Shown: positions 1 to 64,000 of the stretch, piece after piece
Position numbering within the stretch: the stretch's first letter is position 1
How the letters are laid out: each line of letters begins with the position of its first letter
NCBI RefSeq assembly: GCF_900105025.1
Contig: NZ_LT629759.1
Span: 1,550,001 to 1,614,000 of the forward strand
Source: Parafannyhessea umbonata
Lineage (GTDB): Bacteria; Actinomycetota; Coriobacteriia; Coriobacteriales; Atopobiaceae
Direction of reading: 5' to 3'
Length of the DNA stretch: 64,000 bases
Position numbers and translations under genes: made by a program
The notes under the pieces: model-generated
What the model saw: only the letters and a program-made list of their open reading frames with translations
What the model was told of the DNA's origin: nothing
Database searches by the model: none

Positions 1-69
1 CACCGCGTGCCGGCGCCCGCTCGTTAGGCTATCTTAGCACCCGCGCCGGACACGCCGCGCCGGCAGACC

Positions 70-912
70 CTACAGCATGAAGCGAGGCGTGCGGCCCTCG
101 CGCGTGGCGCAGGCAATCTCCTCCAGGGCCGCGGCCACGCTGTCCTCGTCGCAGCGGCCAATGTGGTAGCGGGCCGCCGCGGCCGCGGCGGGCGTCGCGT
201 TCGCCACGGCGACGGAGTTCTCTAGCGCGCCCATCAGGGCCAGGTCGTTCTCCGCATCGCCAAAGAACACCACCTCGTCCTGGGATATCCCCATGGCGTC
301 CAGCAGCATCGGCAGCGCCGTGCCCTTGTTCAGGCCGCGCGGCACCACGTCGCACCACGCGTCCACAGGCTGCACGAGGTCGAACTCAGGACACGCCTCC
401 ATGCCGCCCGCCTTGATCTTCTCCAACACGTCCTGTCCCAGCGGACAGGCGACCGTCGCGGCGATCAGCTCGTCTTCGGGCACCGCGTCTGCCAGCGTGC
501 ACGCAAACTTGAAGCGCTCAGCGTACGGCGCCGCGTCCGCCTCCGTGGTCGCTATGCACCACGCCGGGTTCGTCTGGTCGTTTGCCAGCGGGTACGCGGT
601 CACGAAGCAGTGCTCGAAGCCGCGCACGTAATCGCTCAGGCGCTGCAGCGCGGCGTTGTCGATCAGGCTCTTGCGGCGAAGCTCGCCATCCACGTAGATC
701 TTCTTGCCGTTCGAGAGTATGCCCGTCTGGAACGCGGAGTCGTCGCCGCCAAAGAAGCGCATCAGCTCCTGCGTGTCGCGGCCGGTCGCGGGGCCAAACT
801 CCACGCCGGCGGCGCGCAGCTCGCGAATGGCGTCCATCGCGCGCGGGCTCACGCGCTCCGCGCCAAACGGTATGAGGGTGTTGTCCATGTCCGTCAGGAC
901 CAGCTTGATCAT
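70..912 (-). CDS. HAD-superfamily (Cof-type) phosphatase
   Basis: A 280-residue soluble hydrolase, probably acting on a sugar phosphate or other small phosphorylated metabolite in the cytoplasm. HAD motif I is visible at the N-terminus (DMDNT, nucleophile Asp8 and acid Asp10), motif III is the GLNKG lysine, and motif IV is GDAEND near the C-terminus. The large insert between motifs I and III is a Cof-type C2 cap. The ATG at 912 is preferred over the longer frame because motif I normally starts within 10 residues of the N-terminus, and an AAAGG-like ribosome site precedes it. The substrate cannot be read from sequence. The C39-like gene is divergent and there is no clear operon partner. Confidence 0.85.
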   Translation of the reverse strand: MIKLVLTDMDNTLIPFGAERVSPRAMDAIRELRAAGVEFGPATGRDTQELMRFFGGDDSAFQTGILSNGKKIYVDGELRRKSLIDNAALQRLSDYVRGFEHCFVTAYPLANDQTNPAWCIATTEADAAPYAERFKFACTLADAVPEDELIAATVACPLGQDVLEKIKAGGMEACPEFDLVQPVDAWCDVVPRGLNKGTALPMLLDAMGISQDEVVFFGDAENDLALMGALENSVAVANATPAAAAAARYHIGRCDEDSVAAALEEIACATREGRTPRFML

Positions 913-1152
913 GCTCTGCCTTTCGCTTGGGTTGCGACGCCGGGGTGCGGCGACCGCGCGGGCGCCGGGCGAGAAGTGCCGCCGCCAAAGACCATAGCAT
1001 CGCCCTCTGCGCAAACATCAACACTTCTGAAAGTTTTCGCTTTGCCATGGATGCCGACGCATAAATGGCTACCCTGTTGTGTGCAAGAGTTCGCGTCACG
1101 CGGCGGCACGAGCACCGCCGCCGCCCTGACACCAGGCACCGGGAGGTTCCAC

Positions 1153-1773
1153 ATGCTTATGCCGCAGGAGAGCGCACGCAGGCTCTTCTTCCCGCAGGCG
1201 TACGCGGGCGGCGAGGGGGCACAGTGGTCCGGCCTCCCTTACTGGGAGTTCAGCGTCGAGCTCGCGGGCTGCGGGCTGTGCTCCGCAGCCATGTGCATCG
1301 ACCTGCTCACAAACCGGGACCTCACGCCCCGCGACGTGCTCGCGCGCTACCGCAAGGACGGTATGGACGACGCGGGCGCGAGCAAGGTGGGCGGACGCAA
1401 CATGAGCACGCTCCTGAACGAGTACAACGCGCGCACGTTTGGCATACGCTCCTTCCCCATCGAGCGCAGCGTGGACGCGTTCAGGCAGGCGCTCGCGCAG
1501 GGCGACGTCATCTGGGCGTCGAGCTCGGACCACCAGGGCACGCACCCGTGGCACTACGCGGACGGCTCCCTGCAGCCGCTGGACCCGTGTGGCATCCAGC
1601 ACCCGCACGGTCACATCGTGTGCGTCTGGGCCTACGAGGACGGCGCGTTCCTGGTGAAGGACCCCCTTGGCCCCAGCCAGCTCTGCAACAACGTGCGCTA
1701 CACGGACGACCAGATGGAGCGGTGGCTCGCGGGAAACGACCACCAGCAGTACCGCGTCTCCGTGGCACGGTAG
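1153..1773 (+). CDS. C39-like papain-fold cysteine peptidase
   Basis: A 206-residue protein resembling the peptidase_C39_2 group. A cysteine-rich segment near residues 38-48 (AGCGLCSAAMC) sits where the catalytic Cys helix is expected. A later HPHGHIVCVW stretch followed by a DP pair fits the catalytic His and Asp. The ATG at 1153 is preceded by GGGAGG at ideal spacing; the longer upstream frame has no ribosome site. No signal peptide or membrane segment is seen, so it is probably cytoplasmic or exported by an unrecognised route. It converges with the next gene, with only 9 bases between the stops. The substrate is unknown, and an inactive papain-fold role is possible. Confidence 0.7.
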   Translation: MLMPQESARRLFFPQAYAGGEGAQWSGLPYWEFSVELAGCGLCSAAMCIDLLTNRDLTPRDVLARYRKDGMDDAGASKVGGRNMSTLLNEYNARTFGIRSFPIERSVDAFRQALAQGDVIWASSSDHQGTHPWHYADGSLQPLDPCGIQHPHGHIVCVWAYEDGAFLVKDPLGPSQLCNNVRYTDDQMERWLAGNDHQQYRVSVAR

Positions 1774-1782
1774 CGCCCGCGC

Positions 1783-3333
1783 CTACAGGTCGCGCTTCGT
1801 CAGGATCTCCTGCGGGACGAGCCCGCACGACTCCACCACGGCACGCGCGTAGTCCGCCTCCTCGGCCGACATCCCCTCGCACACCAGCGACATGTCCGGC
1901 ACGTCGATGTTCGCCTGGCCGGTCGACTCGTTGTCCGTCGGATCCGGGAAGCGCTCCATCGCACGGTCCACCATGAGCCGGTATGCGGGCGAGAAGGGCG
2001 AGAACTTGTACTTATCGCCCAGCTCTGCCCTGAGCTTCATCATGAGGTCCACGCCCGCGCGGTCGACGTCGCCCCAGTAGAGCACCTCCACCGTGTCCGC
2101 CCCCAGCGTGTCCAGCAAAAGCGAGAGCCGGTTGTGCTCAAGCACGGGCGTGCCGCCGCCCAGCACCACGGCGTGCACGCGCTCGCCCAGGATCTGCGTG
2201 CGGCCGTCCTCGTACATGAGGTCGTGAACGTCCAGGTAGGGGTCCAGGTTCTCGGTCACGAGCACGCGCATGTGCTTGCGGCGGCGCGGCGCGTGGTACA
2301 CCAGGTCCGGCTTGGGCATGGGGCGGTGGCGGACGACGTCCTCCATGCCCATGGCGCGCAGCAGCCTGAAGCCGTCGCTCCCGTACTCGAAGAACTTCTC
2401 GTCCCCGCCCATCTGGTAGGCAAGCTGCCTCCGCGTGATGTCGCCGGGGAGCATCCCGTCTGTCAGCACGTCGTTTATGGCCGTGAGCTCATGCTCGTAC
2501 ATCGTGAAGGCGCCGGGGTGCGAAAGCAGCCAGCCGTTCATCCAGAAGCGAGGGTCCAGCGCCACGATCTTCTGGCGCGCCTCCGCGTCCGCGTCGCCGC
2601 CGCGACGCACGTACGGCACCTTCTTCAGGTCGCGGCGCGGCGCCTCGCGGCGGCGTGCGCCGCTGCGCCTCGCGGGCCTGCCGGAACGCGGGGCGTCCAC
2701 AGGCTCGGGGGAAGGCGTGACCTCGGCCTCGCCGGCCGCCTCAGGCGAGGCGGGCGCGTCCTTCTCGCCCGCGTCAGCACCTGCCTGCACGTCCGTTGGG
2801 GAGGCGGTCCCGGCGGCGCCGTCCGCAGCCTCGGTCGTGGGGTCTTCCGTGGTGTCAGCAGCCTCCCCCGCTCCGTCCGCGGTGTCGTCGTCCGCGGCGT
2901 CGTCCGACGTCGTGGCATCGGGCGCGTCGTCCTCGCGCGATCCGCCCGCGCCGTCAGCAGCCTCAGGCGCAGGGGCGTCCGCCGGCGCATCCAAAACGTC
3001 CGTGGCGTCCGCGGCGCCATCCGCGCCCTCCCCGGCAGCCTCGTCGGCATCCGCCACGGTCGCGGGAACGCGCACGTCGTATGCGCCGTCCTCATCCGCG
3101 CAGGGCACTAGCACGCCGGCGCGCATCATCTTCTTCAGGGCGTTCGCGCTCACCTTGTACTTGCCCAGGATGCGCTCCACGTCCTTCGCCGTGGCCCGCC
3201 CGTCGGGAAGCCGCACGAGCGCACTCGCGATACCGGGCGCATAGCCCCTGTCCGCAGGCCCAAGCTCCTGCACCAAGACGCCGCGCAGCGCCTCCGCATC
3301 GTCCCGTTCCCGTCCCGTCATCTTTCGAGCCAT
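1783..3333 (-). CDS. JetD-like (DUF2220) Toprim-domain protein, orphan
   Basis: A 516-residue protein in three parts: a basic N-terminal region of about 90 residues with a short helix-turn-helix-like stretch; a long Ala/Asp/Glu/Pro-rich low-complexity linker (roughly residues 95-225); and a C-terminal domain matching the Wadjet JetD/DUF2220 layout. In that domain, a TEN motif (catalytic-type Glu) is followed by a GGGTP strand and YWGDVDRAG, which supplies the DxD of a Toprim fold. JetD is the plasmid-cleaving nuclease of Wadjet systems, but no jetA, jetB or jetC lies nearby. The function here is therefore unknown: a standalone nuclease or a topoisomerase VI A-like relative. Start is the ATG at 3333, behind AAAGGA. 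Confidence 0.65.
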   Translation of the reverse strand: MARKMTGRERDDAEALRGVLVQELGPADRGYAPGIASALVRLPDGRATAKDVERILGKYKVSANALKKMMRAGVLVPCADEDGAYDVRVPATVADADEAAGEGADGAADATDVLDAPADAPAPEAADGAGGSREDDAPDATTSDDAADDDTADGAGEAADTTEDPTTEAADGAAGTASPTDVQAGADAGEKDAPASPEAAGEAEVTPSPEPVDAPRSGRPARRSGARRREAPRRDLKKVPYVRRGGDADAEARQKIVALDPRFWMNGWLLSHPGAFTMYEHELTAINDVLTDGMLPGDITRRQLAYQMGGDEKFFEYGSDGFRLLRAMGMEDVVRHRPMPKPDLVYHAPRRRKHMRVLVTENLDPYLDVHDLMYEDGRTQILGERVHAVVLGGGTPVLEHNRLSLLLDTLGADTVEVLYWGDVDRAGVDLMMKLRAELGDKYKFSPFSPAYRLMVDRAMERFPDPTDNESTGQANIDVPDMSLVCEGMSAEEADYARAVVESCGLVPQEILTKRDL

Positions 3334-3472
3334 TGTCTCGTCCTTTCGATGCGCCCAACGCGCAGGCGATGCACCCTGGCACCCTCTGCCCCGCGCGGTC
3401 ACGCACCATTTCATCAAAAACATGCAACGCGACCATCAGGACGCAGAATTTATGTCCACTGCGGTCGCTATA

Positions 3473-3485
3473 TCACTAATAGTGA
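3473..3485. promoter_or_regulatory. Perfect 13-bp palindrome, operator-like
   Basis: TCACTA and TAGTGA arms flank a single base, about 40 bases upstream of the membrane-protein start at 3525, in the divergent region shared with the JetD-like gene. It lies in locally AT-rich sequence where a promoter would be expected. The binding protein is unknown. Confidence 0.45.
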
Positions 3486-3524
3486 CATTCGTGCTCGCAC
3501 GTTTCCAGACGAACGGAGGAAATC

Positions 3525-4424
3525 ATGTGCCCTAACACGGAAAACGACCACGCCCCCGACATCCGGGACACCAAGCCAAAGGCCAGCACGGGCCGCGTCT
3601 TCGAGGTCGGCTACGTGCCGCACGAGCGCGACGCCGCCCAGGCAGACGCAACGGGCGGCGCAGGGCGAGAAGAGGCCAAGGCACCCGCTGGAACCCCGCC
3701 CTTCCCCGGCACAAGCTCGCCGGCAGCAAAGCCCAAGGAGAAGAAGCCGCTCTCTGAGGCGGAGCGGAAGCACCGCCTCCGCACCAGGGTCGTCGCGGTC
3801 GTCATCGCGGCCGTGGTCGCCCTGCTTGGGGGCGGGTATGCCGTCGTTTCACACAACGAGCAGGTCGCCCACGAGGAGGCCGTCGCGCGCAAGAAGGCTG
3901 CGGAGAAGAAGCGCCAGGAGGAGCAGGCAGAGGCCATCCGCGTGCACGACGAGTACGTCTCGAACCTCAACAAGGTGTACCTGTACATGATGGGCGGCGC
4001 CGTAACCTCGGAGACCGCGTGCAACCTCACCTCGGGCGTGTGGCATGACGCCATCTTCGGCGGCTGGGACGACGAGACGAGCCCCTACCAGGCGAGCGAT
4101 TTCAACGACGCGCTCAAGAAGCTGTACGAAAGCGAGAAGTACCAGGGGTACGTGAGCGGCATCGAGGACGGCAACGACAAGATAGACGACATCATGCGCG
4201 ACCTCACCGATCCGCCAAGCGACTGCGAGAGCGCCTACGAGACGCTGCAGGATCTCTACCCCGAGTACCAGTCGTTTGCCAGCCTCGCGACCGACCCCTC
4301 CGGGAGCTACACGACCTACACCCAGAAGTTCGAGGAGGCCGACTCAACCGTGAGCTCGAAAATCCAGCTCCTGGGCACCCAGATACCAGACCCCATCCAG
4401 TCCGACGACAGTTCCAGCAGCTAG
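3525..4424 (+). CDS. Single-pass membrane protein with coiled coil, unknown function
   Basis: A 299-residue protein not recognised as a named family. The hydrophilic N-terminal 85 residues are rich in Ala, Pro, Lys and Glu. One transmembrane helix follows at about residues 88-108, then a charged Lys/Glu coiled coil (about 112-142) and a C-terminal domain rich in Asp, Ser and Tyr. Positive charge before the helix suggests the N-terminus is inside and the larger C-terminal part outside. A strong GGAGG precedes the ATG. It stands alone, convergent with the SnoaL-like gene. It could be a cell-surface or envelope-stress component, but nothing in the sequence decides this. Confidence 0.7.
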   Translation: MCPNTENDHAPDIRDTKPKASTGRVFEVGYVPHERDAAQADATGGAGREEAKAPAGTPPFPGTSSPAAKPKEKKPLSEAERKHRLRTRVVAVVIAAVVALLGGGYAVVSHNEQVAHEEAVARKKAAEKKRQEEQAEAIRVHDEYVSNLNKVYLYMMGGAVTSETACNLTSGVWHDAIFGGWDDETSPYQASDFNDALKKLYESEKYQGYVSGIEDGNDKIDDIMRDLTDPPSDCESAYETLQDLYPEYQSFASLATDPSGSYTTYTQKFEEADSTVSSKIQLLGTQIPDPIQSDDSSSS

Positions 4425-4469
4425 GATGGGTCGCGCGCGCAGACGAGGCGGCCAGCGTCACGGCAACGC

Positions 4470-4838
4470 CTAGAAGTGACCGTTTCCGTTGTTGAAGGCA
4501 TCGTCCGCAGAGATCGGCTGAATCACGTCCCAGTGCTCCGCGAGCATTCCGTCTTCCACGCGATAGATGTCGCACACCTTCGCCGCGCCTCCGTTCGCGC
4601 GGAAGTCGCAGCGGAAGAACACGAAGACCCTGTCGCCATCCTCCGCCGCGGCCATGATGGTCATGTGCGGATCAAGCCGGAAGAAGCCCTCGGCAAACGC
4701 ACGGAAGCCCTCTCGCCCATCGGCGACCTCGGGACTGTGCTGCCTGTAGTCCTCGCGCATGTAGCGCCCGAGGTCGCTCAGGTCATGTGCGTTGAACACC
4801 TTGTCGTAGAACTCGAGCACGAGCTCCTTGTTGGTCAT
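4470..4838 (-). CDS. SnoaL-like / NTF2-superfamily protein
   Basis: A 122-residue protein with the SnoaL-like pattern: an N-terminal helix (NKELVLEFYDKVFN), a DYRQHSPEV segment of the type that lines the cone-shaped pocket, and a C-terminal DIYRVEDGMLAEHWDV strand. Family members include polyketide cyclases, isomerases and many uncharacterised ester-binding proteins, so the reaction is not assignable. The start is the ATG at 4838 behind GGGAGGA; the 15 extra upstream residues in the open frame have no ribosome site. Confidence 0.8.
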   Translation of the reverse strand: MTNKELVLEFYDKVFNAHDLSDLGRYMREDYRQHSPEVADGREGFRAFAEGFFRLDPHMTIMAAAEDGDRVFVFFRCDFRANGGAAKVCDIYRVEDGMLAEHWDVIQPISADDAFNNGNGHF

Positions 4839-4901
4839 GATTCTATCCTCCCAGTCAATCGCATCGATAGCCACCGTTCCCATTCGCAGGTAGCGCTCTC
4901 G

Positions 4902-5363
4902 CTATCGCTCGTCCGAGTCGCCGTCCTTTTCGTCCGCCTCGCCCTTCTCGGCGTCGTCGCCAGTGTTGGCCTCCGCCTTTGCGGACTTCCTCGTCCTCAC
5001 CGCGTCTGGATCGACGCCCGCCGCCTCGAGGATGTGGCGGACGTTCTTCTTTGCGTTCTTGATTCCCTTGTAGAGAACGGCCGAGAAGAGCGCACCCAGC
5101 ACCATGAGGGCGATGCCAAGCACGAGCACCCACGTCGCCGCGTTCTGCCAGACGCGGGCGTACACCATGAGCGCCCCCACAGCCACGACCGAGTACCCTA
5201 TTCGCTTGTACACCTCGAGCCTCATGATTGCCTGCGTCTGCCTGTCCGCCTCCCGGATGAGGGCATGGCGCTTCTCTGCGCTCATCGGGGGCGCGGCATA
5301 GGTTGGCTCGGGAGCGTCCGCCGACGAGGTGGGACGCTGCGTCTTCTTACCGTTCTTGCTCAT
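4902..5363 (-). CDS. Small two-helix membrane protein, unknown function
   Basis: A 153-residue protein with a charged N-terminus, two adjacent transmembrane helices at about residues 55-73 and 76-100, and a very acidic, lysine-containing C-terminal tail (about 115-153). Both tails should lie in the cytoplasm. No family was recognised. The ATG at 5363 follows GGGAGGA. It lies upstream of the SnoaL-like gene on the same strand, about 60 bases away, so they may be co-transcribed. Confidence 0.65.
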   Translation of the reverse strand: MSKNGKKTQRPTSSADAPEPTYAAPPMSAEKRHALIREADRQTQAIMRLEVYKRIGYSVVAVGALMVYARVWQNAATWVLVLGIALMVLGALFSAVLYKGIKNAKKNVRHILEAAGVDPDAVRTRKSAKAEANTGDDAEKGEADEKDGDSDER

Positions 5364-5458
5364 ATGTCCTCCCTGAAGACATCGGATACAGGAAGCATAG
5401 CCCACGCCTGACTTGTACGAACTCGAGGGCTTCGTCCATCTTGCGCACCCCATGACAA

Positions 5459-5492
5459 GGCCGGCCTCTCGCATGGTTGCGGGAGGCCGGCC
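5459..5492 (-). terminator. Hairpin terminator after the first mannose-type PTS operon
   Basis: Fourteen-base arms (GGCCGGCCTCTCGC and its near-perfect complement) enclose a 6-base loop, 75 bases beyond the stop of the IID gene. There is no long U tract, so its strength is uncertain. Confidence 0.6.
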
Positions 5493-5566
5493 GCCTGTGG
5501 GGGATTCGCCCTGCGTCGCGCACTTCATCCCAGAGTGCACGTTCCTAGGACGACAGGTCCTGGTTT

Positions 5567-6400
5567 CTAGTACTTCAGCTTCGGGTCGAAGAAGCCGACG
5601 AGAACGCCCACGAACGCGATGCCAACGAGGATGAGCATGACGACGGTCGGGCTGATCTTCTTCTTGGTCATGAGCCACCAGCACAGCCACACGAAGAAGA
5701 AGTTCAGGGCCTTCGGGAAGATGCCGTCGAGCGTGTCCTGGAGGACGAACGCGCTGTCCTTCGTGAACGTGACCTGGAGCGCAGTCGTGATGTTGATCCA
5801 CGTAGCCGCAACGGCACCGATGACCATGGTGCCGACCATGACGATGGAGCTACGGAGCGCCGCGGACTGCGGACCGACGAGTGCCTCGACGGCGGCGCCG
5901 CCCATGGTGTAGCCCTGGTTGTACGCATACTTCATGCCGAAGTACATCGCGACGTTCCAGGCGACGATGTAGAACAGGGGGCCGAGCACGGAGCCACCGG
6001 TGGAGAGACCGAGGGCGATGCCCAGGAGGATGGGGATGAACGTGCCGACGATGATGGAGTCGCCAAGGCCGGCAAGCGGTCCCATGAGGCCGGCGCGGAT
6101 GCCATTGATGGTCTCGTCGTCCAGGGGCTCGCCGTTGGCGCGCGCCTCCTCGAGGCCTGCGGTCAGACCGACGACCAGCGTGCCGATCTGGGGCTCGGTG
6201 TTGAAGAACGTGGTGTAGGTCCTGAGGGAGTTCACCTTGTCCTCGTCGTTGTCATACAGCTCGTCGACCACGGGAAGCATTGCGGCGAGGTAGCCGAACG
6301 TCTGCATGTGCTCCTGCGAGAAGCAGGTAAGGTTGCCGTATGCCCAGTTGCGGAAGCTCTTCTTGAGCGTCGCTTGGGAAATCTTCTTCTTCTCAGCCAT
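5567..6400 (-). CDS. PTS mannose/fructose/sorbose family IID component
   Basis: A 277-residue integral membrane protein that forms the sugar channel together with IIC. It shows the family's amphipathic N-terminus (SFRNWAYGNLTCFSQEHMQ), the GPLAGLGDSI signature near residue 105, and a hydrophobic C-terminal half. Its ATG overlaps the stop of the IIC gene by one base, so translation is coupled. The operon order is IIA-IIB-IIC-IID. The transported sugar is not given by sequence, and no catabolic enzyme is linked to this operon. Confidence 0.93.
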   Translation of the reverse strand: MAEKKKISQATLKKSFRNWAYGNLTCFSQEHMQTFGYLAAMLPVVDELYDNDEDKVNSLRTYTTFFNTEPQIGTLVVGLTAGLEEARANGEPLDDETINGIRAGLMGPLAGLGDSIIVGTFIPILLGIALGLSTGGSVLGPLFYIVAWNVAMYFGMKYAYNQGYTMGGAAVEALVGPQSAALRSSIVMVGTMVIGAVAATWINITTALQVTFTKDSAFVLQDTLDGIFPKALNFFFVWLCWWLMTKKKISPTVVMLILVGIAFVGVLVGFFDPKLKY

Positions 6401-7272
6401 TAGATGTCCTCATCTTCCTCGTCGTCGTCAGCAGCAGCGGCAGCAGAGCCCTCGGCGATCGCGGGCCTGGCAGTCTTGACCTGCTGGATCTCGTAGTTGA
6501 TAAGAGCGAAGAACACCGCGATCAGCGCGGACGCGATCAGGTTGCACTTCATGACGGCAGCGAGCGTGAAGCCGAAGCCGAAGACGACCCAGTCGAGCGG
6601 CTTGTTGATGACCTGCTTGCACAGGATCGCGACACCGACGGCGGGAAGGAGCGAGCCGACGGTGAACAGCGTCTTCATCGCGATGCCGTCCATGGGCAGG
6701 AACTCCTTCATGGCCTGGACCATGGGGGCGCCGGCGAGGCAGATCACGAACGTCGGGAGGAACGAGAACAGGATGTGACCGATCCAGGGCAGGACGAAGT
6801 CGACCATCGGAATGGTCTTCTTGATCTTCTCCCAGTTGCCGGACTCCATGGCCTTCCAACCAATGCCCTGCCAAACCAGGTTGATGGTCGCGGTGCCATA
6901 GAAGAGGACGGTTCCGAGGGTGCCGACTGCGGCGCCGAGCGAAGCGGCGAGGCCTGCGGCGGCGGCGGAGTTGGGGTCGAGGCCCTGCGCCTGGATGGCG
7001 AGGATGGACAGCGGGATGCCGATGTAGGTGACGGCACGAACGTCGGCGGAGACCGTTCCGCCCGGGGTCACGAGCGCGATGTAGACGAGCTGGATCGCCG
7101 CGCCGACGATGATGCCCAGCTGGACGTTGCCGAGGATGATGCCGACGACGAGACCGCCGACGAGGGGGCGTCCGAGGGTGTAGTTACCGATCGTGGTGCC
7201 GCCCATACCGGGAAGCGATGCCAGGCAGGCGAAGATGCCCAGCAAAGCGGCTTGGAACACGTTAATGGTCAT
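6400..7272 (-). CDS. PTS mannose/fructose/sorbose family IIC component
   Basis: A 290-residue membrane permease subunit. It has the EIIC-Man GNYTLGRPLVGGLVVGIILGN signature region near residues 30-50 and alternating hydrophobic helices up to an acidic C-terminal tail. The ATG at 7272 is chosen. A GTG nine bases upstream, which would add three residues, is an alternative because an AAGGG ribosome site lies close to both. Confidence 0.92.
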   Translation of the reverse strand: MTINVFQAALLGIFACLASLPGMGGTTIGNYTLGRPLVGGLVVGIILGNVQLGIIVGAAIQLVYIALVTPGGTVSADVRAVTYIGIPLSILAIQAQGLDPNSAAAAGLAASLGAAVGTLGTVLFYGTATINLVWQGIGWKAMESGNWEKIKKTIPMVDFVLPWIGHILFSFLPTFVICLAGAPMVQAMKEFLPMDGIAMKTLFTVGSLLPAVGVAILCKQVINKPLDWVVFGFGFTLAAVMKCNLIASALIAVFFALINYEIQQVKTARPAIAEGSAAAAADDDEEDEDI

Positions 7273-7308
7273 GCGTGTCACTCTGCCCTTCGTGTCTAGG
7301 ATGAACCC

Positions 7309-7806
7309 TTACTTAAGGTCGAACTGATCGCGGAACTTCGGCCACTCGCCGATGGACTTCTCCTTGATCAGCGCGAACTCCACGGTGTAACCAGCCTTCG
7401 TGATGTCCTCCAGGGCCTGTGCCTCCTCCTGGGTGATGGACTGGTTGTTGCCCAGCTTGACGGCGCCGGGACGGTCGTTGCACGGCCCGATGATGACGCG
7501 CTTGACGTCGGAGGGCACGAACTTGTTGTCGACGAGAATCTTCTTCATGTCGATGGGGTTCTTGGTGATGAGGAAGTACTTGGAGTCAGAATCGAGAACC
7601 TTCTGGGCCTTGGCGAGGAAGTGCTCCATCGTCCAGACGAAGATCTTCTTCTCGGGTGCGGCGCCCTTGTAGGCGGCCTTCAGCACCGGGTTGGTCGCGG
7701 CCGCATCGTTGACGGCGATGATGCCGTCGCACGGATACTCCAGGGACCACCTGGTTACCGTCTGGCCATGGATCATACGGTCATCTACGCGCACGAACGA
7801 AATCAT
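7309..7806 (-). CDS. PTS mannose/fructose/sorbose family IIB component
   Basis: A 165-residue cytoplasmic phosphocarrier. The DDRMIHGQ motif places the phosphorylated histidine at residue 13. The protein accepts phosphate from IIA and passes it to sugar entering through IIC/IID. Its length is typical of the family. It is followed after 36 bases by IIC. A 180-base gap containing a stable hairpin separates it from IIA, so the level of IIB-IIC-IID may differ from that of IIA. Confidence 0.93.
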   Translation of the reverse strand: MISFVRVDDRMIHGQTVTRWSLEYPCDGIIAVNDAAATNPVLKAAYKGAAPEKKIFVWTMEHFLAKAQKVLDSDSKYFLITKNPIDMKKILVDNKFVPSDVKRVIIGPCNDRPGAVKLGNNQSITQEEAQALEDITKAGYTVEFALIKEKSIGEWPKFRDQFDLK

Positions 7807-7846
7807 ACCTACTCTCCCCTTTCAAAACTTGCGTACAGTTCCCCCA

Positions 7847-7868
7847 CAGGCCCCCGCAAGGGGGTCTG
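7847..7868 (-). other. Intercistronic hairpin between PTS IIA and IIB
   Basis: A 9-bp stem (including CCCCC/GGGGG) closes a 4-base loop in the 180-base gap between two genes of one operon. It has no U tract. It could act as an RNA-processing or stability element rather than a terminator. Confidence 0.4.
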
Positions 7869-7986
7869 GTCGTGCCACTTTGGTAAGCGCAATCAGACGG
7901 TCAGGCCGTCAGCATGTCTGGCGAGAAGGACCTGCGACTATGGCAGGGGCACTTCTCCCCTAGGAAGTGGAAATTGGATTGAATGG

Positions 7987-8412
7987 CTAGAGGTCGTCCT
8001 CGTCGTCGTCCTCCACGGCGACCTTGAACTCCTGCAGGGCAGCCACGCCCTCGCTCACGACGTCGGCGGCAAGGGAGTCGTCGTCGGCCTCGGGGCTGAG
8101 CGCCGCCGTGAGGACGGCCGGCAGGTTCACGCCACCGAAGATGCGGGTCCTGGGCAGGAGCCCCGCCTCGGTGATGGCGTTGATGGCGTTGGTGAGGGGC
8201 GACCCACCGATGATGTCGCCGAAAAGGAACACGGAGTCGCCGTCGCCGATGACCGATATGGTCTGCTTCAGCTCTGCGACGTACTCGTCCGCACCCTCAC
8301 CATCCTTGAGGGAGCAGCTGAGCACTTCTTCACGATCGCCAGCGAGCATCTTGAGGACGGAGTGGAGTCCCTGTGCAAACGTACCATGGCTGACGAGAAC
8401 AAGATACCTCAT
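7987..8412 (-). CDS. PTS mannose/fructose family IIA component
   Basis: A 141-residue cytoplasmic protein, first gene of the operon. The SHG motif puts the phosphoryl-accepting histidine at residue 9. GDIIGGSP near residue 67 and GVNLP near residue 95 are typical of EIIA-Man. It takes phosphate from HPr. The ATG at 8412 lies behind GAGAGGG; the longer frame would add a cysteine-rich stretch not found in the family. Divergent from the AraC-type regulator. Confidence 0.93.
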   Translation of the reverse strand: MRYLVLVSHGTFAQGLHSVLKMLAGDREEVLSCSLKDGEGADEYVAELKQTISVIGDGDSVFLFGDIIGGSPLTNAINAITEAGLLPRTRIFGGVNLPAVLTAALSPEADDDSLAADVVSEGVAALQEFKVAVEDDDEDDL

Positions 8413-8479
8413 TGCTATCCCTCTCAACTGGGGCAATGTGCCCTCATGGCACGTTAGTCCGCCCGCTCGACACATTCGA

Positions 8480-8491
8480 TTATCACGGTCG
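8480..8491. promoter_or_regulatory. Weak copy of the selenium-island palindrome, upstream of PTS IIA
   Basis: TTATCACGGTCG matches most positions of the TNATCRYGWTNA palindrome seen at the selenium genes. It lies 68 bases upstream of the IIA start in the IIA/AraC divergent region. It may be a chance match. Confidence 0.25.
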
Positions 8492-8571
8492 ACCAGTTTT
8501 GTGTAATACTGTTTTTGCCATAGTTTTATAATTTTTGCTTCATTCTCAAAATTGCACTAGACGGATAAAGT

Positions 8572-9852
8572 ATGAATGTTTATGACAACGTTTCTGGTAA
8601 CGTTTCCGATCCCACCCCGGACAGCCAGCATCCCGTGGCCCAGATCGTGCCCTTCCTGTGCCAGCTCTTCTATGGCTCTCACGGAATTCCGATTGCCGGC
8701 TGGTACGGAGAGGAGCGCATCTGCTGCGTCGGCCTTCCCGGCGACGTGATGCCCGATGCCCGCGTCCTGCCGATCGTGCGGGCACAGTCCAGGCCGTACA
8801 CGACGTACTCCACCCCGGACGATGCGATGTACGGCTACGTGCGCGACATACCGCTGGGAATCGAGTTCATCATCGGCCCGACGTTTCCCCTGGGTCGAAG
8901 CGGTCTCGTGCTCGACCACTTCATGAACTTGTCGGACATCCCCACCAGCCGCCGCGAGGAGGTGGCACCCATCCTGGCCAGGATTCCGCGCTACACGTAC
9001 CAGCGCTTCTGCGCGCTTTGCGGCTTCCTGTACCTCCAGGCAAACGCGATGGTACCCGGGGCGGAGGCACTCGTGGGTGCAACCGACTACGAAGCCATAA
9101 ACGAGGTGCACCGCATGGCGTCGCAGCAGCGCGACAGCTTCAGCATCGAGCAGAGCATGCTCATCCGCAACGACATCACGCGCCTCGTGCGCGAGGGCGC
9201 CGTGGACGAGATCTGGACGGGCCTCGGCAGCCAGTCGTACCTCGACAACCTCGTGAACGAGCTCTCAACCACCATGGGCAGCGGCAACCTGCGCATGGCG
9301 AAGGACGAGTTCATCATCGACGCGACGGAGACGTTCCTCCATGGCGCCATACCCGGCGGGATCGGCCTGAAGCTCGGCCTGCAGATGCTGTCCGCCTACG
9401 TCGCCAAGTGCGAGGACGCGCAGTCCGAGGCAGAGGTAGCCACCCTCCTGAACGCGATGCTCATGGACGTCGCGACCGTGGTGAACGACGTGCGCACGCC
9501 CACGGGCATCGGCCCCGAGGTGCGCGAATGCATCAAGATGATCGCGGACGACCTGGCAAACGTCCCCACGATAGAGCAGATGTGCCACAGGATCGGCTGC
9601 AGCACGTCCTACCTCACGAAGCACTTCAAGAGGGAGACCGGCCTCACCATCAACCAGTACGTGCGCTACCGGCGCATGGACGAGGCAAAGCGCCTGCTGC
9701 GCTACACCAAGTACTCGCTGAGCGAGATAAGCGACCTCCTGGGATTTTCGAGCCAGCCCTACTTCGCGACCACGTTCAAGAACGAGACCGGCATCACGCC
9801 AAAGCAGTACCGGATCGCCGTGAGCAACCCGGACTACGAGGAGGACATCTAG
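8572..9852 (+). CDS. AraC-family transcriptional regulator
   Basis: A 426-residue regulator. The C-terminal 100 residues form a double helix-turn-helix of the AraC/HTH_18 type (CSTSYLTKHFKRETGLTINQYV and, further on, FSSQPYFATTFKNETGITPKQYR). The long N-terminal part (1-320) is a sensor domain with several conserved-looking Cys and Tyr residues. Divergence from the mannose-type PTS suggests it activates that operon in response to its sugar. The ribosome site is weak (GGATAAAG). A TATAAT box at 8527-8532 lies in AT-rich upstream sequence. Confidence 0.88.
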   Translation: MNVYDNVSGNVSDPTPDSQHPVAQIVPFLCQLFYGSHGIPIAGWYGEERICCVGLPGDVMPDARVLPIVRAQSRPYTTYSTPDDAMYGYVRDIPLGIEFIIGPTFPLGRSGLVLDHFMNLSDIPTSRREEVAPILARIPRYTYQRFCALCGFLYLQANAMVPGAEALVGATDYEAINEVHRMASQQRDSFSIEQSMLIRNDITRLVREGAVDEIWTGLGSQSYLDNLVNELSTTMGSGNLRMAKDEFIIDATETFLHGAIPGGIGLKLGLQMLSAYVAKCEDAQSEAEVATLLNAMLMDVATVVNDVRTPTGIGPEVRECIKMIADDLANVPTIEQMCHRIGCSTSYLTKHFKRETGLTINQYVRYRRMDEAKRLLRYTKYSLSEISDLLGFSSQPYFATTFKNETGITPKQYRIAVSNPDYEEDI

Positions 9853-10290
9853 CTAGAACAGGAGCATCCAGAGCGAGAAGAGCGCGCACACCGCCGTGAC
9901 GCCCGCCCAGAACATGAGGCGCCTTCGGCAGTCCTCGCGCGCCATCACGAGGGCCTCCGGCGTGACGTACGGCTCGGCATGGCCGCACGTGCGGCACTGG
10001 GCCAGCTGGTCGTAGCCCACGTTGCCGATGGCGCCGGTGATGTCCCAGAAGCCGGGCTTCGCGGCCGCGGGGTCTGCGCCCTTCTCGCACAGGCGGACGT
10101 TCTTGCTGCCACACTCCGGGCACACACGCTCCGTGGGTCGCGCCGCACACACCTTGCGGTATCCAACAAGCGAGAGCGCGGCCAGCGCGGCGGAGGCGAC
10201 GAGTCCCAGCAGGACGCCCCACATAAGCTGTGCGGACAGCACGACGAGCGTGACGATGGCGGCGATCACGATGAGGATGACGGGGAGCAT
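9853..10290 (-). CDS. Membrane protein with zinc-ribbon, unknown function
   Basis: A 145-residue protein with two N-terminal transmembrane helices (about 2-20 and 24-42), a four-cysteine zinc ribbon (CPECGS and, about 45 residues later, CRTCGH) and a final C-terminal helix. The ribbon probably faces the cytoplasm. Start is the ATG at 10290, four bases after AGGAGG. Its stop abuts the AraC gene's stop. No family was recognised. Confidence 0.65.
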   Translation of the reverse strand: MLPVILIVIAAIVTLVVLSAQLMWGVLLGLVASAALAALSLVGYRKVCAARPTERVCPECGSKNVRLCEKGADPAAAKPGFWDITGAIGNVGYDQLAQCRTCGHAEPYVTPEALVMAREDCRRRLMFWAGVTAVCALFSLWMLLF

Positions 10291-10356
10291 GCGGCCTCCT
10301 GGGTAGGCGTGGGCTGGTTGCCGCGCGGGCGACATTGCCCATTATAGGGCCAGGGC

Positions 10357-11253
10357 CTACTCCCGGGCGAAGCTCAGGCGCACGTACGAGACGAAGCCCG
10401 CGACCTCCTCGCCCAAGTCCCCCTTGCGGTGCGCGATGTAGAGGCTCCGCTTGCACGCGGCGGACGGAATCTCGTACGACAGCAGGCGCCCCTCCCGCAC
10501 GCGGTCGCGCACGGCGCGCTCGGAGACTATCGTGACGCCCAGGCCGCTCTCCACCAAGTTCTTTATGGTCTCCTGGTCGTTGATGCGCGCACCCACGTGC
10601 ATCAACGACTCCTCAATCCCAAGGTCGTCCAGGATCCGGTCCACCACGGAGCGGCTCGCGCTGCCCTCGCGCCTGAGCAGGACGTTCCTCCTAAGGAGAA
10701 GGTCACGCACGCCTGCCGCGTCCGGCTCGTCCATGCGGTACTCGTCCGTGGCCGGCGTCACGAGCACCAACCGGTCCTGCGTGAACGACGTGCACAGCAG
10801 CGACTCCTCGTCCGCCGGCATGCCGATGAGCCCCACGTCGTACACGCCCTCGGTAAGCCCGCTCACAACGTCCCGCGAGTCCCCCTGATAGATATTGAAG
10901 CTCACGTTCGGGTGACTCTTGGAGTACCCGCTCAGGATCGAGGGCAGCACATAGGCCGAGGGTACGGAAGAGGCGCCAAGGTAGACGGTGTTCTTCTCGC
11001 GCGCGGTGCCCTCCTCCACCATGCGGTCGCGCATGGAGAGGATGCTCACGGCCTGGTCAAACACCTTCCTGCCCTTGGGCGTGAGCTCGACACGCTTGGA
11101 CGTGCGCAGCACGAGCGGCACGCCAAGCTCCTCCTCGAGCATGCGGATGTGCGTAGAGACGGTGGGCTGGGACACGCCCAGCCTGGTCGCCGCCTTCGTG
11201 AAGCTCTCGTACCGGGCGACGGTTATGAGGGACTGCAGCTGCTTGAAATCCAT
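10357..11253 (-). CDS. LysR-family regulator, selenium-metabolism type
   Basis: A 298-residue LysR protein: an N-terminal winged helix (residues 1-60, with AATRLGVSQPTVSTHIRMLEEELG) and a two-lobed effector-binding domain (about 88-290). The effector region resembles the LysR subgroup that accompanies selenium-metabolism genes (CysB/CysL-like), and the gene lies at the edge of the sel cluster, which supports that reading. It is divergent from the TetR gene across a 337-base region holding two palindromic sites. Effector unknown; selenium or sulfur oxyanions are an inference. Confidence 0.8.
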   Translation of the reverse strand: MDFKQLQSLITVARYESFTKAATRLGVSQPTVSTHIRMLEEELGVPLVLRTSKRVELTPKGRKVFDQAVSILSMRDRMVEEGTAREKNTVYLGASSVPSAYVLPSILSGYSKSHPNVSFNIYQGDSRDVVSGLTEGVYDVGLIGMPADEESLLCTSFTQDRLVLVTPATDEYRMDEPDAAGVRDLLLRRNVLLRREGSASRSVVDRILDDLGIEESLMHVGARINDQETIKNLVESGLGVTIVSERAVRDRVREGRLLSYEIPSAACKRSLYIAHRKGDLGEEVAGFVSYVRLSFARE

Positions 11254-11418
11254 GCTTGCCTACCAATCTAGTCTTGATCGGCCGCGATGCGGCCATCATA
11301 GCGCACGCTGAGGGCGACCCACTCGGGGCGAATCTCCCAGAGCCCTGCCTGCACGAAGCGCCTTCGCCATCGAGACCATAGTCGCAATCCATGAGTGCGA
11401 TAGGCTCATTGAGAAATT

Positions 11419-11455
11419 CTATCGCGATTAGATTCTTGAAGTATTATCACGTTCA
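11419..11455. promoter_or_regulatory. Two copies of the selenium-island palindrome in the LysR/TetR divergent region
   Basis: CTATCGCGATTA at 11419-11430 and TTATCACGTTCA at 11444-11455 are centred 25 bases apart. The second lies between a TTGAAG -35 (11436-11441) and an AATAAT -10 (11459-11464) with a 17-base spacer, reading toward the TetR gene. The first, read on the other strand, ends directly at a TAGAAT -10-like box reading toward LysR. Autoregulation by either regulator would explain the arrangement. Confidence 0.55.
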
Positions 11456-11590
11456 GTCAATAATTCCTACGCTAAACGGAACTCAGTTCTTGGTATAGTG
11501 GCTCTCAGCATCCAGACTATTAGATATTTGAATGTGTATAAGCGATTCGCAGACAGACGTACCTCAACTGTGTCAGACGGAGGAGGCGCC

Positions 11591-12256
11591 TTGGGAAGGT
11601 CAAAATACACAGAGGAGGAGCGCACGGCGATCGCCGCATCGTTCATTAACGCGACAAGAGAACTCATTGACGAGTCCGGGATCGATGCGGTCTCGATCAG
11701 GAAGGTCGCGAACAAGGTCGGTTGCAGCAGCGCGATGCTCTACCTGTACTTTGCGGACCTTGACGAGCTCCTGACCCTCGCTGCCGTCAGCTACCTGGAG
11801 GACTACTGCAAGGATCTCGTGTTGAAGGTCGACGAGAACGAGGACGAGGAGTCCAGGTACTATCGCACCTGGGAGGTGTTCTGCCGTCACACGTTCAGGC
11901 ACCCCCTCGTCTTCAAGCGGCTCTTCTTCGAGGGTGACACCTCGCGGCTCGACGAGCTCGTGAAGGAGTACTACACCATCTATCCCAGGCAGCTGAGCAA
12001 CATCAGCGGCAGCGTCCTGAAGATGGTCCTCTCCGGCGACCTGGCGGCCCGCAACATGACCGTCCTGGAGCCCTACGCCAAGAAGCTCGGCTACTCGCAG
12101 GACAAGACGGCCCTCTTGAACGACGTCACCATAAGCTACTTCCGCACCTGCCTTGAGAGGGCAGAGCCGCTTGACGACGAGAAGGACCGCGACGCGCTAA
12201 GAGAGAAGTTCATGAGAGGGCTCAGGTTCCTGACGCACCACAGCGCGGATAGGTAG
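11591..12256 (+). CDS. TetR-family transcriptional regulator
   Basis: A 221-residue protein with an N-terminal TetR DNA-binding domain: ERTAIAASFINATRELIDESG, then SIRKVANKVGCSSAMLYLYFADLDELL as the helix-turn-helix. The C-terminal ligand domain is specific to this protein. Translation starts at a TTG (11591), supported by AGGAGG four bases upstream and by the position of the HTH; the upstream frame has no homology. A strong terminator follows. Its promoter spacer contains a palindrome also found at selC, selD and ccdA, so it may be the repressor of a selenium regulon. The ligand is unknown. Confidence 0.85.
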   Translation: MGRSKYTEEERTAIAASFINATRELIDESGIDAVSIRKVANKVGCSSAMLYLYFADLDELLTLAAVSYLEDYCKDLVLKVDENEDEESRYYRTWEVFCRHTFRHPLVFKRLFFEGDTSRLDELVKEYYTIYPRQLSNISGSVLKMVLSGDLAARNMTVLEPYAKKLGYSQDKTALLNDVTISYFRTCLERAEPLDDEKDRDALREKFMRGLRFLTHHSADR

Positions 12257-12278
12257 CGAAGGCACGCCGAGAAGAGCA

Positions 12279-12316
12279 GGGACCCCGTGGCGCAACGTTG
12301 CCGCGGGGTCCCTTTT
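12279..12316 (+). terminator. Rho-independent terminator of the TetR gene
   Basis: Thirteen-base arms (GGGACCCCGTGGC and its partner with one G-U wobble) surround an 8-base loop and are followed by TTTT on the plus strand. It lies between the convergent TetR and cysteine desulfurase genes and may stop transcription from both sides. Confidence 0.85.
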
Positions 12317-12324
12317 CTGCCTTT

Positions 12325-13470
12325 CTAGCTCGCAATCGCCTGGATGGCGTCCGCGGCAGCGTCCACGTCTTCCTCCGTATTGAACCACCCGAAGCTGAAG
12401 CGCACGACGCCCTGCTCCCTTGTGCCAAGTGCCTCGTGCATGCGCGGAGCGCAATGGGCGCCAGGACGCGTCGCGATGTCGTAGGTGGTCGCGAGCTCGT
12501 CCGACACCGCCGCGGAGTCGTAGTCCCTCACGTTGAGCGCAACGATGGCCGCCCGCTGCGGCACGGGATCCCGCACGACGTCCCCGTACAGGGTCACGCC
12601 CTCCACGTCACGCACCCGCTCAAGGAACCGGAGCATCAGCGCGCGCTCGTGGGACGCTATCACGTCCATTCCCGTTCGCTCGATGAAGTCGAGCGCTGCC
12701 GAGAGGCCGGCTATGCCGTGCGAGTTCAGCGTGCCCGCCTCGAGGCGCGTCGGGTATGCCTCGGGCTGCGTGTGCAGATACGAGAGAACGCCCGTGCCGC
12801 CCACCTTCCACGGCCTGATCTCGACGCCCTCCGCGACGCACAGCCCGCCCGTGCCCTGTGGCCCCATGAGCCCCTTGTGGCCCGTGAAGCACAGGACGCC
12901 GATGCCGGCGGACTCCATGTCTATGGGCACGGTGCCGGCAGTCTGGGACGCGTCGACGACAAGCACCAGTCCCCTCTCGCGGCAGAACCTCCCGATGCGC
13001 TCGATGTCCACGAGGTTGCCCGTGACGTTCGAGGCGTGGTTCACGACGACGAGGCGCGTGTTTCTCCTTACGAGACGAGCGAAGGCACCGTAGTCGAGCA
13101 CGCCCTCCCTGTTCGCGGGGACGAAGTCGACCTCGACGTCACGCTCCGCCTGCAGGCGGTAGAGCGGCCTCAGCACGGAGTTGTGCTCGAGATCTGTCGA
13201 TATGACGTGGTCGCCGGGGTTGGCAAGACCCATGAGGGCGATGTTGAGTGCCTCGGTCGAGTTCGCGGCGAAGCACACGCGCTGCGGGTCCGACACGCCG
13301 AATAGGCTCGCGAGCTGCCTGCGGCAGACGAAGTCTGTGCGCGAGGCCGCAAGGGACTCTGCGTGGGCACCGCGCGAGGCGTTGCCCATGGACGTGAGGG
13401 CGCGTGCCACGGCGTCCACGACCTCGGGCGGACGCATCATGCTCGTGGCGGCGTTGTCAAGGTAGATCAT
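12325..13470 (-). CDS. Class-V aminotransferase / cysteine desulfurase-like, selenium cluster
   Basis: A 381-residue PLP enzyme of the cysteine desulfurase / selenocysteine lyase group. The N-terminus reads IYLDNAATS, the PLP lysine lies in FTGHKGLMGPQG, and the substrate-pocket cysteine lies in RPGAHCAPRMHE. It should release sulfur or selenium from Cys/Sec and deliver it as persulfide or perselenide, here probably toward YedF, the DUF3343 protein and SelD. The ATG at 13470 matches the family N-terminus; a GTG directly after the previous stop would add 11 residues. Last gene of the selA-selB-yedF-DUF3343 run. Confidence 0.88.
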   Translation of the reverse strand: MIYLDNAATSMMRPPEVVDAVARALTSMGNASRGAHAESLAASRTDFVCRRQLASLFGVSDPQRVCFAANSTEALNIALMGLANPGDHVISTDLEHNSVLRPLYRLQAERDVEVDFVPANREGVLDYGAFARLVRRNTRLVVVNHASNVTGNLVDIERIGRFCRERGLVLVVDASQTAGTVPIDMESAGIGVLCFTGHKGLMGPQGTGGLCVAEGVEIRPWKVGGTGVLSYLHTQPEAYPTRLEAGTLNSHGIAGLSAALDFIERTGMDVIASHERALMLRFLERVRDVEGVTLYGDVVRDPVPQRAAIVALNVRDYDSAAVSDELATTYDIATRPGAHCAPRMHEALGTREQGVVRFSFGWFNTEEDVDAAADAIQAIAS

Positions 13471-13503
13471 GTTGCGACCCAGCCTATCCTGTTGCGGACG
13501 CAC

Positions 13504-13743
13504 CTATATGGTGACGAGGTACGTCCTGTCGTATGCGATCCCCGCGTCGTCGAGGGCCTTCGTGAGGGCCTCCTCGTCCTTTGGGTCCGCCTTCCACGAG
13601 AGGCCACAGCCCTCCGAGATCTCCCTGGGAAGGGGGATGATGCGTCCCGGAAGGCCACGCTCCTGAAAGCACGCTTCCGCGGCCATGGCCGCGGAGGTGG
13701 ACGAGAACGCAATGACGCACGCGGGCTTCTTCCTCAGAGGCAT
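13504..13743 (-). CDS. DUF3343, putative Se/S carrier-like protein
   Basis: A 79-residue protein of the DUF3343 family, which is repeatedly found beside selenium and sulfur-transfer genes. A short N-terminal strand (ACVIAFSSTSAAMAAE) is followed by a conserved-looking IIPLPREISEGCGLSW segment with one cysteine, in which the Cys could carry a perselenide. It lies 6 bases after yedF and 33 bases before the desulfurase start, so the three are surely co-transcribed. The carrier role is a family-level inference. Confidence 0.8.
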   Translation of the reverse strand: MPLRKKPACVIAFSSTSAAMAAEACFQERGLPGRIIPLPREISEGCGLSWKADPKDEEALTKALDDAGIAYDRTYLVTI

Positions 13744-13749
13744 GCGGAC

Positions 13750-14370
13750 CTACGGACGCACGACGAGGGACGCGTTGTTGAGCGTCTCCGCGATCGAGTA
13801 CATGTTCGTGACCTCGCCGACCTTCAGGGTGTCTGCGATGCCGTAGTGATTCAGGCAGGTGCCGCAGGTCATGATCTTGACGCCGGCCTCCTGCAGCCCC
13901 TCGAGGTCCTCGAGGCAGGGCGAGCCCTCGCACGTCAGCTTTGCGCCGCCGTTGTAGAACAGGATGGTCTGCGGCAGCTCCTCGAGCTGCGTGAGCGCGA
14001 ACACGTACGCCTTCATCAGCTGGCGGCCGAGCTGCTCGTCGCCCTCGCCCATCTTGTCGGAGGTGATCTGCACCACGACGTTGCGCACGGGGGCGACGCC
14101 GCACGAGGCGCCCTCGCCGGAGGCAGAGCCCTTCAGCCCATCCTCGCCCACCACAAAGGTGAGGTCGTACACGTCGTCGTGGGCCGCGACCTCGACGGAC
14201 GCGCCCTTCTCGGCAGCCATGTTCTTGAGGTTCGAGACCGCGGTCTCGTTGTCTACCGTCGTCACGACCGTTCCGGCCCCGCCAAGCTCCTCCAGCGCCT
14301 TGATGGTCATGACCACGGGCAGCGGGCAGGCCTTGCCGCGCGCATCGATCCTCACAACTTCCTCGCTCAT
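13750..14370 (-). CDS. yedF: YedF, selenium-metabolism sulfurtransferase-like protein
   Basis: A 206-residue protein. The first 75 residues are a TusA/SirA-like domain with the DARGKACPLPV motif, whose Cys normally carries a persulfide. The rest is a DsrE-like domain with ILFYNGGAKLTCEGSPCLEDL and the CGTCLNHYG dithiol typical of YedF. YedF marks genomes that use selenophosphate and is thought to move reduced selenium. The ATG at 14370 follows GAGAGGAG. A 105-base gap separates it from selB. Confidence 0.9.
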   Translation of the reverse strand: MSEEVVRIDARGKACPLPVVMTIKALEELGGAGTVVTTVDNETAVSNLKNMAAEKGASVEVAAHDDVYDLTFVVGEDGLKGSASGEGASCGVAPVRNVVVQITSDKMGEGDEQLGRQLMKAYVFALTQLEELPQTILFYNGGAKLTCEGSPCLEDLEGLQEAGVKIMTCGTCLNHYGIADTLKVGEVTNMYSIAETLNNASLVVRP

Positions 14371-14475
14371 GGCAAACGCTCCTCTCTTTAGGCCGACGCA
14401 TCCTCTGGCGTCGGCGGCTTGCATGCATATCTACCAATACTAATGCCCATGCGGGCACGAGCGACGACTCCTAGC

Positions 14476-16380
14476 CTAGTCCTGCGGACGCCTGAGCACA
14501 ACGCGGGCGTCTCCCACCAGACGCGTGTAACCGGCGCGGTCATAGGAGTCCAGGAAGAGCCCCGCGAACTTGCGGGACGCCCCGATCCTGTCCCTGAACT
14601 GCGCGATGGTGACCGGCTCGCCGGAGGCCGCCATCTGCATGAACGTATCGAGCCCGCGCCTCCACACCTTGGCGGAGGCCATTGTGGTGGGCGTGAGCGA
14701 CACGATCTCGCCGTCGGCGCGCATCCTGTCGAGCACGGGGGCAAGCGCGGGCTCCCCGCCGCCGACGCGCGCCACGAGCTCGTCCGTCTCGAGCGGCTCG
14801 AATCCCGCCTCCTCCACGGCCGCGACAACGGAGTCGTGCAGGCGCAGCTGCTCGGGCGAGAGCGTCGCCTCGAAGTCGGGAAGCCTCGCGAGGCGGCCGT
14901 CCACCACGAGGCGCCCGCGTGCCTCGAGCAGCCCCACAAGTGCGTCCGCACGCTCAGGACTAGACGAGAAGAGCCTCGTCCTCAGGGCCCCCAGCCCCAT
15001 GCCGCGCTCGAGCGCATGCTGCTCGTGGTATTCCGCCAGCACGGCGCGGGCGTCGTCCTCAAGGCGCCCAAGCACGTCGGCGGCCACGTACGCGTCGCCC
15101 GCCGCCTGCACGAGCCCCCGCCCGCACAGGGCGGAAAGCGACGTCGCGCACTCCTTCGGAGAGAGGTTCTCCGCGACCTCGAGCTCCGGCGCCGTGGCGC
15201 AGCGCACGCCCGCATCGCGCACCCGCTGGAGCAGGCGCTCTTCTCGACTGCCGTTAAGCGCGCGCAGCCGCCGGAGCACGGGCTCGCTGTTGCGCCGCGC
15301 CCTGCCGGGGGCGATGTCCAAGATCGTGCCACCGCCGATGGTGACGACGGGCGAGAAGAACCTGATGATGAACCTGTCGTGGTTGCGCGCGGTGACGGGG
15401 CGGTCGAACACGAGCTGCGCAAAGCCGTCCTCGCCAGGCGGCAGCGCGTCCGCGTCGAGCAGGCGCACGCGGCACATCAGCTCCCCCGTGCCCGTGTAGA
15501 AGTGGACGCGTGAGGAGTTTCGCACGTCAAACGGCGAGTCGCCGGAGACCACCACGTGCGTAAGGAGCCTGTCCGCCTGCCGCAGCGTGCCGGGCTTCGC
15601 CACGATGCACCCGCGGCTCACCTCCTTGCGCTCCACGCCCTGCAGGTTCGCGGCGACGCGCATGCCGGCCGACATGCTCTCGGCGGCCTCGTTGTGGTTC
15701 TGGAGCGAGCGGATGCGCGTGAGCTTGCGCTGCGGGTAGACCTCCACCTCGTCGCCCACGCTCACCGTGCCATCCACGAGCGTGCCCGTGACGACGGTGC
15801 CAAACCCCTTGATCGTGAACGCGCGGTCCACGGGCAGCCTGCAGGCCCTGTCCTCGTTTCTGGGCCGCACCTGCTCCACCAGGTCCGCGATGCGCTGCTT
15901 CAGCAGGTCGATGCCCTCCCCCGTGACGGCCGAGACCCTCACGACGGGTGCATCCTGCAGGAAGGTGCCCTCGACGTGGTCCAGGATGTCCGCCTCGACC
16001 ATGTCGGCCCAGTCCGCCCCTACCGCGTCGCACTTCGTCATCACGATGATGCCGCGCTCCACGCCCAGAAGGCCCAGGATGTCCAGGTGCTCCTGCGTCT
16101 GGGGCATGAAACCCTCGTCAGACGCCACGACGAGAAGGACCACGTCTATGCCCGTGGCGCCAGCGATCATGTTCTTCACGAGCGCCTCGTGGCCCGGGAC
16201 GTCGATGATGGACGCCCTCTGGCCGTTTGGCAGCGTCAGCTGCGCAAAGCCTATGTCGACCGTGATGCTGCGCTCGCGCTCCTCCTTGAGGCGGTCGGTG
16301 TTCGTGCCGGTCAGCGCGCGCGTGAGCCACGTCTTGCCGTGGTCGACGTGGCCCGCCGTCCCTATCACGACGTGCTTCAT
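14476..16380 (-). CDS. selB: Selenocysteine-specific elongation factor SelB
   Basis: A 634-residue GTPase that delivers Sec-tRNA to the ribosome at UGA codons next to a SECIS hairpin. G1 is GTAGHVDHGKT, G3 is DVPGHE and G4 is TKCD. EF-Tu-like domains 2 and 3 follow to about residue 340, and winged-helix repeats that bind the SECIS element fill the C-terminal 270 residues. Its ATG overlaps the selA stop in an ATGA, so the two are translationally coupled. Length is typical. Confidence 0.96.
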   Translation of the reverse strand: MKHVVIGTAGHVDHGKTWLTRALTGTNTDRLKEERERSITVDIGFAQLTLPNGQRASIIDVPGHEALVKNMIAGATGIDVVLLVVASDEGFMPQTQEHLDILGLLGVERGIIVMTKCDAVGADWADMVEADILDHVEGTFLQDAPVVRVSAVTGEGIDLLKQRIADLVEQVRPRNEDRACRLPVDRAFTIKGFGTVVTGTLVDGTVSVGDEVEVYPQRKLTRIRSLQNHNEAAESMSAGMRVAANLQGVERKEVSRGCIVAKPGTLRQADRLLTHVVVSGDSPFDVRNSSRVHFYTGTGELMCRVRLLDADALPPGEDGFAQLVFDRPVTARNHDRFIIRFFSPVVTIGGGTILDIAPGRARRNSEPVLRRLRALNGSREERLLQRVRDAGVRCATAPELEVAENLSPKECATSLSALCGRGLVQAAGDAYVAADVLGRLEDDARAVLAEYHEQHALERGMGLGALRTRLFSSSPERADALVGLLEARGRLVVDGRLARLPDFEATLSPEQLRLHDSVVAAVEEAGFEPLETDELVARVGGGEPALAPVLDRMRADGEIVSLTPTTMASAKVWRRGLDTFMQMAASGEPVTIAQFRDRIGASRKFAGLFLDSYDRAGYTRLVGDARVVLRRPQD

Positions 16381-17804
16381 ACCGCGCCTCCCCGCCCGGT
16401 GCGGCCGCGCACCACGGCGCCGAGCGCCGTGCGCACGAGCTTTTCGTCGCCGTCTTGCAGCGTGCGCCCGGACAGAAGGACCGCGTCGTCGCGCACGCGC
16501 GTTATGACGGGGACCGTCTGCGCCCTGAGCCCGCGCTCAAGCTCGTCGGCCGAAAGGCCGTCGACGCGAAGCGACAGCGCCGCGCCCGGAAGCTCCACGC
16601 CCGGGAGCGAGCCGCCACCCGCCTCGTCCTTTACCTCGACCACGTCAAACCACTCCGCGGGAAACTCCTCCTCCAGGCACGCGCGCACGCGCACGACGCG
16701 CTCGCGGCACTCCGGGCGCCCAAGCGAGAGCATGTGCAGCGTCGGGACCTCCTCGATTGCGCGCGCGGGGTTCAGACAGGTCTGGAACGTCATCTCCAGG
16801 GCCGCGAGCGAGAGCTTGTCGACCCTGAGCATGCGGCACAGCTGGTTGCGCTTGATCTTCTCGACCAGGTCCCTCCTGCCCACGATGATGCCCGCCTGTG
16901 CGGAACCCACCAGCTTGTCGCCAGAGAAGCTCACGACGTCGGCCCCCTCCTCGAGGGCAGCGCGCACCGAGAGCGCGGACGGTATGCCCACGCTGACGGG
17001 CGGGACGAGAAGAGCCGCTCCGGCATCGTAGATCACCAGGGGACGCGGGTCCTGCGCCGCCGCGATGCGCGCAAGCTCCGGCACCGAGACGGACTCCGTA
17101 AAGCCACGCATCACGAAGTTGCTGGTGTGGACCTTCAGGAGCGTCGTCGCCCCGCCGTCACGGATCGCGTCCTCGTAGTCGCGCACGTGGGTCTTGTTCG
17201 TCGTGCCCACCTCGATAAGGCGGGCGCCGCTGCGCGCCATGATGTCCGGCACCCTGAACGAGCCGCCGATCTCCACGAGCTCGCCGCGCGATATCGCGAC
17301 GGCCTCCCCCTTGCACAGGGTGTCCAGTACCAGGAAGACGGCTCCGGCGTTGTTGTTGACGACGCACGCGGCCTCCGCGCCCGTGAGCTCGCAGATAAGC
17401 TCCTCCACGTGCGCGTAGCGACTTCCGCGCCGGCCCTGCTCGAGGTTGTACTCGAGGTTGCAGTAGCCGCGCGCCACCTGCGCCACGTGATTGGACACCG
17501 CCTCGCCTAGCGGCGCGCGTCCCAGGTTCGTGTGCAGCACGATGCCCGTGGCGTTCACGACGCGCTTCAGGTGGAAGCGGCCGCGGCGCGACAGCCGGGA
17601 CGCAACGTCTTCCGCCGCCTGGGCCGCGTCCGGCACGGACTGTGCCCTACCCGCGAGGACGTCCGCCCTCAGGTCGTCAACCCAAGACCTCGCAAACGAG
17701 CGAACCTGCTCGTAGGGCATGGTGTCGCACAGGCGCGCAAGCGCGTCCTGGGCAAGCAGCACGTCAATCTTGGGAATCCTGCGAAGCAGCTCCCTGTCCG
17801 CCAC
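16377..17804 (-). CDS. selA: L-seryl-tRNA(Sec) selenium transferase SelA
   Basis: A 475-residue PLP enzyme that converts seryl-tRNA(Sec) to selenocysteyl-tRNA using selenophosphate. The PLP lysine lies in SFSGDKLVGSAQAG, and the tRNA-binding N-terminal domain precedes residue 90. Translation starts at a GTG (17804) with GGAGG four bases upstream. The open frame continues upstream into selC, which cannot be coding. The ribosome site immediately follows the U tract of the selC terminator, so selA expression needs readthrough of that terminator. Confidence 0.95.
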   Translation of the reverse strand: MADRELLRRIPKIDVLLAQDALARLCDTMPYEQVRSFARSWVDDLRADVLAGRAQSVPDAAQAAEDVASRLSRRGRFHLKRVVNATGIVLHTNLGRAPLGEAVSNHVAQVARGYCNLEYNLEQGRRGSRYAHVEELICELTGAEAACVVNNNAGAVFLVLDTLCKGEAVAISRGELVEIGGSFRVPDIMARSGARLIEVGTTNKTHVRDYEDAIRDGGATTLLKVHTSNFVMRGFTESVSVPELARIAAAQDPRPLVIYDAGAALLVPPVSVGIPSALSVRAALEEGADVVSFSGDKLVGSAQAGIIVGRRDLVEKIKRNQLCRMLRVDKLSLAALEMTFQTCLNPARAIEEVPTLHMLSLGRPECRERVVRVRACLEEEFPAEWFDVVEVKDEAGGGSLPGVELPGAALSLRVDGLSADELERGLRAQTVPVITRVRDDAVLLSGRTLQDGDEKLVRTALGAVVRGRTGRGGAV

Positions 17805-17817
17805 GGCTCCTCCTATC

Positions 17818-17849
17818 AAAAAAAGCGCCCGGTCGCTCTGACCGGGCGC
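17818..17849 (-). terminator. Rho-independent terminator between selC and selA
   Basis: A 10-bp stem (GCGCCCGGTC with GACCGGGCGC) and 5-base loop are followed by seven U residues. It begins ten bases beyond the CCA end of selC and ends within a few bases of the selA ribosome site. Confidence 0.9.
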
Positions 17850-17859
17850 CCGTCGACGC

Positions 17860-17954
17860 TGGCGGGAGCAGGTGGGAATCGAACCCACCCGAGCAGCCTC
17901 CTGCTCATACTGGTTTTGAAGACCAGAGGGCGCACCAGTCACCCTTCTACTCCC
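17860..17954 (-). tRNA. selC: tRNA-Sec (anticodon TCA)
   Basis: A 95-base tRNA with the features of selenocysteine tRNA: an 8-bp acceptor stem (GGGAGTAG pairing with CTGCTCCC), a 5-bp T stem, a long variable arm (GAGCAG/CTGCTC), and an anticodon loop CTTCAAA giving anticodon TCA. Discriminator G and the CCA tail are encoded. It lies directly upstream of selA and selB and has its own promoter inside the end of the glycosyltransferase gene. Confidence 0.96.
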
Positions 17955-17987
17955 AAAGAGAGGGTACGCACTCAACCTCTTGACATT

Positions 17988-18016
17988 TATATCATCGCGA
18001 TTACCTTACTTGTCAA
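17988..18016 (-). promoter_or_regulatory. selC promoter with embedded palindromic operator
   Basis: TTGACA (-35), a 17-base spacer and GATATA (-10) read toward selC, with the expected start about 25 bases before the tRNA. TCATCGCGATTA, a copy of the island's shared palindrome, fills 17992-18003 and so covers most of the spacer up to the -10. Bound protein there should repress. Confidence 0.65.
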
Positions 18017-19199
18017 TAGGATAATCTAATAATAGGCGAGCGGTCAGGGCGTCCCACGAAAGGGCTGAAACGTCGCATCCGCAACAATCTGACGCCAACG
18101 CCTCGCGCATCGCCGCCGCAAGGCGTCCCTCGAAAGCAGGCAGGTCGTCCTCGCACGGCTCGTCCGTGTTCCGTATGCGCGGCGGCCTCACCCACCACAC
18201 GGGAGCATCCGGCACGTTGCTCTGCACCCACGGCCTGATGCCCGGGAGGTCTGTCACGACCGCCTTGCACCCCGACGCGAGCGCCTCGATCACCACCAGA
18301 GGCAGTCCCTCGTAGAACGAGGGTAGCACGAACAGCTCCGCCCGGCGGTACTCCACCGCCAGGTCCGCCTGGCTCAGCCTCCCCAGCAGCTCGACGTGCC
18401 ACGGGCACTCGTCCACAAGGCGCCGTATTGCCTCGAACTCCGCGTCGTCTCCCCTGCCCCCGGCAAAGCGCAGGTCAAGGCCGCGGCCGTCCATGGCCGC
18501 ATACGCCCTCAGCAGCGACTCGACGCCCTTCTTCCTCCAGATCTTCCCGGCGTACACGATCCTGCCGGGCTTTCTGGGGGTGTCCGCGCCCGCGTGGAAC
18601 ACGCGGGCGTTGTAGCCGGTGCCCAGCACCCTCACGCGTTCCGGCGTCACGCCCAGCTGCTCCACGATCTGCTCGCGCTGGGCGCCGTGCAGAGCGTACA
18701 CGCAGTCCAACCTCCGCACCGCCCGCGCGATGCGCTCGCGCTCAAGCCCGTGCTGCGCAAGCTGGCGCAGGCAGGTGGAATGGCAGATGGCGACCACGGG
18801 ACGGTCGTCCACCAGCTCGCGCACGAGCGCGGTCACCACGTACAGATGGTGACAGATCACGAGGTCTGGGTCGAACTCCTCCACCGCCTCGCGTATCACG
18901 CGAGAAAAGCTGTCCTCGAAGGCCGCGAGCATGTCCGGGGTCAGATCCCGGTAGCGTGTCGCGGCATACGGCATCGTGTCCGACATGCCGCACACGTGAA
19001 ACGGCAGCCCCGGCGTGTCGAAGCGCACCGCGAACACGTGCGCCTCGCCAGGCAGGCTCCTCACCTCGTCGTCCGCGGCAAGGCCGCACACGACCGCCGC
19101 CTCGTGGCCAAGCGCCACCTCGCTTCGTACCATCTCGGCAAGGTAGACGCCGCTGCCCGTGGCATCGGGCTTCTGGGCCGTCACGTTCAGAATGCGCAT
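18006..19199 (-). CDS. Family-4 glycosyltransferase in the selenium operon
   Basis: A 397-residue GT-B glycosyltransferase. The N-terminal Rossmann half starts MRILNVTAQ. The C-terminal half has VYAGKIWRKKGVESLL and the GT4 donor-binding loop SFYEGLPLVVIEALASG (an E-x7-E motif). It should transfer a sugar from a nucleotide or phosphate donor. It starts only 15 bases after selD and sits between selD and selC-selA-selB, so a selenium-linked role such as selenosugar formation is possible, by analogy with SenB of selenoneine synthesis. That role is inference; a cell-envelope enzyme caught in the operon is the alternative. A CCGC near the C-terminus is unusual. Confidence 0.85.
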   Translation of the reverse strand: MRILNVTAQKPDATGSGVYLAEMVRSEVALGHEAAVVCGLAADDEVRSLPGEAHVFAVRFDTPGLPFHVCGMSDTMPYAATRYRDLTPDMLAAFEDSFSRVIREAVEEFDPDLVICHHLYVVTALVRELVDDRPVVAICHSTCLRQLAQHGLERERIARAVRRLDCVYALHGAQREQIVEQLGVTPERVRVLGTGYNARVFHAGADTPRKPGRIVYAGKIWRKKGVESLLRAYAAMDGRGLDLRFAGGRGDDAEFEAIRRLVDECPWHVELLGRLSQADLAVEYRRAELFVLPSFYEGLPLVVIEALASGCKAVVTDLPGIRPWVQSNVPDAPVWWVRPPRIRNTDEPCEDDLPAFEGRLAAAMREALASDCCGCDVSALSWDALTARLLLDYPIDK

Positions 19200-19214
19200 G
19201 GCCTCGACCCTCGC

Positions 19215-20258
19215 CTAGCTCAGGCGCACGCTGGCGCCGTCGAACGACGTCAGCTCGCCCACGACCGCGCCGCGGATGCCCTGCATGGCCAGGCGGTCGA
19301 CCAGGAGGTTCGCGTCCTTCTCGGGCAGCGCGTACAGCAGCCCGCCCGACGTCTGCGGGTCAAACATGAGGTCGCGCATGCCGTTGGGCATGCCGTCCGG
19401 CCAGACGACCCTCCCCTGGAAGTACTGCCTGTTGCGGGCGGTCCCGCCGGGCTGGATGCCCATGCTGCACATCTCGAGCGCATGCGGCAGCACGGGAACG
19501 CGAGACGTGTCAAGGCGCGCCGTAAGCCCCGCGCCCTCCGCCATCTCGCACAGGTGTCCCGCGAGTCCGAAGCCCGTGACGTCGGTGCACGCGTGCAGCT
19601 CAAGCCCGCGCGCCGCCTCGGCGGCACCCTTGTTGAGCGTGGCCATGTTCCTGATCACGCGCTTCTCCACGGCAGGGTCGCTCACCACGTCCGCCTTGAT
19701 GGCGGTGTTCAGGGCACCGGTGCCGATCTCCTTCGTGAGAACGAGAAGATCGCCCACCTTGCCCGCGGCGTTCGCCAGGATGTCCTCGGGCCTGGCAAAG
19801 CCCGTAACGCACATGCCATACTTGGGCTCGTCATCCGTGATGGTATGACCGCCCGCGATGGTGCAGCCCGCCTCGAGCGCCTTGTTCGCGCCGCCCGCGA
19901 GTATCTCTCCCGCAACTTCGACGTCCAGGCAGTTCGGGAAGCAGAGCAGGTTCATGGCCATGGTCGGCGTGCCGCCCATGGCCCAGACGTCGCTCAGGGC
20001 GTTCGCTGCGGCAATCTGGCCAAACGTGTAAGGGTCATCGACCATCGGCGGGAAGAAGTCGACGGTATTGATAATCACCAGGTCGTCGGAGACCTTGTAG
20101 ACGCACGCGTCATCGGACGTGTCATAGCCGATGAGCATGCGCGGATCCTTCTTGTTAGGCAAGTCGCGCAAAACTTGCGCGAGGGCACCAGGTGCCAGCT
20201 TGGCCGCTCAACCGGCGGCCTTTGTCATCTTCGTAAGTTCGATCTTCTTTGCGCTCAC
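19215..20258 (-). CDS. selD: Selenophosphate synthase SelD, itself a selenoprotein (UGA codon 17)
   Basis: A 347-residue enzyme that makes selenophosphate from selenide and ATP. The uninterrupted frame begins too late, at DLPNKKDPRML. Reading upstream through an in-frame TGA (20208-20210) restores the family N-terminus TKMTKAAG-U-AAKLAPG. The UGA replaces the catalytic Cys17 of E. coli SelD, and the restored length also matches that enzyme. Translation begins at a GTG (20258) preceded by a GGAGGGGGG tract. The catalytic Lys follows as UAAK, and the glycine-rich GGHT and TSGGLL loops are intact. SelD thus depends on its own product. Confidence 0.93.
20184..20210 (-). promoter_or_regulatory. 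Sec UGA codon and SECIS-like hairpin in selD
   Basis: The UGA at 20208-20210 is followed by GGCA-CCUGG-UGCC at 20196-20184, a small stem-loop 11 bases after the codon with G in the loop. Its distance and size are close to those of the fdhF SECIS recognised by SelB. A second small stem, GCGCAA/TTGCGC, follows further downstream. Confidence 0.7.
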
Positions 20259-20293
20259 GTCTGGCGCCCCCCTCCATCATGTTGCATACGATA

Positions 20294-20322
20294 AATATAT
20301 CGTGATTAGTAATACCAATCAA
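20294..20322 (-). promoter_or_regulatory. selD promoter with palindromic operator
   Basis: TTGATT (-35), a 17-base spacer and TATATT (-10) read toward selD. ATATCGTGATTA (20297-20308), a copy of the shared island palindrome, overlaps the spacer and the -10 as at selC. A second inverted repeat, ACGATA/TATCGT, spans 20288-20303. Confidence 0.65.
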
Positions 20323-20357
20323 CAAAGTGGAAGACACCTCCATGAAGTGTCTTCCAC
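20320..20357 (-). terminator. Terminator of the 102-residue gene
   Basis: Perfect 11-base arms (GTGGAAGACAC and complement) with a 9-base loop are followed on the minus strand by TTTGTTG. It lies 28 bases beyond the stop of the small gene, and its tail overlaps the selD -35 box. Confidence 0.8.
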
Positions 20358-20384
20358 CTGATAGTACACCTTCTTCTCAGAGGG

Positions 20385-20693
20385 CTACCCTATGTAACCC
20401 GCGCCCTTCAGCAGCTCGCGAGCCTTGGCCTCGTTCACCTGCGGGGCGAGGTTCTCGAGCATGTGCTCGGCGGAGAGGTTGTTGCCTATCTCGTGCGAGC
20501 GCTTGCAGCAGCAAACCAGCTTGCCGTCGAGGTAAAGGCCGAGTGCGCCCTCGTCCTCGATGAGGGAGCTGACCTTCTCGGTACTCACGCCGTCCTTGAC
20601 GCGTGACATGACACCCTCGCCGATAATCTGCCTTCTATCAAGCGTCCTCACTTCAAGCTCTTCTCCGCACGTATAAAATGTAATCTCGTTCAT
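20385..20693 (-). CDS. Small cysteine-containing protein, unknown function
   Basis: A 102-residue protein not recognised. It has Cys at residue 9 (FYTCGEE) and a CCC run near residue 60 (GKLVCCCKRSHE), which could bind metal or a sulfur/selenium species. There is no membrane segment. The ribosome site is weak. It is divergent from the activase gene and shares a 67-base region containing a copy of the island palindrome (20694-20705), so co-regulation with the activase is likely. Confidence 0.6.
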   Translation of the reverse strand: MNEITFYTCGEELEVRTLDRRQIIGEGVMSRVKDGVSTEKVSSLIEDEGALGLYLDGKLVCCCKRSHEIGNNLSAEHMLENLAPQVNEAKARELLKGAGYIG

Positions 20694-20705
20694 TAATCGT
20701 GGTTA
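20694..20705. promoter_or_regulatory. Copy of the selenium-island palindrome between the small Cys protein and the activase
   Basis: TAATCGTGGTTA matches the shared palindrome with one deviation in the core. It abuts the start codon of the small gene and lies 56 bases upstream of the activase ATG. Confidence 0.4.
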
Positions 20706-20760
20706 CCGTACCCGTACCTTCGCGGGCGGCACTGCCCTACCCTCATGAAATGGAATTAGA

Positions 20761-21561
20761 ATGGCTCACTTTATCGGCATCGACATTGGGTCCACCGCCA
20801 CTAAGGTCGTCGTCATCGGCCACGATCGCGAAATCGAGCGTTCACTGCTCCTGCCGACTGGCTTCAGCAGTGTCGAGACCGCCAACAAGGTCAGGGAGAA
20901 GCTCCTTGATTACGGCTATGACGTGGAGAACGAGGACACGTATGTCGTAGCGACGGGTTATGGACGCGTTGCCGTTCCCTACGCAGACAAGACGGTGACC
21001 GAAATCACCTGCCACGGACTGGGCGCCGCAAGCCTTTTCCAGGACAAGGGAACCGTAATCGACGTCGGAGGACAAGACACCAAGGTCATCGTCCTCGAGA
21101 ATGGTCGCGTCGTAAAGTTTCTCATGAACGACAAGTGCGCTGCCGGAACGGGGCGTTTCCTCGAGGTGATGTCTGACCGGCTTGGCATTACGCAAGACGA
21201 GCTATCCGAGCTGGCGTCCAGGGGCAAGGAGACGAAGATCTCGAGCATGTGCACGGTCTTTGCGGAATCAGAGGTTATTTCACTCGTGGGTCGCAACGAG
21301 CCCCGGGAAAACATCGCGAATGGCGTTATCGAGTCCGTCGTCAACAGGGTGTGTTCGCTTGCTCAGCAGGGAGCGGGAGCACCGTACTTCCTAACGGGCG
21401 GGCTCTGTGAGAACGACTACATCGTGGGCCGGCTTTCTCAGCACCTTGGGTCGAGGGTTACGACTTGCCCCGAGGCCAGATATGCAGGCGCGTTAGGAGC
21501 CGCCATCAACGCACGAAAGCAATTCTCGCAGACGGGAGATGCCCGAACGGAACAAAGCTAA
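20761..21561 (+). CDS. Acyl-CoA dehydratase activase / double-cubane ATPase activator
   Basis: A 266-residue ASKHA-fold ATPase of the HgdC/YjiL type. It has the phosphate loop GIDIGSTATKVVV, a DVGGQDTKVI second phosphate motif, and two conserved cysteines (NDKCAAGTGRF and SSMCTVFAESE) that, in a homodimer, hold one [4Fe-4S] cluster. It drives an electron, powered by ATP, into a double-cubane partner; two such partners are encoded just downstream on the other strand. It is divergent from the small Cys-rich gene and followed by a decayed DUF5714 gene. Confidence 0.88.
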   Translation: MAHFIGIDIGSTATKVVVIGHDREIERSLLLPTGFSSVETANKVREKLLDYGYDVENEDTYVVATGYGRVAVPYADKTVTEITCHGLGAASLFQDKGTVIDVGGQDTKVIVLENGRVVKFLMNDKCAAGTGRFLEVMSDRLGITQDELSELASRGKETKISSMCTVFAESEVISLVGRNEPRENIANGVIESVVNRVCSLAQQGAGAPYFLTGGLCENDYIVGRLSQHLGSRVTTCPEARYAGALGAAINARKQFSQTGDARTEQS

Positions 21562-21579
21562 AAAGGGAGTCTGACATAC

Positions 21580-22015
21580 GTGCCGCCCTCAAAACCGACG
21601 AGTGCCACACGAGGGGGATGGACGCCATCGTCGGCGTATGCCTCTCAAATACCTCCCGGAATCCAATGGAGGTGCTCGAGGAGCTGACGAGCCAGCCCTT
21701 CTGCCACATGCATGGTCCGGAGCATCACACCATCGTGGGAGCCGCATTGCTCACTGCCCATCGCAACGCCGGGGAAAGATTGACCTGTCCGACGCGCTAG
21801 ACACGACGCTGCTTCGGGGAAGGCAGGTTCCCGGAGGGATATGTGGGATGCGGGGCAGTTGCGGGGCCGCAATCAGTGCGGGAATATTCGTGTCGATAGT
21901 TACCAAATCCACTCCGCTTGAAAGCGATGCGCTTGGCCTCGCCAACACCATGACCTCAAGGGCGCTTGCGAGAATAGGCGAAGTGGGCGGACCACATACG
22001 CCACCCAGACCGTAA
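21580..22015 (+). pseudogene. Remnant of a DUF5714-type gene (frameshifted, truncated)
   Basis: Two frames together spell one protein. The first reads DECHTRGMDAIVGVC and PFCHMHGPEHHTIVGAALLTAHRNAG, then runs off; the second resumes with GKIDLSDAL and RQVPGGICGMRGSCGAAIS. The switch is at a GGGG run (21771-21774); one extra G would restore the reading frame. The usual N-terminal CxxC zinc region is missing before DECH, and the frame ends early after GEVGGP, so both ends look lost as well. A sequencing error could explain the frameshift but not the truncations. Family assignment is from memory of the HGPEHH and GGICG motifs. Confidence 0.65.
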
Positions 22016-22041
22016 GTCCCGCCGAATAGAGGATGAAGGCA

Positions 22042-22070
22042 AGCAGGGGGCAGATATGTCCCCTGCTCTT
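22042..22070. terminator. Hairpin between convergent activase/DUF5714 and double-cubane genes
   Basis: AGCAGGGG and CCCCTGCT arms with a 10-base loop are followed by CTTT on the plus strand. It could serve both directions. Confidence 0.6.
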
Positions 22071-22094
22071 TGTAGTCGGTTGGACGGCGACGCC

Positions 22095-23246
22095 CTAGAG
22101 CATCTCGATGAAGGCCGATATGCGAGTGGACAGCTGCCCCGTGTCGCCCGTGGAGTAGTCTGTATTCAACTTGAGGTAGGGAACCCCCATCTCGTTGCAG
22201 GCGCGTTCCACGAGACTGGCCTCCACGTCGAAGGTGTGGCATCCCGTAAGCACGTTGTCTATCACCCCGTCGACCTCGTACTTCTTGACCATCTCTCTCA
22301 AGTCCTCGAACCGGCCGGCGTTCGGCGTCATGACGGAGCAGTTTATCCTGAGGTACCGGTCGGATATCGCCCTGAGGATGTCTGGCGCCTCCGGGTCGAT
22401 CATCATCCGGTTCGTGCGCTCGCCCGTGCAATCGTCGAGGCACACGATCGACCCGCCGTTGCTCTCTACGGTCTCGCCGACCTTCTTCGTCAGGCCCCCG
22501 GAGGGACAGCCGGTGAAGAGAATCCGCTTTGCCGAAGGCGAGACCGGCCTTGCGCCGTCCTCGTACGCCTTTCTATACTCGGTGACCTGGCTTTCGATCC
22601 TCTGCGCGAACTCGATTGGGTCGAAGAAGAACGTGCCCGACAGGAGCGTGCTCATTATCTCCGTCCCCCTTGCCATCGCCGGACGTGATGCCTGCAGGGC
22701 GGCCAGGTCAAGGCGCGCCTGACGAAGGCGATTGCGGACTCGCACCGCGTCGCGAAGCTTTTCATCCGTGATGCGAACGTCAAACAGGCTCTCTAGGTGC
22801 TCCTTGAAAAGGCGGACCTCCTCGTACCAGGCATCGAACTCGTACGGTCGGTCATGCCCGTTGGGTAGCCTGAGCACATACGTCGGCTTGGTATCGTTCA
22901 GGAGCTCGAACATCTTCTTCTTGCCGTCGCAGGTGGTCTCCCCCACGATCAGATCGCTGAAGTACGTGTACGGGCACTTCTCGGTGATGGCAAACCCAAA
23001 GGTCGACTTGATGAGCGGACAGAGGCCGCGAGGCAGGACGGCCTCCGCCGCACTCACGGTCTCGTCGCTCGTACCGCAGAGCCCCACCGCCGCGACCCCC
23101 GCCGCGTCAATTACCTCCAGGGGTGCGTAGGAGCACAGGTAGCCAGCTATTCTCCCACCAGACTGCTTGTACTCCTTCACCTTCAGGAAGTTGGCCTTCC
23201 GAACGTCGTTGTACGCATCGAAAGACCTGGGCAGCTCATGAGCCAT
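22095..23246 (-). CDS. Double-cubane-cluster anaerobic reductase-like protein 1
   Basis: A 383-residue protein of the HgdB-related double-cubane group (YjiM-like) rather than a true 2-hydroxyacyl-CoA dehydratase subunit. It has the group's landmarks: GYLCSYAPLEVIDAAG, LPRGLCPLIKS, KCPYTYFSDLIVGETTCDGKKK, FTGCPSGG, CTGERTNRM and GCHTFDVE. The cysteines should ligate an [8Fe-9S] cluster, and the neighbouring activase would reduce it. Family members reduce small molecules in vitro; the natural substrate is unknown. The ATG at 23246 has a weak ribosome site, and a GTG 18 bases upstream is possible. It is expected to be oxygen-sensitive and cytoplasmic. Confidence 0.82.
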   Translation of the reverse strand: MAHELPRSFDAYNDVRKANFLKVKEYKQSGGRIAGYLCSYAPLEVIDAAGVAAVGLCGTSDETVSAAEAVLPRGLCPLIKSTFGFAITEKCPYTYFSDLIVGETTCDGKKKMFELLNDTKPTYVLRLPNGHDRPYEFDAWYEEVRLFKEHLESLFDVRITDEKLRDAVRVRNRLRQARLDLAALQASRPAMARGTEIMSTLLSGTFFFDPIEFAQRIESQVTEYRKAYEDGARPVSPSAKRILFTGCPSGGLTKKVGETVESNGGSIVCLDDCTGERTNRMMIDPEAPDILRAISDRYLRINCSVMTPNAGRFEDLREMVKKYEVDGVIDNVLTGCHTFDVEASLVERACNEMGVPYLKLNTDYSTGDTGQLSTRISAFIEML

Positions 23247-23355
23247 TGCTTCATAACCGTTCACTTGACGTGGGTCCCTTCTCCCGCTGATGAGGTTTAG
23301 CCTCACGCGCGCCCGCGCGAGCGACGACGTGAGCACAAGGCCCGTCATGGCGCCA

Positions 23356-23386
23356 CGGCCAGGGGCCCTATACGAACCCCTGGCCG
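23356..23386 (-). terminator. Hairpin downstream of double-cubane gene 2
   Basis: CGGCCAGGGG and CCCCTGGCCG arms enclose 11 bases, 50 bases after the stop of the gene at 23436-24716. No U tract follows, so it may attenuate rather than stop transcription into the next gene. Confidence 0.5.
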
Positions 23387-23435
23387 CAGCTCGATCAAAC
23401 AGGCGACTCTATCTGGTCAAAATGCCAATACGAGG

Positions 23436-24716
23436 CTAGATCATCTCCACGAACGCCTCGACGCGCGTGCTCAGCTGGCCCGCGTCCTCGTTGGAGTAGT
23501 CCGTCGAGATGTGCATGTACGGTATGCCGGCCTCCTTGGCGGCCTTCTCGAGCGTGAAGGACTCCATGTCGTACAGGGTGCAGAACTGCAACGAGCAATC
23601 GATGATGCCGTCCGCATGCAGCTCCTTCGCCAGACGCATAACGTCCTCGATGCGCCCGGGGTTCGGGGTGAAGATGGCGCAGTTGATGTTGAAGTAGCGC
23701 TCCGCGATCGCGTCGAGCATCTCGTCGACGGTCTTTCCGGACTCGTCCACCAGGTCCTTGTAATAGCGGTAGCCCGTGCAGCACTCCTCCCCCACTATGA
23801 CGGCACCTGCCTTCTCGATGAGCGAGAAGAGCTTCCAGAACGGCACTGCCATGGGCGTGCCGGTGTAGAGGATGCGCTTCGTGCCCTTCGGTGCGACGCC
23901 GACGCCGTCACGTACGCGCTGCTCGCACTCGTCTGCCATGGCGTTGATGGCACCCGTAAGACGCTCGGCGTCGTCCATGAACGCAGCCTGGACGGTAAGG
24001 AGGCTGTCGCGACCGCTGATTGGCACTGGGTCCGCGGCACGGGTCGCCGAGAGCCTCTGGAGGGCGCGGCGCTTGTCGTTCGTGACCCTGATGGCCTCCT
24101 TCAGGGACTCTGCCGTGATCTTGGTGCCGGTCTCCTGCTCCACGCGCTCGGCAAGCCTGCGGATCTCCGCCTTCCAGTTCGCCATGGTGCCATCGTTCTT
24201 GACGTTAGGCACGTCCATGATGTGCATCGGCTTCTGGGTGCCAAAGTACTCGTAGGCCTTCTTCTTGCCGTCGCAGGTGTTCTCGCCCACCACCAGGTCG
24301 CTGGACTCGATGTACGGGCACACCTTGCCGAGCTTGAACCCCGTGAAGCTCTTGATGAGCGGGCAGGTGTTGCGCGGCAGGTGCTCCTCGACCTTGTCGG
24401 TCGCCCAGTCGGCGCCAGAGCAGAGCCCCACGGGGATTCCGTTCGCCGCGCGCACGATCTCCTCGGGAACGTACAGGCAGAATGACCCGACGACCTTCTG
24501 CCCGTCAGACGCCTTGTGGTCCACCATCTCCTTGATGCGCCCGGAGTGGATGTTCATGACCACGTTGTCCAGGTACTCCGTGCTCTTTGGACGGTTCTCC
24601 TGCGTCAGGAAGACGTCCTGGTACATGCCGCCCACGGCCGCGAGCAGCCCGTCGTGGGCCTCGACGTCCATGCCGAGGTCCTTCCACATAGGGTGATAGT
24701 CGATCTCTTCCGCCAT
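23436..24716 (-). CDS. Double-cubane-cluster anaerobic reductase-like protein 2
   Basis: A 426-residue paralogue of the previous gene product with about 60 extra N-terminal residues. It keeps GSFCLYVPEEIVRAANG, LPRNTCPLIKS, KVCPYIESSDLVVGENTCDGKKK and GEECCTGYRYY, and ends with the shared DYSNEDAGQLSTRVEAFVEM. The two copies are divergent enough to act on different substrates or as a pair, as in two-subunit dehydratases. AAGGAG precedes the ATG at 24716. A copy of the island palindrome lies 143 bases upstream. Confidence 0.82.
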   Translation of the reverse strand: MAEEIDYHPMWKDLGMDVEAHDGLLAAVGGMYQDVFLTQENRPKSTEYLDNVVMNIHSGRIKEMVDHKASDGQKVVGSFCLYVPEEIVRAANGIPVGLCSGADWATDKVEEHLPRNTCPLIKSFTGFKLGKVCPYIESSDLVVGENTCDGKKKAYEYFGTQKPMHIMDVPNVKNDGTMANWKAEIRRLAERVEQETGTKITAESLKEAIRVTNDKRRALQRLSATRAADPVPISGRDSLLTVQAAFMDDAERLTGAINAMADECEQRVRDGVGVAPKGTKRILYTGTPMAVPFWKLFSLIEKAGAVIVGEECCTGYRYYKDLVDESGKTVDEMLDAIAERYFNINCAIFTPNPGRIEDVMRLAKELHADGIIDCSLQFCTLYDMESFTLEKAAKEAGIPYMHISTDYSNEDAGQLSTRVEAFVEMI

Positions 24717-24858
24717 CGTTCTTCTCCTTTTGCTTGCGAAACTGCCTAAAAATCCCCTCTTGGACCCATCGGGCATGACCCACCGGGCGCCGCCCATCAA
24801 GCCAGCTCAAACCGGTGGTTGCCCATCCGCCTGCGGGATTTCATCCAACTCGGTAATG

Positions 24859-24870
24859 TTATCGCGTTAA
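24859..24870. promoter_or_regulatory. Selenium-island palindrome upstream of double-cubane gene 2
   Basis: TTATCGCGTTAA is a near-perfect 12-bp palindrome. Read on the minus strand it is followed directly by TAACAT, a plausible -10 toward the double-cubane gene. The matching -35 position is poor, which might mean activator dependence. Confidence 0.5.
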
Positions 24871-24930
24871 TTTAAGATGGCATAATCTAATCCATAAGCG
24901 GCAGCAATGGGCACGCAGGCGCGGAGGACG

Positions 24931-24968
24931 AGAGGGGCACCCACGCGCTTGTCGTGGAGTGCCCCTCT
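24931..24968. terminator. Hairpin after the transglutaminase-like gene
   Basis: AGAGGGGCAC and GTGCCCCTCT arms, plus an inner CCAC/GTGG pair, sit 54 bases beyond the stop at 25022. T residues are few on either side. The remainder of the 305-base gap 24717-25021 holds only the operator site above. Confidence 0.55.
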
Positions 24969-25021
24969 CTTTGGCCTCTTGGCTCAGAGACGCTCAAATG
25001 TTCGTGCCCGACGTGCGGACG

Positions 25022-26131
25022 CTACTTGTTGTCAGCCTGGAAGGCAACGCTGTAGGTGAAGTTCGCGGGATCGTAGTAGTCCACCGCGTCGCCATCGACC
25101 TCGGCGTAAGGATAGCCAAAGTAGTTGAGGGCGGGACCGGACTGCGCGGGGTTCAGCGTGACGTCGCGACCTTCGGAGAGCTGGACGCGCTCAGAGTCAT
25201 AGCCTCCCCAGTAGTACTCGGCCTTCTCCTTGGTCTCGGCCTGGTCCTTGGTCCAACCGTTCTTGAGGACGGCCTTCAGGACGTCAGCGGGATCGGCGGC
25301 GACCCAGCCGGTGCCCTTGAGGTAGAACTCGGCCCAGCAGTGCTGGTTCTTGGTGATGTCTGCGTCGTTCATGCGGATGCCAAACTGCTCGCGAGCAGGG
25401 ATGCCCACGGCGCGGCAGAGACCGACGAACACGGAGTTGATGTCGGTGCACTTGCCACCCTTCGTGGAGAGCAGCGCGCAGACGTCGCCCTTGCCGCAGC
25501 CTGCAACGGACTCGTCGCGGTTCATGTTGGCGATGATCCAGTCGTAGATGGCGCGTGCCTTCTCAAGATCGGTCTTCTTGCCCTTGACGATCTTGTTGGC
25601 GGCATCCTTCACCTGGTCGTTCACGGGAACGAGCTTGGAGCCCTTCAGAGCCTCCTTCGCGTCCTTCGGCAGCTTGGCGCCGTCGTCCTCCTTCAGCTTC
25701 GGGCGCGTGACCTCCTCGCGGGTGGCGTGGAACGAAAGGTCGGCCTTGCGCGTGGAGGGGTCAGCATCCGAAGCCCACTCGATGTAGAGCATCTTGTTGC
25801 CAAAGGAGTCCTTGTTGATCTTGGCGGTCTTCGCACCAGGGGCGTTGAACTTGACGTCCGTGACCTTCTGATAGTCGTAGTCCTGAGCGACGGGCAGCCA
25901 CACGCGGACCACCTTGCCAGCGTCGTACTTGCTCATGTCGACGGTGGTGGTGACGGTGCCGGAGGTCGTGTTGACCTTCTCCGCCTTCGCGGCAACCGTG
26001 GCCTTGGAGGAGCTGCTCGAGTCGTCCCCCTTCTTGTCCGCGGTCTTGCCGCAGCCGACGCACGCCGCGATGGCAAGCGCCGAGACGCCCATGATCGCAG
26101 CAACCCTCATCGGGCTCTTCGTCTTCTTCAT
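25022..26131 (-). CDS. Transglutaminase-like domain lipoprotein
   Basis: A 369-residue secreted lipoprotein. A signal peptide ends in a lipobox IAAC (Cys24), followed by a Ser/Lys-rich spacer. The transglutaminase-core triad is visible: Cys in TKGGKCTDINSVFVGLC, His in NQHCWAEFY, and Asp in WVAADPAD. Such proteins act on cell-wall or surface peptides as protease or crosslinking folds. It may have been adapted for a protein-modification role outside the cell. It lies downstream of ccdA-tlpA on the same strand with a 134-base gap. Its link to the selenium island, if any, is unclear. Confidence 0.85.
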   Translation of the reverse strand: MKKTKSPMRVAAIMGVSALAIAACVGCGKTADKKGDDSSSSSKATVAAKAEKVNTTSGTVTTTVDMSKYDAGKVVRVWLPVAQDYDYQKVTDVKFNAPGAKTAKINKDSFGNKMLYIEWASDADPSTRKADLSFHATREEVTRPKLKEDDGAKLPKDAKEALKGSKLVPVNDQVKDAANKIVKGKKTDLEKARAIYDWIIANMNRDESVAGCGKGDVCALLSTKGGKCTDINSVFVGLCRAVGIPAREQFGIRMNDADITKNQHCWAEFYLKGTGWVAADPADVLKAVLKNGWTKDQAETKEKAEYYWGGYDSERVQLSEGRDVTLNPAQSGPALNYFGYPYAEVDGDAVDYYDPANFTYSVAFQADNK

Positions 26132-26265
26132 TTCCTCTCCTTACCTTGCTACAGACACTGTTTGGCAACTCTCTATGACACGTCCCTCTCGGAACGTTCA
26201 AAGCATGAACATGCGTCGTCCCTATTTGCGCGCAGAACGACATGCGCGAGCACTGGCGAGAAAAG

Positions 26266-27462
26266 CTACTCCGCGATCTCCGAGATCAGGCTCTCCAGCG
26301 TCTTCACGTCGATCGCGCCAACGCGGACCTTGTGGAGGTCGCCCTCCTTCGTGATGAAGACCGACGTCGGGAATCCCGACACGCCGATGTAGTTGCTGAG
26401 CGAGCCGTTCGTGTCCATGAGGACGGGAATCTGCACGTCGTTCTCCTTCGCCCACTTCACGAAGTCCTCGGGGCTCCTCTCTCCATAGAAGCCCGGCACC
26501 ACCACGGACACGACCTTCACGTCGCCCTTCTTCTCGTGCTCCTTGTAGACCTTGGTCAGCTGCCCAAGGTCCTGCACGCAGCTCGTGCACCAGCTGCCCC
26601 AGAACTCGAAGTAGACGGGCTCGCCCTTGTAGTCGCTCAGGCGCACCTTGTTGCCGTCAAGATCGGTCAGGACCACGTTCTTCCACGCGGTCGAAACGTC
26701 GCTCACGTCGGCATCTCCCGCCTTCGCGGTTCCCTGGGCGTCTGCCACAAGGGCCGCGTCATCCTGGGCGCTCTGCACCCGTGCGGCCTTGTTCGCGTTC
26801 ACAAGGCCGGTGACCTGGTTCAGGATCATCCACAGGCCCATGACGGCAATCAGGGCGCCACCTATCTTCTGGATGACGGGGGTGTACTTGTTGAGCTTGC
26901 GCAAGTGCCTCAGGGCAAAGTCGGACGCAAGCGTGATGACCACAAACGGGATGCACATGCCCAGCGAGTACGTCAACAGCAGCGCGCCACCTGCGGCGAC
27001 GTTGCCCTGGTCGGCGGCAAGCGCGAGGATGCTTCCCAGGATGGGGCCGACGCACGGGGTCCAGCCAAACGAGAACGCAAGACCAAGCACAAACGCACTC
27101 GCAACGCCCTTTACCTTGATGTTCGTCATGTTCGCGCGACGCTCGCGCATCAGGAACGGAATGCGCAGAACACCGGCAAGGTACAGGCCGAACACGAAGA
27201 TCAAGAGGCCGAGCGCGATGTTCACGTACGGGTTGCTGGTGACCGCACCAAACGATGCCGCCCCAAGCCCCAGCATCACGAACACGAACGAGATGCCAAG
27301 CACAAACGCGACCGTGTTGGCCACGCGCTTGCCCAGCGACATGGACTCGCCGGCGTCAGTGGTGAGTATTCCCACGTAGACGGGCAGAAGCGGAAGCACG
27401 CAGGGCGAGAAGAACGAAAGTAGGCCGGCTGCGGCGGCAGAGGCGAACGCACCAAATCCCAA
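26266..27462 (-). CDS. CcdA (DsbD-like) transmembrane electron carrier fused to TlpA-type thioredoxin
   Basis: A 398-residue fusion. The N-terminal 220 residues are a six-helix CcdA domain with the redox cysteines in FFSPCVLPLLP and FGWTPCVGPILG. The C-terminal part, after a linker, is an extracytoplasmic TlpA/ResA-like thioredoxin domain with active site WCTSC and the cis-Pro loop SGFPTSVF. It carries reducing equivalents from cytoplasmic thioredoxin to the outside, for repair of exported thiols or for peroxide/methionine sulfoxide reduction. Translation starts at a TTG (27462) behind TTAGGAG. Its promoter carries the island palindrome. Confidence 0.9.
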   Translation of the reverse strand: MGFGAFASAAAAGLLSFFSPCVLPLLPVYVGILTTDAGESMSLGKRVANTVAFVLGISFVFVMLGLGAASFGAVTSNPYVNIALGLLIFVFGLYLAGVLRIPFLMRERRANMTNIKVKGVASAFVLGLAFSFGWTPCVGPILGSILALAADQGNVAAGGALLLTYSLGMCIPFVVITLASDFALRHLRKLNKYTPVIQKIGGALIAVMGLWMILNQVTGLVNANKAARVQSAQDDAALVADAQGTAKAGDADVSDVSTAWKNVVLTDLDGNKVRLSDYKGEPVYFEFWGSWCTSCVQDLGQLTKVYKEHEKKGDVKVVSVVVPGFYGERSPEDFVKWAKENDVQIPVLMDTNGSLSNYIGVSGFPTSVFITKEGDLHKVRVGAIDVKTLESLISEIAE

Positions 27463-27545
27463 GGGCAGCTCCTAACGGGGTCACAAACGATTTACGTTGG
27501 GGGCACGCAGGCTGGTTCTTCTCCCCCATTAATTAAGGTTTCGTT

Positions 27546-27574
27546 ATATTATCGTGTTCATATTATATTTGCAA
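27546..27574 (-). promoter_or_regulatory. ccdA-tlpA promoter with palindromic operator
   Basis: TTGCAA (-35), a 17-base spacer and TAATAT (-10) read toward the CcdA-TlpA gene. TTATCGTGTTCA (27549-27560), a copy of the island palindrome, overlaps the -10 and the adjacent spacer, the same geometry as at selC and selD. Confidence 0.6.
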
Positions 27575-27726
27575 CAAATATTTTGGGAGTCTGTCAGGTA
27601 CATATATCTTTCCCAACGCGCCCGTCATCGACAGGCTCGCACGAAAGCCACCTCTTGTCGCGCCCGCGTCGCTCTCCCACTACGACCGCCGCGGCCACGG
27701 CGCCATTTCGGCAGGCCGAAATGGCC

Positions 27727-29790
27727 TCACGCCTCCCGCATCCTGAGCAGGTGCTCCTCAAGCTGACGGTCGACCGCAAAGAGGTAGAGGCCGTGCACGC
27801 CGCGCTTGAGAAGGACGTTGAGCTCGTGCCGCAGGTTTTCCTTGGGCGCATCGCTGCCGTCGACGGCCTGGTAGTTGCGGCTCTTGGAGGGGTCGAACTC
27901 CAGGTGCCCGTCACGCCAGCAGACCGAAGGCCCAATGATCACGCCCGCAAAGTTGAGGTCGAAGCCCTGGATGGTGTAGATGGAGCCGCATTCGTTAAGC
28001 GTGTGGGGCTGCTCCGCCCACGCCTTGCCCTTCTCGCCCGCCGCCTCCCGAGCGTCGTGGGGCTCCGTCTGGTAGTTCCAAGGCATATGGAAGTAGTCGC
28101 CGGCCCCGCCGGAGGCGACGGCAGCCTGCACCTCGGGCGGAAGCGACCCGTCATCCTCCCCAAAGGCAACCCACTCGCTGTGCTCGCGGAAGATCTGGAC
28201 CTCCCACGCCCCGGACTTCGGCTTCCTCTTGCTCGAGAACGGCCAGTCGTACGTGGCCAGCACGCGCGAGAGCCCGTGGGACTCGGCATCCACGATCTTG
28301 CCGCTCCCCTCGTCAAACGTGAGCGCCTTCTCTTGTATGGCGGACTGCAGCTCAAAGGGGGTTTCGAACACCTTTATCTGGTAGGGCTCATGCCCCTCGC
28401 GCGGCGGGTCCGTGGGGATGCGCCCGATGCCGCGACCGTTTGCGAAGTCGTCGATCCACCGGACCACCTCGTCGCAGGCGTCGATCCTGAACTGCTGTCG
28501 CAGCAGCAGGTTTGTCACGTGGAGGTCGAAGCCGCACAGACGGGCATCCCTGCGCGGGCACTCCGCCAAGCCATCGGCAAAGCGACCACTGGGAAACAGC
28601 GCCGCCCGCATGGCGGGGGCAAGCTCCTGGGACTTGCGAAGCACCTGCTCCAGGTCGTACACCGCTATGACCACGCGGGCCCTACGCATGATGTCCACCA
28701 GCATGTTGCGCGAGCCGCGGTACGCCTGGCTGCCCTGGTTGAGCAGCAGGTGCGCCTCGTCTATCAGCGCCACGTCCACGGGATCCGCGGGATGGTCCTG
28801 CCTGTCGAGGCCCTTCCCGTACCCGCCCTTGCTGTGGGTGTTTATGAACGATGCCGGCTTGAAGACGATCTTGCCAGGCTTGTTCTGAAGGCCGAGCCGC
28901 ACCATGATCTGGTTGTAGACGGTAAGCTGCTCGTCGTGGTTGACGATCAGACTCGCACTGATGGGATGGCCATCAGAACCCAGCTCGTTCATGATTCGCA
29001 GGAACAGGTGGCTCAGGAGCACGGTCTTGCCGGTGCCAGCCAGCCCCTCCACGATCATGAGCTCGCCCTTCCGCACCGCAGGCTCGCCATTGTTGCCCGC
29101 GACGTCCCCAGTGGGACGCGCGTCTTGCAGCGTCTGCCCGAGGCGCGCGATTATCTTGCCCTCCACCACAAGCTGCTCCGGTCCCAGGGCGTGAAACGGT
29201 GACGCCTTGAAGATGGCGGAGTCCCTGATGGCCGCCTCCGCAAGAAAGAGCTGCGGCCGGTACCTGTTGAGTCGCCGCCACACGCCGGAGGTGATCGCGG
29301 GCAGGTCGGCCTTGGTGTAATAGTCATCCTGCGGATTGCCCCGCCCGTTGACCAGCGTGATGTGCTTCGCGCCCGAGGCAAGCAGGTAGCTCAGGAAGGT
29401 GTTCTCGAGGTCGAGCGTAAGCGACTTGTTGAAGTGGTCTTGCCCGATGACCAGCATCCTCGAGTCGCCCTCGTTAAGCTGGCGCCAGGCGTTGCGCGCC
29501 GCCTCCGAGCGATAGGTCTTCTCGTCCGAATAATGCTCCCTGGTCCTCCGCGCGATGGAGTTGGTCTCGCCAACGTACAGGAGGTACTCCTCACGGACCT
29601 CGTGCTTTGTCTGATGTCGCACCTGACGCCTGATGATGTAGACCGTGGGGTACGTCTTGAGCAGCTCGCGGCCTTCGGGAGTGAGCTCCCGGTCATCAAT
29701 TTGGGAATCTACTCCGTCGAGCGCCTCCTCCACGAGGCCGCCCTCTTCGCGAAAGGGCACGTCCACGATGACTGACGGCGCCAGCGACAT
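27727..29790 (-). CDS. GIY-YIG nuclease domain fused to DUF2075 superfamily-1 helicase
   Basis: A 687-residue protein. Residues 45-140 form a GIY-YIG-like nuclease module (TVYIIRR at 49-55, LLYVGETNSIARRTREHY at 70-87). From about residue 245 a DUF2075 / Schlafen-type helicase begins, with Walker A GLAGTGKTVLL, Walker B ALIDEAHLLL and late helicase motifs such as QGFDLNFAGVIIGP. This pairing of nuclease and helicase is typical of candidate defence or nucleic-acid quality-control proteins. It is a single gene with its own ribosome site (GAGGT) and no restriction or toxin genes nearby. Function unproven. Confidence 0.8.
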   Translation of the reverse strand: MSLAPSVIVDVPFREEGGLVEEALDGVDSQIDDRELTPEGRELLKTYPTVYIIRRQVRHQTKHEVREEYLLYVGETNSIARRTREHYSDEKTYRSEAARNAWRQLNEGDSRMLVIGQDHFNKSLTLDLENTFLSYLLASGAKHITLVNGRGNPQDDYYTKADLPAITSGVWRRLNRYRPQLFLAEAAIRDSAIFKASPFHALGPEQLVVEGKIIARLGQTLQDARPTGDVAGNNGEPAVRKGELMIVEGLAGTGKTVLLSHLFLRIMNELGSDGHPISASLIVNHDEQLTVYNQIMVRLGLQNKPGKIVFKPASFINTHSKGGYGKGLDRQDHPADPVDVALIDEAHLLLNQGSQAYRGSRNMLVDIMRRARVVIAVYDLEQVLRKSQELAPAMRAALFPSGRFADGLAECPRRDARLCGFDLHVTNLLLRQQFRIDACDEVVRWIDDFANGRGIGRIPTDPPREGHEPYQIKVFETPFELQSAIQEKALTFDEGSGKIVDAESHGLSRVLATYDWPFSSKRKPKSGAWEVQIFREHSEWVAFGEDDGSLPPEVQAAVASGGAGDYFHMPWNYQTEPHDAREAAGEKGKAWAEQPHTLNECGSIYTIQGFDLNFAGVIIGPSVCWRDGHLEFDPSKSRNYQAVDGSDAPKENLRHELNVLLKRGVHGLYLFAVDRQLEEHLLRMREA

Positions 29791-29979
29791 CCGCTACCTC
29801 GCAATCTACCTCCATGCGTTGCCAGACAACAGCATACTTCCAATGTCCTTTTCATGGGGAGAAGGACCGCCTTCGGTCGTGACGGTCGCATCGGGTGCGC
29901 AAGCGCTATTATTATTGCGCGCTATTTGATTGTTCGCTATGCATCAAGCACGGCATAGTCGATTGGAACGGGGCATGCA

Positions 29980-31059
29980 GTGAGACTTGCGTGGAAGGAA
30001 CTGACATACAACTGGAAGAAGTACCTGCTGGTAGAGGTCATCGTAATCCTGATGACGTTCATGGTGCTCTTCCTTTCTGGACTCGTGAGCGGCCTGGGAA
30101 GGGCGGTGTCCTCCGGAATCGAGAGCATGGACGCCAGCGCCTTCGTGCTGGGCAAGGATTCCGAGAGGCTCATCACCGTATCGAGCCTGACGGACGCCCA
30201 GTACAAGAAGCTGCAGGACGAGTACGGAAGTCGGCAGACGCCGCTTGACATCCAGCGCGCCTACCTGCAGAAGGCGTCCAGCGACAAGAAGATCGACGTC
30301 ACGTACTTTGGCATCGACCCCGCGGGGTTCCTTGCGCCCAAGACGTACGCGGGCAAGGGCCTCTCCGCAGGAAAGGGCGAGGTCATTCTCGACGACGCCT
30401 TCCAGGATAAGGGCATCAAGCTGGGCGACACCGTCGAGGACTCGTCCTCGGGCGTGAAGCTTAAGGTCGTCGGGTTCACGAAGGACAAGATGTACGGACA
30501 CGTATCTGTGGCGTACGTCTCTGTGGATACGTTCGACGCCATGGGCGAGAAGGGCAACCCCATGTACCAGAAGGCCGTGCACGCCGTCGCGATCAGCGGC
30601 AGGCTCGCGGCCCACGTAAAGGGAACCGAAAGCTACACCAAGGCGCAGATCGTGGAGGCACTTCCCGGCTACAAGGCGGAGCAGATGACCATCACCATGG
30701 TCGAGTGGCTGCTCGTGGCCATAACCGCCGTGATCATCGGCGTGTTCTTCTTCGTGATCAACATGCAGAAAGAGCAAGAGTTTGGCGTAATGAAAGCCAT
30801 CGGCACCAGCACAGCCAAGATCTCTTGCACCATCGTGAGCCAGGTGTTCCTGATCGCGGCGCTCGGCGCAGCCATCGCTTGCGGCCTCGCCACCGCCATG
30901 AGCGCGGCGCTACCGGCCTCCATGCCGTTCTACCTCGTACCCGCCCAAGTGGCCGTTGTGCTGGTGGCATTTGTGGCGATTTCGATCCTAAGCAGCCTGG
31001 CATCCGTCGCCCGCGTGACGCGAATTGACCCGGCCAAGGTCATCGGGGGTGATTTCTAG
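29980..31059 (+). CDS. ABC transporter permease, MacB/FtsX-type
   Basis: A 359-residue membrane protein: an N-terminal transmembrane helix (about 16-38), a large extracytoplasmic domain (about 45-230), and three C-terminal helices of the FtsX/MacB core (QEFGVMKAIGTSTAKI is the coupling helix). It starts at GTG 29980 and ends in TAGTG, overlapping the ATPase start. The pair probably exports a lipid, peptide or antimicrobial rather than importing, because no binding protein is present. Confidence 0.85.
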   Translation: MRLAWKELTYNWKKYLLVEVIVILMTFMVLFLSGLVSGLGRAVSSGIESMDASAFVLGKDSERLITVSSLTDAQYKKLQDEYGSRQTPLDIQRAYLQKASSDKKIDVTYFGIDPAGFLAPKTYAGKGLSAGKGEVILDDAFQDKGIKLGDTVEDSSSGVKLKVVGFTKDKMYGHVSVAYVSVDTFDAMGEKGNPMYQKAVHAVAISGRLAAHVKGTESYTKAQIVEALPGYKAEQMTITMVEWLLVAITAVIIGVFFFVINMQKEQEFGVMKAIGTSTAKISCTIVSQVFLIAALGAAIACGLATAMSAALPASMPFYLVPAQVAVVLVAFVAISILSSLASVARVTRIDPAKVIGGDF

Positions 31060-31718
31060 TGAGCGAGACGATACTGGGCATGAGCGGCATCGTGAAGTCG
31101 TATGCCGACGGAGAAGAGCAGCGGTGCGTGCTAGACCACGTTGATCTAAGCGTTGGCGCAGGCGAGCTCGTAGCCATAGTGGGACCTTCGGGAAGCGGCA
31201 AGTCCACCCTGCTCAACATCGCGGGCATGATGCTTTCCCCGGACGAGGGTGACGTCGCCATCTGCGGACGCGCCGTCTCGCACCTGCCGCAGCGCGCGTG
31301 GACGAAGCTACGCCGCGAGCAGATCGGCTTCATCTTCCAGAACCACCAGCTCCTACCCTACCTCACGGCAGAGGAGCAGCTCACCGTGATGCTAGGGGCA
31401 GATCGCAACGCCACACGCGAGCTCTTTGGGGAGCTGGGCATCGCCAACGTCGCCACAAAGCACCCCGCGCAGCTATCTGGTGGAGAAAGGCAGCGCGTTG
31501 CAATCGCCCGTGCCTTCGCCACCAACGCGAGGCTCATTCTGGCAGACGAGCCCACGGCCTCCCTCGACTCCGAAAGGGGCAGGCAGGTGGTGCAGATGAT
31601 CCGGCAAGAGACGCACCAGCGCAACAAGGCCGCCGTCATGGTGACGCACGACCAGCGCGTGCTCGACCTGGTGGACAGGGTCTTCCGGATGGAGGATGGC
31701 AAGCTGATCGCCGCCTAG
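31059..31718 (+). CDS. ABC transporter ATP-binding protein, LolD/MacB-type
   Basis: A 219-residue ATPase. It has Walker A GPSGSGKST, a Q-loop in FIFQNHQLLP, the signature LSGGERQRVAIARA, Walker B LILADEPTASLD and an H-loop in VMVTHDQRV. It partners the preceding permease; the GTG start overlaps the permease stop by one base, showing coupling. It is followed by a strong terminator. Confidence 0.92.
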   Translation: MSETILGMSGIVKSYADGEEQRCVLDHVDLSVGAGELVAIVGPSGSGKSTLLNIAGMMLSPDEGDVAICGRAVSHLPQRAWTKLRREQIGFIFQNHQLLPYLTAEEQLTVMLGADRNATRELFGELGIANVATKHPAQLSGGERQRVAIARAFATNARLILADEPTASLDSERGRQVVQMIRQETHQRNKAAVMVTHDQRVLDLVDRVFRMEDGKLIAA

Positions 31719-31788
31719 GAAACGACAGCGGTACAGGAGCGAAGGTCTCCTCGCACGGCAAACTGCAGCTGATACGGCGTTCGCCTCT

Positions 31789-31818
31789 GGCGGGTCCCAG
31801 TACGGGACCCGCCTTTCT
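31789..31818 (+). terminator. Rho-independent terminator of the MacB-type ABC operon
   Basis: GGCGGGTCCC and GGGACCCGCC arms with a 5-base loop are followed by TTTCTT. Confidence 0.88.
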
Positions 31819-31859
31819 TGCATGCGCGCGAGGGTAATGTCAGGCGGAGTTGGACCCGC

Positions 31860-32585
31860 CTACAGTTCGCGACGGGCGAACGCGCGACGCGCCACCACAA
31901 GCGCCAGCAGGTACGCACAAACGCTCCCCGCAAGCCACGCTAGTACAAACAGCGCCGTGGCAAATGGGCTGGGCATGGCGGGGCCACCATTCGCATCCAT
32001 CATGGCGACGCCGGATCCCGTAAGCCCCACTAGCGCGATAACCACCATAAGCGCTGGTACAAGCCCCATAACACGGCCACGGCGCGCGCCCATGGCGAAG
32101 TAGACCGCCATCTGGAAGCCCGTTACCACAAGCATGACCATCGCATCAAGGCACACGCCCACCACAAGGTCCGAGCTCAGGCGCCACGTGCCAAACGCCT
32201 GTGGCGCAAGGCGCGTGAGGGCCGTAACCGCCACGCCCACGAGTGCGCCCGCAAGAGTGGCTACCGGCACCATAACCGCAGCCAGGAGAAAGCGCGAACC
32301 CACCAGCTGCGCCCGCGTTGCGGGCAGGCACAGCCGGGCCTCCTGCCAGCCGTCGGCCTCATCAGCGTAAAAGAGCCCCGTCATGCCGCCTACCGCCAGA
32401 ATTCCCGGCGCCATGCACGCGAACGTGTTCACGAGCATGGTGGCATCAAGGTTACGAACGCCGTCTGCGGATCCCAGGACCACCGGTATCGACACAATCA
32501 GCATCACCAGCAGCATGGACTTGAGGCTGGCACGAAGGTTTGACCTCATGTAGCACCAGTCGCAGTACAGATACGCCTTGCTCAT
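31860..32585 (-). CDS. ABC-2 type transporter permease
   Basis: A 241-residue protein with six predicted membrane helices spread over its length, typical of the small ABC-2 permeases regulated by YtrA-type GntR proteins. Its start overlaps the ATPase stop by one base (TGATG). The three-gene operon reads GntR, ATPase, permease. The likely role is export of a drug, bacteriocin or lipid intermediate. Confidence 0.78.
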   Translation of the reverse strand: MSKAYLYCDWCYMRSNLRASLKSMLLVMLIVSIPVVLGSADGVRNLDATMLVNTFACMAPGILAVGGMTGLFYADEADGWQEARLCLPATRAQLVGSRFLLAAVMVPVATLAGALVGVAVTALTRLAPQAFGTWRLSSDLVVGVCLDAMVMLVVTGFQMAVYFAMGARRGRVMGLVPALMVVIALVGLTGSGVAMMDANGGPAMPSPFATALFVLAWLAGSVCAYLLALVVARRAFARREL

Positions 32586-33583
32586 CACAGGCTCCTTCCC
32601 AGGACGACCAGCCGCATCACGTCTTCTATCGCAGCACGGTCGCACACCATGTCGGGGTACGCGCGAACGAACGCAGCGCGGTCGGGCACCAGCACCTCGC
32701 TCGCACCGGCAAGCCCGTCTTCGCGCACGCGCAGTTCCCCGCGCGGCACAATCCCCTCGTCCAGCACGCGCTCCAGTTGGGCGGGCAGCAGCCGCGCCAC
32801 GCCCATCACGTCGGTAAGCTCATCCTTCTCGGCCGAAAGGATTACCTGTCCCTCGTCCACAATCACGATGTAATCTGCCAGGCGCTCCAAATCGCCCGTG
32901 ATGTGAGACGACACCAACACGGAGCAATCCGGATGCGCGGCCATGTGCTCGCGCAGCATCTGCAGCAGCTCGTCGCGAACGATGGGGTCAAGGCCAGCCG
33001 TGGGCTCATCCAGTACCAGCAGGTCCGCACCCGTGGCAAGACATGCCGCAAGCTGCAGCTTCATGCCTTGCCCGCGCGAGAGGTCGCCCACGCGCAACCC
33101 CGCCGAGACCGGCCGGTGCGCGCCCTCGGGTTGGTGCATGATGTCCATGCGGTCGAGAAGAGCCTCGAACGCGGCGTGGTCGAACGTCGGGTACGAAAGC
33201 GTGTACACGGTCGCTACCTCGCCAATCGTGAGATAGCCGGGATACGGGCACACGGCCGCGACCGTGGCCGTACGCATGCGCGCCCGAGCGTGCGCCTCCT
33301 GCCCCGCCGCAGTCACGTCTTGTCCAAACAGCACAACAGAGCCCCTGTCAGGCCTCGCCGTGCCAAGTGCCAGGCGCATGAGCGTCGTCTTGCCGGCACC
33401 GTTTCTTCCCACGAGTCCCACGACTGAGCCGCAGGGAACCGAAAGGCAGACATCCCGCACGGCAAAGTCGTCAAAGCCTTTTGCAACGTGGCGCAGCTCC
33501 AACGCTGCGGGTTCGCCGGACGGCTCCATGGTGCGGTACGGACGCCCCATGGTCGCCTCGCGTTCCTTCGTTACCGCGCCCAT
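32585..33583 (-). CDS. ABC transporter ATP-binding protein (YtrB/BcrA-type)
   Basis: A 332-residue ATPase with Walker A VGRNGAGKTT, a degenerate signature (LSRGQGMKLQLAACL in place of LSGGQ) and Walker B LLVLDEPTAGLDP. The C-terminal 90 residues are a variable domain. The start ATG at 33583 lies inside the 3' end of the GntR gene behind GGAGGAG. It forms an exporter with the next gene. Confidence 0.88.
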   Translation of the reverse strand: MGAVTKEREATMGRPYRTMEPSGEPAALELRHVAKGFDDFAVRDVCLSVPCGSVVGLVGRNGAGKTTLMRLALGTARPDRGSVVLFGQDVTAAGQEAHARARMRTATVAAVCPYPGYLTIGEVATVYTLSYPTFDHAAFEALLDRMDIMHQPEGAHRPVSAGLRVGDLSRGQGMKLQLAACLATGADLLVLDEPTAGLDPIVRDELLQMLREHMAAHPDCSVLVSSHITGDLERLADYIVIVDEGQVILSAEKDELTDVMGVARLLPAQLERVLDEGIVPRGELRVREDGLAGASEVLVPDRAAFVRAYPDMVCDRAAIEDVMRLVVLGRSL

Positions 33584-33957
33584 CGCTCCTCCTCCAGCTC
33601 GAGGTCGAGCATCTCGTGCAGCTCTTCCTTCCCGATGCCTGCCAGGCGTGCGTCCTCCACGGCCTTCGCGAGCGACGCCTCAACCTGCCGCAGGCGCTCC
33701 TCGCGCAGCAGCTCAAGGTTGTCCCCCGCCACGTAACTCCCCTTGCCGGGCACGGTACAGATGAAACCCTGGGCCTCAAGGTCCGCATACGCACGCTTTG
33801 TGGTGATTGCGCTTATGCGCAGCTCTGCTGCCAGTGCGCGGATTGATGGCAGCTGTTGGCCGGCCACAAGCTCGCCAGACATGATGAGCGAGCGAACTTG
33901 CGACGCCACCTGCTCGTAAATCGGCTTGTCCGAAGAGTTCGATATGACAATCTGCAC
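33571..33957 (-). CDS. YtrA-subfamily GntR regulator
   Basis: A 128-residue regulator: a winged helix (PIYEQVASQVRSLIMSGELVAGQQLPSIRALAAELRIS...) and a short C-terminal dimerisation helix instead of a ligand domain, which is the YtrA pattern. It starts at a GTG (33957) behind GGGGAGG, preferred over a longer ATG frame lacking homology. As first gene of the operon it probably represses its own ABC exporter. Confidence 0.87.
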   Translation of the reverse strand: MQIVISNSSDKPIYEQVASQVRSLIMSGELVAGQQLPSIRALAAELRISAITTKRAYADLEAQGFICTVPGKGSYVAGDNLELLREERLRQVEASLAKAVEDARLAGIGKEELHEMLDLELEEERWAR

Positions 33958-34040
33958 GCGCGCCTCCCCTCTTTCACGAAACTTCCGCCCAAGCTCCCAC
34001 GCGACCCCACAGGGTCGCAACCATTGTACTCAAGCGGGTA

Positions 34041-34064
34041 TACTGTATATATCGTATATATACG
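34041..34064 (-). promoter_or_regulatory. AT-rich repeated site upstream of the YtrA operon
   Basis: GTATATAT occurs twice, nine bases apart (34045-34052 and 34054-34061), inside a long alternating TA stretch in an otherwise GC-rich region. It may contain the promoter and the GntR operator. Confidence 0.45.
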
Positions 34065-34165
34065 CTATTGTCAATGGAGAAGCCTCGGACGTCGCACGTC
34101 GTACCCGACTCCGCTTGGGCACGCTCCTCGCGCCGCACCGTCCGCCAGTGCCGCAAGTCACAAAA

Positions 34166-34283
34166 CGCGGGGCGAGAAGGACGCGACCACCGTGGCAGCA
34201 CGTACTTCTCGCCCCGCGACACACAACGCTGTGGGCGCGAATCTTTACCTTGTCTGGAGTTAGATCTTTACCTTGTCTGGAGT
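34166..34283. repeat. Inverted repeat built from GGGCGAGAAG plus a 20-bp direct repeat
   Basis: Arms CGCGGGGCGAGAAG (34166-34179) and CTTCTCGCCCCGCG (34205-34218) pair perfectly over 14 bases around a 25-base loop. A 20-base direct repeat beginning ATCTTTACC and ending GGAGT follows at 34241-34260 and 34264-34283, three bases apart, with its second copy ending next to the stop of the membrane gene at 34287. These fill most of the 329-base gap between the GntR gene and that stop; nothing else is seen there apart from the AT-rich site. Confidence 0.7.
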
Positions 34284-34286
34284 CGG

Positions 34287-34664
34287 CTATTGCGCGCCGG
34301 GGCGACTGCCGAGCGAGGCGAGAAACGCCACCTCCGGCACAAGCACCATGACCGCCGCGCTGTCGCCGTTAAGGCTCCCTCCCATGCCAAGCGCCACAAG
34401 GGGGACCGCAAGGGTAACGAACAACACCCCAAGCGTCGCCTTTGCGCGGTCGTCAAGCCGTACGTCGGGACCAAGGAGCATGCGCGCGGTCATGAGCGGG
34501 AGCGACACCATGACCGCGACGCCGCACGCACACGCGATCGCACGCGCAACGGGACCCATGAGCTCGCACACCTGGAACGCCACCCCCAGCACCACGGCCG
34601 CGACCAGCACGCGAAGCGCCAGCCCAACGAGGGCCTCCATTGGGTCCTGTCCCTGTGAGCTCAT
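34287..34664 (-). CDS. Small membrane protein, unknown function
   Basis: A 125-residue protein with three or four hydrophobic helices (about 13-35, 43-66, 80-102 and possibly 108-120) and a short hydrophilic N-terminus. No family was recognised. The ATG at 34664 follows GGGGGAA. Its stop lies against a 20-base direct repeat. Confidence 0.55.
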   Translation of the reverse strand: MSSQGQDPMEALVGLALRVLVAAVVLGVAFQVCELMGPVARAIACACGVAVMVSLPLMTARMLLGPDVRLDDRAKATLGVLFVTLAVPLVALGMGGSLNGDSAAVMVLVPEVAFLASLGSRPGAQ

Positions 34665-34717
34665 GCTTCCCCCCCACGCAGGCATCGCACGTGGGCGTCG
34701 CAGCCCCGTTGCAGCCC

Positions 34718-35125
34718 CTAGAACTCCACGGTCTCCGCAGGCCTTCCCACCATGGAGCTAAAGCGGGCTGTCGCGTTCTTGAAGTACAGGACGATGGTGT
34801 TGTCGTCGTTCTCGTCATACATCTTGCGCAGCGCCGGGTAGGCGTCCAGCATGTGGCGCTTGGCCTCCACGCGATCGTCCGGCACGAGCTCGCCCGAGAC
34901 GCGCCACCAGTCTCCGCCCTTGACGCCGCAGATCTCCGCCCTGGGGTTGGCCAGCAGCTGGCGGTAGACGTCCTTCTTCTTGCCGGTCTGGATGTAGAGC
35001 CTGCCCTCAAAGAGGTCGACCGTGCCAAACGGGCGAACGCGCGGCTGCCCGCCCTCCTCCGTCGCGAGGAAGTACGTGGGCGACTCGCTCTTGAAGAACC
35101 TGTACACGTCGTTGATGTCCGCCAT
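34718..35125 (-). CDS. Pyridoxamine 5'-phosphate oxidase-family flavoprotein
   Basis: A 135-residue split-barrel protein. The N-terminal ADINDVYRFFKSE helix, the FLATEEGGQPRVRPFG strand pair that binds flavin phosphate, and GKKKDVYRQLLANPRAEI are typical of small FMN-binding PNPOx-like proteins (general stress or FMN reductase type). The substrate is unknown. The ATG at 35125 follows TTTGGAG; the longer frame has no support. Confidence 0.82.
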   Translation of the reverse strand: MADINDVYRFFKSESPTYFLATEEGGQPRVRPFGTVDLFEGRLYIQTGKKKDVYRQLLANPRAEICGVKGGDWWRVSGELVPDDRVEAKRHMLDAYPALRKMYDENDDNTIVLYFKNATARFSSMVGRPAETVEF

Positions 35126-35285
35126 GGCGAGCTCCAAACCTTGAGATATTCGTACTTCTCCTCTTACCCCAAGATCGCACCTTGTTTCCGGGAACGCGCC
35201 GAGTGGGCGGGCGAGAAGAGCCACCGACGCTCCGCAGCCGGCTCATGCGCAACAGATATGTATATCTACCTGCGCAAACGGATTA

Positions 35286-35330
35286 CCAAAAATACCAAAT
35301 TTGCCAAAATTCCCAAAAGTTGCAAAAGAA
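35286..35330. repeat. Five phased 9-bp CCAAAA repeats upstream of an AAA ATPase gene
   Basis: CCAAA or GCAAA begins at 35286, 35295, 35304, 35313 and 35322, an exact 9-base period. The units are A-rich in a GC-rich genome and lie about 65-110 bases before the ATPase start. They resemble iterons or phased A-tracts that bend DNA. A TTGCAA that could act as a -35 is part of the last units. Confidence 0.65.
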
Positions 35331-35394
35331 ATCAAGGGAGCCGGATACCATATAGGTAGACCGAAACACTATAGAATTTGCGATTGGGGGACAC

Positions 35395-36510
35395 ATGGCC
35401 ACTCTCGATAACCCGTTCACGCCCGGATTCGGACAAGTGCCACCCTTCATGGCAGGTCGCCGTTACGTAATAGAGAACATCGAGGACGCATTCGTAAACG
35501 GACCCGGCGACCCCAACCTGACGACCATCTTCACCGGTGCCAGAGGTACTGGAAAAACCACACTTCTCACCCTTCTTGCAGACGAGGCGGAGGAGCGTGG
35601 GTGGATTACCGCGCGCGTCTCATCGGTCCCCGGCATGCTCGAGGATATCCTTCAACAAGCTGCCAGATCTGGCTCGCACCTTCTTGCGCAGGAGCAGAAG
35701 GCGCGAATCAACTCTATCGGCATCGGTGGCGTTGCATCCTTGGGATGGGAGTACGCCGACCGCAATAATGCAGGTAAAAACTGGAGGTCCCGCCTGACCT
35801 CACTTTTGGACGAGCTGGAGCCACACGGTGTCGGCCTTGTCATCACAATCGACGAACTTCAATCCGAGTTCGACGAGATGGTGCAGCTCGCCTCCGTCTA
35901 CCAGCACCTCATTGCAGAGGGCAGAAGAATCTCGCTCCTTGCAGCCGGTCTTCCCTACCAGGTGTCGCGCGTGCTTAACGACAAGTCAATATCCTTCCTC
36001 AGAAGAGCGGCTCGCCATCAGCTTACGCGCATTCCCGACAGCGACATCCGCGTCGCACTCAAAGAGACCATCGAAGCGGGAGGCAAGCAGATAACTGACG
36101 AGGCGCTGTTTGCCGCAACACGCGCAATCGACGGCTTCCCTTTCATGATGCAGCTGGTGGGATACCGTATGTGGCCAAAGAGCAACGGCAACCGCATTGA
36201 CCTCAACGCCGCCAAAAGGGGCATCGAGGCGGCAAGGTACGAGATGCGGTCCAATATACTGGAGACCACCTACATGGAGCTTTCCGATGGCGACCTCGCC
36301 TTCGTGAAAGCGATGCTCCCAGACAAGGATGTAAGCTTGACCGCCGACATTGCAAATCGCATGGGCAAGAGCACGGGCTATGCGGCGCAGTACAGAAGAC
36401 GTCTCCTCGAGGAAGGAGTCATCGGGGAGCGCGGACGTGGCAAGGTTGGTTTCGAGCTGCCGGGATGGCGCGACTTCGCCCTAGAGAAGCTCGAGGAAGA
36501 GGACTTCTAG
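35395..36510 (+). CDS. AAA ATPase with C-terminal winged helix (Orc/Cdc6- or STAND-like), orphan
   Basis: A 371-residue ATPase. Walker A is GARGTGKTT (about 48-56), Walker B is GLVITIDELQ (about 146-155), and a sensor-like LLAAGLPYQVS follows. After a lid domain, the C-terminal 90 residues look like a winged helix (SLTADIANRMGKSTGYAAQYRRRLLEEGVI). The closest general resemblance is the AAA_16/archaeal-type ATPases found on mobile elements and in some toxin or defence loci. The gene is less GC-rich than its neighbours, which suggests transfer. It stands alone with phased repeats upstream. Confidence 0.72.
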   Translation: MATLDNPFTPGFGQVPPFMAGRRYVIENIEDAFVNGPGDPNLTTIFTGARGTGKTTLLTLLADEAEERGWITARVSSVPGMLEDILQQAARSGSHLLAQEQKARINSIGIGGVASLGWEYADRNNAGKNWRSRLTSLLDELEPHGVGLVITIDELQSEFDEMVQLASVYQHLIAEGRRISLLAAGLPYQVSRVLNDKSISFLRRAARHQLTRIPDSDIRVALKETIEAGGKQITDEALFAATRAIDGFPFMMQLVGYRMWPKSNGNRIDLNAAKRGIEAARYEMRSNILETTYMELSDGDLAFVKAMLPDKDVSLTADIANRMGKSTGYAAQYRRRLLEEGVIGERGRGKVGFELPGWRDFALEKLEEEDF

Positions 36511-36580
36511 GGAGAAGAGCAGGGTTCGACACCCCATCCGCCTCGGCATGAAGCAGCATCTCTAAACGCATATAAGGAAT

Positions 36581-36631
36581 AGGGCTTCCCACCGTCACCA
36601 CGAACGCTCGCGGCAATAAGGGGGAAGCCCT
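36581..36631. terminator. Hairpin between the AAA ATPase and PTS IID genes
   Basis: AGGGCTTCCC and GGGAAGCCCT arms are separated by 31 bases in the convergent gap. The loop is long and no clear U tract follows, so it is only a candidate. Confidence 0.4.
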
Positions 36632-36692
36632 TCTCGTCCTACGTCTATGCTGCCATAATCAGTGAACGAGCGGCAGCGTAGAGTAGACACTT

Positions 36693-37565
36693 CTATCCCA
36701 AGAAACCGAAGAACGCGCCGACCACGCCGAGCACCATGGTACCGAGGATGAGCCACATCGGGTTAATCTTCTTGGAGAGCAGCCAGTAGTAGATCCAGAA
36801 GGCGCACATGCCAACAATGCCAGGCATGATTCCATCCAGAACACTCTGGATGGTAGTCGGGTCTTTGCCCTTAACCGCCTCACCAATCTGTACGGGAATG
36901 GTCGCCCAGAACATGTCCTTGGTCATACCGCCAATAACCATGGCACCAACGATGCCAATGGCAGCCATCACCTTGGTCATGAGCCCGTTCTCAGACGCTT
37001 TCTCGAGAAAGCTCACACCCATCGAATAGCCCTTCTGAACACCCCAAACGCGAAGCCAGAAGGCAGGGATGTTATAGATGAGCAGGAAGACGATAGGCCC
37101 GGCGGCATTGCCCGCCTGGCAGAGCGAGATGCCGACAGCAGCGGCGATAACGCGAATCGTGGTGAGGAAGATTGCGTCGCCGATGCCGGAGAGCGGTCCC
37201 ATGAGAGCAGCCTTGACGTCGTTGACGGACTCAGGTTCAATCTCCCCGCGGGCTACACGCTCCTCCATTGCCATCGCGATGCCACCCACGAACGGCGCAA
37301 ACTGCACCGTGATGTTGAAGAACGCCGCATGGCGATGCAGGGCCGCCGCGTAGTCATCAGGTCTGCCGTGATAGATCTTCTTGAGCATTCCCGCCACCAT
37401 CAGGCAAAATGCAAGGTTCATCTGCTTGTAGTAGGTCCAGGAGAACTCCATGCCCAGAGCACCTAAGTTAAGGGAAGACCTAATTAGGTCCTTCTTCGTA
37501 ATCTTGTAGGGATTCTCCTCCTGTGAAACGCCCTGTCCCGCAACCATGGCCTCATTAGAAGTCAT
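36693..37565 (-). CDS. PTS mannose-family IID component (Amadori-type operon)
   Basis: A 290-residue channel subunit with the ITKKDLIRSSLNLGALGMEFSW N-terminus and the GPLSGIGDAI signature. The ATG at 37565 is nine bases after AAGGAG; two ATGs just upstream lie too close to that site. It overlaps the end of IIC by 11 bases. Last gene of the deglycase-epimerase-IIA-IIB-IIC-IID operon. Confidence 0.92.
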   Translation of the reverse strand: MTSNEAMVAGQGVSQEENPYKITKKDLIRSSLNLGALGMEFSWTYYKQMNLAFCLMVAGMLKKIYHGRPDDYAAALHRHAAFFNITVQFAPFVGGIAMAMEERVARGEIEPESVNDVKAALMGPLSGIGDAIFLTTIRVIAAAVGISLCQAGNAAGPIVFLLIYNIPAFWLRVWGVQKGYSMGVSFLEKASENGLMTKVMAAIGIVGAMVIGGMTKDMFWATIPVQIGEAVKGKDPTTIQSVLDGIMPGIVGMCAFWIYYWLLSKKINPMWLILGTMVLGVVGAFFGFLG

Positions 37566-38334
37566 CGTCATCATCTCCTTCCGCCGCGAGCTGTGGACTG
37601 TCGGTGTTGGCCTGAGGATTCAAAAGGCCAAACTTCTCGATTCCGATGATGATCGCAATGAGAGCGACGCCAAGCGATGGCACGTTCATGTAAGAGGCAA
37701 GCAGGAAGCCGAGGAAGAAGAACGGCATGACCTCACGCTTGAGCACCAGCCGGCCGAGCATTGCGAAGCCCATTGCGGGAAGAATGTTGGCAGCGATTCC
37801 GAAGCCGTCCATGATGAAGGAGGGAATCCAGTCCAAGATGCCCTGAACCGCATTGGCGCCCAGGTAGTAGGCAAATCCGACGAGAAGGACGTCCTTTACC
37901 ACCCCGACGAGTCCGATAGCCCAGTGTGCCGCATACACACCCTTCAGGTCGCCCTTCGCCGCCGCAACGTCCGCCTTGTCGACTATAACGGGCATGAGGC
38001 CATTGATGACGTTGCTGATGGCAAGAGAGATGGTTGCGATGGGCATGGCGAGCGCGAGGGCAGCCTCGGTACCCTTGCCCAGCGTTATGGCAAAGGCGCA
38101 CGCAAGGATACTGCCCACCTTCTCGTCAGGCGGAACGTAGGCTCCAATGGAGATGTTTCCCATGAACAGAAGCTCCAAGCTCGCGCCAATGGCGAGACCT
38201 GCCGGCAGATTACCCAGGATGAGACCTACGAGCGGGCAGGTCACAATCGGTCTGAACGCGTAGAGCGTGCCGAGCTGATAATCAAACATGGCGAATGCCG
38301 CCACAAGCGAAATCAGTATCGCCTTAACAAGCAT
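37555..38334 (-). CDS. PTS mannose-family IIC component (Amadori-type operon)
   Basis: A 259-residue permease subunit with the RPIVTCPLVGLILGNLPAGLAIGASLELLFMG region typical of EIIC-Man/sorbose and an acidic C-terminus (GDDDDDF). AGGAGG precedes the ATG. It pairs with IID to move the phosphorylated substrate. Confidence 0.93.
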   Translation of the reverse strand: MLVKAILISLVAAFAMFDYQLGTLYAFRPIVTCPLVGLILGNLPAGLAIGASLELLFMGNISIGAYVPPDEKVGSILACAFAITLGKGTEAALALAMPIATISLAISNVINGLMPVIVDKADVAAAKGDLKGVYAAHWAIGLVGVVKDVLLVGFAYYLGANAVQGILDWIPSFIMDGFGIAANILPAMGFAMLGRLVLKREVMPFFFLGFLLASYMNVPSLGVALIAIIIGIEKFGLLNPQANTDSPQLAAEGDDDDDF

Positions 38335-38377
38335 GCTCTCCTCCTAATCAAATGTTGCTGCGAGATTCTTACGACCG

Positions 38378-38848
38378 CTAGAGTACGTCTTGGATTTCAA
38401 CCTTCGGATCGTCCGCAAGAGGACGAATCTCCACCTCCACCCCCTTGTCCAGCAGCTCGCGAATAATCTTCTCCTCCTCTGGCTCAAGGAAGACCTGGCG
38501 CGCCACCTCACGCGTCGTAGGACTCCCTTTGGTGTTTCCGAGGTTCAGGCTCTTTATCTGAGGGCATCCGTCGATGAGCTGCTTCGCCTCCGCGATGGTC
38601 TGCACGCAGATGAGCATCCGATACTTGTCGGTGACTCCGGAATTGATGGCTTCGATTGCATGGGCCATATCCTTTATCACGAGCTTGCATCCCGCTGGCT
38701 TGCCCATCTTGAGGGTCATTTTCCAAACGGGATCGTTCGCCACGTGGTCTCCCACACAGAAGATGCAATTTGCCTGCAAACCCTGCACCCACGAGACGGC
38801 GACCTGGCCATGCAACAGCCTGTGGTCAACCCTGGTCAGCAGAATCAT
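38378..38848 (-). CDS. PTS mannose-family IIB component (Amadori-type operon)
   Basis: A 156-residue phosphocarrier; TRVDHRLLHGQ places the phosphohistidine at residue 13. It should phosphorylate the incoming fructoselysine or glucoselysine, in keeping with the deglycase encoded upstream. Confidence 0.93.
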   Translation of the reverse strand: MILLTRVDHRLLHGQVAVSWVQGLQANCIFCVGDHVANDPVWKMTLKMGKPAGCKLVIKDMAHAIEAINSGVTDKYRMLICVQTIAEAKQLIDGCPQIKSLNLGNTKGSPTTREVARQVFLEPEEEKIIRELLDKGVEVEIRPLADDPKVEIQDVL

Positions 38849-38877
38849 GTTCGAACCCCCTTGTTTCAGTTGTGAGC

Positions 38878-39297
38878 CTAGAAGTCCTCGTCTTCTTCGA
38901 TGGCTGAGTCGTCATTCACGAACCTCGGCCTTACCTCGTCACTCGAGACAAGCTGCCTCAGCAAGGATTCCGTGTCCTCGTCTTCATCGGAGAGAAAGAG
39001 CGTGAGCAGGAGTGGCAGGTTCATGTTCGTGACGAGGTAGACATTCGGCCTCGCCAGCATGAGCTTTGTGAACTCGTTGTTCACGCTCCCTCCCATGAGA
39101 TCGGTGAGCACAACGACATCCGTGTCGTCAGGCATGGACTCGACAAGACTCCTCGACGCCGCCTCCACGTCGTCGTTCCCGTCGACGAACGCATTCAGCA
39201 CACTCACGTCATCCCGGTCGCCCGCCAGGAGCTTCACACTCTCAAAGATGCCCTCCGCAAAGTGCGCATGAGAAGCGATGATGTACTGCCTGCTCAT
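38878..39297 (-). CDS. PTS mannose-family IIA component (Amadori-type operon)
   Basis: A 139-residue phosphocarrier. The ASHAHFAEG motif gives the phosphorylated His10; LTDLMGGSVNNEF and NMNLPLLL are family landmarks. Its ATG overlaps the epimerase stop (ATGA). Confidence 0.9.
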   Translation of the reverse strand: MSRQYIIASHAHFAEGIFESVKLLAGDRDDVSVLNAFVDGNDDVEAASRSLVESMPDDTDVVVLTDLMGGSVNNEFTKLMLARPNVYLVTNMNLPLLLTLFLSDEDEDTESLLRQLVSSDEVRPRFVNDDSAIEEDEDF

Positions 39298-40142
39298 GTA
39301 TCAAATTCCTCCAGATTCCTCTTTAGTGCCGCCAGCGACTGTCGGTCCGCAGCGGCTGGATCCACAAAATAGCGCGGGTCAACACTTTCAAACGTCAGGC
39401 ATCCCGAATAACCGGCTTCCGCAAGGGCGAGAAGATCGCCCCTCATATCCCGTACTCCGTCGCCCCACGCGAGGTGAGACGTCTCTCTCGCATCGGTAAA
39501 ATGACAATGCACGACATCCTTACCGAATGCGTCCATGTAGTCTCGCACGCTCTCTCCCGCACGCCACATCGCACCCGTGTCGAGTAGCACCTTGAGGTGC
39601 GCACTCCCCACATCCTCGAGCATCGTCCGAAGGTCCCGCACGCAATTGCACAGGTTTGACTCCTCTGGCTGAAGCGCCTCAAGCGCAAGCGTCACGCCCC
39701 TCTCGCCGGCATAAGACCCCAGTGTCGACAGCATTCGCACGCTTCGATCCCATGCCGCCTCTCGAGACTCGTCCAGGAATCCCCAACCAGACGTAATGGA
39801 GACCATTCCAGCACCCAAGTCCGCCGCCACATCTATTGCCCGCTTGAAATACTGCCGACTTCTCCGAATCGCATCATCTCCACGTGCGGCAACGTTCGAG
39901 GGTTTGGGGTTGTTTTGCTCGGGGCAGATGGCGCAGATGGGAAGACCGCTCTTTTTTGACAATGCGGCAATGTGGCTCACGGAATCGTTTGCAGCATAGT
40001 CCATAAAGAAGTGCATGGGACCGCACCAGAGCTCGACGGCATCGAAGCCCTCCCTTTGGGAGGAGGAGAAAAAATACTCAAGCGAGTAGAACCTGTAGGC
40101 ACAGTTCGTAGCAGCCGCCCGGAACCTCTGATGCAACGTCAT
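39294..40142 (-). CDS. TIM-barrel sugar epimerase/isomerase, FrlC-like
   Basis: A 282-residue AP-endonuclease-2 fold protein. Visible metal-site segments are ALEALQPEESN, VLLDTGAMWRAGES, VVHCHFTDA and CLTFESVDPRYF. By its place between an FrlB-like deglycase and a PTS, it may act as a fructoselysine 3-epimerase (FrlC role), turning psicoselysine into fructoselysine. It is co-translated with IIA. Confidence 0.82.
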   Translation of the reverse strand: MTLHQRFRAAATNCAYRFYSLEYFFSSSQREGFDAVELWCGPMHFFMDYAANDSVSHIAALSKKSGLPICAICPEQNNPKPSNVAARGDDAIRRSRQYFKRAIDVAADLGAGMVSITSGWGFLDESREAAWDRSVRMLSTLGSYAGERGVTLALEALQPEESNLCNCVRDLRTMLEDVGSAHLKVLLDTGAMWRAGESVRDYMDAFGKDVVHCHFTDARETSHLAWGDGVRDMRGDLLALAEAGYSGCLTFESVDPRYFVDPAAADRQSLAALKRNLEEFDT

Positions 40143-40158
40143 GCGATCAGGACCCGTC

Positions 40159-41220
40159 TTAGTAATCGAACTGGTGGTAGTAGCGACGGTAGTTGAGGTT
40201 GTGCTTCGTGACGAGCTCGTAGTGCCTTGACATGCGATCAGTAGTAAGCACAGAGATGATGTAGGTAGAGAGAATCATGCGGAAGTCGCTGTCGAGCCCG
40301 GGAATTGCATACTCTTTCGTGTCAATGACGGTCACGTCCGTATCCCCGGTACGCCCGCTCTTGAGGAATGCGTCGACACGGTCGTCGAGCGCACGACACT
40401 CATCCTCGCCCTTGAAGAGGACAACGGGAATGCCGGGCTCCACGAGCTCGAGCGTTCCGTGGAAGAAGTCCGCAGAGCTGATGTAGCGGGTGTGCTTCCA
40501 CTGCATTTCCTCGAGTAGGCACATGGCAAACAGGATGGTCTCTCCCCAGAGTGCGCCAGAGCCGATGAACATCGTGTAAGGCGCAAGCGCATACTTCTTC
40601 GCGAACGCCTCCGCCTTTGGCTCGAACTGCTTGCGAATGTCGAGGAGCGCCGGCCAGAAACCCTTGCTCTGCTCAATGAACTCGTCATACTTCGGGAAGA
40701 AGCCCTGACGGTTGAGAATCCTCAGACCGAAGCAGTCCGCGAGATAGTAGCCCTTCTCGCATCCGCCGCTACCATGATCGTTCTTCATGGCAACACAGTG
40801 ATCGGCTCCCACTGCCTGTCCGATGGGGCCGTCTGCCTTCGTCATCGCATAGACCCGCACGCCCATCTGTTTGAGCGTCTTTACCGCCTGCAGGACCTCT
40901 GGGGTGGTTCCCGACTCGGACGAGGTGAGCACCACAGAATTGCTCGTCATGGACTTGCTGCCCATCACGTTGAACTCTGCAGCATGGAGGAGCGTTACCT
41001 GATGGTCTGCGTCGGCATACTTGTTCATGACATACTGCATGCGCAGAAACTCATCCCAAGTGCCACCGACGCCCATCAGGAAGAGGTGGTCGAACCCCTC
41101 GTCACAAACTTCATCCGCGAACTGCTTCACCTGCTTGCCGATTTTGTAGAGCTCCTTGCCATCCTCGAGATAGCCCTCCTGGTCGAAGTAAACAATCTCG
41201 ACCTTCTCGGTCTCCTTCAT
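40159..41220 (-). CDS. SIS-domain deglycase, FrlB/GfrF-like
   Basis: A 353-residue two-SIS-domain protein. TSSESGTTPEVLQAVK is the first SIS phosphosugar loop, SADFFHGTLELVEPGIPVVLF matches the FrlB active-site strand, and the C-terminal HNLNYRRYYHQFDY closely follows the FrlB ending. Such enzymes cleave 6-phosphofructoselysine or 6-phosphoglucoselysine to glucose-6-phosphate and lysine. It is first in the operon, behind GGAGGACAGC. Which Amadori compound is used cannot be told here; ordinary glucosamine-phosphate isomerase activity is less likely. Confidence 0.82.
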   Translation of the reverse strand: MKETEKVEIVYFDQEGYLEDGKELYKIGKQVKQFADEVCDEGFDHLFLMGVGGTWDEFLRMQYVMNKYADADHQVTLLHAAEFNVMGSKSMTSNSVVLTSSESGTTPEVLQAVKTLKQMGVRVYAMTKADGPIGQAVGADHCVAMKNDHGSGGCEKGYYLADCFGLRILNRQGFFPKYDEFIEQSKGFWPALLDIRKQFEPKAEAFAKKYALAPYTMFIGSGALWGETILFAMCLLEEMQWKHTRYISSADFFHGTLELVEPGIPVVLFKGEDECRALDDRVDAFLKSGRTGDTDVTVIDTKEYAIPGLDSDFRMILSTYIISVLTTDRMSRHYELVTKHNLNYRRYYHQFDY

Positions 41221-41250
41221 AAGCTGTCCTCCGCCCTCACTCGTTCACCT

Positions 41251-41388
41251 TTGGTATCTATTGATTACATGTGCGCACTTTTTGTAACCATTTGATTGAT
41301 AACTTAGCGATATTTAGAACCATTTATGGGCTAATCACGCTCATTTAGGATGAATGGTATTTAATTGTTGTTAAGTGGTATAGCTAAC
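41251..41388. promoter_or_regulatory. Repeated TGGTAT sites upstream of the Amadori operon
   Basis: TTGGTATCTATTGA (41251-41264), AATGGTATTTAATT (41353-41366) and GTGGTATAGCTAAC (41375-41388) share a TGGTAT core in a 171-base AT-rich gap between the deglycase gene and the UTRA regulator. TGGTAT-type half sites fit GntR/UTRA proteins. Confidence 0.5.
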
Positions 41389-41391
41389 GTA

Positions 41392-42114
41392 TTAATACGT
41401 TACTGAGTACCCGCCAAGGTCTCCGCGACGATACGAGGACGCGAACTCCAACGCGGTGCCGTCTTCGTCATAGCTCACGCACTCGTAGGAAATGACGGCA
41501 GAGCCCTCCTCGATTCCTAGCAGGTGTGCATCGCGCGTTCCCAGCTCGACCATATCGAGGTGCTCGACAGCCGATGCGACGGTATGCCCAAACATGCCAT
41601 AGACTTGGTAAAGAGAGAAAACGCCAACGTCAACGGACTCGATTTTCGGAAAGAGGGAGATTGGAATAAACGTCCGCTCTATCATCAGGGGCACGTCATC
41701 CACGTAATTCACGCGCTTGATCGCGAGAATGTCATCATTCTCGCCAATCTCGAAGAGATGTGAGAAGAAGCCCCCTGCAGGACGCCGAGCCTTAGAGAGA
41801 ACTTTGACGGACGGCACCGCGTTCTTCTCCCTGACGCTTTCACGAAAGCCCACAAGCTCGAGCGCATCGGCCTCACCGAGTCGCTCCGACATAACGTAAA
41901 CGCCCTTACCCTGGACACGGCGCAACAGTCCGCCGGCAACGAGTGCATCTATGGCATTTCTTACCGTCAGGCGCGTCGTCCCAAACCGCTCCGCGAGATC
42001 GTTCTCCGAGGGAATGGCGCTACCGGGCTCGTAGAGGCCATCTTCGATCTCATCACGTATGATTTCGCGAATCTGTATGTACTTTGGCTTATCCGTGTCC
42101 AAGTTTTCCATCAT
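41392..42114 (-). CDS. GntR/UTRA-family regulator 1
   Basis: A 240-residue regulator: a GntR winged helix (PKYIQIREIIRDEIEDGLYEPGSAIPSENDLAERFGTTRLTVRNAI...) and a UTRA ligand-binding domain typical of HutC-type regulators sensing phosphosugars. It starts one base after the stop of regulator 2, so they are co-translated. It probably controls the downstream Amadori operon (FrlR role). Confidence 0.87.
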   Translation of the reverse strand: MMENLDTDKPKYIQIREIIRDEIEDGLYEPGSAIPSENDLAERFGTTRLTVRNAIDALVAGGLLRRVQGKGVYVMSERLGEADALELVGFRESVREKNAVPSVKVLSKARRPAGGFFSHLFEIGENDDILAIKRVNYVDDVPLMIERTFIPISLFPKIESVDVGVFSLYQVYGMFGHTVASAVEHLDMVELGTRDAHLLGIEEGSAVISYECVSYDEDGTALEFASSYRRGDLGGYSVTY

Positions 42115-42115
42115 G

Positions 42116-42868
42116 TCACCAAAGTGCCTTCTGAGAGTCAACGGGCCATCCGCAGAGACTGACGAACGTATACCTATCTGGCCGAATGACGGACTTGTAA
42201 TACTCGATGCATCTACCGTCGCCATCTCTGCTCACACCCTGTTGAAAGAACACAGATGCACCAGGTTTTCCCCCTAGCAAGTCCGCCTCCCACTCGTCTA
42301 GCCTAGAAATCGAGAGGCTGTCCCAGCCATGGGCGATATCCAGACAATAGCCATCCCGAATCACGTCAAAGAGAGATTCCCTTGAGAAGTCATGCGAGGC
42401 AATACCAGGACAGACGTCAGTGTTAACCATCGAGGTTTCTAACATGCATGGAAGACCATCCACACGGCGCAGACGGACGAGCTTGAAGACGGCATGGTCG
42501 ACGTCGATGCCCATCTTCTTCGCAACGTGGGCGTCCGCATCGCACGTCCCCTGGCTCACCACCAGAGAGCTTGGCGTATGTCCACTGCTACGGACGTTGT
42601 CACTAAAGCCCATGACCTTCCCGACGCCCGAGTATGAAATGGGGCGCGCGGGCGCGACGTAGGTACCCGATCCCTGACGGCTCTCGAGAACGTGCATAGT
42701 CGTCAGGTGTCGTATAGCACTCCGCAACGCAGAGCGCGATATCCCCCACATCTCGCACATGTCTCGTTCCGAGGGCAGCTTTTCTCCCTCAGAGAGGCCG
42801 TTTACATTAATGTAGTTTCGAATGTTCTCGACCGCAGCATCTGCCGGCGGAATCTTCCCGCGGACCAA
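42116..42868 (-). CDS. GntR/UTRA-family regulator 2
   Basis: A 250-residue GntR/UTRA protein with HTH KLPSERDMCEMWGISRSALRSAIRHL and the UTRA strand CIEYYKSVIRPDRYTF. It starts at TTG (42868) six bases after AGGAGA. Two adjacent UTRA regulators before one operon are unusual; they may act as a heteromer or sense different Amadori compounds. Confidence 0.85.
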   Translation of the reverse strand: MVRGKIPPADAAVENIRNYINVNGLSEGEKLPSERDMCEMWGISRSALRSAIRHLTTMHVLESRQGSGTYVAPARPISYSGVGKVMGFSDNVRSSGHTPSSLVVSQGTCDADAHVAKKMGIDVDHAVFKLVRLRRVDGLPCMLETSMVNTDVCPGIASHDFSRESLFDVIRDGYCLDIAHGWDSLSISRLDEWEADLLGGKPGASVFFQQGVSRDGDGRCIEYYKSVIRPDRYTFVSLCGWPVDSQKALW

Positions 42869-42877
42869 CGTACTCTC

Positions 42878-43378
42878 CTACGACGAAACCTTGCTCGCAT
42901 CCCTCATGCGCAGCACGTCCTCACACAGTTTATCCGCCCCCTGACGAAGAAGCACATAGGTCTTCGAACTACGCAGGACCTCCCTGCCGATAAGGGGTAT
43001 GCCGATGGTGGACTCCTGTCCAGGCGTTCCCCTTACCGTCAGTGCGACGTCCATGCGCGTGCAGTACTTGCCTCCTCTGCTTGCGTTCGCCCGCGCCACC
43101 GCGGCGGGGTTTTCGAGCACGCTCTCAAAGAGGTCGCGACGACTCATGTCCTTTCGGACGTCGACTTCCTCGTTTTCTATCACCTTGCAGTCGAGAATAT
43201 CCTCGTAGTCGTGAATGGCGGGCTCCATGCCATGCAGCACTATGGCCCATTTGCGGTGATTCTCGTCCATGTACAGAGACGGCACCATGGAAAGCCGCGG
43301 TGCCTCGAAGAGAGTCTTCGTAATCGTAAAGCCTGACTGTTCCAGGCGTTGCTTGGCAGACTTCCCAAAGAGCGACAT
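42878..43378 (-). CDS. Hypothetical protein linked to the UTRA regulators
   Basis: A 166-residue soluble protein with no recognised family. It starts MSLFGKSAKQRLEQSGF and contains a beta-rich middle (LSMVPSLYMDENHRKWAIVLH). GGGAGG precedes the ATG. It is first in a run with the two regulators, nine bases before the next start, and a TGGTAT-type site lies 57 bases upstream. Confidence 0.6.
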   Translation of the reverse strand: MSLFGKSAKQRLEQSGFTITKTLFEAPRLSMVPSLYMDENHRKWAIVLHGMEPAIHDYEDILDCKVIENEEVDVRKDMSRRDLFESVLENPAAVARANASRGGKYCTRMDVALTVRGTPGQESTIGIPLIGREVLRSSKTYVLLRQGADKLCEDVLRMRDASKVSS

Positions 43379-43435
43379 GTGTCCCTCCCATCAACCGAGA
43401 CTGACATTGTAAGTCGATACATACAAGATAACTCT

Positions 43436-43450
43436 AATTGATACCATTTT
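43436..43450 (-). promoter_or_regulatory. TGGTAT-type operator upstream of the UTRA regulator run
   Basis: On the minus strand AAAATGGTATCAATT closely matches AATGGTATTTAATT found upstream of the Amadori operon, suggesting one regulator controls both. Confidence 0.5.
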
Positions 43451-43554
43451 GCCAACTTGAATATCTTCGCATGCACAGCGGCGACCACAAACGGCAAGCG
43501 ATAAGGGGATGGGCGTGATGGGCCACAGCTGGTGTGTGCGATACAATCTTGCGC

Positions 43555-43842
43555 ATGGACACGCTTACCGCATGGGGCTCGGACACCCTTCTGGCATACC
43601 TCGCCGCAATCAACGCCATCACCTTTGCGCTTTTCTGCCTGGACAAGGCAAGAGCCGTCAGAGGTGCGTGGCGCATCCCCGAGAAGGTTTTGCTTGGCTG
43701 CTCCGCAGTTGGCGGCGCTGCGGGAGGTCTTCTGGGTATGAGGGTTGCGCACCACAAGACACGCAAGCCCCTGTTTTACCTTGGGGTTCCCGCCATGCTC
43801 ATTGTTCAGGCCGCTCTTCTGGCTTGGCTGACGCAGGGATAG
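43555..43842 (+). CDS. DUF1294 membrane protein
   Basis: A 95-residue protein with three helices and the DUF1294 landmarks NAITFALFCLDKARA, GGAAGGLLGMRVAHHKTRK and LGVPAML. Function of the family is unknown. No ribosome site precedes either candidate start. A TACAAT box ends seven bases before the ATG, so the message could be leaderless. A GTG at 43534 would add seven residues. Confidence 0.78.
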   Translation: MDTLTAWGSDTLLAYLAAINAITFALFCLDKARAVRGAWRIPEKVLLGCSAVGGAAGGLLGMRVAHHKTRKPLFYLGVPAMLIVQAALLAWLTQG

Positions 43843-43992
43843 GTCAGCACGTCACACGTACAAGAGCTTCTGGATGAGAAGGACCATCGACCACGACGTG
43901 TCGCTCTTCTCGTCTTGATATGGCCTGCCATCCCTGCGGCATGCTTCGCGCCTACACTGTAACCACGCTTGGGTTTGAGGGTTGGAGGCCGC

Positions 43993-44562
43993 ATGGTCAG
44001 GCTCATGGTCTGCTCTGACATACACACGAAGGTCGGGCACTTTCAGGACGCGGTGGTGGCCGCGCGGGCCGGTGGCCCCGTGGACGCCATCCTGATTGCC
44101 GGCGACCTGCAGATGCCGATGGCCACCATCGACGAGCTGAACCTTCCCGAGCCCATCTATCTTGTGCACGGCAACAATGACGCCGCACTTGAACCCATAC
44201 ATCCGGCGGACGAGCTCGTGATTGACGTTGCTGCGGACGGTATCGCGGGCGTGCGGGCGCTTGGCTACCACCAGGGAGCACCGGAGCGCGGAGGTGACGT
44301 GACGCACCGCATCATGGTGACGCACGGGCACACGTACCGCGCCCCTCGCCTGGTACGGCTGCGGCAGCGCGCGGCGACACTCGACGCGGACGTGGTGATC
44401 TACGGGCACTCGCACCGCTGGCAGGTTGATACGGGAGGACCCGCGGACGCGCTCGTGGTGAACTCCGGCACGCTCATGCCGAAGCCGGGATCGGGGCGCT
44501 GCACGTTCATGACGATGGTGATAGACGGTAAGGACGTGCGCGTCGAGAGGCACGAGCTGTAA
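43993..44562 (+). CDS. YfcE-like metallophosphoesterase
   Basis: A 189-residue phosphodiesterase-fold protein. Metal-binding motifs are visible in order: SDIH, GDLQ, GNND, THGH and GHSH. These bind two metals in YfcE/MJ0936-type enzymes. The natural substrate is unknown. GGAGG is five bases before the ATG at 43993. Confidence 0.9.
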   Translation: MVRLMVCSDIHTKVGHFQDAVVAARAGGPVDAILIAGDLQMPMATIDELNLPEPIYLVHGNNDAALEPIHPADELVIDVAADGIAGVRALGYHQGAPERGGDVTHRIMVTHGHTYRAPRLVRLRQRAATLDADVVIYGHSHRWQVDTGGPADALVVNSGTLMPKPGSGRCTFMTMVIDGKDVRVERHEL

Positions 44563-44600
44563 CCTTTCTGCAGGCAGCAGGCTTGGTCTAAGGCCGCTCC

Positions 44601-45002
44601 CTAATACCGAACGCGAAAGTCCTTCTCGCCCTGCGCCAGCGGCACCGTAGTTTGCGACGCAAGGCGGCAGGAGATCCAGGTGTCGGGGCTGTCAGAGAGG
44701 TCCTGGATGCCGCGCCGGAACGCCTTGAGCTGGGAGGGCGTGCCCTGGACCTCGACGAGCACGTCGCCGTCGTCGAGGTTCTGGACCCAGCCGACGCAGC
44801 CCGTGCTCTTGGCAAGCATCTGCGCCTGGAAGCGGAAGCCCACGGCCTGGACCTTGCCCGCGTAGCGCAGGCGAAGCCGTTGGGGGGCACCGCCTCCCGC
44901 GCGGGCGATGTCCTGGGCGAGCGCGCCGGCATGCTTTGCGGCGGCCATCTCGTCCGGCACGGACGCTGTTGCCTTGCGCCTCCACGGCCAGCGAAAACCC
45001 AT
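44601..45002 (-). CDS. Acylphosphatase with N-terminal extension
   Basis: A 133-residue protein. The C-terminal 90 residues are an acylphosphatase fold: GKVQAVGFRFQ carries the phosphate-loop Arg, and GWVQNLDDGDVLVEVQG carries the catalytic Asn. About 40 basic or low-complexity residues precede it, including a PWRRK start. It hydrolyses acyl phosphates. The GGAGGGGGAGG ribosome site is very strong. Confidence 0.85.
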   Translation of the reverse strand: MGFRWPWRRKATASVPDEMAAAKHAGALAQDIARAGGGAPQRLRLRYAGKVQAVGFRFQAQMLAKSTGCVGWVQNLDDGDVLVEVQGTPSQLKAFRRGIQDLSDSPDTWISCRLASQTTVPLAQGEKDFRVRY

Positions 45003-45150
45003 GCCTCCCCCTCCCCTTCCGGATTGCTTTGACGTCGCGCCGACGGCGCACGTTGGTCTTGGGGAAAGTATTCCCCGAGGCGCGGCAGTCGGTGCGGTGG
45101 GACGGGGGCGAATAGAGAAGCGGAGGCGAATGGCAACGCGCGACCATGCG

Positions 45151-45184
45151 AAGAGGCGGCGGCCACGATGGACCGCCGCCTCTT
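45151..45184 (-). terminator. Hairpin terminator of the fructose operon
   Basis: Perfect 12-base arms (AAGAGGCGGCGG and complement) with a 10-base loop lie 41 bases beyond the fruA stop. The T-run is poor. Confidence 0.6.
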
Positions 45185-45224
45185 GGGGGACGCTACGTTG
45201 TGTGAAAGAGTTGGCCTCCTGGCA

Positions 45225-47186
45225 CTAGGCCTCCTGGTACGGCTTCTTCCAGAGCGAGAGAATCAGGCACGCCACGATAGAGCCGATGGCAAGGGCCGCA
45301 AGGTAGCCGATGGGGTTGCCGATGACGGCGATTACCCAGGCGCCGCCGTGCGGGGCGGGGCTGGTGCAGCCGAACGCCGCCGAGAGTGCGCCGGCAAGCG
45401 CGGAGCCGATAATGCAGGACGGAAGGACGTGGCCGGGGTCGGCCGCGGCGAAGGGGATGGCGCCCTCGGTGATGAACGACAGGCCCATGATGTAGTTCAC
45501 GATGCCGGCGTCGCGATCTGCCTTGGACCACTTGCTCTTGAAGAGGGTCGTGGAGAGGGCGATGGCCAGAGGCGGAACCATGCCACCGACCATGACGGAT
45601 GCCATGACGAGCTGGCCGGAGGTGGTGCCCGCGGTGAGGGCGCCGGTGCCGAAGACGTAGGCCGCCTTGTTGAACGGGCCGCCCATGTCGATGGACATCA
45701 TGCCGCCGACGACGGCGCCGAGCAGGATGACGTTGGTGGTGCCCATGCTGTTGAGGCCGTTGTTGAGCGCGGTGTTAATGGCGCCGAACAGCGGGTTGAG
45801 CAGGAACATGACGGCTCCGATGGCGAGGGTGCCCAGAAGCGGGTAGATGAGCATGGGCTTGATGCCCTCGAGGGAATCGGGCATGTGGTCGCAGAGCTTC
45901 TCGATCCCGAGGACCATGTAGCCCGCCGCGAAGCCTGCGAACAGCGCCGCGATGAAGCCGCCGGAGACGCACGACGCGGCAGCCGCCTTGGCGTCGGAGT
46001 TCATGAGCGTGAGGTAGGTGAGGCTATAGCCGGTCTTGGCGAACAGGCCGCCGACGAAGCCGGGGGCGAGGCCGGGCCTGTCCGCGATGGACATGGCGAT
46101 GAAGCCCGCCAGGATCGGGAGCATCATGCCGAACGCCTCGCCGCCGATGGTCTTGAAGAAGGCCGCGGCGGGAATCGAGGAGCCGTACGCCGCCGTGCCG
46201 AGGCCCGGCTGGTCGACGAGAAACGCTATCGCCGTGAGGATGCCGCCGCCGATCACGAAGGGCAGCATGTGGCTGACGCCGTTCATGAGGTGCTTGTATA
46301 TCACGTGCCAGGCCGAGTCCTTCTCGCCCGCGGTCTCTGCGGCCGTGACCGTGGTGCCCTCCTGGACGGGTGCCTTGCCGTCGAGGATGGTCTGGATGAG
46401 CTTCTGGGGCTCGTTGATGCCCGCGGAGACGTTGGTGGAGAGGACCTGCTTGCCACCGAAGCGCGCACGGTCGACGTTCTTGTCCGCGGCGATGATGATG
46501 CCCTTGGCGTGGGCGATCTCGTCTGCGGTCAGGACGTTCTTCGCGCCCGCGGAGCCCTGGGTCTCGGCCTTGAGCGTGACGCCCATCTCCTTGGCCTTCT
46601 TCTCCAGGTTCTCGGCCGCCATGTAGGTGTGGGCGATGCCGGTGGGGCAGGCCGTGATTGCGAGGACCTCGGGGTATCCGGCGGCCGCCACCGCCTCGGG
46701 CGCTGCCTTCGCGGCATCGGCGGCCTCGCGCTCGGCCTCCGCGCGGTCGATGACGGAGCAGAACTCCTCCGGCGTCTTGGCGGCGCGCAGGGCGTCCGCG
46801 AACTCCTGGTGCATGAGGAGCTTCGACAGCTGGGCGAGCATCTCGAGGTGGGTGTTGTTCTGGCCCTCGGGCGCGGCGATCATGAACATGAGGTCCGCGG
46901 GCGCGTCGTCGGGGGCGTTCCACTCCACGCCGGCCGGCACGGTCATGGCCGCGAGTCCCGGCCGCTTGACGGCCGAGGTCTTTGCGTGCGGAATCGCGAT
47001 GCCGTCGCCGACGGCGGTGGAGAACTCCGCCTCCCTGGCCAGGATCGCCTTCTTGTACGCAACGGTGTCGCTGATGTTGCCCGAAGCGTCCTGGAGGGCG
47101 ATCAGCTGGTCGATGGCGTCGTCCTGGCTCTTGGCCGTGGCGCCCACCTTGATTCCCTCGGGTTTGAGCAGGTCCGTGATCTTCAC
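45225..47186 (-). CDS. fruA: PTS fructose transporter, fused IIA-IIB-IIC
   Basis: A 653-residue single-chain transporter. The N-terminal EIIA domain carries its phosphohistidine in AIPHAKT, the EIIB domain has its cysteine in ITACPTGIAHTYMAAENL (about residue 180), and a membrane EIIC follows from about residue 300. It imports fructose as fructose-1-phosphate for FruK. It begins with GTG at 47186 behind GAGAGGAG; the upstream frame is unsupported. Order fruR-fruK-fruA. Confidence 0.95.
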   Translation of the reverse strand: MKITDLLKPEGIKVGATAKSQDDAIDQLIALQDASGNISDTVAYKKAILAREAEFSTAVGDGIAIPHAKTSAVKRPGLAAMTVPAGVEWNAPDDAPADLMFMIAAPEGQNNTHLEMLAQLSKLLMHQEFADALRAAKTPEEFCSVIDRAEAEREAADAAKAAPEAVAAAGYPEVLAITACPTGIAHTYMAAENLEKKAKEMGVTLKAETQGSAGAKNVLTADEIAHAKGIIIAADKNVDRARFGGKQVLSTNVSAGINEPQKLIQTILDGKAPVQEGTTVTAAETAGEKDSAWHVIYKHLMNGVSHMLPFVIGGGILTAIAFLVDQPGLGTAAYGSSIPAAAFFKTIGGEAFGMMLPILAGFIAMSIADRPGLAPGFVGGLFAKTGYSLTYLTLMNSDAKAAAASCVSGGFIAALFAGFAAGYMVLGIEKLCDHMPDSLEGIKPMLIYPLLGTLAIGAVMFLLNPLFGAINTALNNGLNSMGTTNVILLGAVVGGMMSIDMGGPFNKAAYVFGTGALTAGTTSGQLVMASVMVGGMVPPLAIALSTTLFKSKWSKADRDAGIVNYIMGLSFITEGAIPFAAADPGHVLPSCIIGSALAGALSAAFGCTSPAPHGGAWVIAVIGNPIGYLAALAIGSIVACLILSLWKKPYQEA

Positions 47187-47288
47187 GTCTGACTCTCCTC
47201 TCTTACGTACGGGCGCACCCGGTGCGCCCAACGGAGCCTGCCCCCGTGTGGGGCCGGCATGCCATGCAATGAAAGCGGTCGAGAAGCG

Positions 47289-48194
47289 CTAAAGGGTCTT
47301 GAGCAGCGCCTCGACCTCGGGACGCGTCGCAAGCTTTGCAGAGAAGGCGCTCGCAGAGCCGGTCGCGACGCCCATCTTGAACGCGGTGGCATAGTCGCCG
47401 TCGCTCTCCTGGTAGCCCGCCAGGAAGCCGGCGACCATGGAGTCGCCCGCGCCGACGGAGTTGACGACCGTGCCCTTTGGGGCCTCGCTCATGATGACGT
47501 CCCCGGACTCGGGCACGAGGACCGCGCCCTCCCCCGCCATGGATATCAGCACGTTGCGCGCGCCCTTCTCCTGTAGTTTGCGCGCGTAGGGCACGACCTC
47601 GTCGCGCGTGGCGAGCTCCACGCCAAAGATGGCGCCCAGCTCGTGGTTGTTGGGCTTGATGAGGAACGGGTGGTAGCCCAGGACCTTCACGAGCAGGTCG
47701 CGCTCCGCGTCGACCACGATGTTGATGCCGCGCCCGTCGAGCCTGCCCATGATGCGCTCGTACATGTCGGACGGGAGCATCGAGGGGACGGAACCCGCGA
47801 TCACGAGGGTGTCACCCGGCTTGAGCGCGTCGAGCCTGGCGTAGAGCGCCTCGATGTCTGAATCCAAGATCTTGGGGCCGATGCCGTTGATCTCGGTCTC
47901 CTCGGCGGCCTTGATCTTCATGTTGATGCGGGACATGCCCTCCGCGACCTGGATGAAGTCGCTCTTGGCGCCGGACGTCTGCATGAGGCGGACGATCTCT
48001 GCGCCCGTGAAGCCCGCGACGAAGCCGAGGGCGCAGGACTCGTGCCCCAGGTTCGAGAGCACGATGCTCACGTTAATGCCCTTGCCACCCGGCAGGATGT
48101 CCTCGTACGTCACGCGGTTGATGGCGCCGGGCTCCAGCCGGGGCATCCTCACGATGTAGTCGATCGAGGGGTTGAAGGTGACGGTGTAGATCAT
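47289..48194 (-). CDS. fruK: 1-phosphofructokinase
   Basis: A 301-residue PfkB-family kinase that turns fructose-1-phosphate into fructose-1,6-bisphosphate. Visible are the N-terminal TFNPSIDYIV, the GGKGINVSIVLSNLG loop and the C-terminal GAGDSMVAGFLAG catalytic Asp loop. Its ATG overlaps the fruR stop by four bases. Length is typical. Confidence 0.95.
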   Translation of the reverse strand: MIYTVTFNPSIDYIVRMPRLEPGAINRVTYEDILPGGKGINVSIVLSNLGHESCALGFVAGFTGAEIVRLMQTSGAKSDFIQVAEGMSRINMKIKAAEETEINGIGPKILDSDIEALYARLDALKPGDTLVIAGSVPSMLPSDMYERIMGRLDGRGINIVVDAERDLLVKVLGYHPFLIKPNNHELGAIFGVELATRDEVVPYARKLQEKGARNVLISMAGEGAVLVPESGDVIMSEAPKGTVVNSVGAGDSMVAGFLAGYQESDGDYATAFKMGVATGSASAFSAKLATRPEVEALLKTL

Positions 48195-48952
48195 TGGTGC
48201 TCCTCCTCTAGGTCCACGATGTTGGGGGCGTTGCCATAGGTGCCATCCGGATCGACGTGGTCCGTGATGACGGTCGCCTGGTCAAACTGCGCAAACGTCA
48301 CGAGCGAGACCTGGCCGAACTTGCTTGAGTCTGCCAGCACGTACGCAGTTTGCGCCTGGCGCAGGCTGGCCTCCTTCACCCTTGCCTCCTCGAGCTCCGG
48401 CGTAGTGAAGCCCGCGTCGGGCGAGATGCCGTTTGTGCCCCAGAACCCTACGGTAAAGTGCATGCGCGCCAGGGCCGCGATGGCGTCCGACCCCACGACG
48501 GCCTCGGTCACCGGCTTCACCATCCCGCCAAGGAGGTAGGTCTTCGCACCCTTTGCGAGCAGCGCCTGGGCATGCGGCAGCGAGTTGGTGACGAACGTCG
48601 CGCGGGTCTCGGTCAGGTGCTCCACAAGAAGCATGGTGGACGAGCCCGCATCGACGTACACAAAGTCGTCCGGACCCACGAGGGCGGCCGCGTACGCGGC
48701 GATGCGCTCCTTCGCGGGCAGGTTCTGGGCGCGCTTCTGGGCGACGGGCGAATCCTGCACCACGAGGCGCCGCTTTGGTGCGCAGGCGCCGCCGTGCACG
48801 CGGACGATCTTGCGCTGGCTGCTGAGCGCATCCAGGTCGCGACGAACGGTCGACTCCGACGCGTCGAGCGCGGACATGAGCTCGGGCGTGGTGACGCTCC
48901 CCCGCTCCGCGACGAGGCGCAGTATGAGGTCGTGACGTTCCGTGGCAAGCAT
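48191..48952 (-). CDS. fruR: DeoR-family regulator of the fructose operon
   Basis: A 253-residue DeoR protein: an N-terminal HTH (RHDLILRLVAERGSVTTPELMSALDASESTVRRDLDAL) and an ISOCOT-fold sugar-phosphate domain with VYVDAGSSTMLL and NSLPHAQAL. It probably senses fructose-1-phosphate. The start is the ATG at 48952 behind AGGGAGGTG. First gene of fruR-fruK-fruA. Confidence 0.9.
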   Translation of the reverse strand: MLATERHDLILRLVAERGSVTTPELMSALDASESTVRRDLDALSSQRKIVRVHGGACAPKRRLVVQDSPVAQKRAQNLPAKERIAAYAAALVGPDDFVYVDAGSSTMLLVEHLTETRATFVTNSLPHAQALLAKGAKTYLLGGMVKPVTEAVVGSDAIAALARMHFTVGFWGTNGISPDAGFTTPELEEARVKEASLRQAQTAYVLADSSKFGQVSLVTFAQFDQATVITDHVDPDGTYGNAPNIVDLEEEHQ

Positions 48953-48999
48953 CGTCTGGCACCTCCCTTTCACTACCAAGCAGTATGCACCAGGTTTCC

Positions 49000-49040
49000 G
49001 TCATTTACAATCATTTTCAGTCACTTACGATGATTGTTTT
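49000..49040 (-). promoter_or_regulatory. Direct-repeat operator candidate upstream of fruR
   Basis: GTCATTTACAATCATTTT (49000-49017) is repeated as GTCACTTACGATGATTG (49020-49036), 20 bases apart, in an AT-rich patch 48 bases upstream of the fruR start. Such phased repeats fit a DeoR-type operator. Confidence 0.5.
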
Positions 49041-49063
49041 TGACTGTACGGTTGAAATGCAGC

Positions 49064-49128
49064 CGCGAACGGTCAGGTGCAAAGCGGTCGCGAACGGTCA
49101 GGTGTAAAGCGGTCGCGAACGGTCAGGG
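49064..49128. repeat. 25-bp tandem repeat (2.6 copies)
   Basis: The unit CGCGAACGGTCAGG plus TGYAAAGCGGT is repeated at 49064-49088, 49089-49113 and, in part, 49114-49128, with one base change between copies. It lies in the 357-base gap between fruR and the SpoVA-like gene. Confidence 0.85.
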
Positions 49129-49142
49129 CGCGCATGCGAGAA

Positions 49143-49170
49143 GCCCGATGCCTGCACGCAGACACCGGGC
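49143..49170 (-). terminator. Hairpin terminator of the SpoVA-like gene
   Basis: On the minus strand two 13-base arms pair fully with two G-U wobbles around a 2-base turn, and TTCTC follows. Confidence 0.6.
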
Positions 49171-49309
49171 CTCGGGAGAAGCTCATAAGTTGTTGAAGCG
49201 CCAGGGGCGAACGTGGCGGAAGGTTTCTGCAACGCAGGGAAGTCCTTCTTGCCCGACGACGCAGCCCGACGGACGCGGCGCACCGCGCACGATGCACTGG
49301 GCGCGCGAC

Positions 49310-50083
49310 CTACCTGGAGCGAAGCCTGAGGTTCAGCAGCGCCGCCACGATGCCAAACAACGCAAGCGCGAAGAACGTTCCCCAGGTGACGAGCAGCATG
49401 AGGGCGTTTCCCGCAAACGCGAGCGTCGTCGTGGCCATGACAGCCTGGCCGGCGCCCATGACCAGAATCTTGAACGAGTACCCGCCGACTGCCGCAAGGA
49501 CGTCCGTAACGCCAAACAGCGTGAGCACGCCGCCGAGCGACTGCCCCACCAACAGCACGTTTGGCACCTGGAAGCCGCCGGCGTCGGTCACGGCCTGAAA
49601 CGCGATGCAAACGAGGCCCGCGACGACAAAGCCCGCAAGCAACGCCAGCGGCATGGCAGGCGCTTGCGGCACGGGCAGCTTAGGCAGCGTGACGAACGCG
49701 GCCAGGGCGCCCGCAAGCATGTTCACCACGGAGCTGAGGACGATAACGTGAAGGAAGAGTCGGCCAACGCTCCTGATGCCGCCCGCAAATCCACCTCCGT
49801 TTGCGTGACCAGCCTGAAAGGCATCTGCAATGCCACAGGCAAATCCGTTAAACGGGAGGATGGAGCCAAATCCGCTGACGGCCGCGATCCTCTGGTGGAT
49901 GCCGGGAACGTACAGGACGACTGCGAGGACGCCCAGGCAAAGCAGGGTGCACGGGGCGGCAAACGCCGGACCAACAACAGGCTCGAGCGCGACACCTATG
50001 AGCTGGCCAATGAGGCCGTACGCTCCTCCCACCAGAAAGCAGAGCGCGTACAGACTCGCCTTCGACTGGCTCTTTTCTGCCAT
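49310..50083 (-). CDS. SpoVA (SpoVAE-B)-like membrane protein
   Basis: A 257-residue protein with about seven helices. Residues 10-125 resemble SpoVAEb/SpoVAC: LYALCFLVGGAYGLIGQLIG, then a ILPFNGFACGIADAF loop and GGGFAGGIRSVG. The second half is another hydrophobic bundle that may be a diverged repeat. In endospore formers SpoVA proteins move dipicolinate; this genome context shows no sporulation genes, so another solute is likely. ATG at 50083 behind GGAGGGG. Confidence 0.65.
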   Translation of the reverse strand: MAEKSQSKASLYALCFLVGGAYGLIGQLIGVALEPVVGPAFAAPCTLLCLGVLAVVLYVPGIHQRIAAVSGFGSILPFNGFACGIADAFQAGHANGGGFAGGIRSVGRLFLHVIVLSSVVNMLAGALAAFVTLPKLPVPQAPAMPLALLAGFVVAGLVCIAFQAVTDAGGFQVPNVLLVGQSLGGVLTLFGVTDVLAAVGGYSFKILVMGAGQAVMATTTLAFAGNALMLLVTWGTFFALALFGIVAALLNLRLRSR

Positions 50084-50241
50084 GATCACCCCTCCAGCCG
50101 GCCGCGCCGCACGCGGGCCACACGAATCCCATTTTGATTGACGCGTAAATTATGGGGGGAAAGAGCCGCGCTTCATACAGTCACGCGTCCAGATTAGAGT
50201 GCCAAGGTAACACGTCTTACTGTTCGCAAGAACAAACGCCT

Positions 50242-50280
50242 GGGCGAGAAGTGCAAGAAAGCGGGAGGCTCTTCTCGCCC
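50242..50280. repeat. Inverted pair of the GGGCGAGAAG motif
   Basis: GGGCGAGAAG (50242-50251) and CTTCTCGCCC (50271-50280) form a 10-bp stem with a 19-base loop in the 369-base gap between the SpoVA-like gene and tRNA-Thr. The rest of that gap shows only a GTAAAC direct repeat near 50340 and the tRNA terminator. Confidence 0.75.
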
Positions 50281-50406
50281 GGCGAGCACGCCGTCGGCGA
50301 GCGACGGAGAGCTGACAGGCTTGTTCGTAGACTGACCGTAAACTGAGCGTAAACATGTGCAGATTCGTACGCGTACCGTATGCGCAGGGTCTGCTGCGAA
50401 TCACGC

Positions 50407-50440
50407 TAAAACAAAAGGCCAGAGGGTATACCCCCTGGCC
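50407..50440 (-). terminator. Rho-independent terminator of tRNA-Thr
   Basis: GGCCAGAGGG and CCCCCTGGCC arms around a TATA loop are followed on the minus strand by TTTTGTTTTA. Confidence 0.9.
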
Positions 50441-50452
50441 TGCTGTTTTAGA

Positions 50453-50528
50453 TGGAGCCAGCTATCAGACTCGAACTGATGACCCCCGCTTTACGAGAGC
50501 GGTGCTCTACCAACTGAGCTAAGCTGGC
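50453..50528 (-). tRNA. tRNA-Thr (anticodon CGT)
   Basis: A 76-base cloverleaf: acceptor GCCAGCT/AGCTGGC, D arm with AGCTCAGTTGGTAGAGC, anticodon loop CTCGTAA (anticodon CGT, reading ACG), TTCGAGT T loop, discriminator T and encoded CCA. Confidence 0.95.
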
Positions 50529-50681
50529 AACCTCTTGCTGCCTTAGCAGCGAATACCAATTATACGGACGCTGCCAAATGATGCAAGCACGAGTTTTGCC
50601 AATTCTCAGGGCGCACAAAACCGCCAAGACCGCCAATGCCAATCAGGCCGCTCTGTCCGGAGTCTCCAACTGCCAGGCAGG

Positions 50682-50950
50682 CCTCACTTCTGTCAGAAAG
50701 TGATGGAACAAGCAGAAGCCTAGGTCCTTACTATCTGACAGATCGCACTCGTGTCAGATAGTGATGGTTCCCGAAGCCTCACAATCTGACAGGTCGCACT
50801 TCTGTCGAAAAGTGAGGACTTCCAAGGCCTCATAATCTGACAGTTCGCGCTTCTGTCAGAAAGTGGGCACGTCGGAGGGCACAAACCGCCGATTTTCAAG
50901 CAAAAGCGCCTCACTATCTGACAGATCGCACACGTGTCAGATAGTGAGGC
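50682..50950. repeat. Array of about 43-bp palindromic repeats
   Basis: Four full copies (about 50727-50768, 50776-50818, 50826-50870, 50908-50950) and one right half (50682-50706) share the form GCCTCACTATCTGACA, about 10 central bases, then TGTCAGATAGTGAGGC. The last copy is almost perfect and ends 30 bases from the stop of the DUF523-PNP gene. Together with unique spacers they fill most of the 451-base gap 50529-50979. Each would fold into a long hairpin; copies differ by paired changes (for example TCTGACAG with CTGTCAGA), suggesting selection on structure. Confidence 0.85.
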
Positions 50951-50979
50951 ACCCAGACCTGCAGCACCGGCCGCTTGCG

Positions 50980-52170
50980 CTACAGAAGGCGCAGCACTCC
51001 GCGCACCAGGCTCTCGAAGTCCGCCGCGTGGCGGTCGGCCTCCTCCAGCACGCTCTGGTGCGTGACGGAGGAGTCGCCGCTCTCGTTTGCCGCAAGCGTC
51101 AGGCCAAGCACGTTCATGCCCAGCGCGTGTGCCATGATGACCTCGCACACGGTGGACATGCCCACGTAGCTCACACCAAGGCCCTTGAGCATCGCGACCT
51201 CGGCCGGGGTCTCGAACGTGGGGCCAAGCATGCCCGCGTACACGCCCTCCTCCACCGTGATGCCGGCGTCGTCCGCCACGCCGCGCGCAAGCGTGCGCAG
51301 GTACGGCGTGTAGGCGTCCGTCATGCCCACGAACGGCGTGTCCAGCTCGCGCACGTGGTCCCACTCCGCAAGCGGGTTCCTGCCCGTCAGGTTGATTTGG
51401 TCCGTCAGGATGCCCAGCCCCTTGTGGGCGTTGCCGGGGATGCAGCCCGTCGCGCACGCGAAGATGATGTCCCGGCAGCCCAGGTGGTGGGCATGGCGCA
51501 CGAGGGACGTGACCTCGGCCGCGCTGTAGCCCTGGTACAGGTGGACGCGCCCGGGGTACACGACCACGGGAACATCGTCAATCGTGCCGATGGTGGCCTC
51601 GAACTTGTGGCCGCTTATGGGGCGGGCCTCCTGGGGGAACCCGTCGATGTCGTGGTAGTCGATGCGGCGGACGGGCTTAACCAGCTGAGCAAGGTGACCA
51701 AGACCCGACCCCAGCACGATGGCGACGGGATGCTCGACGGACGGCTTGCAGCTCTCGACAGTGTCTTCCGTAACCACGCAGATACCTTCTTCCTCGAGGA
51801 GGCGCGCAAACACGCCGTCTCCCTCGGTCAGACTTCCCGAATATGTACCATCGTAAATGACTCCGACCCCGCACGAGGGGCTCTTTGCCTTCAGAACCGC
51901 AAGTGGCGCCCGACTTGACTTTGCCTTCGCGAAGGATATCCGCGCGCCGCGCTCGAAGTCCTCCGTCACGTCCGTGCCATCCTTCAGCATCACGCGTCCG
52001 TTGCGCTGCTCCGCGGGAGGGCGCGGCACCGGAAGCTGGCTCGCCGTCTCGGGGCAGACGCCCACGACGTCCACCTTGGAGCACAGCTCCTCCACGGCCG
52101 AGTTCGGCTTCGCTCCCCCGTCGTACCTGCATGCGGTGCCGCGCAGGCACTCGCTCACGATGACCCTCAT
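50980..52170 (-). CDS. DUF523 domain fused to purine nucleoside phosphorylase
   Basis: A 396-residue two-domain protein. Residues 1-140 match DUF523: VSECLRGTACRYDGGAKPN at the start, VCPE, and KAKSPSCGVG. Residues 145-396 are a trimeric-type purine nucleoside phosphorylase: VLGSGLGHLA, the phosphate site YPGRVHLYQGYS, and the base-site MLGPTFETPAEV and MSTVCEVIMAHALG. PNP releases purine bases from (deoxy)nucleosides with phosphate. Fusion to DUF523, whose function is unknown, hints at a purine-linked role for that family. A strong AGGAGG precedes the ATG. Confidence 0.9.
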   Translation of the reverse strand: MRVIVSECLRGTACRYDGGAKPNSAVEELCSKVDVVGVCPETASQLPVPRPPAEQRNGRVMLKDGTDVTEDFERGARISFAKAKSSRAPLAVLKAKSPSCGVGVIYDGTYSGSLTEGDGVFARLLEEEGICVVTEDTVESCKPSVEHPVAIVLGSGLGHLAQLVKPVRRIDYHDIDGFPQEARPISGHKFEATIGTIDDVPVVVYPGRVHLYQGYSAAEVTSLVRHAHHLGCRDIIFACATGCIPGNAHKGLGILTDQINLTGRNPLAEWDHVRELDTPFVGMTDAYTPYLRTLARGVADDAGITVEEGVYAGMLGPTFETPAEVAMLKGLGVSYVGMSTVCEVIMAHALGMNVLGLTLAANESGDSSVTHQSVLEEADRHAADFESLVRGVLRLL

Positions 52171-52343
52171 GCCGCCTCCTCCACGTGCGCCATACGTCCG
52201 TCACCTGATTATGCCACGCCACCAGGCTGGCGCGGCACAAGTTGGCTCCCCCGGCGCAGCTGCGCTCGAGGGAGCCATTCGTAACGCTACGTTGTCGCGC
52301 AATGCCGCGCAATGCGCATGTCCTTAACGCAGGGCGAGAAGAG

Positions 52344-53270
52344 CTAGGCGATCAGGCTCGAGATGCTCACCGTGGCGTTGCAGAGCAGGCCGTTCACGTA
52401 CTCGGTCCACTCCTCGCTCACCTTGGTCTGCTTCTGGCTGTACTCCTGGTAGGCAACGTAGTACGCGGCCTGCGCAGCCTCGTACGTCGCGGAGTCGGCC
52501 GTGACCGTGTAGCTCTTCAGCGCGGTCTCGTACGAGCCGCCCTTGCCGCTCCAGGTGCCCTTCTGGGCGTCCCACTCGTCGCCGGCGAGGTTGATGATGT
52601 ACTTCGCATAGTCGGCGCTCGCGGTCTGGGTGTTGCCGTCGGAGGGCTCGGTCGGCGCGGTGGGGGCGGTGCCGGCCTTCGTCTTCACGACCTTGTCGCG
52701 AAGCTTCTGCATCTCGGCGGACTGCTTCACGAGGGCCTTCACGGTGGACTTGCTCATGCCGTAGCTCGAGGCGATGCTCGAGTAGTCGCTGGAGCCAAGG
52801 GTGGACTGCGCGTAGGACTTCATGTCCTTCTCGCTCACCTTGATGCCCTTGGCCTCCGCCTCCTGCTGGATGATGGCGGAGCGCGCGTAAGAGAGCACGC
52901 CGTCGACGGACGGCAGCTTGTACGTGCCGTCGTCCTGCTTCTGCGAGCTGAGCGAGGACGTGCTGTTGATGACGTCGCGCGCCGAGACCTTGTACGTCTT
53001 GCCCTTGTAGGTGTACGTGGCGATCGTGGAGTCGAGCTCGGCCTTCTTCACGGTCGTCTTGCCGGAAAGAGACCCGCTCGCGCCGCCCTGGGCGCCGCCG
53101 AACGCAAAGTAGCCCGCGCAAAGGCCCACGGCAAGCGCCACCACGGCGCACACCAGCGGCACCACGAACTTCGGCAGCTGCTTCTTGGCCTTGGGTGCCG
53201 TTTCCTTGGTGGCCTTCTCGGCCTTCTTGTCCTTCTCTTCCGACTTGTCCTTGGGAGTGGACTCCGTCAT
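52344..53270 (-). CDS. Membrane-anchored SurA/PrsA-like chaperone lacking a clear PPIase domain
   Basis: A 308-residue protein. A lysine-rich cytoplasmic N-terminus (about 1-35) is followed by one transmembrane helix (about 36-58), then an extracytoplasmic alpha-helical domain resembling the SurA N-terminal region (SVDGVLSYARSAIIQQEAEAKGIKVSEKDM). A parvulin active-site pattern is not apparent. A strong GGAGG precedes the ATG at 53270. A GGGCGAGAAG motif lies two bases past the stop. Confidence 0.65.
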   Translation of the reverse strand: MTESTPKDKSEEKDKKAEKATKETAPKAKKQLPKFVVPLVCAVVALAVGLCAGYFAFGGAQGGASGSLSGKTTVKKAELDSTIATYTYKGKTYKVSARDVINSTSSLSSQKQDDGTYKLPSVDGVLSYARSAIIQQEAEAKGIKVSEKDMKSYAQSTLGSSDYSSIASSYGMSKSTVKALVKQSAEMQKLRDKVVKTKAGTAPTAPTEPSDGNTQTASADYAKYIINLAGDEWDAQKGTWSGKGGSYETALKSYTVTADSATYEAAQAAYYVAYQEYSQKQTKVSEEWTEYVNGLLCNATVSISSLIA

Positions 53271-53466
53271 TTCAACCTCCATGCTCGGCCGGCTGGGCCG
53301 GCTCCTTGCGACATACGCGTCAAACTGTACCACGACCGGTCGTCCGCACGCCCACGCGGCGCCCACACGTGCGCTTTACCCACACGCCTGCGCGAAAGCT
53401 TAACGCAAGCTCCATGCAACGCATGCGCGCGACGCGCCAGGCGAGAAGCGCGTGGCCCCTCTCCCG

Positions 53467-54045
53467 CTACTCCTTCACGGCGTCGATGATCTCCTGCGAC
53501 ATGGTCTTCACGTAGTCGCGGCCACTCTTCGCGTCGAAGCTCACACGTGCCACAAGAGCCGCCTTCACCTCGTCGGACACGTCGCCGCGCGCGAACTCGC
53601 CCAGCGCCACCAGCATGTCGCGGTACTCCGGGTCGCCGTGGTAGCACTGCACGGCCTCGTCCAGGAGCGGCCAGACAGAGGCGGAAAGCCTCTTGGAGCG
53701 CGCGCCAAGAGCCGCCAGGAACTTGAACGCCGCCAGACGCACTATGGGCGAGTCCTCGTCAAACAGCGACGCCTCCGCGCCGTCGAGCGCCGCGGCAGCC
53801 GCCTGCGCGTCCACGGCCGAAAGCGCCGCGAGCGCCTCGAGCACCTGCCAGCGCGTCTGGGCCTCCGGACGGTCGAGCGCGTCCACCAGGTCGTCCGCAT
53901 ACGGCAGCACGGCGTCGGGGCTCGCCTTCGCGATGGCCGCAACGATGCGCGACGCCTCCTGCCTGCCACGGCGATGCGACCCGCCGAGCTGCGCAATCAG
54001 CAGCTCCAGGCTCTTCTCGTCCGCCGTCTTTGCTTCTTCTGCCAT
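53467..54045 (-). CDS. HEAT-repeat-like protein
   Basis: A 192-residue all-helical protein with repeating helix pairs (ASRIVAAIAKASPDAVLPYADDLVDAL, then RWQVLEALAALSAVDAQAAAAAL, then IVRLAAFKFLAALG), typical of HEAT/armadillo scaffolds. It has no catalytic motif. The ATG at 54045 follows AAGGAAG; the open frame runs much further upstream, but only antisense to the NYN gene frame. It lies 20 bases downstream of the NYN-domain gene, probably co-transcribed. Confidence 0.75.
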   Translation of the reverse strand: MAEEAKTADEKSLELLIAQLGGSHRRGRQEASRIVAAIAKASPDAVLPYADDLVDALDRPEAQTRWQVLEALAALSAVDAQAAAAALDGAEASLFDEDSPIVRLAAFKFLAALGARSKRLSASVWPLLDEAVQCYHGDPEYRDMLVALGEFARGDVSDEVKAALVARVSFDAKSGRDYVKTMSQEIIDAVKE

Positions 54046-54065
54046 TTGGGCCGCTTCCTTCCCGT

Positions 54066-54842
54066 CTACTCGCGAAAACCGTCCACCATGACGGTGCCGC
54101 TCTTGCTGTCCTGATGAATCTCGATAAAGCCCAGCTTGGACGCCTCGCGCAGCAGCGTCGAGAACGAGCGGTAGCCGTAGCTTCGCTCCGAAAACTGCGG
54201 GCGCTTGCGCTTCATGGTGTCCTTCAGGCGCGATGCCAGAATCGCGCTGTCGCTTTCCGCCTGCAGCGCGTCGATCGTCTCGAACAGCAGCTGGTAGCAG
54301 GGGTGCTTGTCCTTGGACACCTTCGTCTGGAAGTCCGGCACGCCACTTGCGTGCACGATGTCCTCGTAAAACAGGAACTCGTCGCAGACTTCTGCCAGAA
54401 GCGGGCTCGTGGACTGCTTCATGCCCACGCCGATGACCGTCTTGCCAAACTCCTTCAGCTTCGTCACCAACGGCGAGAAGTCCGAGTCGCCGGACAGGAT
54501 GGCGAACGTGTCTATGTGGTCCTTCGTGAGGCACATCTCCATCGCGTCGACCGAGAGCCTGATGTCCGCGGAGTTCTTGCCGGTGTACGCCCGGTCCGGG
54601 ATCTCTATCAGCTCTATGCCCAGCTCGTGCAGGGGCGTGATGGCGTCGTCGAAGCGCTGCCAGTCGCAGTACGCGCGCTTTGCCGTGATGCGGCCCTTGT
54701 CAACCAGGCGCTCCAGGATGCGCTTGACGTCGGGCCTGGGTCCGGGCTCCTGGTGCCCGTTCTTCTTGCGCTTGCCAGTCCCCAGCGCGAGGTTCTCGTA
54801 GTCGATGAGAACCGCCAGGGAGCTCTGGCTGGATTCGTTCAT
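54066..54842 (-). CDS. NYN-domain RNase with C-terminal OST-HTH/LOTUS-like region
   Basis: A 258-residue protein. The N-terminal NYN (PIN-like) domain shows the acidic active site: AVLIDYENLA, then KNSADIRLSVDAMEM and ILSGDSDFSPLV. The C-terminal 80 residues (PQFSERSYGYRSFSTLLREASKLGFIEI) resemble an OST-HTH/LOTUS RNA-binding module. Together they suggest an RNA-processing or decay enzyme of the LabA/DUF88 type. Its start overlaps the stop of the membrane gene upstream (ATGA). Confidence 0.88.
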   Translation of the reverse strand: MNESSQSSLAVLIDYENLALGTGKRKKNGHQEPGPRPDVKRILERLVDKGRITAKRAYCDWQRFDDAITPLHELGIELIEIPDRAYTGKNSADIRLSVDAMEMCLTKDHIDTFAILSGDSDFSPLVTKLKEFGKTVIGVGMKQSTSPLLAEVCDEFLFYEDIVHASGVPDFQTKVSKDKHPCYQLLFETIDALQAESDSAILASRLKDTMKRKRPQFSERSYGYRSFSTLLREASKLGFIEIHQDSKSGTVMVDGFRE

Positions 54843-55321
54843 GTATCACTTGCCTTTCGAACTCTTGTGAGAAGAGCGGGGGCCTTTGCCCCAGACGTGC
54901 CCTTGGGGTCGTCCGCGTCCTTTTGTGACACGCTGATGACCTCTGGCATGGGGGTTCCGTCGCGACGTGCGCGACGCACGGCCTCCGCGTTGCCGCTTTC
55001 CGCACGGCGCAGTTGGTCCTTATTTACCCCAAGCACCCGGTCGTGAAACTTCCACGGGCCCACGCTCTCGCCAAAGTCCATCTTCAGCGTGGCGATGGCA
55101 CCCGCCATGGCGCCAATGGGGATGCCGGCGAGCAGGATGAGCCGCGTGAACCCGATGACCGCGGACGCGAGCACGCCCACGAGGACGATCTTGAGGTTCG
55201 CCATCCAGTACTCGCGCCTCGTGACGCAGCCGCGCGCAAGTTCGCTGCCGATGCGTGCCCCGATGACGATGCCCAGCAGCATGAGCATGATGGCGACTAT
55301 CGCCAGCGCAAACGCGCCCAA
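54839..55321 (-). CDS. Small membrane protein in the NYN operon
   Basis: A 160-residue protein with two N-terminal helices (about 2-22 and 42-68) and a charged cytoplasmic tail. It starts at a TTG (55321), one base after the stop of the dehydrogenase gene, with GGGGAGG six bases upstream; the longer frame overlaps that gene without support. No family was recognised. Confidence 0.6.
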   Translation of the reverse strand: MGAFALAIVAIMLMLLGIVIGARIGSELARGCVTRREYWMANLKIVLVGVLASAVIGFTRLILLAGIPIGAMAGAIATLKMDFGESVGPWKFHDRVLGVNKDQLRRAESGNAEAVRRARRDGTPMPEVISVSQKDADDPKGTSGAKAPALLTRVRKASDT

Positions 55322-55322
55322 G

Positions 55323-56393
55323 CTAGGCCTCCCCGTTCTGGCTCGCCCTGCGCGTGCGGCTGACCAGGCGAACCTTCGCGTCACCCGTCACGGCGTCGGT
55401 CGCGGACGGCGCGCCCTTCTCGCCCTGCGCGCCCTGGGAGGCCGCCGCGGACGCGTCCGCGTACGGGTCCGCGTCCAGAAGCGACCAGTCGAGCCCCGCG
55501 GCCGTGCCGGTGGCCTCGTCCGCGTACAGCAGCGTGAGCGCCTGCGTGCCCAGCTTTGAGCCGCCAATCTGGCACAGCACGTCATACAGGTTGAACGCGG
55601 TGTCCGCGCCGGGCAGCGTCACGTCCACGTCCTCCGCCTGGCGCAGCGCCAGCGCGATGTCCTTGCGCATGTGCTCGCTCAGGAAGCCGGGGGCGAAGTC
55701 GCCCACCACGGACTTCGGCGCCAGGCGCTCCAGCGCCGCGGAATCCGCCATGCCGCCACTGAGCACGTCGATCACCTGGTCGGGGTCGAGGCCGGACTCC
55801 TGCGCCAGCGCAAGCGCGTCCGCGTAGCCCACCATGCACGACGCGAGCGCCACCTGGTTGCACAGCTTGCACGCCTGGCCGTTGCCGGCGCGTCCCAGAT
55901 AGTGGACGCTCTTGCCAAACGCCTGCAGCACGGGGAGAAGAACCTTCGCCTCGTCCTCCGTGGCGCCCATCATGAGCGTGAGCGTGCCGTCCTCGGCACC
56001 CTGCTGCCCGCCCGTGACCGGGCAGTCGACGGCGTGCTTGTCCATCACGGCAGCCGCGTCATGCAGCTCGCGCGCGAGCGTGGGCGAGCTCGTGGTGAGG
56101 TCCACCATCCACGACCCCTTGCGCGCAGCGTCCAGGATGCCGTCCTTCCCCAGGTAGACGTCCTCCACGTCGCTGGGATATCCCACCATGGTGAACGTCA
56201 CGTCCGCGTCGCGCGCGGCCTCGGCCGGGCTCTCCGCCCAATGGGCCCCCTTCTGCAGAAGGCCCTCGGCCTTCTCCTTGGTCCTGTTGTGGACCGTCAC
56301 GTCGAAGCCGGCGTCCATGATCCTGGAGGCGATTGGGGCGCCCATGATTCCGCAGCCCACAAACGCCACCCTGCGTACGCGCACGAGTGCCAT
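55323..56393 (-). CDS. NAD(P)-dependent 3-hydroxyacid dehydrogenase (3-HIBADH family)
   Basis: A 356-residue dehydrogenase. The N-terminal dinucleotide fold reads AFVGCGIMGAPIASRI, the substrate loop DCPVTGGQQGAEDGTL, and the catalytic Lys is in GNGQACKLCNQ. Likely substrates are 3-hydroxyisobutyrate, tartronate semialdehyde or similar. About 60 extra residues at the C-terminus are rich in Ala, Asp and Ser. AAGGGA lies before the ATG. Confidence 0.88.
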   Translation of the reverse strand: MALVRVRRVAFVGCGIMGAPIASRIMDAGFDVTVHNRTKEKAEGLLQKGAHWAESPAEAARDADVTFTMVGYPSDVEDVYLGKDGILDAARKGSWMVDLTTSSPTLARELHDAAAVMDKHAVDCPVTGGQQGAEDGTLTLMMGATEDEAKVLLPVLQAFGKSVHYLGRAGNGQACKLCNQVALASCMVGYADALALAQESGLDPDQVIDVLSGGMADSAALERLAPKSVVGDFAPGFLSEHMRKDIALALRQAEDVDVTLPGADTAFNLYDVLCQIGGSKLGTQALTLLYADEATGTAAGLDWSLLDADPYADASAAASQGAQGEKGAPSATDAVTGDAKVRLVSRTRRASQNGEA

Positions 56394-56422
56394 TCGATTC
56401 CCTTCTTGCGTGCGGCACCCGC

Positions 56423-57448
56423 CTACTGGGCGGAGCCGCCCCTCTTCACCTTGCGGGCGATACGGTCCGTAAGCGACATCTTCTCCCTGCGGTCCGTCCC
56501 CCAGAACACGAGCGCCACCATGCCGGGACCCACGTGGGAGCCCAGGATGGGAGATACGCTGCTGTGGATGATCGCGACGTCCTCGCAGCCCTTCTCCTTA
56601 CGAACCTCGCGCTCGAGCCAGTCCGCGTCCTTCTGCGCGTCCGTAGACACGATGGCCAGGGGCAGCGTGGTGTCGTGCGCGTAGTTGTCGCGGAAGTCCT
56701 GCAGGATGGCACGCAGGGCCTTCTTGCGGCCGCGGCACATGCCGCGCAGCGTGAGGGCACCGTTCGTGTCGTACGAGAGCTCCGGCTTGATGTCGAGCTT
56801 GCCGCCCACGTTCGCCGCGGCAGGCGGGATGCGGCCGCCTGCGGCCAGCGCGTCGAAGCTGTCGAGGGTGAAGTAGCCGTGCACGAAGTAGCGCGCGTCG
56901 CTCGCCCACTCGAAGAGCTCCTTTGCGGAAAGCCCGTTGGAGGCCTGGCGCACCACCTCGATGGCCAGAAGCTCGCCGGCCGCGGAGTCGCACTTGTTGT
57001 CCAGCACGTAGATCTCGAAGTCCGGGTACTCCCTCTGCACCATCTCCGCGGCCTGGCGGGCAGAGTTGATGGAGGAGGAGAGCCCCTCGGTCAGGCCCAT
57101 GTACAGCGTGGGCATGCCCTCCTGTGCGGCGCGCTTGAAGACCTCGTAGTACCTGCCGGGCGTGACGGCCGCCGTGGTGTAGTGCACGTCCGGGTGCTTG
57201 CGCATGTTCTCGTAGAACTCGTGCGGGTCGCTTTCGGCCCACATGTCGTCCACGTGCTCGCCGTCGGGCCCCACGTACGTGAACGGGATGACCTCCACGC
57301 CGAGCTGCTCCACGACACCAGGCGCGAAGTCCGCCGTGGAGTCCACTATGATCTTGACGTTACGCCTCTGATGATAGGCGCGGCCGGCGCTCTTCACGCC
57401 GGCCGGAACATCAGGAGCGTCAGTTATGGCATGTGCCTGCTGACCCAT
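56423..57448 (-). CDS. DegV-family fatty-acid-binding protein
   Basis: A 341-residue protein. The DegV fold begins at VKIIVDSTADFAPG (residue 31); later landmarks are TAAVTPGRYYEVFKR, GLTEGLSSSINSARQ and the VHGYFTLDSFDALAAGGRIP region. Members bind fatty acids and feed fatty-acid kinase (FakA). The N-terminal 30 residues are extra, but the ATG at 57448 is the first start with a ribosome site (GAGG), and no start codon lies nearer to the fold. Confidence 0.87.
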   Translation of the reverse strand: MGQQAHAITDAPDVPAGVKSAGRAYHQRRNVKIIVDSTADFAPGVVEQLGVEVIPFTYVGPDGEHVDDMWAESDPHEFYENMRKHPDVHYTTAAVTPGRYYEVFKRAAQEGMPTLYMGLTEGLSSSINSARQAAEMVQREYPDFEIYVLDNKCDSAAGELLAIEVVRQASNGLSAKELFEWASDARYFVHGYFTLDSFDALAAGGRIPPAAANVGGKLDIKPELSYDTNGALTLRGMCRGRKKALRAILQDFRDNYAHDTTLPLAIVSTDAQKDADWLEREVRKEKGCEDVAIIHSSVSPILGSHVGPGMVALVFWGTDRREKMSLTDRIARKVKRGGSAQ

Positions 57449-57463
57449 CTGCTGCTTACCTCG

Positions 57464-58051
57464 CTAAGCCTGGTCGTCCTCTGGTTCGAGGCGCGGTTTG
57501 ATGATTCCGTATCCTCCATTATGACGGTGGTAGATGACGTTCACCAGCCCGGTCGCAGCATTTTCAAACACGTAGAAGTCGTGTCCCAAGAGGTCAGTCT
57601 GCACCAGCGCCTGCTCCTCGGTCATCGGCTTCAGGTCGACGTACTTCTCGCGCACGAGCACGTCGTCATCGTCGTCGTCCGTCGGCTCGATGAGCTCCGC
57701 AAGGTCGTCGACGTGCTCCGGGACCGCGACGGCGGCACGCTGCTTCCTGTCGATTACGCGGGTCTTGTACTTGCGCAGCTGGCGCGTGACCTTCTCGGCG
57801 GCCTCGTCGATGGCGGCATACATGTCAGAGCTGCTTGCCTCCACGCGCACGACGTAGTCGCGCACGAATACCGTGACCTCGCACATCTTGCGATCGGGGT
57901 TAGAGGGGTTCTTGTCGACGCGAAGCACGACGTCGCAGCTCATGGGCTTGATATCGAACACCTTGAGCGCTTCGCCAACCTTGCTGTTCACGTGCTCACG
58001 CATGGAATCGGACACGGAGACCTTGCGCCCGGAAATCTTGATATCAGCCAT
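57464..58051 (-). CDS. hpf: Ribosome hibernation promoting factor, long form
   Basis: A 195-residue protein that binds the 30S subunit and pairs ribosomes into inactive 100S dimers under stress. The N-terminal ribosome-binding domain (ADIKISGRKVSVSDSMREHV) is joined by an acidic linker to the C-terminal dimerisation domain (VREKYVDLKPMTEEQALVQTDLLGHDFYVFENA). The length is that of the long HPF typical of Gram-positive bacteria. Confidence 0.93.
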   Translation of the reverse strand: MADIKISGRKVSVSDSMREHVNSKVGEALKVFDIKPMSCDVVLRVDKNPSNPDRKMCEVTVFVRDYVVRVEASSSDMYAAIDEAAEKVTRQLRKYKTRVIDRKQRAAVAVPEHVDDLAELIEPTDDDDDDVLVREKYVDLKPMTEEQALVQTDLLGHDFYVFENAATGLVNVIYHRHNGGYGIIKPRLEPEDDQA

Positions 58052-58180
58052 CAGTGCCTCCCACTATCGCGTTTTCTGCTCTTTTGGAGCACTTGCGTAC
58101 CCTATTAATACCCAATGGTGCCGACAAAAGCCCCTTGCATTCGACATTCGGTAGGATTGCCCGTCCCGCACGCCTGGCCC

Positions 58181-59173
58181 CTACACCGTGGCCGCGTTCG
58201 AGCCAGCCTCGTGGCTTGCGGGCGCAGCCGCAAGCGACGCCTGGTTCGCGCTGCCGGAGCTACCGTCCGTCGCGGTGGTCTCCCCCGCCGCGGTGGGCGA
58301 GCCGGCCGGAACGTCCTGCACCTGCGACGAGGCCGAAAGCGGGTCCATGCCCGCGACCCAGCGCCTGCGCACCAGCCCCATGAGGCCGTTCTTCTCGACC
58401 GCGTCGTATGCGGCCTTCACGGCGTCCGCGAGCTCGGCGTTCTGGGAGGAGACCGCGATGCCCTGGGCCTTGGGCGCATCGAGCGTGCCGGCGAGGCACA
58501 CCTCCTCGTAGCGGGCGGAGAGGTACGCGCCGCTGTACGCGTCGCACAGCACGTAGTCCACGCCGCCGGACTCAAGCGCGTCGAACGCCGCGTTCAAGTT
58601 GTCATACGTCTTGACCGACATCATGAGGCCGGTCTTGGAGAGCGCGGTCTGCGACACGGAGCCCGTCTGCACGCCGACGGACTTGGACGAGAGGTCGTCC
58701 ACCTTCGCGATGCCCGTGTCGCCCTTGTGGAAGAACGCCGAGGCCTGCTCCGCGTAGTCGCCCACGACCGTCGTTGCGCCCACCTGGCCGTCCACGGCGC
58801 CCATCAGCACGTCGCACGTGGTGCCCAAGCCTGGGTTCGCATCGTCCACGCTCACGAAGCGCACCTTCAGGCCGAGCTCGTCCGCAAGCGCGCTCGCGAG
58901 GTCCACGTCCATGCCATACGCCCTGCCCGAGTCCGAGCCCACGTACAGCGGCACCATGCCGTCCTGCGTGTCGATCCCCACGGTGAGCACGCCCTTGCTT
59001 ATGGTCGACTCCACCTTTGGCGAGAACGCGGCGGTCTTCGCGGCAAGCGCCTCACCCACGCTGGCCTCTGGCCCCGCGATTGCGGACAGGGGGCCAGAGC
59101 AGCCCGCTAGCGCGACGCAGGCTGCGAGCGCCGCCGCGGCGGCTACGGTGTTGCGGTGGGTGGGTTTGCTCAT
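58181..59173 (-). CDS. ABC amino-acid substrate-binding lipoprotein
   Basis: A 330-residue solute-binding protein. A signal peptide with lipobox LAGC (Cys25) is followed by a type-3 periplasmic binding fold: TVGIDTQDGMVPLYV, MDVDLASALADELGLKVRFV and the TYDNLNAAFDALESGGVDYVLCD hinge. Probably binds a polar amino acid. The last 55 residues are an Ala/Ser/Thr-rich tail. Permease and ATPase genes are not adjacent. The start is the ATG at 59173 behind GAGGAGAGG. A long leader precedes it. Confidence 0.87.
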   Translation of the reverse strand: MSKPTHRNTVAAAAALAACVALAGCSGPLSAIAGPEASVGEALAAKTAAFSPKVESTISKGVLTVGIDTQDGMVPLYVGSDSGRAYGMDVDLASALADELGLKVRFVSVDDANPGLGTTCDVLMGAVDGQVGATTVVGDYAEQASAFFHKGDTGIAKVDDLSSKSVGVQTGSVSQTALSKTGLMMSVKTYDNLNAAFDALESGGVDYVLCDAYSGAYLSARYEEVCLAGTLDAPKAQGIAVSSQNAELADAVKAAYDAVEKNGLMGLVRRRWVAGMDPLSASSQVQDVPAGSPTAAGETTATDGSSGSANQASLAAAPASHEAGSNAATV

Positions 59174-59472
59174 GCCAGGACCTCTCCTCGTGCGACTTCG
59201 AACGCGTCCCACCCAGCTGACCTGGTATTTGACCCCACACTCGCGCACCGGGGCCGTCGCTTCGGGGCTGCTCGGCCCCCCACTGTTGGCCCTCTCGCCC
59301 GGGAGGCCGGATGCCTCGAAGGATTACGGGCGGTGCGACTGACTTCTAGGACGAGCCATGCTCGCTCGGCCGCGCACGCCCGAGCTTACGTGGATCCCTT
59401 TGGCCTCGTCTGCCATGGACTAGGGGCTACGCCCCGCAACCACAGACCTGGATGGAACGATTGCATAGTATA
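59174..59472 (-). promoter_or_regulatory. Long structured leader and promoter of the amino-acid-binding lipoprotein
   Basis: An extended -10 (TGGTATACT; hexamer on the minus strand at 59472-59467) just after comF would give a leader of roughly 285 bases. Several small hairpins are visible, such as GGGGC/GCCCC. Near the start codon, CCAGG and CCTGG arms can pair around the ribosome site. A GGGTGGGACGCG segment near 59210 is reminiscent of the conserved T-box tail but lacks a base. The leader may be an uncharacterised or T-box-like riboswitch. No other gene is seen in this 319-base gap. Confidence 0.35.
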
Positions 59473-59492
59473 CCAGCACTTTCGCAACGCCC

Positions 59493-60230
59493 TCACCACA
59501 CGCGTGCGAGCGCGCACGCACTTACGGCCAGCGCGCCGCGAGCCAGCAGGGCACGCGCTGCCTCGCGCACCGTCGCCCCGGTCGTGATCACGTCGTCCAC
59601 CAGAAGCAGCCTGAGTCCCCGCACGTCCTCCACCACGTCGACCGTGCCCGCGAGGTTCGCGGCGCGCTCGTCGCGGCCCAGCTCGCGCTGGTCGCGGGCC
59701 GAGCGCCTCACCAGCACGTCCGCAAGCGGCAGCCCCACGCCGCGGGCGAGAAGCGCTGCCACGCGCTCCATGTGGTCAAACCCGCGCCTGGCGTACGCCT
59801 CGGCCGTCGCGGGCACGAAGCACACGCCGTCGAGAGCACACGGGTCGAAGCGGGGGCCTCCGTCCACCCCCGGCCACGAGGACGCCTCGTCGAGCGAGGT
59901 CAGCATGGCCGCCGCAATCACCGGTGCCAAGCGCTTCTCGCCCTCGTCCTTATAGCAGGTGATCATGCGCGCTGCGAGCCCCGCAAACGGCAGGCAGCAC
60001 ACGGTTGCGGCCAGCTCCCAGTCGCGCGCGCACTCCGTGCACGTAAGCCAGCCGAACGGGGCGCCGCACACCGGGCACGCCCAGCGCTGGTCTATCCACG
60101 GCAGCGCGGCGCGACAGTCCGCGCACAGAAGCTCGCCTGGCATGTCGCAGCCCACGCAGCGCGTTGGCCATAGCAGCTCCGCCATGCCACCCGCAAGGTC
60201 CCGCAACGCGCCGTCAGTTACGCCCCACAT
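59493..60230 (-). CDS. comF: ComF-family phosphoribosyltransferase-like protein
   Basis: A 245-residue protein. An N-terminal double zinc ribbon (CVGCDMPG, CADC, CPVCG, CTEC) precedes a PRTase-like domain with the PRPP loop LLLVDDVITTGAT and a conserved RRGFDHMERVA segment. ComF is needed for DNA transformation in competent bacteria and probably acts on the cytoplasmic side of uptake. The ATG at 60230 is eight bases after a GGGGGG ribosome site that is locked in a hairpin; a GTG two codons upstream is an alternative. Confidence 0.88.
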   Translation of the reverse strand: MWGVTDGALRDLAGGMAELLWPTRCVGCDMPGELLCADCRAALPWIDQRWACPVCGAPFGWLTCTECARDWELAATVCCLPFAGLAARMITCYKDEGEKRLAPVIAAAMLTSLDEASSWPGVDGGPRFDPCALDGVCFVPATAEAYARRGFDHMERVAALLARGVGLPLADVLVRRSARDQRELGRDERAANLAGTVDVVEDVRGLRLLLVDDVITTGATVREAARALLARGALAVSACALARVW

Positions 60231-60234
60231 GCAC

Positions 60235-60267
60235 ACGACCCCCCAACGCTTGCGCGCGGGGGGTCGT
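60235..60267 (-). promoter_or_regulatory. Perfect 10-bp hairpin covering the comF ribosome site
   Basis: On the minus strand ACGACCCCCC pairs with GGGGGGTCGT around a 13-base loop. The 3' arm is the comF ribosome site and ends four bases before the ATG. It also follows the tatD stop by 28 bases, so it could end the metG-rsmA-tatD transcript. No U tract is present. Confidence 0.6.
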
Positions 60268-60295
60268 CGGTTTGCGCCATGCTACCACGCCGAGG

Positions 60296-61306
60296 CTACA
60301 GCGAGAAGAGTCTGAGCGCGTTTCTCCAGCAGGCGTCGTATGTGGACTGCCGAGCGCACCCGCCGGCCTCGCGCACCTCCGCGAGCCTCGCGAGCGTGAA
60401 CGCGACCATCGCCGGTTCGCACTCCTCGCCACGCAACGGCACGGGCGCCATGTAGGGGGCGTCCGTCTCGCACAGGAGCCGCTCCTCCGGGCACAGCGCT
60501 GCCGCCTCGCGGATGTCGTCCGAGCGGTTGAACGTCATCGCGCCGCCAAACGCCACGTGACAGCCCAGCTCGACGAACGGGGCCATCACATCCGGCCCCT
60601 GCGTGAAGCAGTGCAGGTCGCAGCCGCGCTCGGGCACCCCCTCCTCCGCAAGCACCCGTGCGGCCAGCACGTGAGCCTGGGCATGAGGGTCGTCCGGGTT
60701 GTCGCGAATGTGCAGCTCAACGGGTAGGTCGCGTTCGTGCGCTATGCGCAGCTGCGCCCGAAACGCCGCCTCCTGCACGTCCGCGGGAAGCTCGTTGTAC
60801 GGCCCGAAGTCGAGGCCTATCTCCCCCACGCCCACGCAGCGTGGGCTGTCGAGAAGAACGTCGAGCCTGACCAGCGCCTCGTCCGTCAGCTCCGCCGCGC
60901 CGTAGGGATGAGCCCCCGCGACGATGTGCACGTTGTCCACGAGGTCGGGCACGTCCCACCCGGGAAACTCCGGCGGCAGGAGACCGTGCTCGGCGCACTC
61001 GTCCAGACGCTCGGCGGCACGCCCCACCTGCTCGTCCAGCCACGAGAGCAAAGCCTGCGCCGTGGGGAACTTTCGCGGCACCTCGTCCACGGGGTCGACG
61101 GGCACCACCAGCAGGCGGACGCCCGCCAGCGCGGCGCGGCAGATGGCTATGGAGGCGTCGTGCCTGCGGAAGCTTGTCAGGTGGCCGTGGCTGTCCGCGA
61201 TGGGGGCGAGCGGCGCGGGCAGAGGCTTCGCGCGGCCCTTTCGGTCGTGGAAGAGCTTTCCGTCCTTGAGCGTGAGGGCGTCCATGCCCAGCATCTCCTG
61301 CGGCAC
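60296..61306 (-). CDS. tatD: TatD-family metal-dependent deoxyribonuclease
   Basis: A 336-residue TIM-barrel hydrolase. It has the metal motif DSHGHL, CVGVGEIGLDFGPYNE, VELHIRDN, DLHCFTQG, FGGAMTFNRSDDIREA and LLCETDAPY. TatD enzymes are 3'-5' exonucleases in DNA repair and turnover. The GTG at 61306, two bases after the rsmA stop and behind GGGAGGGG, is preferred; ATGs at 61294 and 61285 are alternatives. It is about 70 residues longer than usual, mainly a basic N-terminal extension. Confidence 0.87.
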   Translation of the reverse strand: MPQEMLGMDALTLKDGKLFHDRKGRAKPLPAPLAPIADSHGHLTSFRRHDASIAICRAALAGVRLLVVPVDPVDEVPRKFPTAQALLSWLDEQVGRAAERLDECAEHGLLPPEFPGWDVPDLVDNVHIVAGAHPYGAAELTDEALVRLDVLLDSPRCVGVGEIGLDFGPYNELPADVQEAAFRAQLRIAHERDLPVELHIRDNPDDPHAQAHVLAARVLAEEGVPERGCDLHCFTQGPDVMAPFVELGCHVAFGGAMTFNRSDDIREAAALCPEERLLCETDAPYMAPVPLRGEECEPAMVAFTLARLAEVREAGGCARQSTYDACWRNALRLFSL

Positions 61307-61308
61307 GT

Positions 61309-62229
61309 CTACCCCTCCCCCACCTGGGACAGCGCGTCCGCAAGTCGGACGAAGTCTCCCGTCGAAAGGGTCTCCGCGCGCACCGTGGGCGCGATGCCGG
61401 TTGCAGAGAGAGCCTCGTCCAGCTCTTCCTTTGCGTAGCCTGCAGAAGACATGGAATTTCGTATTGTCTTGCGACGCTGGGCGAACGCGGCCTCGATCAC
61501 GCTCCTCGTAGCGTCGAGCTGCGACGGGGTGAGGGGCTCTCCCGTTGCGGGGTCGCACGCGGGGTCTCGGTCGATTCTCACGACGGCCGAGTCGACATGC
61601 GGAGGCGGCATGAAGTTGCCGGGCCCCACTTCGAAACGCCCGGTCACCGTCCCCAAGAGCGAGAGCTTCGCCGTGTAGGCACCGTATGCCCTGCTACCGG
61701 GCTTGGCGGCGATGCGGTCGGCGACCTCCGCCTGGACCATGACGACGGCGCGCCCGATCGTGGGCATCTGCTCGAACGTCTTTAGGATGATTGTTGCCGC
61801 CACCTGGTAGGGAAGGTTCGAGACGAGCTTCGTGGGGGCAGGGTCGAGGCCCTCGATCCCGAGCTCGCGAACGGCGTCCGCCAACATGCCCGCGTCGACC
61901 CCGAGGGCATCGCCCTCGAGCAGCGCAAAGCGCTCGGAGTCACGCGCGCAGGTCTCTGCGAGCACGGGAGGCAGGGTCCTGTCCGCCTCGACGGAGCACA
62001 CCGCCCCGGCATGCGGCAGCATGGCAACGGTGAGCGTTCCGATGCCAGGACCGACCTCGAAGACCACGTCCTTCTCGCCCAACTCCGCCAAGTCGAGGAT
62101 GCGTCCTATGACGGAGTCGTTCACCAGGAAGTTCTGCCCGAGGCGGTGCTTGGTGTAGAGGCCGAAGCCGTCCAGGACCTCACGCGTCCTGGACGGGTTG
62201 GCAAGCCATGAGTGCAGCGTCTGGGCCAT
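61309..62229 (-). CDS. rsmA: 16S rRNA dimethyladenosine transferase
   Basis: A 306-residue SAM-dependent enzyme (KsgA/RsmA) that dimethylates A1518 and A1519 of 16S rRNA. It shows HRLGQNFLVNDSVI, the SAM loop EVGPGIGTLT, and the catalytic NLPY. Length is typical. It starts three bases after the metG stop with only a weak AAGAAG ribosome site, so it probably relies on translation coupling. Confidence 0.95.
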   Translation of the reverse strand: MAQTLHSWLANPSRTREVLDGFGLYTKHRLGQNFLVNDSVIGRILDLAELGEKDVVFEVGPGIGTLTVAMLPHAGAVCSVEADRTLPPVLAETCARDSERFALLEGDALGVDAGMLADAVRELGIEGLDPAPTKLVSNLPYQVAATIILKTFEQMPTIGRAVVMVQAEVADRIAAKPGSRAYGAYTAKLSLLGTVTGRFEVGPGNFMPPPHVDSAVVRIDRDPACDPATGEPLTPSQLDATRSVIEAAFAQRRKTIRNSMSSAGYAKEELDEALSATGIAPTVRAETLSTGDFVRLADALSQVGEG

Positions 62230-62232
62230 GGG

Positions 62233-63837
62233 CTACTTCTTGGCCAGACGGGGGAAGAGTGCGTCGCCCTTGGTCACAGGAAGGCCGCCCTTGAGCTGGC
62301 CCCACTCGCATGCGGCCGCAAGGTCGTCGGTCGCCGCCTCGTCGCCGTGGCTCATGCGGCGCAGCGCCTCTGCGGAGGTCTCGGGCATGAACGGCGCAAG
62401 CAGGTGCGCGCAGATGCGGATGGTCTCCAGCAGATTCAGGATGATGTCCTGCAGCTCGCCCGCACGGGCAGGGTCCTTCGCCACGTTCCAGGGCTCGGAG
62501 TCCTCGATGTAGTGGTTCGCCGCGTGGACCAGCTCCATCACGACGTCCTTTGCGTCATCGTACTCGATCTTGTCCATGTGCGCGGCATAGCGGCCCTCGA
62601 TGCCGAGCGCCACGTCCCTGAGCGGGTTCGGACGGTCTGCCCAGCCCTCCGGAACCTCGGGGCTCTTGCCATCGAAGTACTTCACGCTCATGTTGAGGGC
62701 GCGGCTCACGAGGTTGCCCCAGCTGTTGGCCAGGTCGGCGTTATAGACCTGCTCCATGCGGCTGAAGCTGATGGCGCCGTCCTCGCCGGGCTTGACGTCG
62801 GTCATGAAGTAGTAGCGGTAGCCCTCGACGCCCAGAAGGTCGATGACCTCCTGCGGCGCGATGGCGTTGCCGCGGGACTTGCTCATCTTCTCGCCCTGGC
62901 CGGTCTCCTCGTTCTTAACCATGAGGAAGCCGTGCGCGAAGACGTGCTCGGGCAGAGCCTCGCCGATGGCCATGAGCATCGCGGGCCAGATGACACAGTG
63001 GAAGCGGATGATGTCCTTGCCCACGACGTGGTACTGCGCGGGCCAGCGGAAAGCGAGCTCCTTCTTCGCGGCTTCGCTGGGGTTACCGTAGCCCACGGCG
63101 GTCATGTAGTTGAGCAGGGCGTCGAACCACACGTAGGTGACGTGCTTCTCGTCGAACGGGAGCTTGATGCCCCAGTCGAAGCTCGTGCGGGACACGGACA
63201 GGTCCTGAAGGCCGCCCTCGACGAAGGTGCGAACCTCGTTCATGCGGAAGGAGGGCTGCACGAAGTCGGGATGCTCGTCGTAGAGCTTGAGCAGCTTGTC
63301 CTGGAAGGCGGAGAGCTTGAAGAACCAGGACTCCTCCTGCACGCGCTCCAAGGGGCGACCGCAGTCGGGGCAGAGGTGCTGACCCTCGGTGTGGCGCTCC
63401 TCGTCCGCGTGGGCGACTTGTGTCTCGGTAAAGTAGGTCTCCTCGGGCACGCAGTACCAGCCGTCGTAGGAGCCCTTGTAGATGTAGCCGGACTCGCGCA
63501 TGCGCTCCCACAGATACTGGACGGCGCGGGTCTGACGCGGCTCAGTCGTGCGGATGAAGTCGTCGTTCGAGATCTCGAGGGTCTTCCAGAGCTCCTTGAA
63601 GTACGGCGCCTGGCTGTCGCACCACTCCTGCGGCTCCATGCCGTGCTCGCGTGCGGCCTCCTCGACCTTCTCGCCGTGCTCGTCCATGCCGGTCAGGAAC
63701 TTGACGTCGTAGCCCTTGGCGCGACGGTAGCGCGCCTGCACGTCGCACAGGACCGTGGAGTACGCAGTTCCCAGGTGCGGCTTGGCATTGACGTAGTAAA
63801 TTGGCGTAGTGATGAAGAACGAGGGCTTGTCTGCCAT
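62233..63837 (-). CDS. metG: Methionyl-tRNA synthetase, short form
   Basis: A 534-residue class-I synthetase that charges tRNA-Met. The HIGH-type motif is PHLGTA and the second is KMSKS. It lacks the C-terminal tRNA-binding/dimerisation domain found in longer MetG proteins. In the zinc loop the second knuckle is CPDCGRPLE, but the first reads YCVPEETYF with one cysteine missing, so zinc binding may be weak or absent. A TTAGGAG ribosome site precedes the ATG. First gene of metG-rsmA-tatD. Confidence 0.95.
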   Translation of the reverse strand: MADKPSFFITTPIYYVNAKPHLGTAYSTVLCDVQARYRRAKGYDVKFLTGMDEHGEKVEEAAREHGMEPQEWCDSQAPYFKELWKTLEISNDDFIRTTEPRQTRAVQYLWERMRESGYIYKGSYDGWYCVPEETYFTETQVAHADEERHTEGQHLCPDCGRPLERVQEESWFFKLSAFQDKLLKLYDEHPDFVQPSFRMNEVRTFVEGGLQDLSVSRTSFDWGIKLPFDEKHVTYVWFDALLNYMTAVGYGNPSEAAKKELAFRWPAQYHVVGKDIIRFHCVIWPAMLMAIGEALPEHVFAHGFLMVKNEETGQGEKMSKSRGNAIAPQEVIDLLGVEGYRYYFMTDVKPGEDGAISFSRMEQVYNADLANSWGNLVSRALNMSVKYFDGKSPEVPEGWADRPNPLRDVALGIEGRYAAHMDKIEYDDAKDVVMELVHAANHYIEDSEPWNVAKDPARAGELQDIILNLLETIRICAHLLAPFMPETSAEALRRMSHGDEAATDDLAAACEWGQLKGGLPVTKGDALFPRLAKK

Positions 63838-64000
63838 GGTGCTGGTCTCCTAATGACGGAATGGTTGGCTTGCCGACGGCGCATGTCGCCGTGACGTTCG
63901 CGATGGACAATTGTAACTCAGGTGCATCTACACGGTTCGCGCAGGTTGAGGGCGCACATCTGCTCCACCTGTCCGCAGGGGGATGCATGGGCACGCCACG

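Follow-up and report, generated by a model that had tools for sequence, protein, structure and literature searches.

We find nine arrays of palindromic dyads at identical loci in two species, absent from the other genomes of the order that were searched, and consider it probable (roughly 0.6) that they are double-stranded binding sites for a putative sequence-specific protein, phased with one another and set in curved spacer DNA. One array lies in the window (the whole 64,000-nt stretch of Parafannyhessea umbonata analysed here); the genome holding it (G000) comprises 2.35 Mb in a single contig, and the second species (G001) is a sister species in the same genus. The arrays combine whole-turn spacing, phased A/T patches and constrained arms, features that characterise duplex DNA bound along a single face; the binding protein, its wrapping of the DNA and the role of the arrays are what we infer from the DNA sequence.

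The repeat unit is a 35-bp dyad, CACTWYCTGACAG-N9-CTGTCAGRWAGTG. A sequence-only reading had described long palindromes at 50682-50950 of the window as four full copies and one half copy with irregular spacers. The palindromes are real (confirmed at 50690-50950), and are also members of a genome-wide family; the full dyads indeed start at 50729, 50780, 50831 and 50912, but the “half” at 50690 belongs to a fifth dyad that has decayed. The left arm of this dyad, AACTGCCAGGCAG (50668-50680), has 3 mismatches, at 3 of the 11 fixed positions; it lies in phase and where a left arm is expected, and the array therefore extends over 50668-50950. This dyad 1 (50668-50702; right arm CTGTCAGAAAGTG intact, 0 mismatches) is followed by a 26-nt spacer (50703-50728), dyad 2 (50729-50763; TACTATCTGACAG-ATCGCACTC-GTGTCAGATAGTG), a 16-nt spacer (50764-50779), dyad 3 (50780-50814; CACAATCTGACAG-GTCGCACTT-CTGTCGAAAAGTG), another 16-nt spacer (50815-50830), dyad 4 (50831-50865; CATAATCTGACAG-TTCGCGCTT-CTGTCAGAAAGTG), a 46-nt spacer (50866-50911) and dyad 5 (50912-50946), with perfect outer arms of 16 bp (50908-50923 and 50935-50950) and a hairpin z-score of -7.2. 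The supposed irregularity of the spacers was wrong: the dyad-to-dyad distances are 61, 51, 51 and 81 bp, that is, 6, 5, 5 and 8 whole helical turns. The arm word has nine matches in the window (≤2 mismatches), eight of them within the array; shuffled sequences gave 2.4 on average and never more than 6.

The array is flanked on one side by a tRNA-Thr(CGT) gene (50453-50528, minus strand), whose 5′ end faces it from about 140 bp away, and on the other by a fusion gene for a 2-thiouracil desulfurase (DUF523) and a purine nucleoside phosphorylase, PNP (50980-52170, minus strand), whose stop codon is 33 bp from the last dyad. This gene slot is common to G001 and to another member of the genus, G002. 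A SpoVAC/SpoVAEB-like membrane protein (49310-50083) adjoins the tRNA-Thr gene, and the window also holds a tRNA-SeC gene (17860-17954, minus strand).

Further copies are found throughout the genome. A degenerate pattern allowing ≤3 mismatches, applied to one genome per species, counted 38 dyads in G000 and 37 in G001, all accounted for by nine arrays in each, and the two sets of arrays occupy identical gene slots: tRNA-Thr/PNP (the window array in G000, L090 in G001), IMP cyclohydrolase (L082/L091), aldo-keto reductase (L083/L092), a lactate dehydrogenase-like gene, ldh (L084/L097), queD/DEAD-box helicase (L085/L093), GmrSD-EamA (L086/L151), response regulator (L088/L095), tRNA-Val/RNase PH (L089/L094) and hisS (L150/L096), some of these names being read from protein starts. 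The same pattern found zero dyads in G002, and no array in 393 other genomes of the order (395 searched in all), with a single weak match in one genome. The flanks of all nine slots are recognisable in G002, and its gaps are shorter in most: 66 bp vs. 358 bp at tRNA-Thr/PNP and about 80 bp vs. 217 bp at the response regulator. The gap at IMP cyclohydrolase is not shorter, different genes lie beyond hisS, and the queD slot is interrupted by a contig end. An exact 18-mer scan of 84,980 species returned four single matches in unrelated bacteria, which we take as chance, and no description of such arrays was found in the literature searched.

The distances between dyads are quantized. They are confined to 40/41, 49-52, 61, 70/71 and 81 bp, apart from one of 62 bp, which involves a disrupted dyad of L086; ignoring this dyad gives one distance of 112 bp instead. 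Taken as whole multiples of one step, the distances give a slope of 10.129 bp (bootstrap range 10.11-10.14) and a residual SD of 0.47 bp, although not all are independent because some arrays grew by tandem duplication; in L094 of G001, for example, a block of three dyads is repeated in tandem. At 10.13 bp the Rayleigh R is 0.96 (0.954 for G000 alone), compared with 0.415 at best among 2000 sets with a jitter of up to 5 bp, a simple shuffle null. The phase has outlasted changes in dyad number: the arrays at ldh read 61-81-61 in G000 and 61-81-81-61 in G001, with the same steps, and those at the aldo-keto reductase read 81-51-50-51-49-81 and 51-81-40-40-81, with whole-turn steps in both species. 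The arrays have won or lost dyads yet kept phase. The idea that an 81-bp distance conceals a decayed middle dyad was discarded: any excess of matches at offset 41 is weak (6.05 vs. about 5.3).

The spacers carry a second periodic signal. The long spacers, otherwise unrelated in sequence, have A/T patches about 10 bp apart whose phase relative to the dyads is fixed. In the nineteen 46-nt spacers, A+T content rises to maxima at positions 7-9, 17-20, 27-30 and 38-40 and falls in between; the 46-nt spacer of the window has the same pattern, with patches at 50883-50885, 50892-50896 and 50902-50905, and the outer flanks of the arrays have no such A+T peaks. For spacers of 26-46 nt, the A/T spectral power is 0.90 at a period of 10-10.2 bp, vs. 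≤0.45 in simple shuffles and 0.24 in other intergenic DNA (803 pieces). The pattern is not explained by common descent, since 46-nt spacers taken from separate loci resemble one another no more than expected from their column composition (0.391 vs. 0.409). Between the species, 11 of 528 bases differ at the core arm positions (1-3, 7 and 9-12) of aligned dyads (2%), compared with 93 of 297 loop bases (31%) and 105 of 427 spacer bases (25%); some dyad pairs in rearranged arrays are possibly misaligned, which would only raise the loop and spacer figures. Judged from these comparisons, arms and spacing are under selective constraint.

The arms have a regular architecture. Arm starts are 22 bp apart in all examined dyads but the L086 dyad, which has a longer loop; the symmetry often runs on about three bases outward, the bases just outside the arms are R-K-G, and the loops point one way in most arrays. 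At L086:10137-10166, back-to-back half-sites form a palindrome, CCCGTCAGATAGTGGTACCACTATCTGACGGG, that is identical in both species. Arm positions 4-6 are variable and covary between the two arms, and the compensating changes noticed in the sequence-only reading are borne out: symmetric pairs at positions 4, 5, 6 and 8 number 218 of 284, vs. 189 ± 6 with shuffled arms. A plain protein-DNA site would not require this covariation, which could reflect mutation or correction templated by the inverted repeat, or hairpin function.

Together these features point to a predicted protein that oligomerises or wraps along one face of the DNA. A dimer or larger unit would bind each dyad through two 13-16-bp half-sites, contacting a CAC block and a C-GACA block one turn apart. 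As all dyads are whole turns apart, neighbouring bound units would share one DNA face, and the spacer DNA, whose A/T-rich patches recur every ~10 bp in register with the dyads, may curve around the complex; the commonest module is a dyad, a 46-bp phased spacer and a dyad. The helical repeat is about 10.5 bp in free B-DNA and about 10.2 bp in DNA wrapped on histones; the observed pitch of 10.13 bp is nearer the latter, which suggests a curved or wrapped path. The shared phased clusters suggest that a candidate protein lines up along curved DNA in this way and builds chromosomal structure.

A different explanation of the covarying arms is that the arrays act in RNA, as hairpin arrays in 3′ untranslated regions that terminate or stabilise transcripts. 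It would suit their location, since each of the nine begins or ends 23-127 bp beyond a gene's 3′ end, and T runs seen by eye after the gene-proximal dyad at ldh, queD and hisS could also terminate transcription. However, most dyads lack a T run, and no terminator was scored in the window array, by a scorer whose loop limit of 8 excludes the 9-nt loop. Among mixed pairs in the arms, the G-U side is not favoured over C-A (7 vs. 10 and 4 vs. 9), so that a selected RNA hairpin is not indicated, and a pitch of 10.13 bp suits B-form DNA, not RNA. We therefore regard an RNA-level role as unlikely. Assignment of the arrays to an Rfam RNA family was also rejected. A ZMP/ZTP riboswitch does lie at L082:9708-9791, between the array and the IMP cyclohydrolase gene, which it presumably controls.

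Conventional operator arrays, at which a transcription factor regulates adjacent genes, seem to us about equally improbable. Dyadic, phased sites are typical of cooperative repressors, and two arrays (L086 and L089) are <100 bp from a start codon; the multi-site operator proposed in the sequence-only reading fits insofar as it is a multi-site protein-binding array. An ordinary operator or classical regulon is nevertheless unlikely, because each of the nine arrays comes after the 3′ end of a housekeeping gene and these genes are unrelated and share no pathway; the sites are not at promoters of functionally related genes, and most arrays are nearer to gene 3′ ends than to starts. The AraC-family genes include no lineage-specific member common to the two species, and a lineage-specific AraC regulator was set aside. 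The seven-dyad array of L083 is adjoined by a 359-aa gene (L083:8687-9766) that the codon-based gene caller missed; it has a homologue in G001, and the matching slot of G002 is just 130 bp wide.

The dyads could instead be REP/BIME-like repeats, that is, palindromes between genes that have no function themselves and are propagated by a transposase recognising hairpins of single-stranded DNA. They are indeed extragenic, palindromic, clustered and multi-copy, they lie beyond gene ends as many REPs do, their arms covary, and their single strands fold stably (z -2.7 to -7.8). However, the Y1 transposase domain (PF01797) has 0 matches in G000, G001 and G002, with matches in control genomes, and no REP-associated tyrosine transposase was found in either array-bearing species; isolated copies are lacking, the loci are the same in both species, loops mostly point in the same direction, and the mechanism gives no role to whole-turn spacing or phased A/T. 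We give this earlier suggestion little credence. In G018, of the same family, a different repeated dyad, GCCCTTCTCGCC...GGCGAGAAGGGC, occurs at six loci (L163:1067-1120, with copies in L168-L176), one of them in the same tRNA-Thr/PNP slot; this genome has two Y1 transposase genes, and the repeat is possibly a REP- or MITE-like family. As a different repeat without phased arrays, it was rejected as a parallel to the window array.

Nor did a relic of a tRNA-targeting element find support: seven of the nine arrays have no adjoining tRNA, and the window array lies beyond the 5′ end of its tRNA, whereas such an element would adjoin an att repeat at the tRNA 3′ end. A tyrosine-recombinase core site, with 13-bp arms and a short spacer, would call for a dedicated recombinase that both carriers have and G002 lacks. 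One integrase pair common to G000 and G001 (96% identical) looks like a mobile unit of ~4 kb with no dyads nearby, and an integrase is accordingly an improbable cognate enzyme of the dyads. In G001, the tRNA-Thr array has an integrase gene (G001:C1:306834-307469) some 5 kb off on its tRNA side, and tRNA-Thr may therefore be an integration site there. A plasmid, phage or viral origin of the arrays was discarded, with chance matches only. Bidirectional promoter arrays, in which the arms give CTGACA-16-GATAGT on both strands, are very improbable: there are five promoter-like matches in the region vs. 0.1 expected, but the first base of the -35-like element is C in 139/142, the A at position 2 of the -10-like element is among the least conserved bases (99/142), and ≥9/12 matches occur in only 43/142 strands.

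Returning to protein-bound, phased sites, we favour a role in chromosome architecture or as boundaries over gene-specific regulation, because all arrays lie just beyond the 3′ ends of unrelated genes. They are found on both chromosome arms, without obvious symmetry about dnaA (2,071 kb). It is conceivable, though we hold it more doubtful than the binding itself, that a dedicated lineage-specific protein wraps the arrays into sequence-programmed nucleosome-like particles, with 10.13 bp per turn and A/T-rich minor grooves inward, that serve as landmarks or boundaries at nine fixed loci. Extragenic palindromes of bacteria have mostly been regarded as parasitic repeats or terminators; in the present case the spacing, the composition of the spacers and the constraint between species agree on one DNA-protein geometry, which the sequence by itself reveals. 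The arrays could serve at once as baits for a new architectural protein. They also permit a direct test of whether bacteria use sequence to position wrapped nucleoprotein particles, and G002, which naturally lacks arrays, offers a comparison.

Among known systems, parS, matS and ram sites are sequence-specific palindromes at few fixed chromosomal loci, each served by one protein, but they are short (about 13-16 bp) and do not form helically phased multi-dyad arrays; the present arrays resemble them in their few fixed loci and differ in being phased multi-dyad arrays. Phased operator or iteron arrays consist of binding-site repeats at whole-turn spacing for cooperative assembly. The geometry found here is the same, whereas the setting is not: nine dispersed loci beyond gene ends, with no common regulon and no adjoining replication gene.

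RAYT-type REP/BIME elements (PMC2817692, PMC3733652) are likewise clustered extragenic palindromes, lineage-restricted and with paired stem changes, but three features, transposase, tag and copy arrangement, place the array set outside them. The two species have no Y1/RAYT; there is no GTAG/CGTC tag at the palindrome foot, GTAG occurring only inside some arms and variably; and no singletons, dimers or alternating BIME orientation were found, all 38 and 37 copies being in the nine arrays. Same-direction dyads in most arrays, whole-turn spacing and identical loci in two species also set them apart.

RemA itself was rejected as the binder, PF04025 having matches in 0 of 7 genomes while controls match. 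The best functional precedents are nevertheless RemA and AsnC/LrpC, whose binding regions, like the arrays, have AT-rich repeats with ~10-bp periodicity and whose DNA is proposed to wrap an oligomeric ring (PMC8481266). The sites of RemA show poor conservation and lie upstream of promoters (PMC8481266), whereas the dyads described here have long, strict arms and lie beyond gene ends. The array set is best classed with clustered protein-binding sites, and a higher degree of novelty is possible if wrapping is demonstrated.
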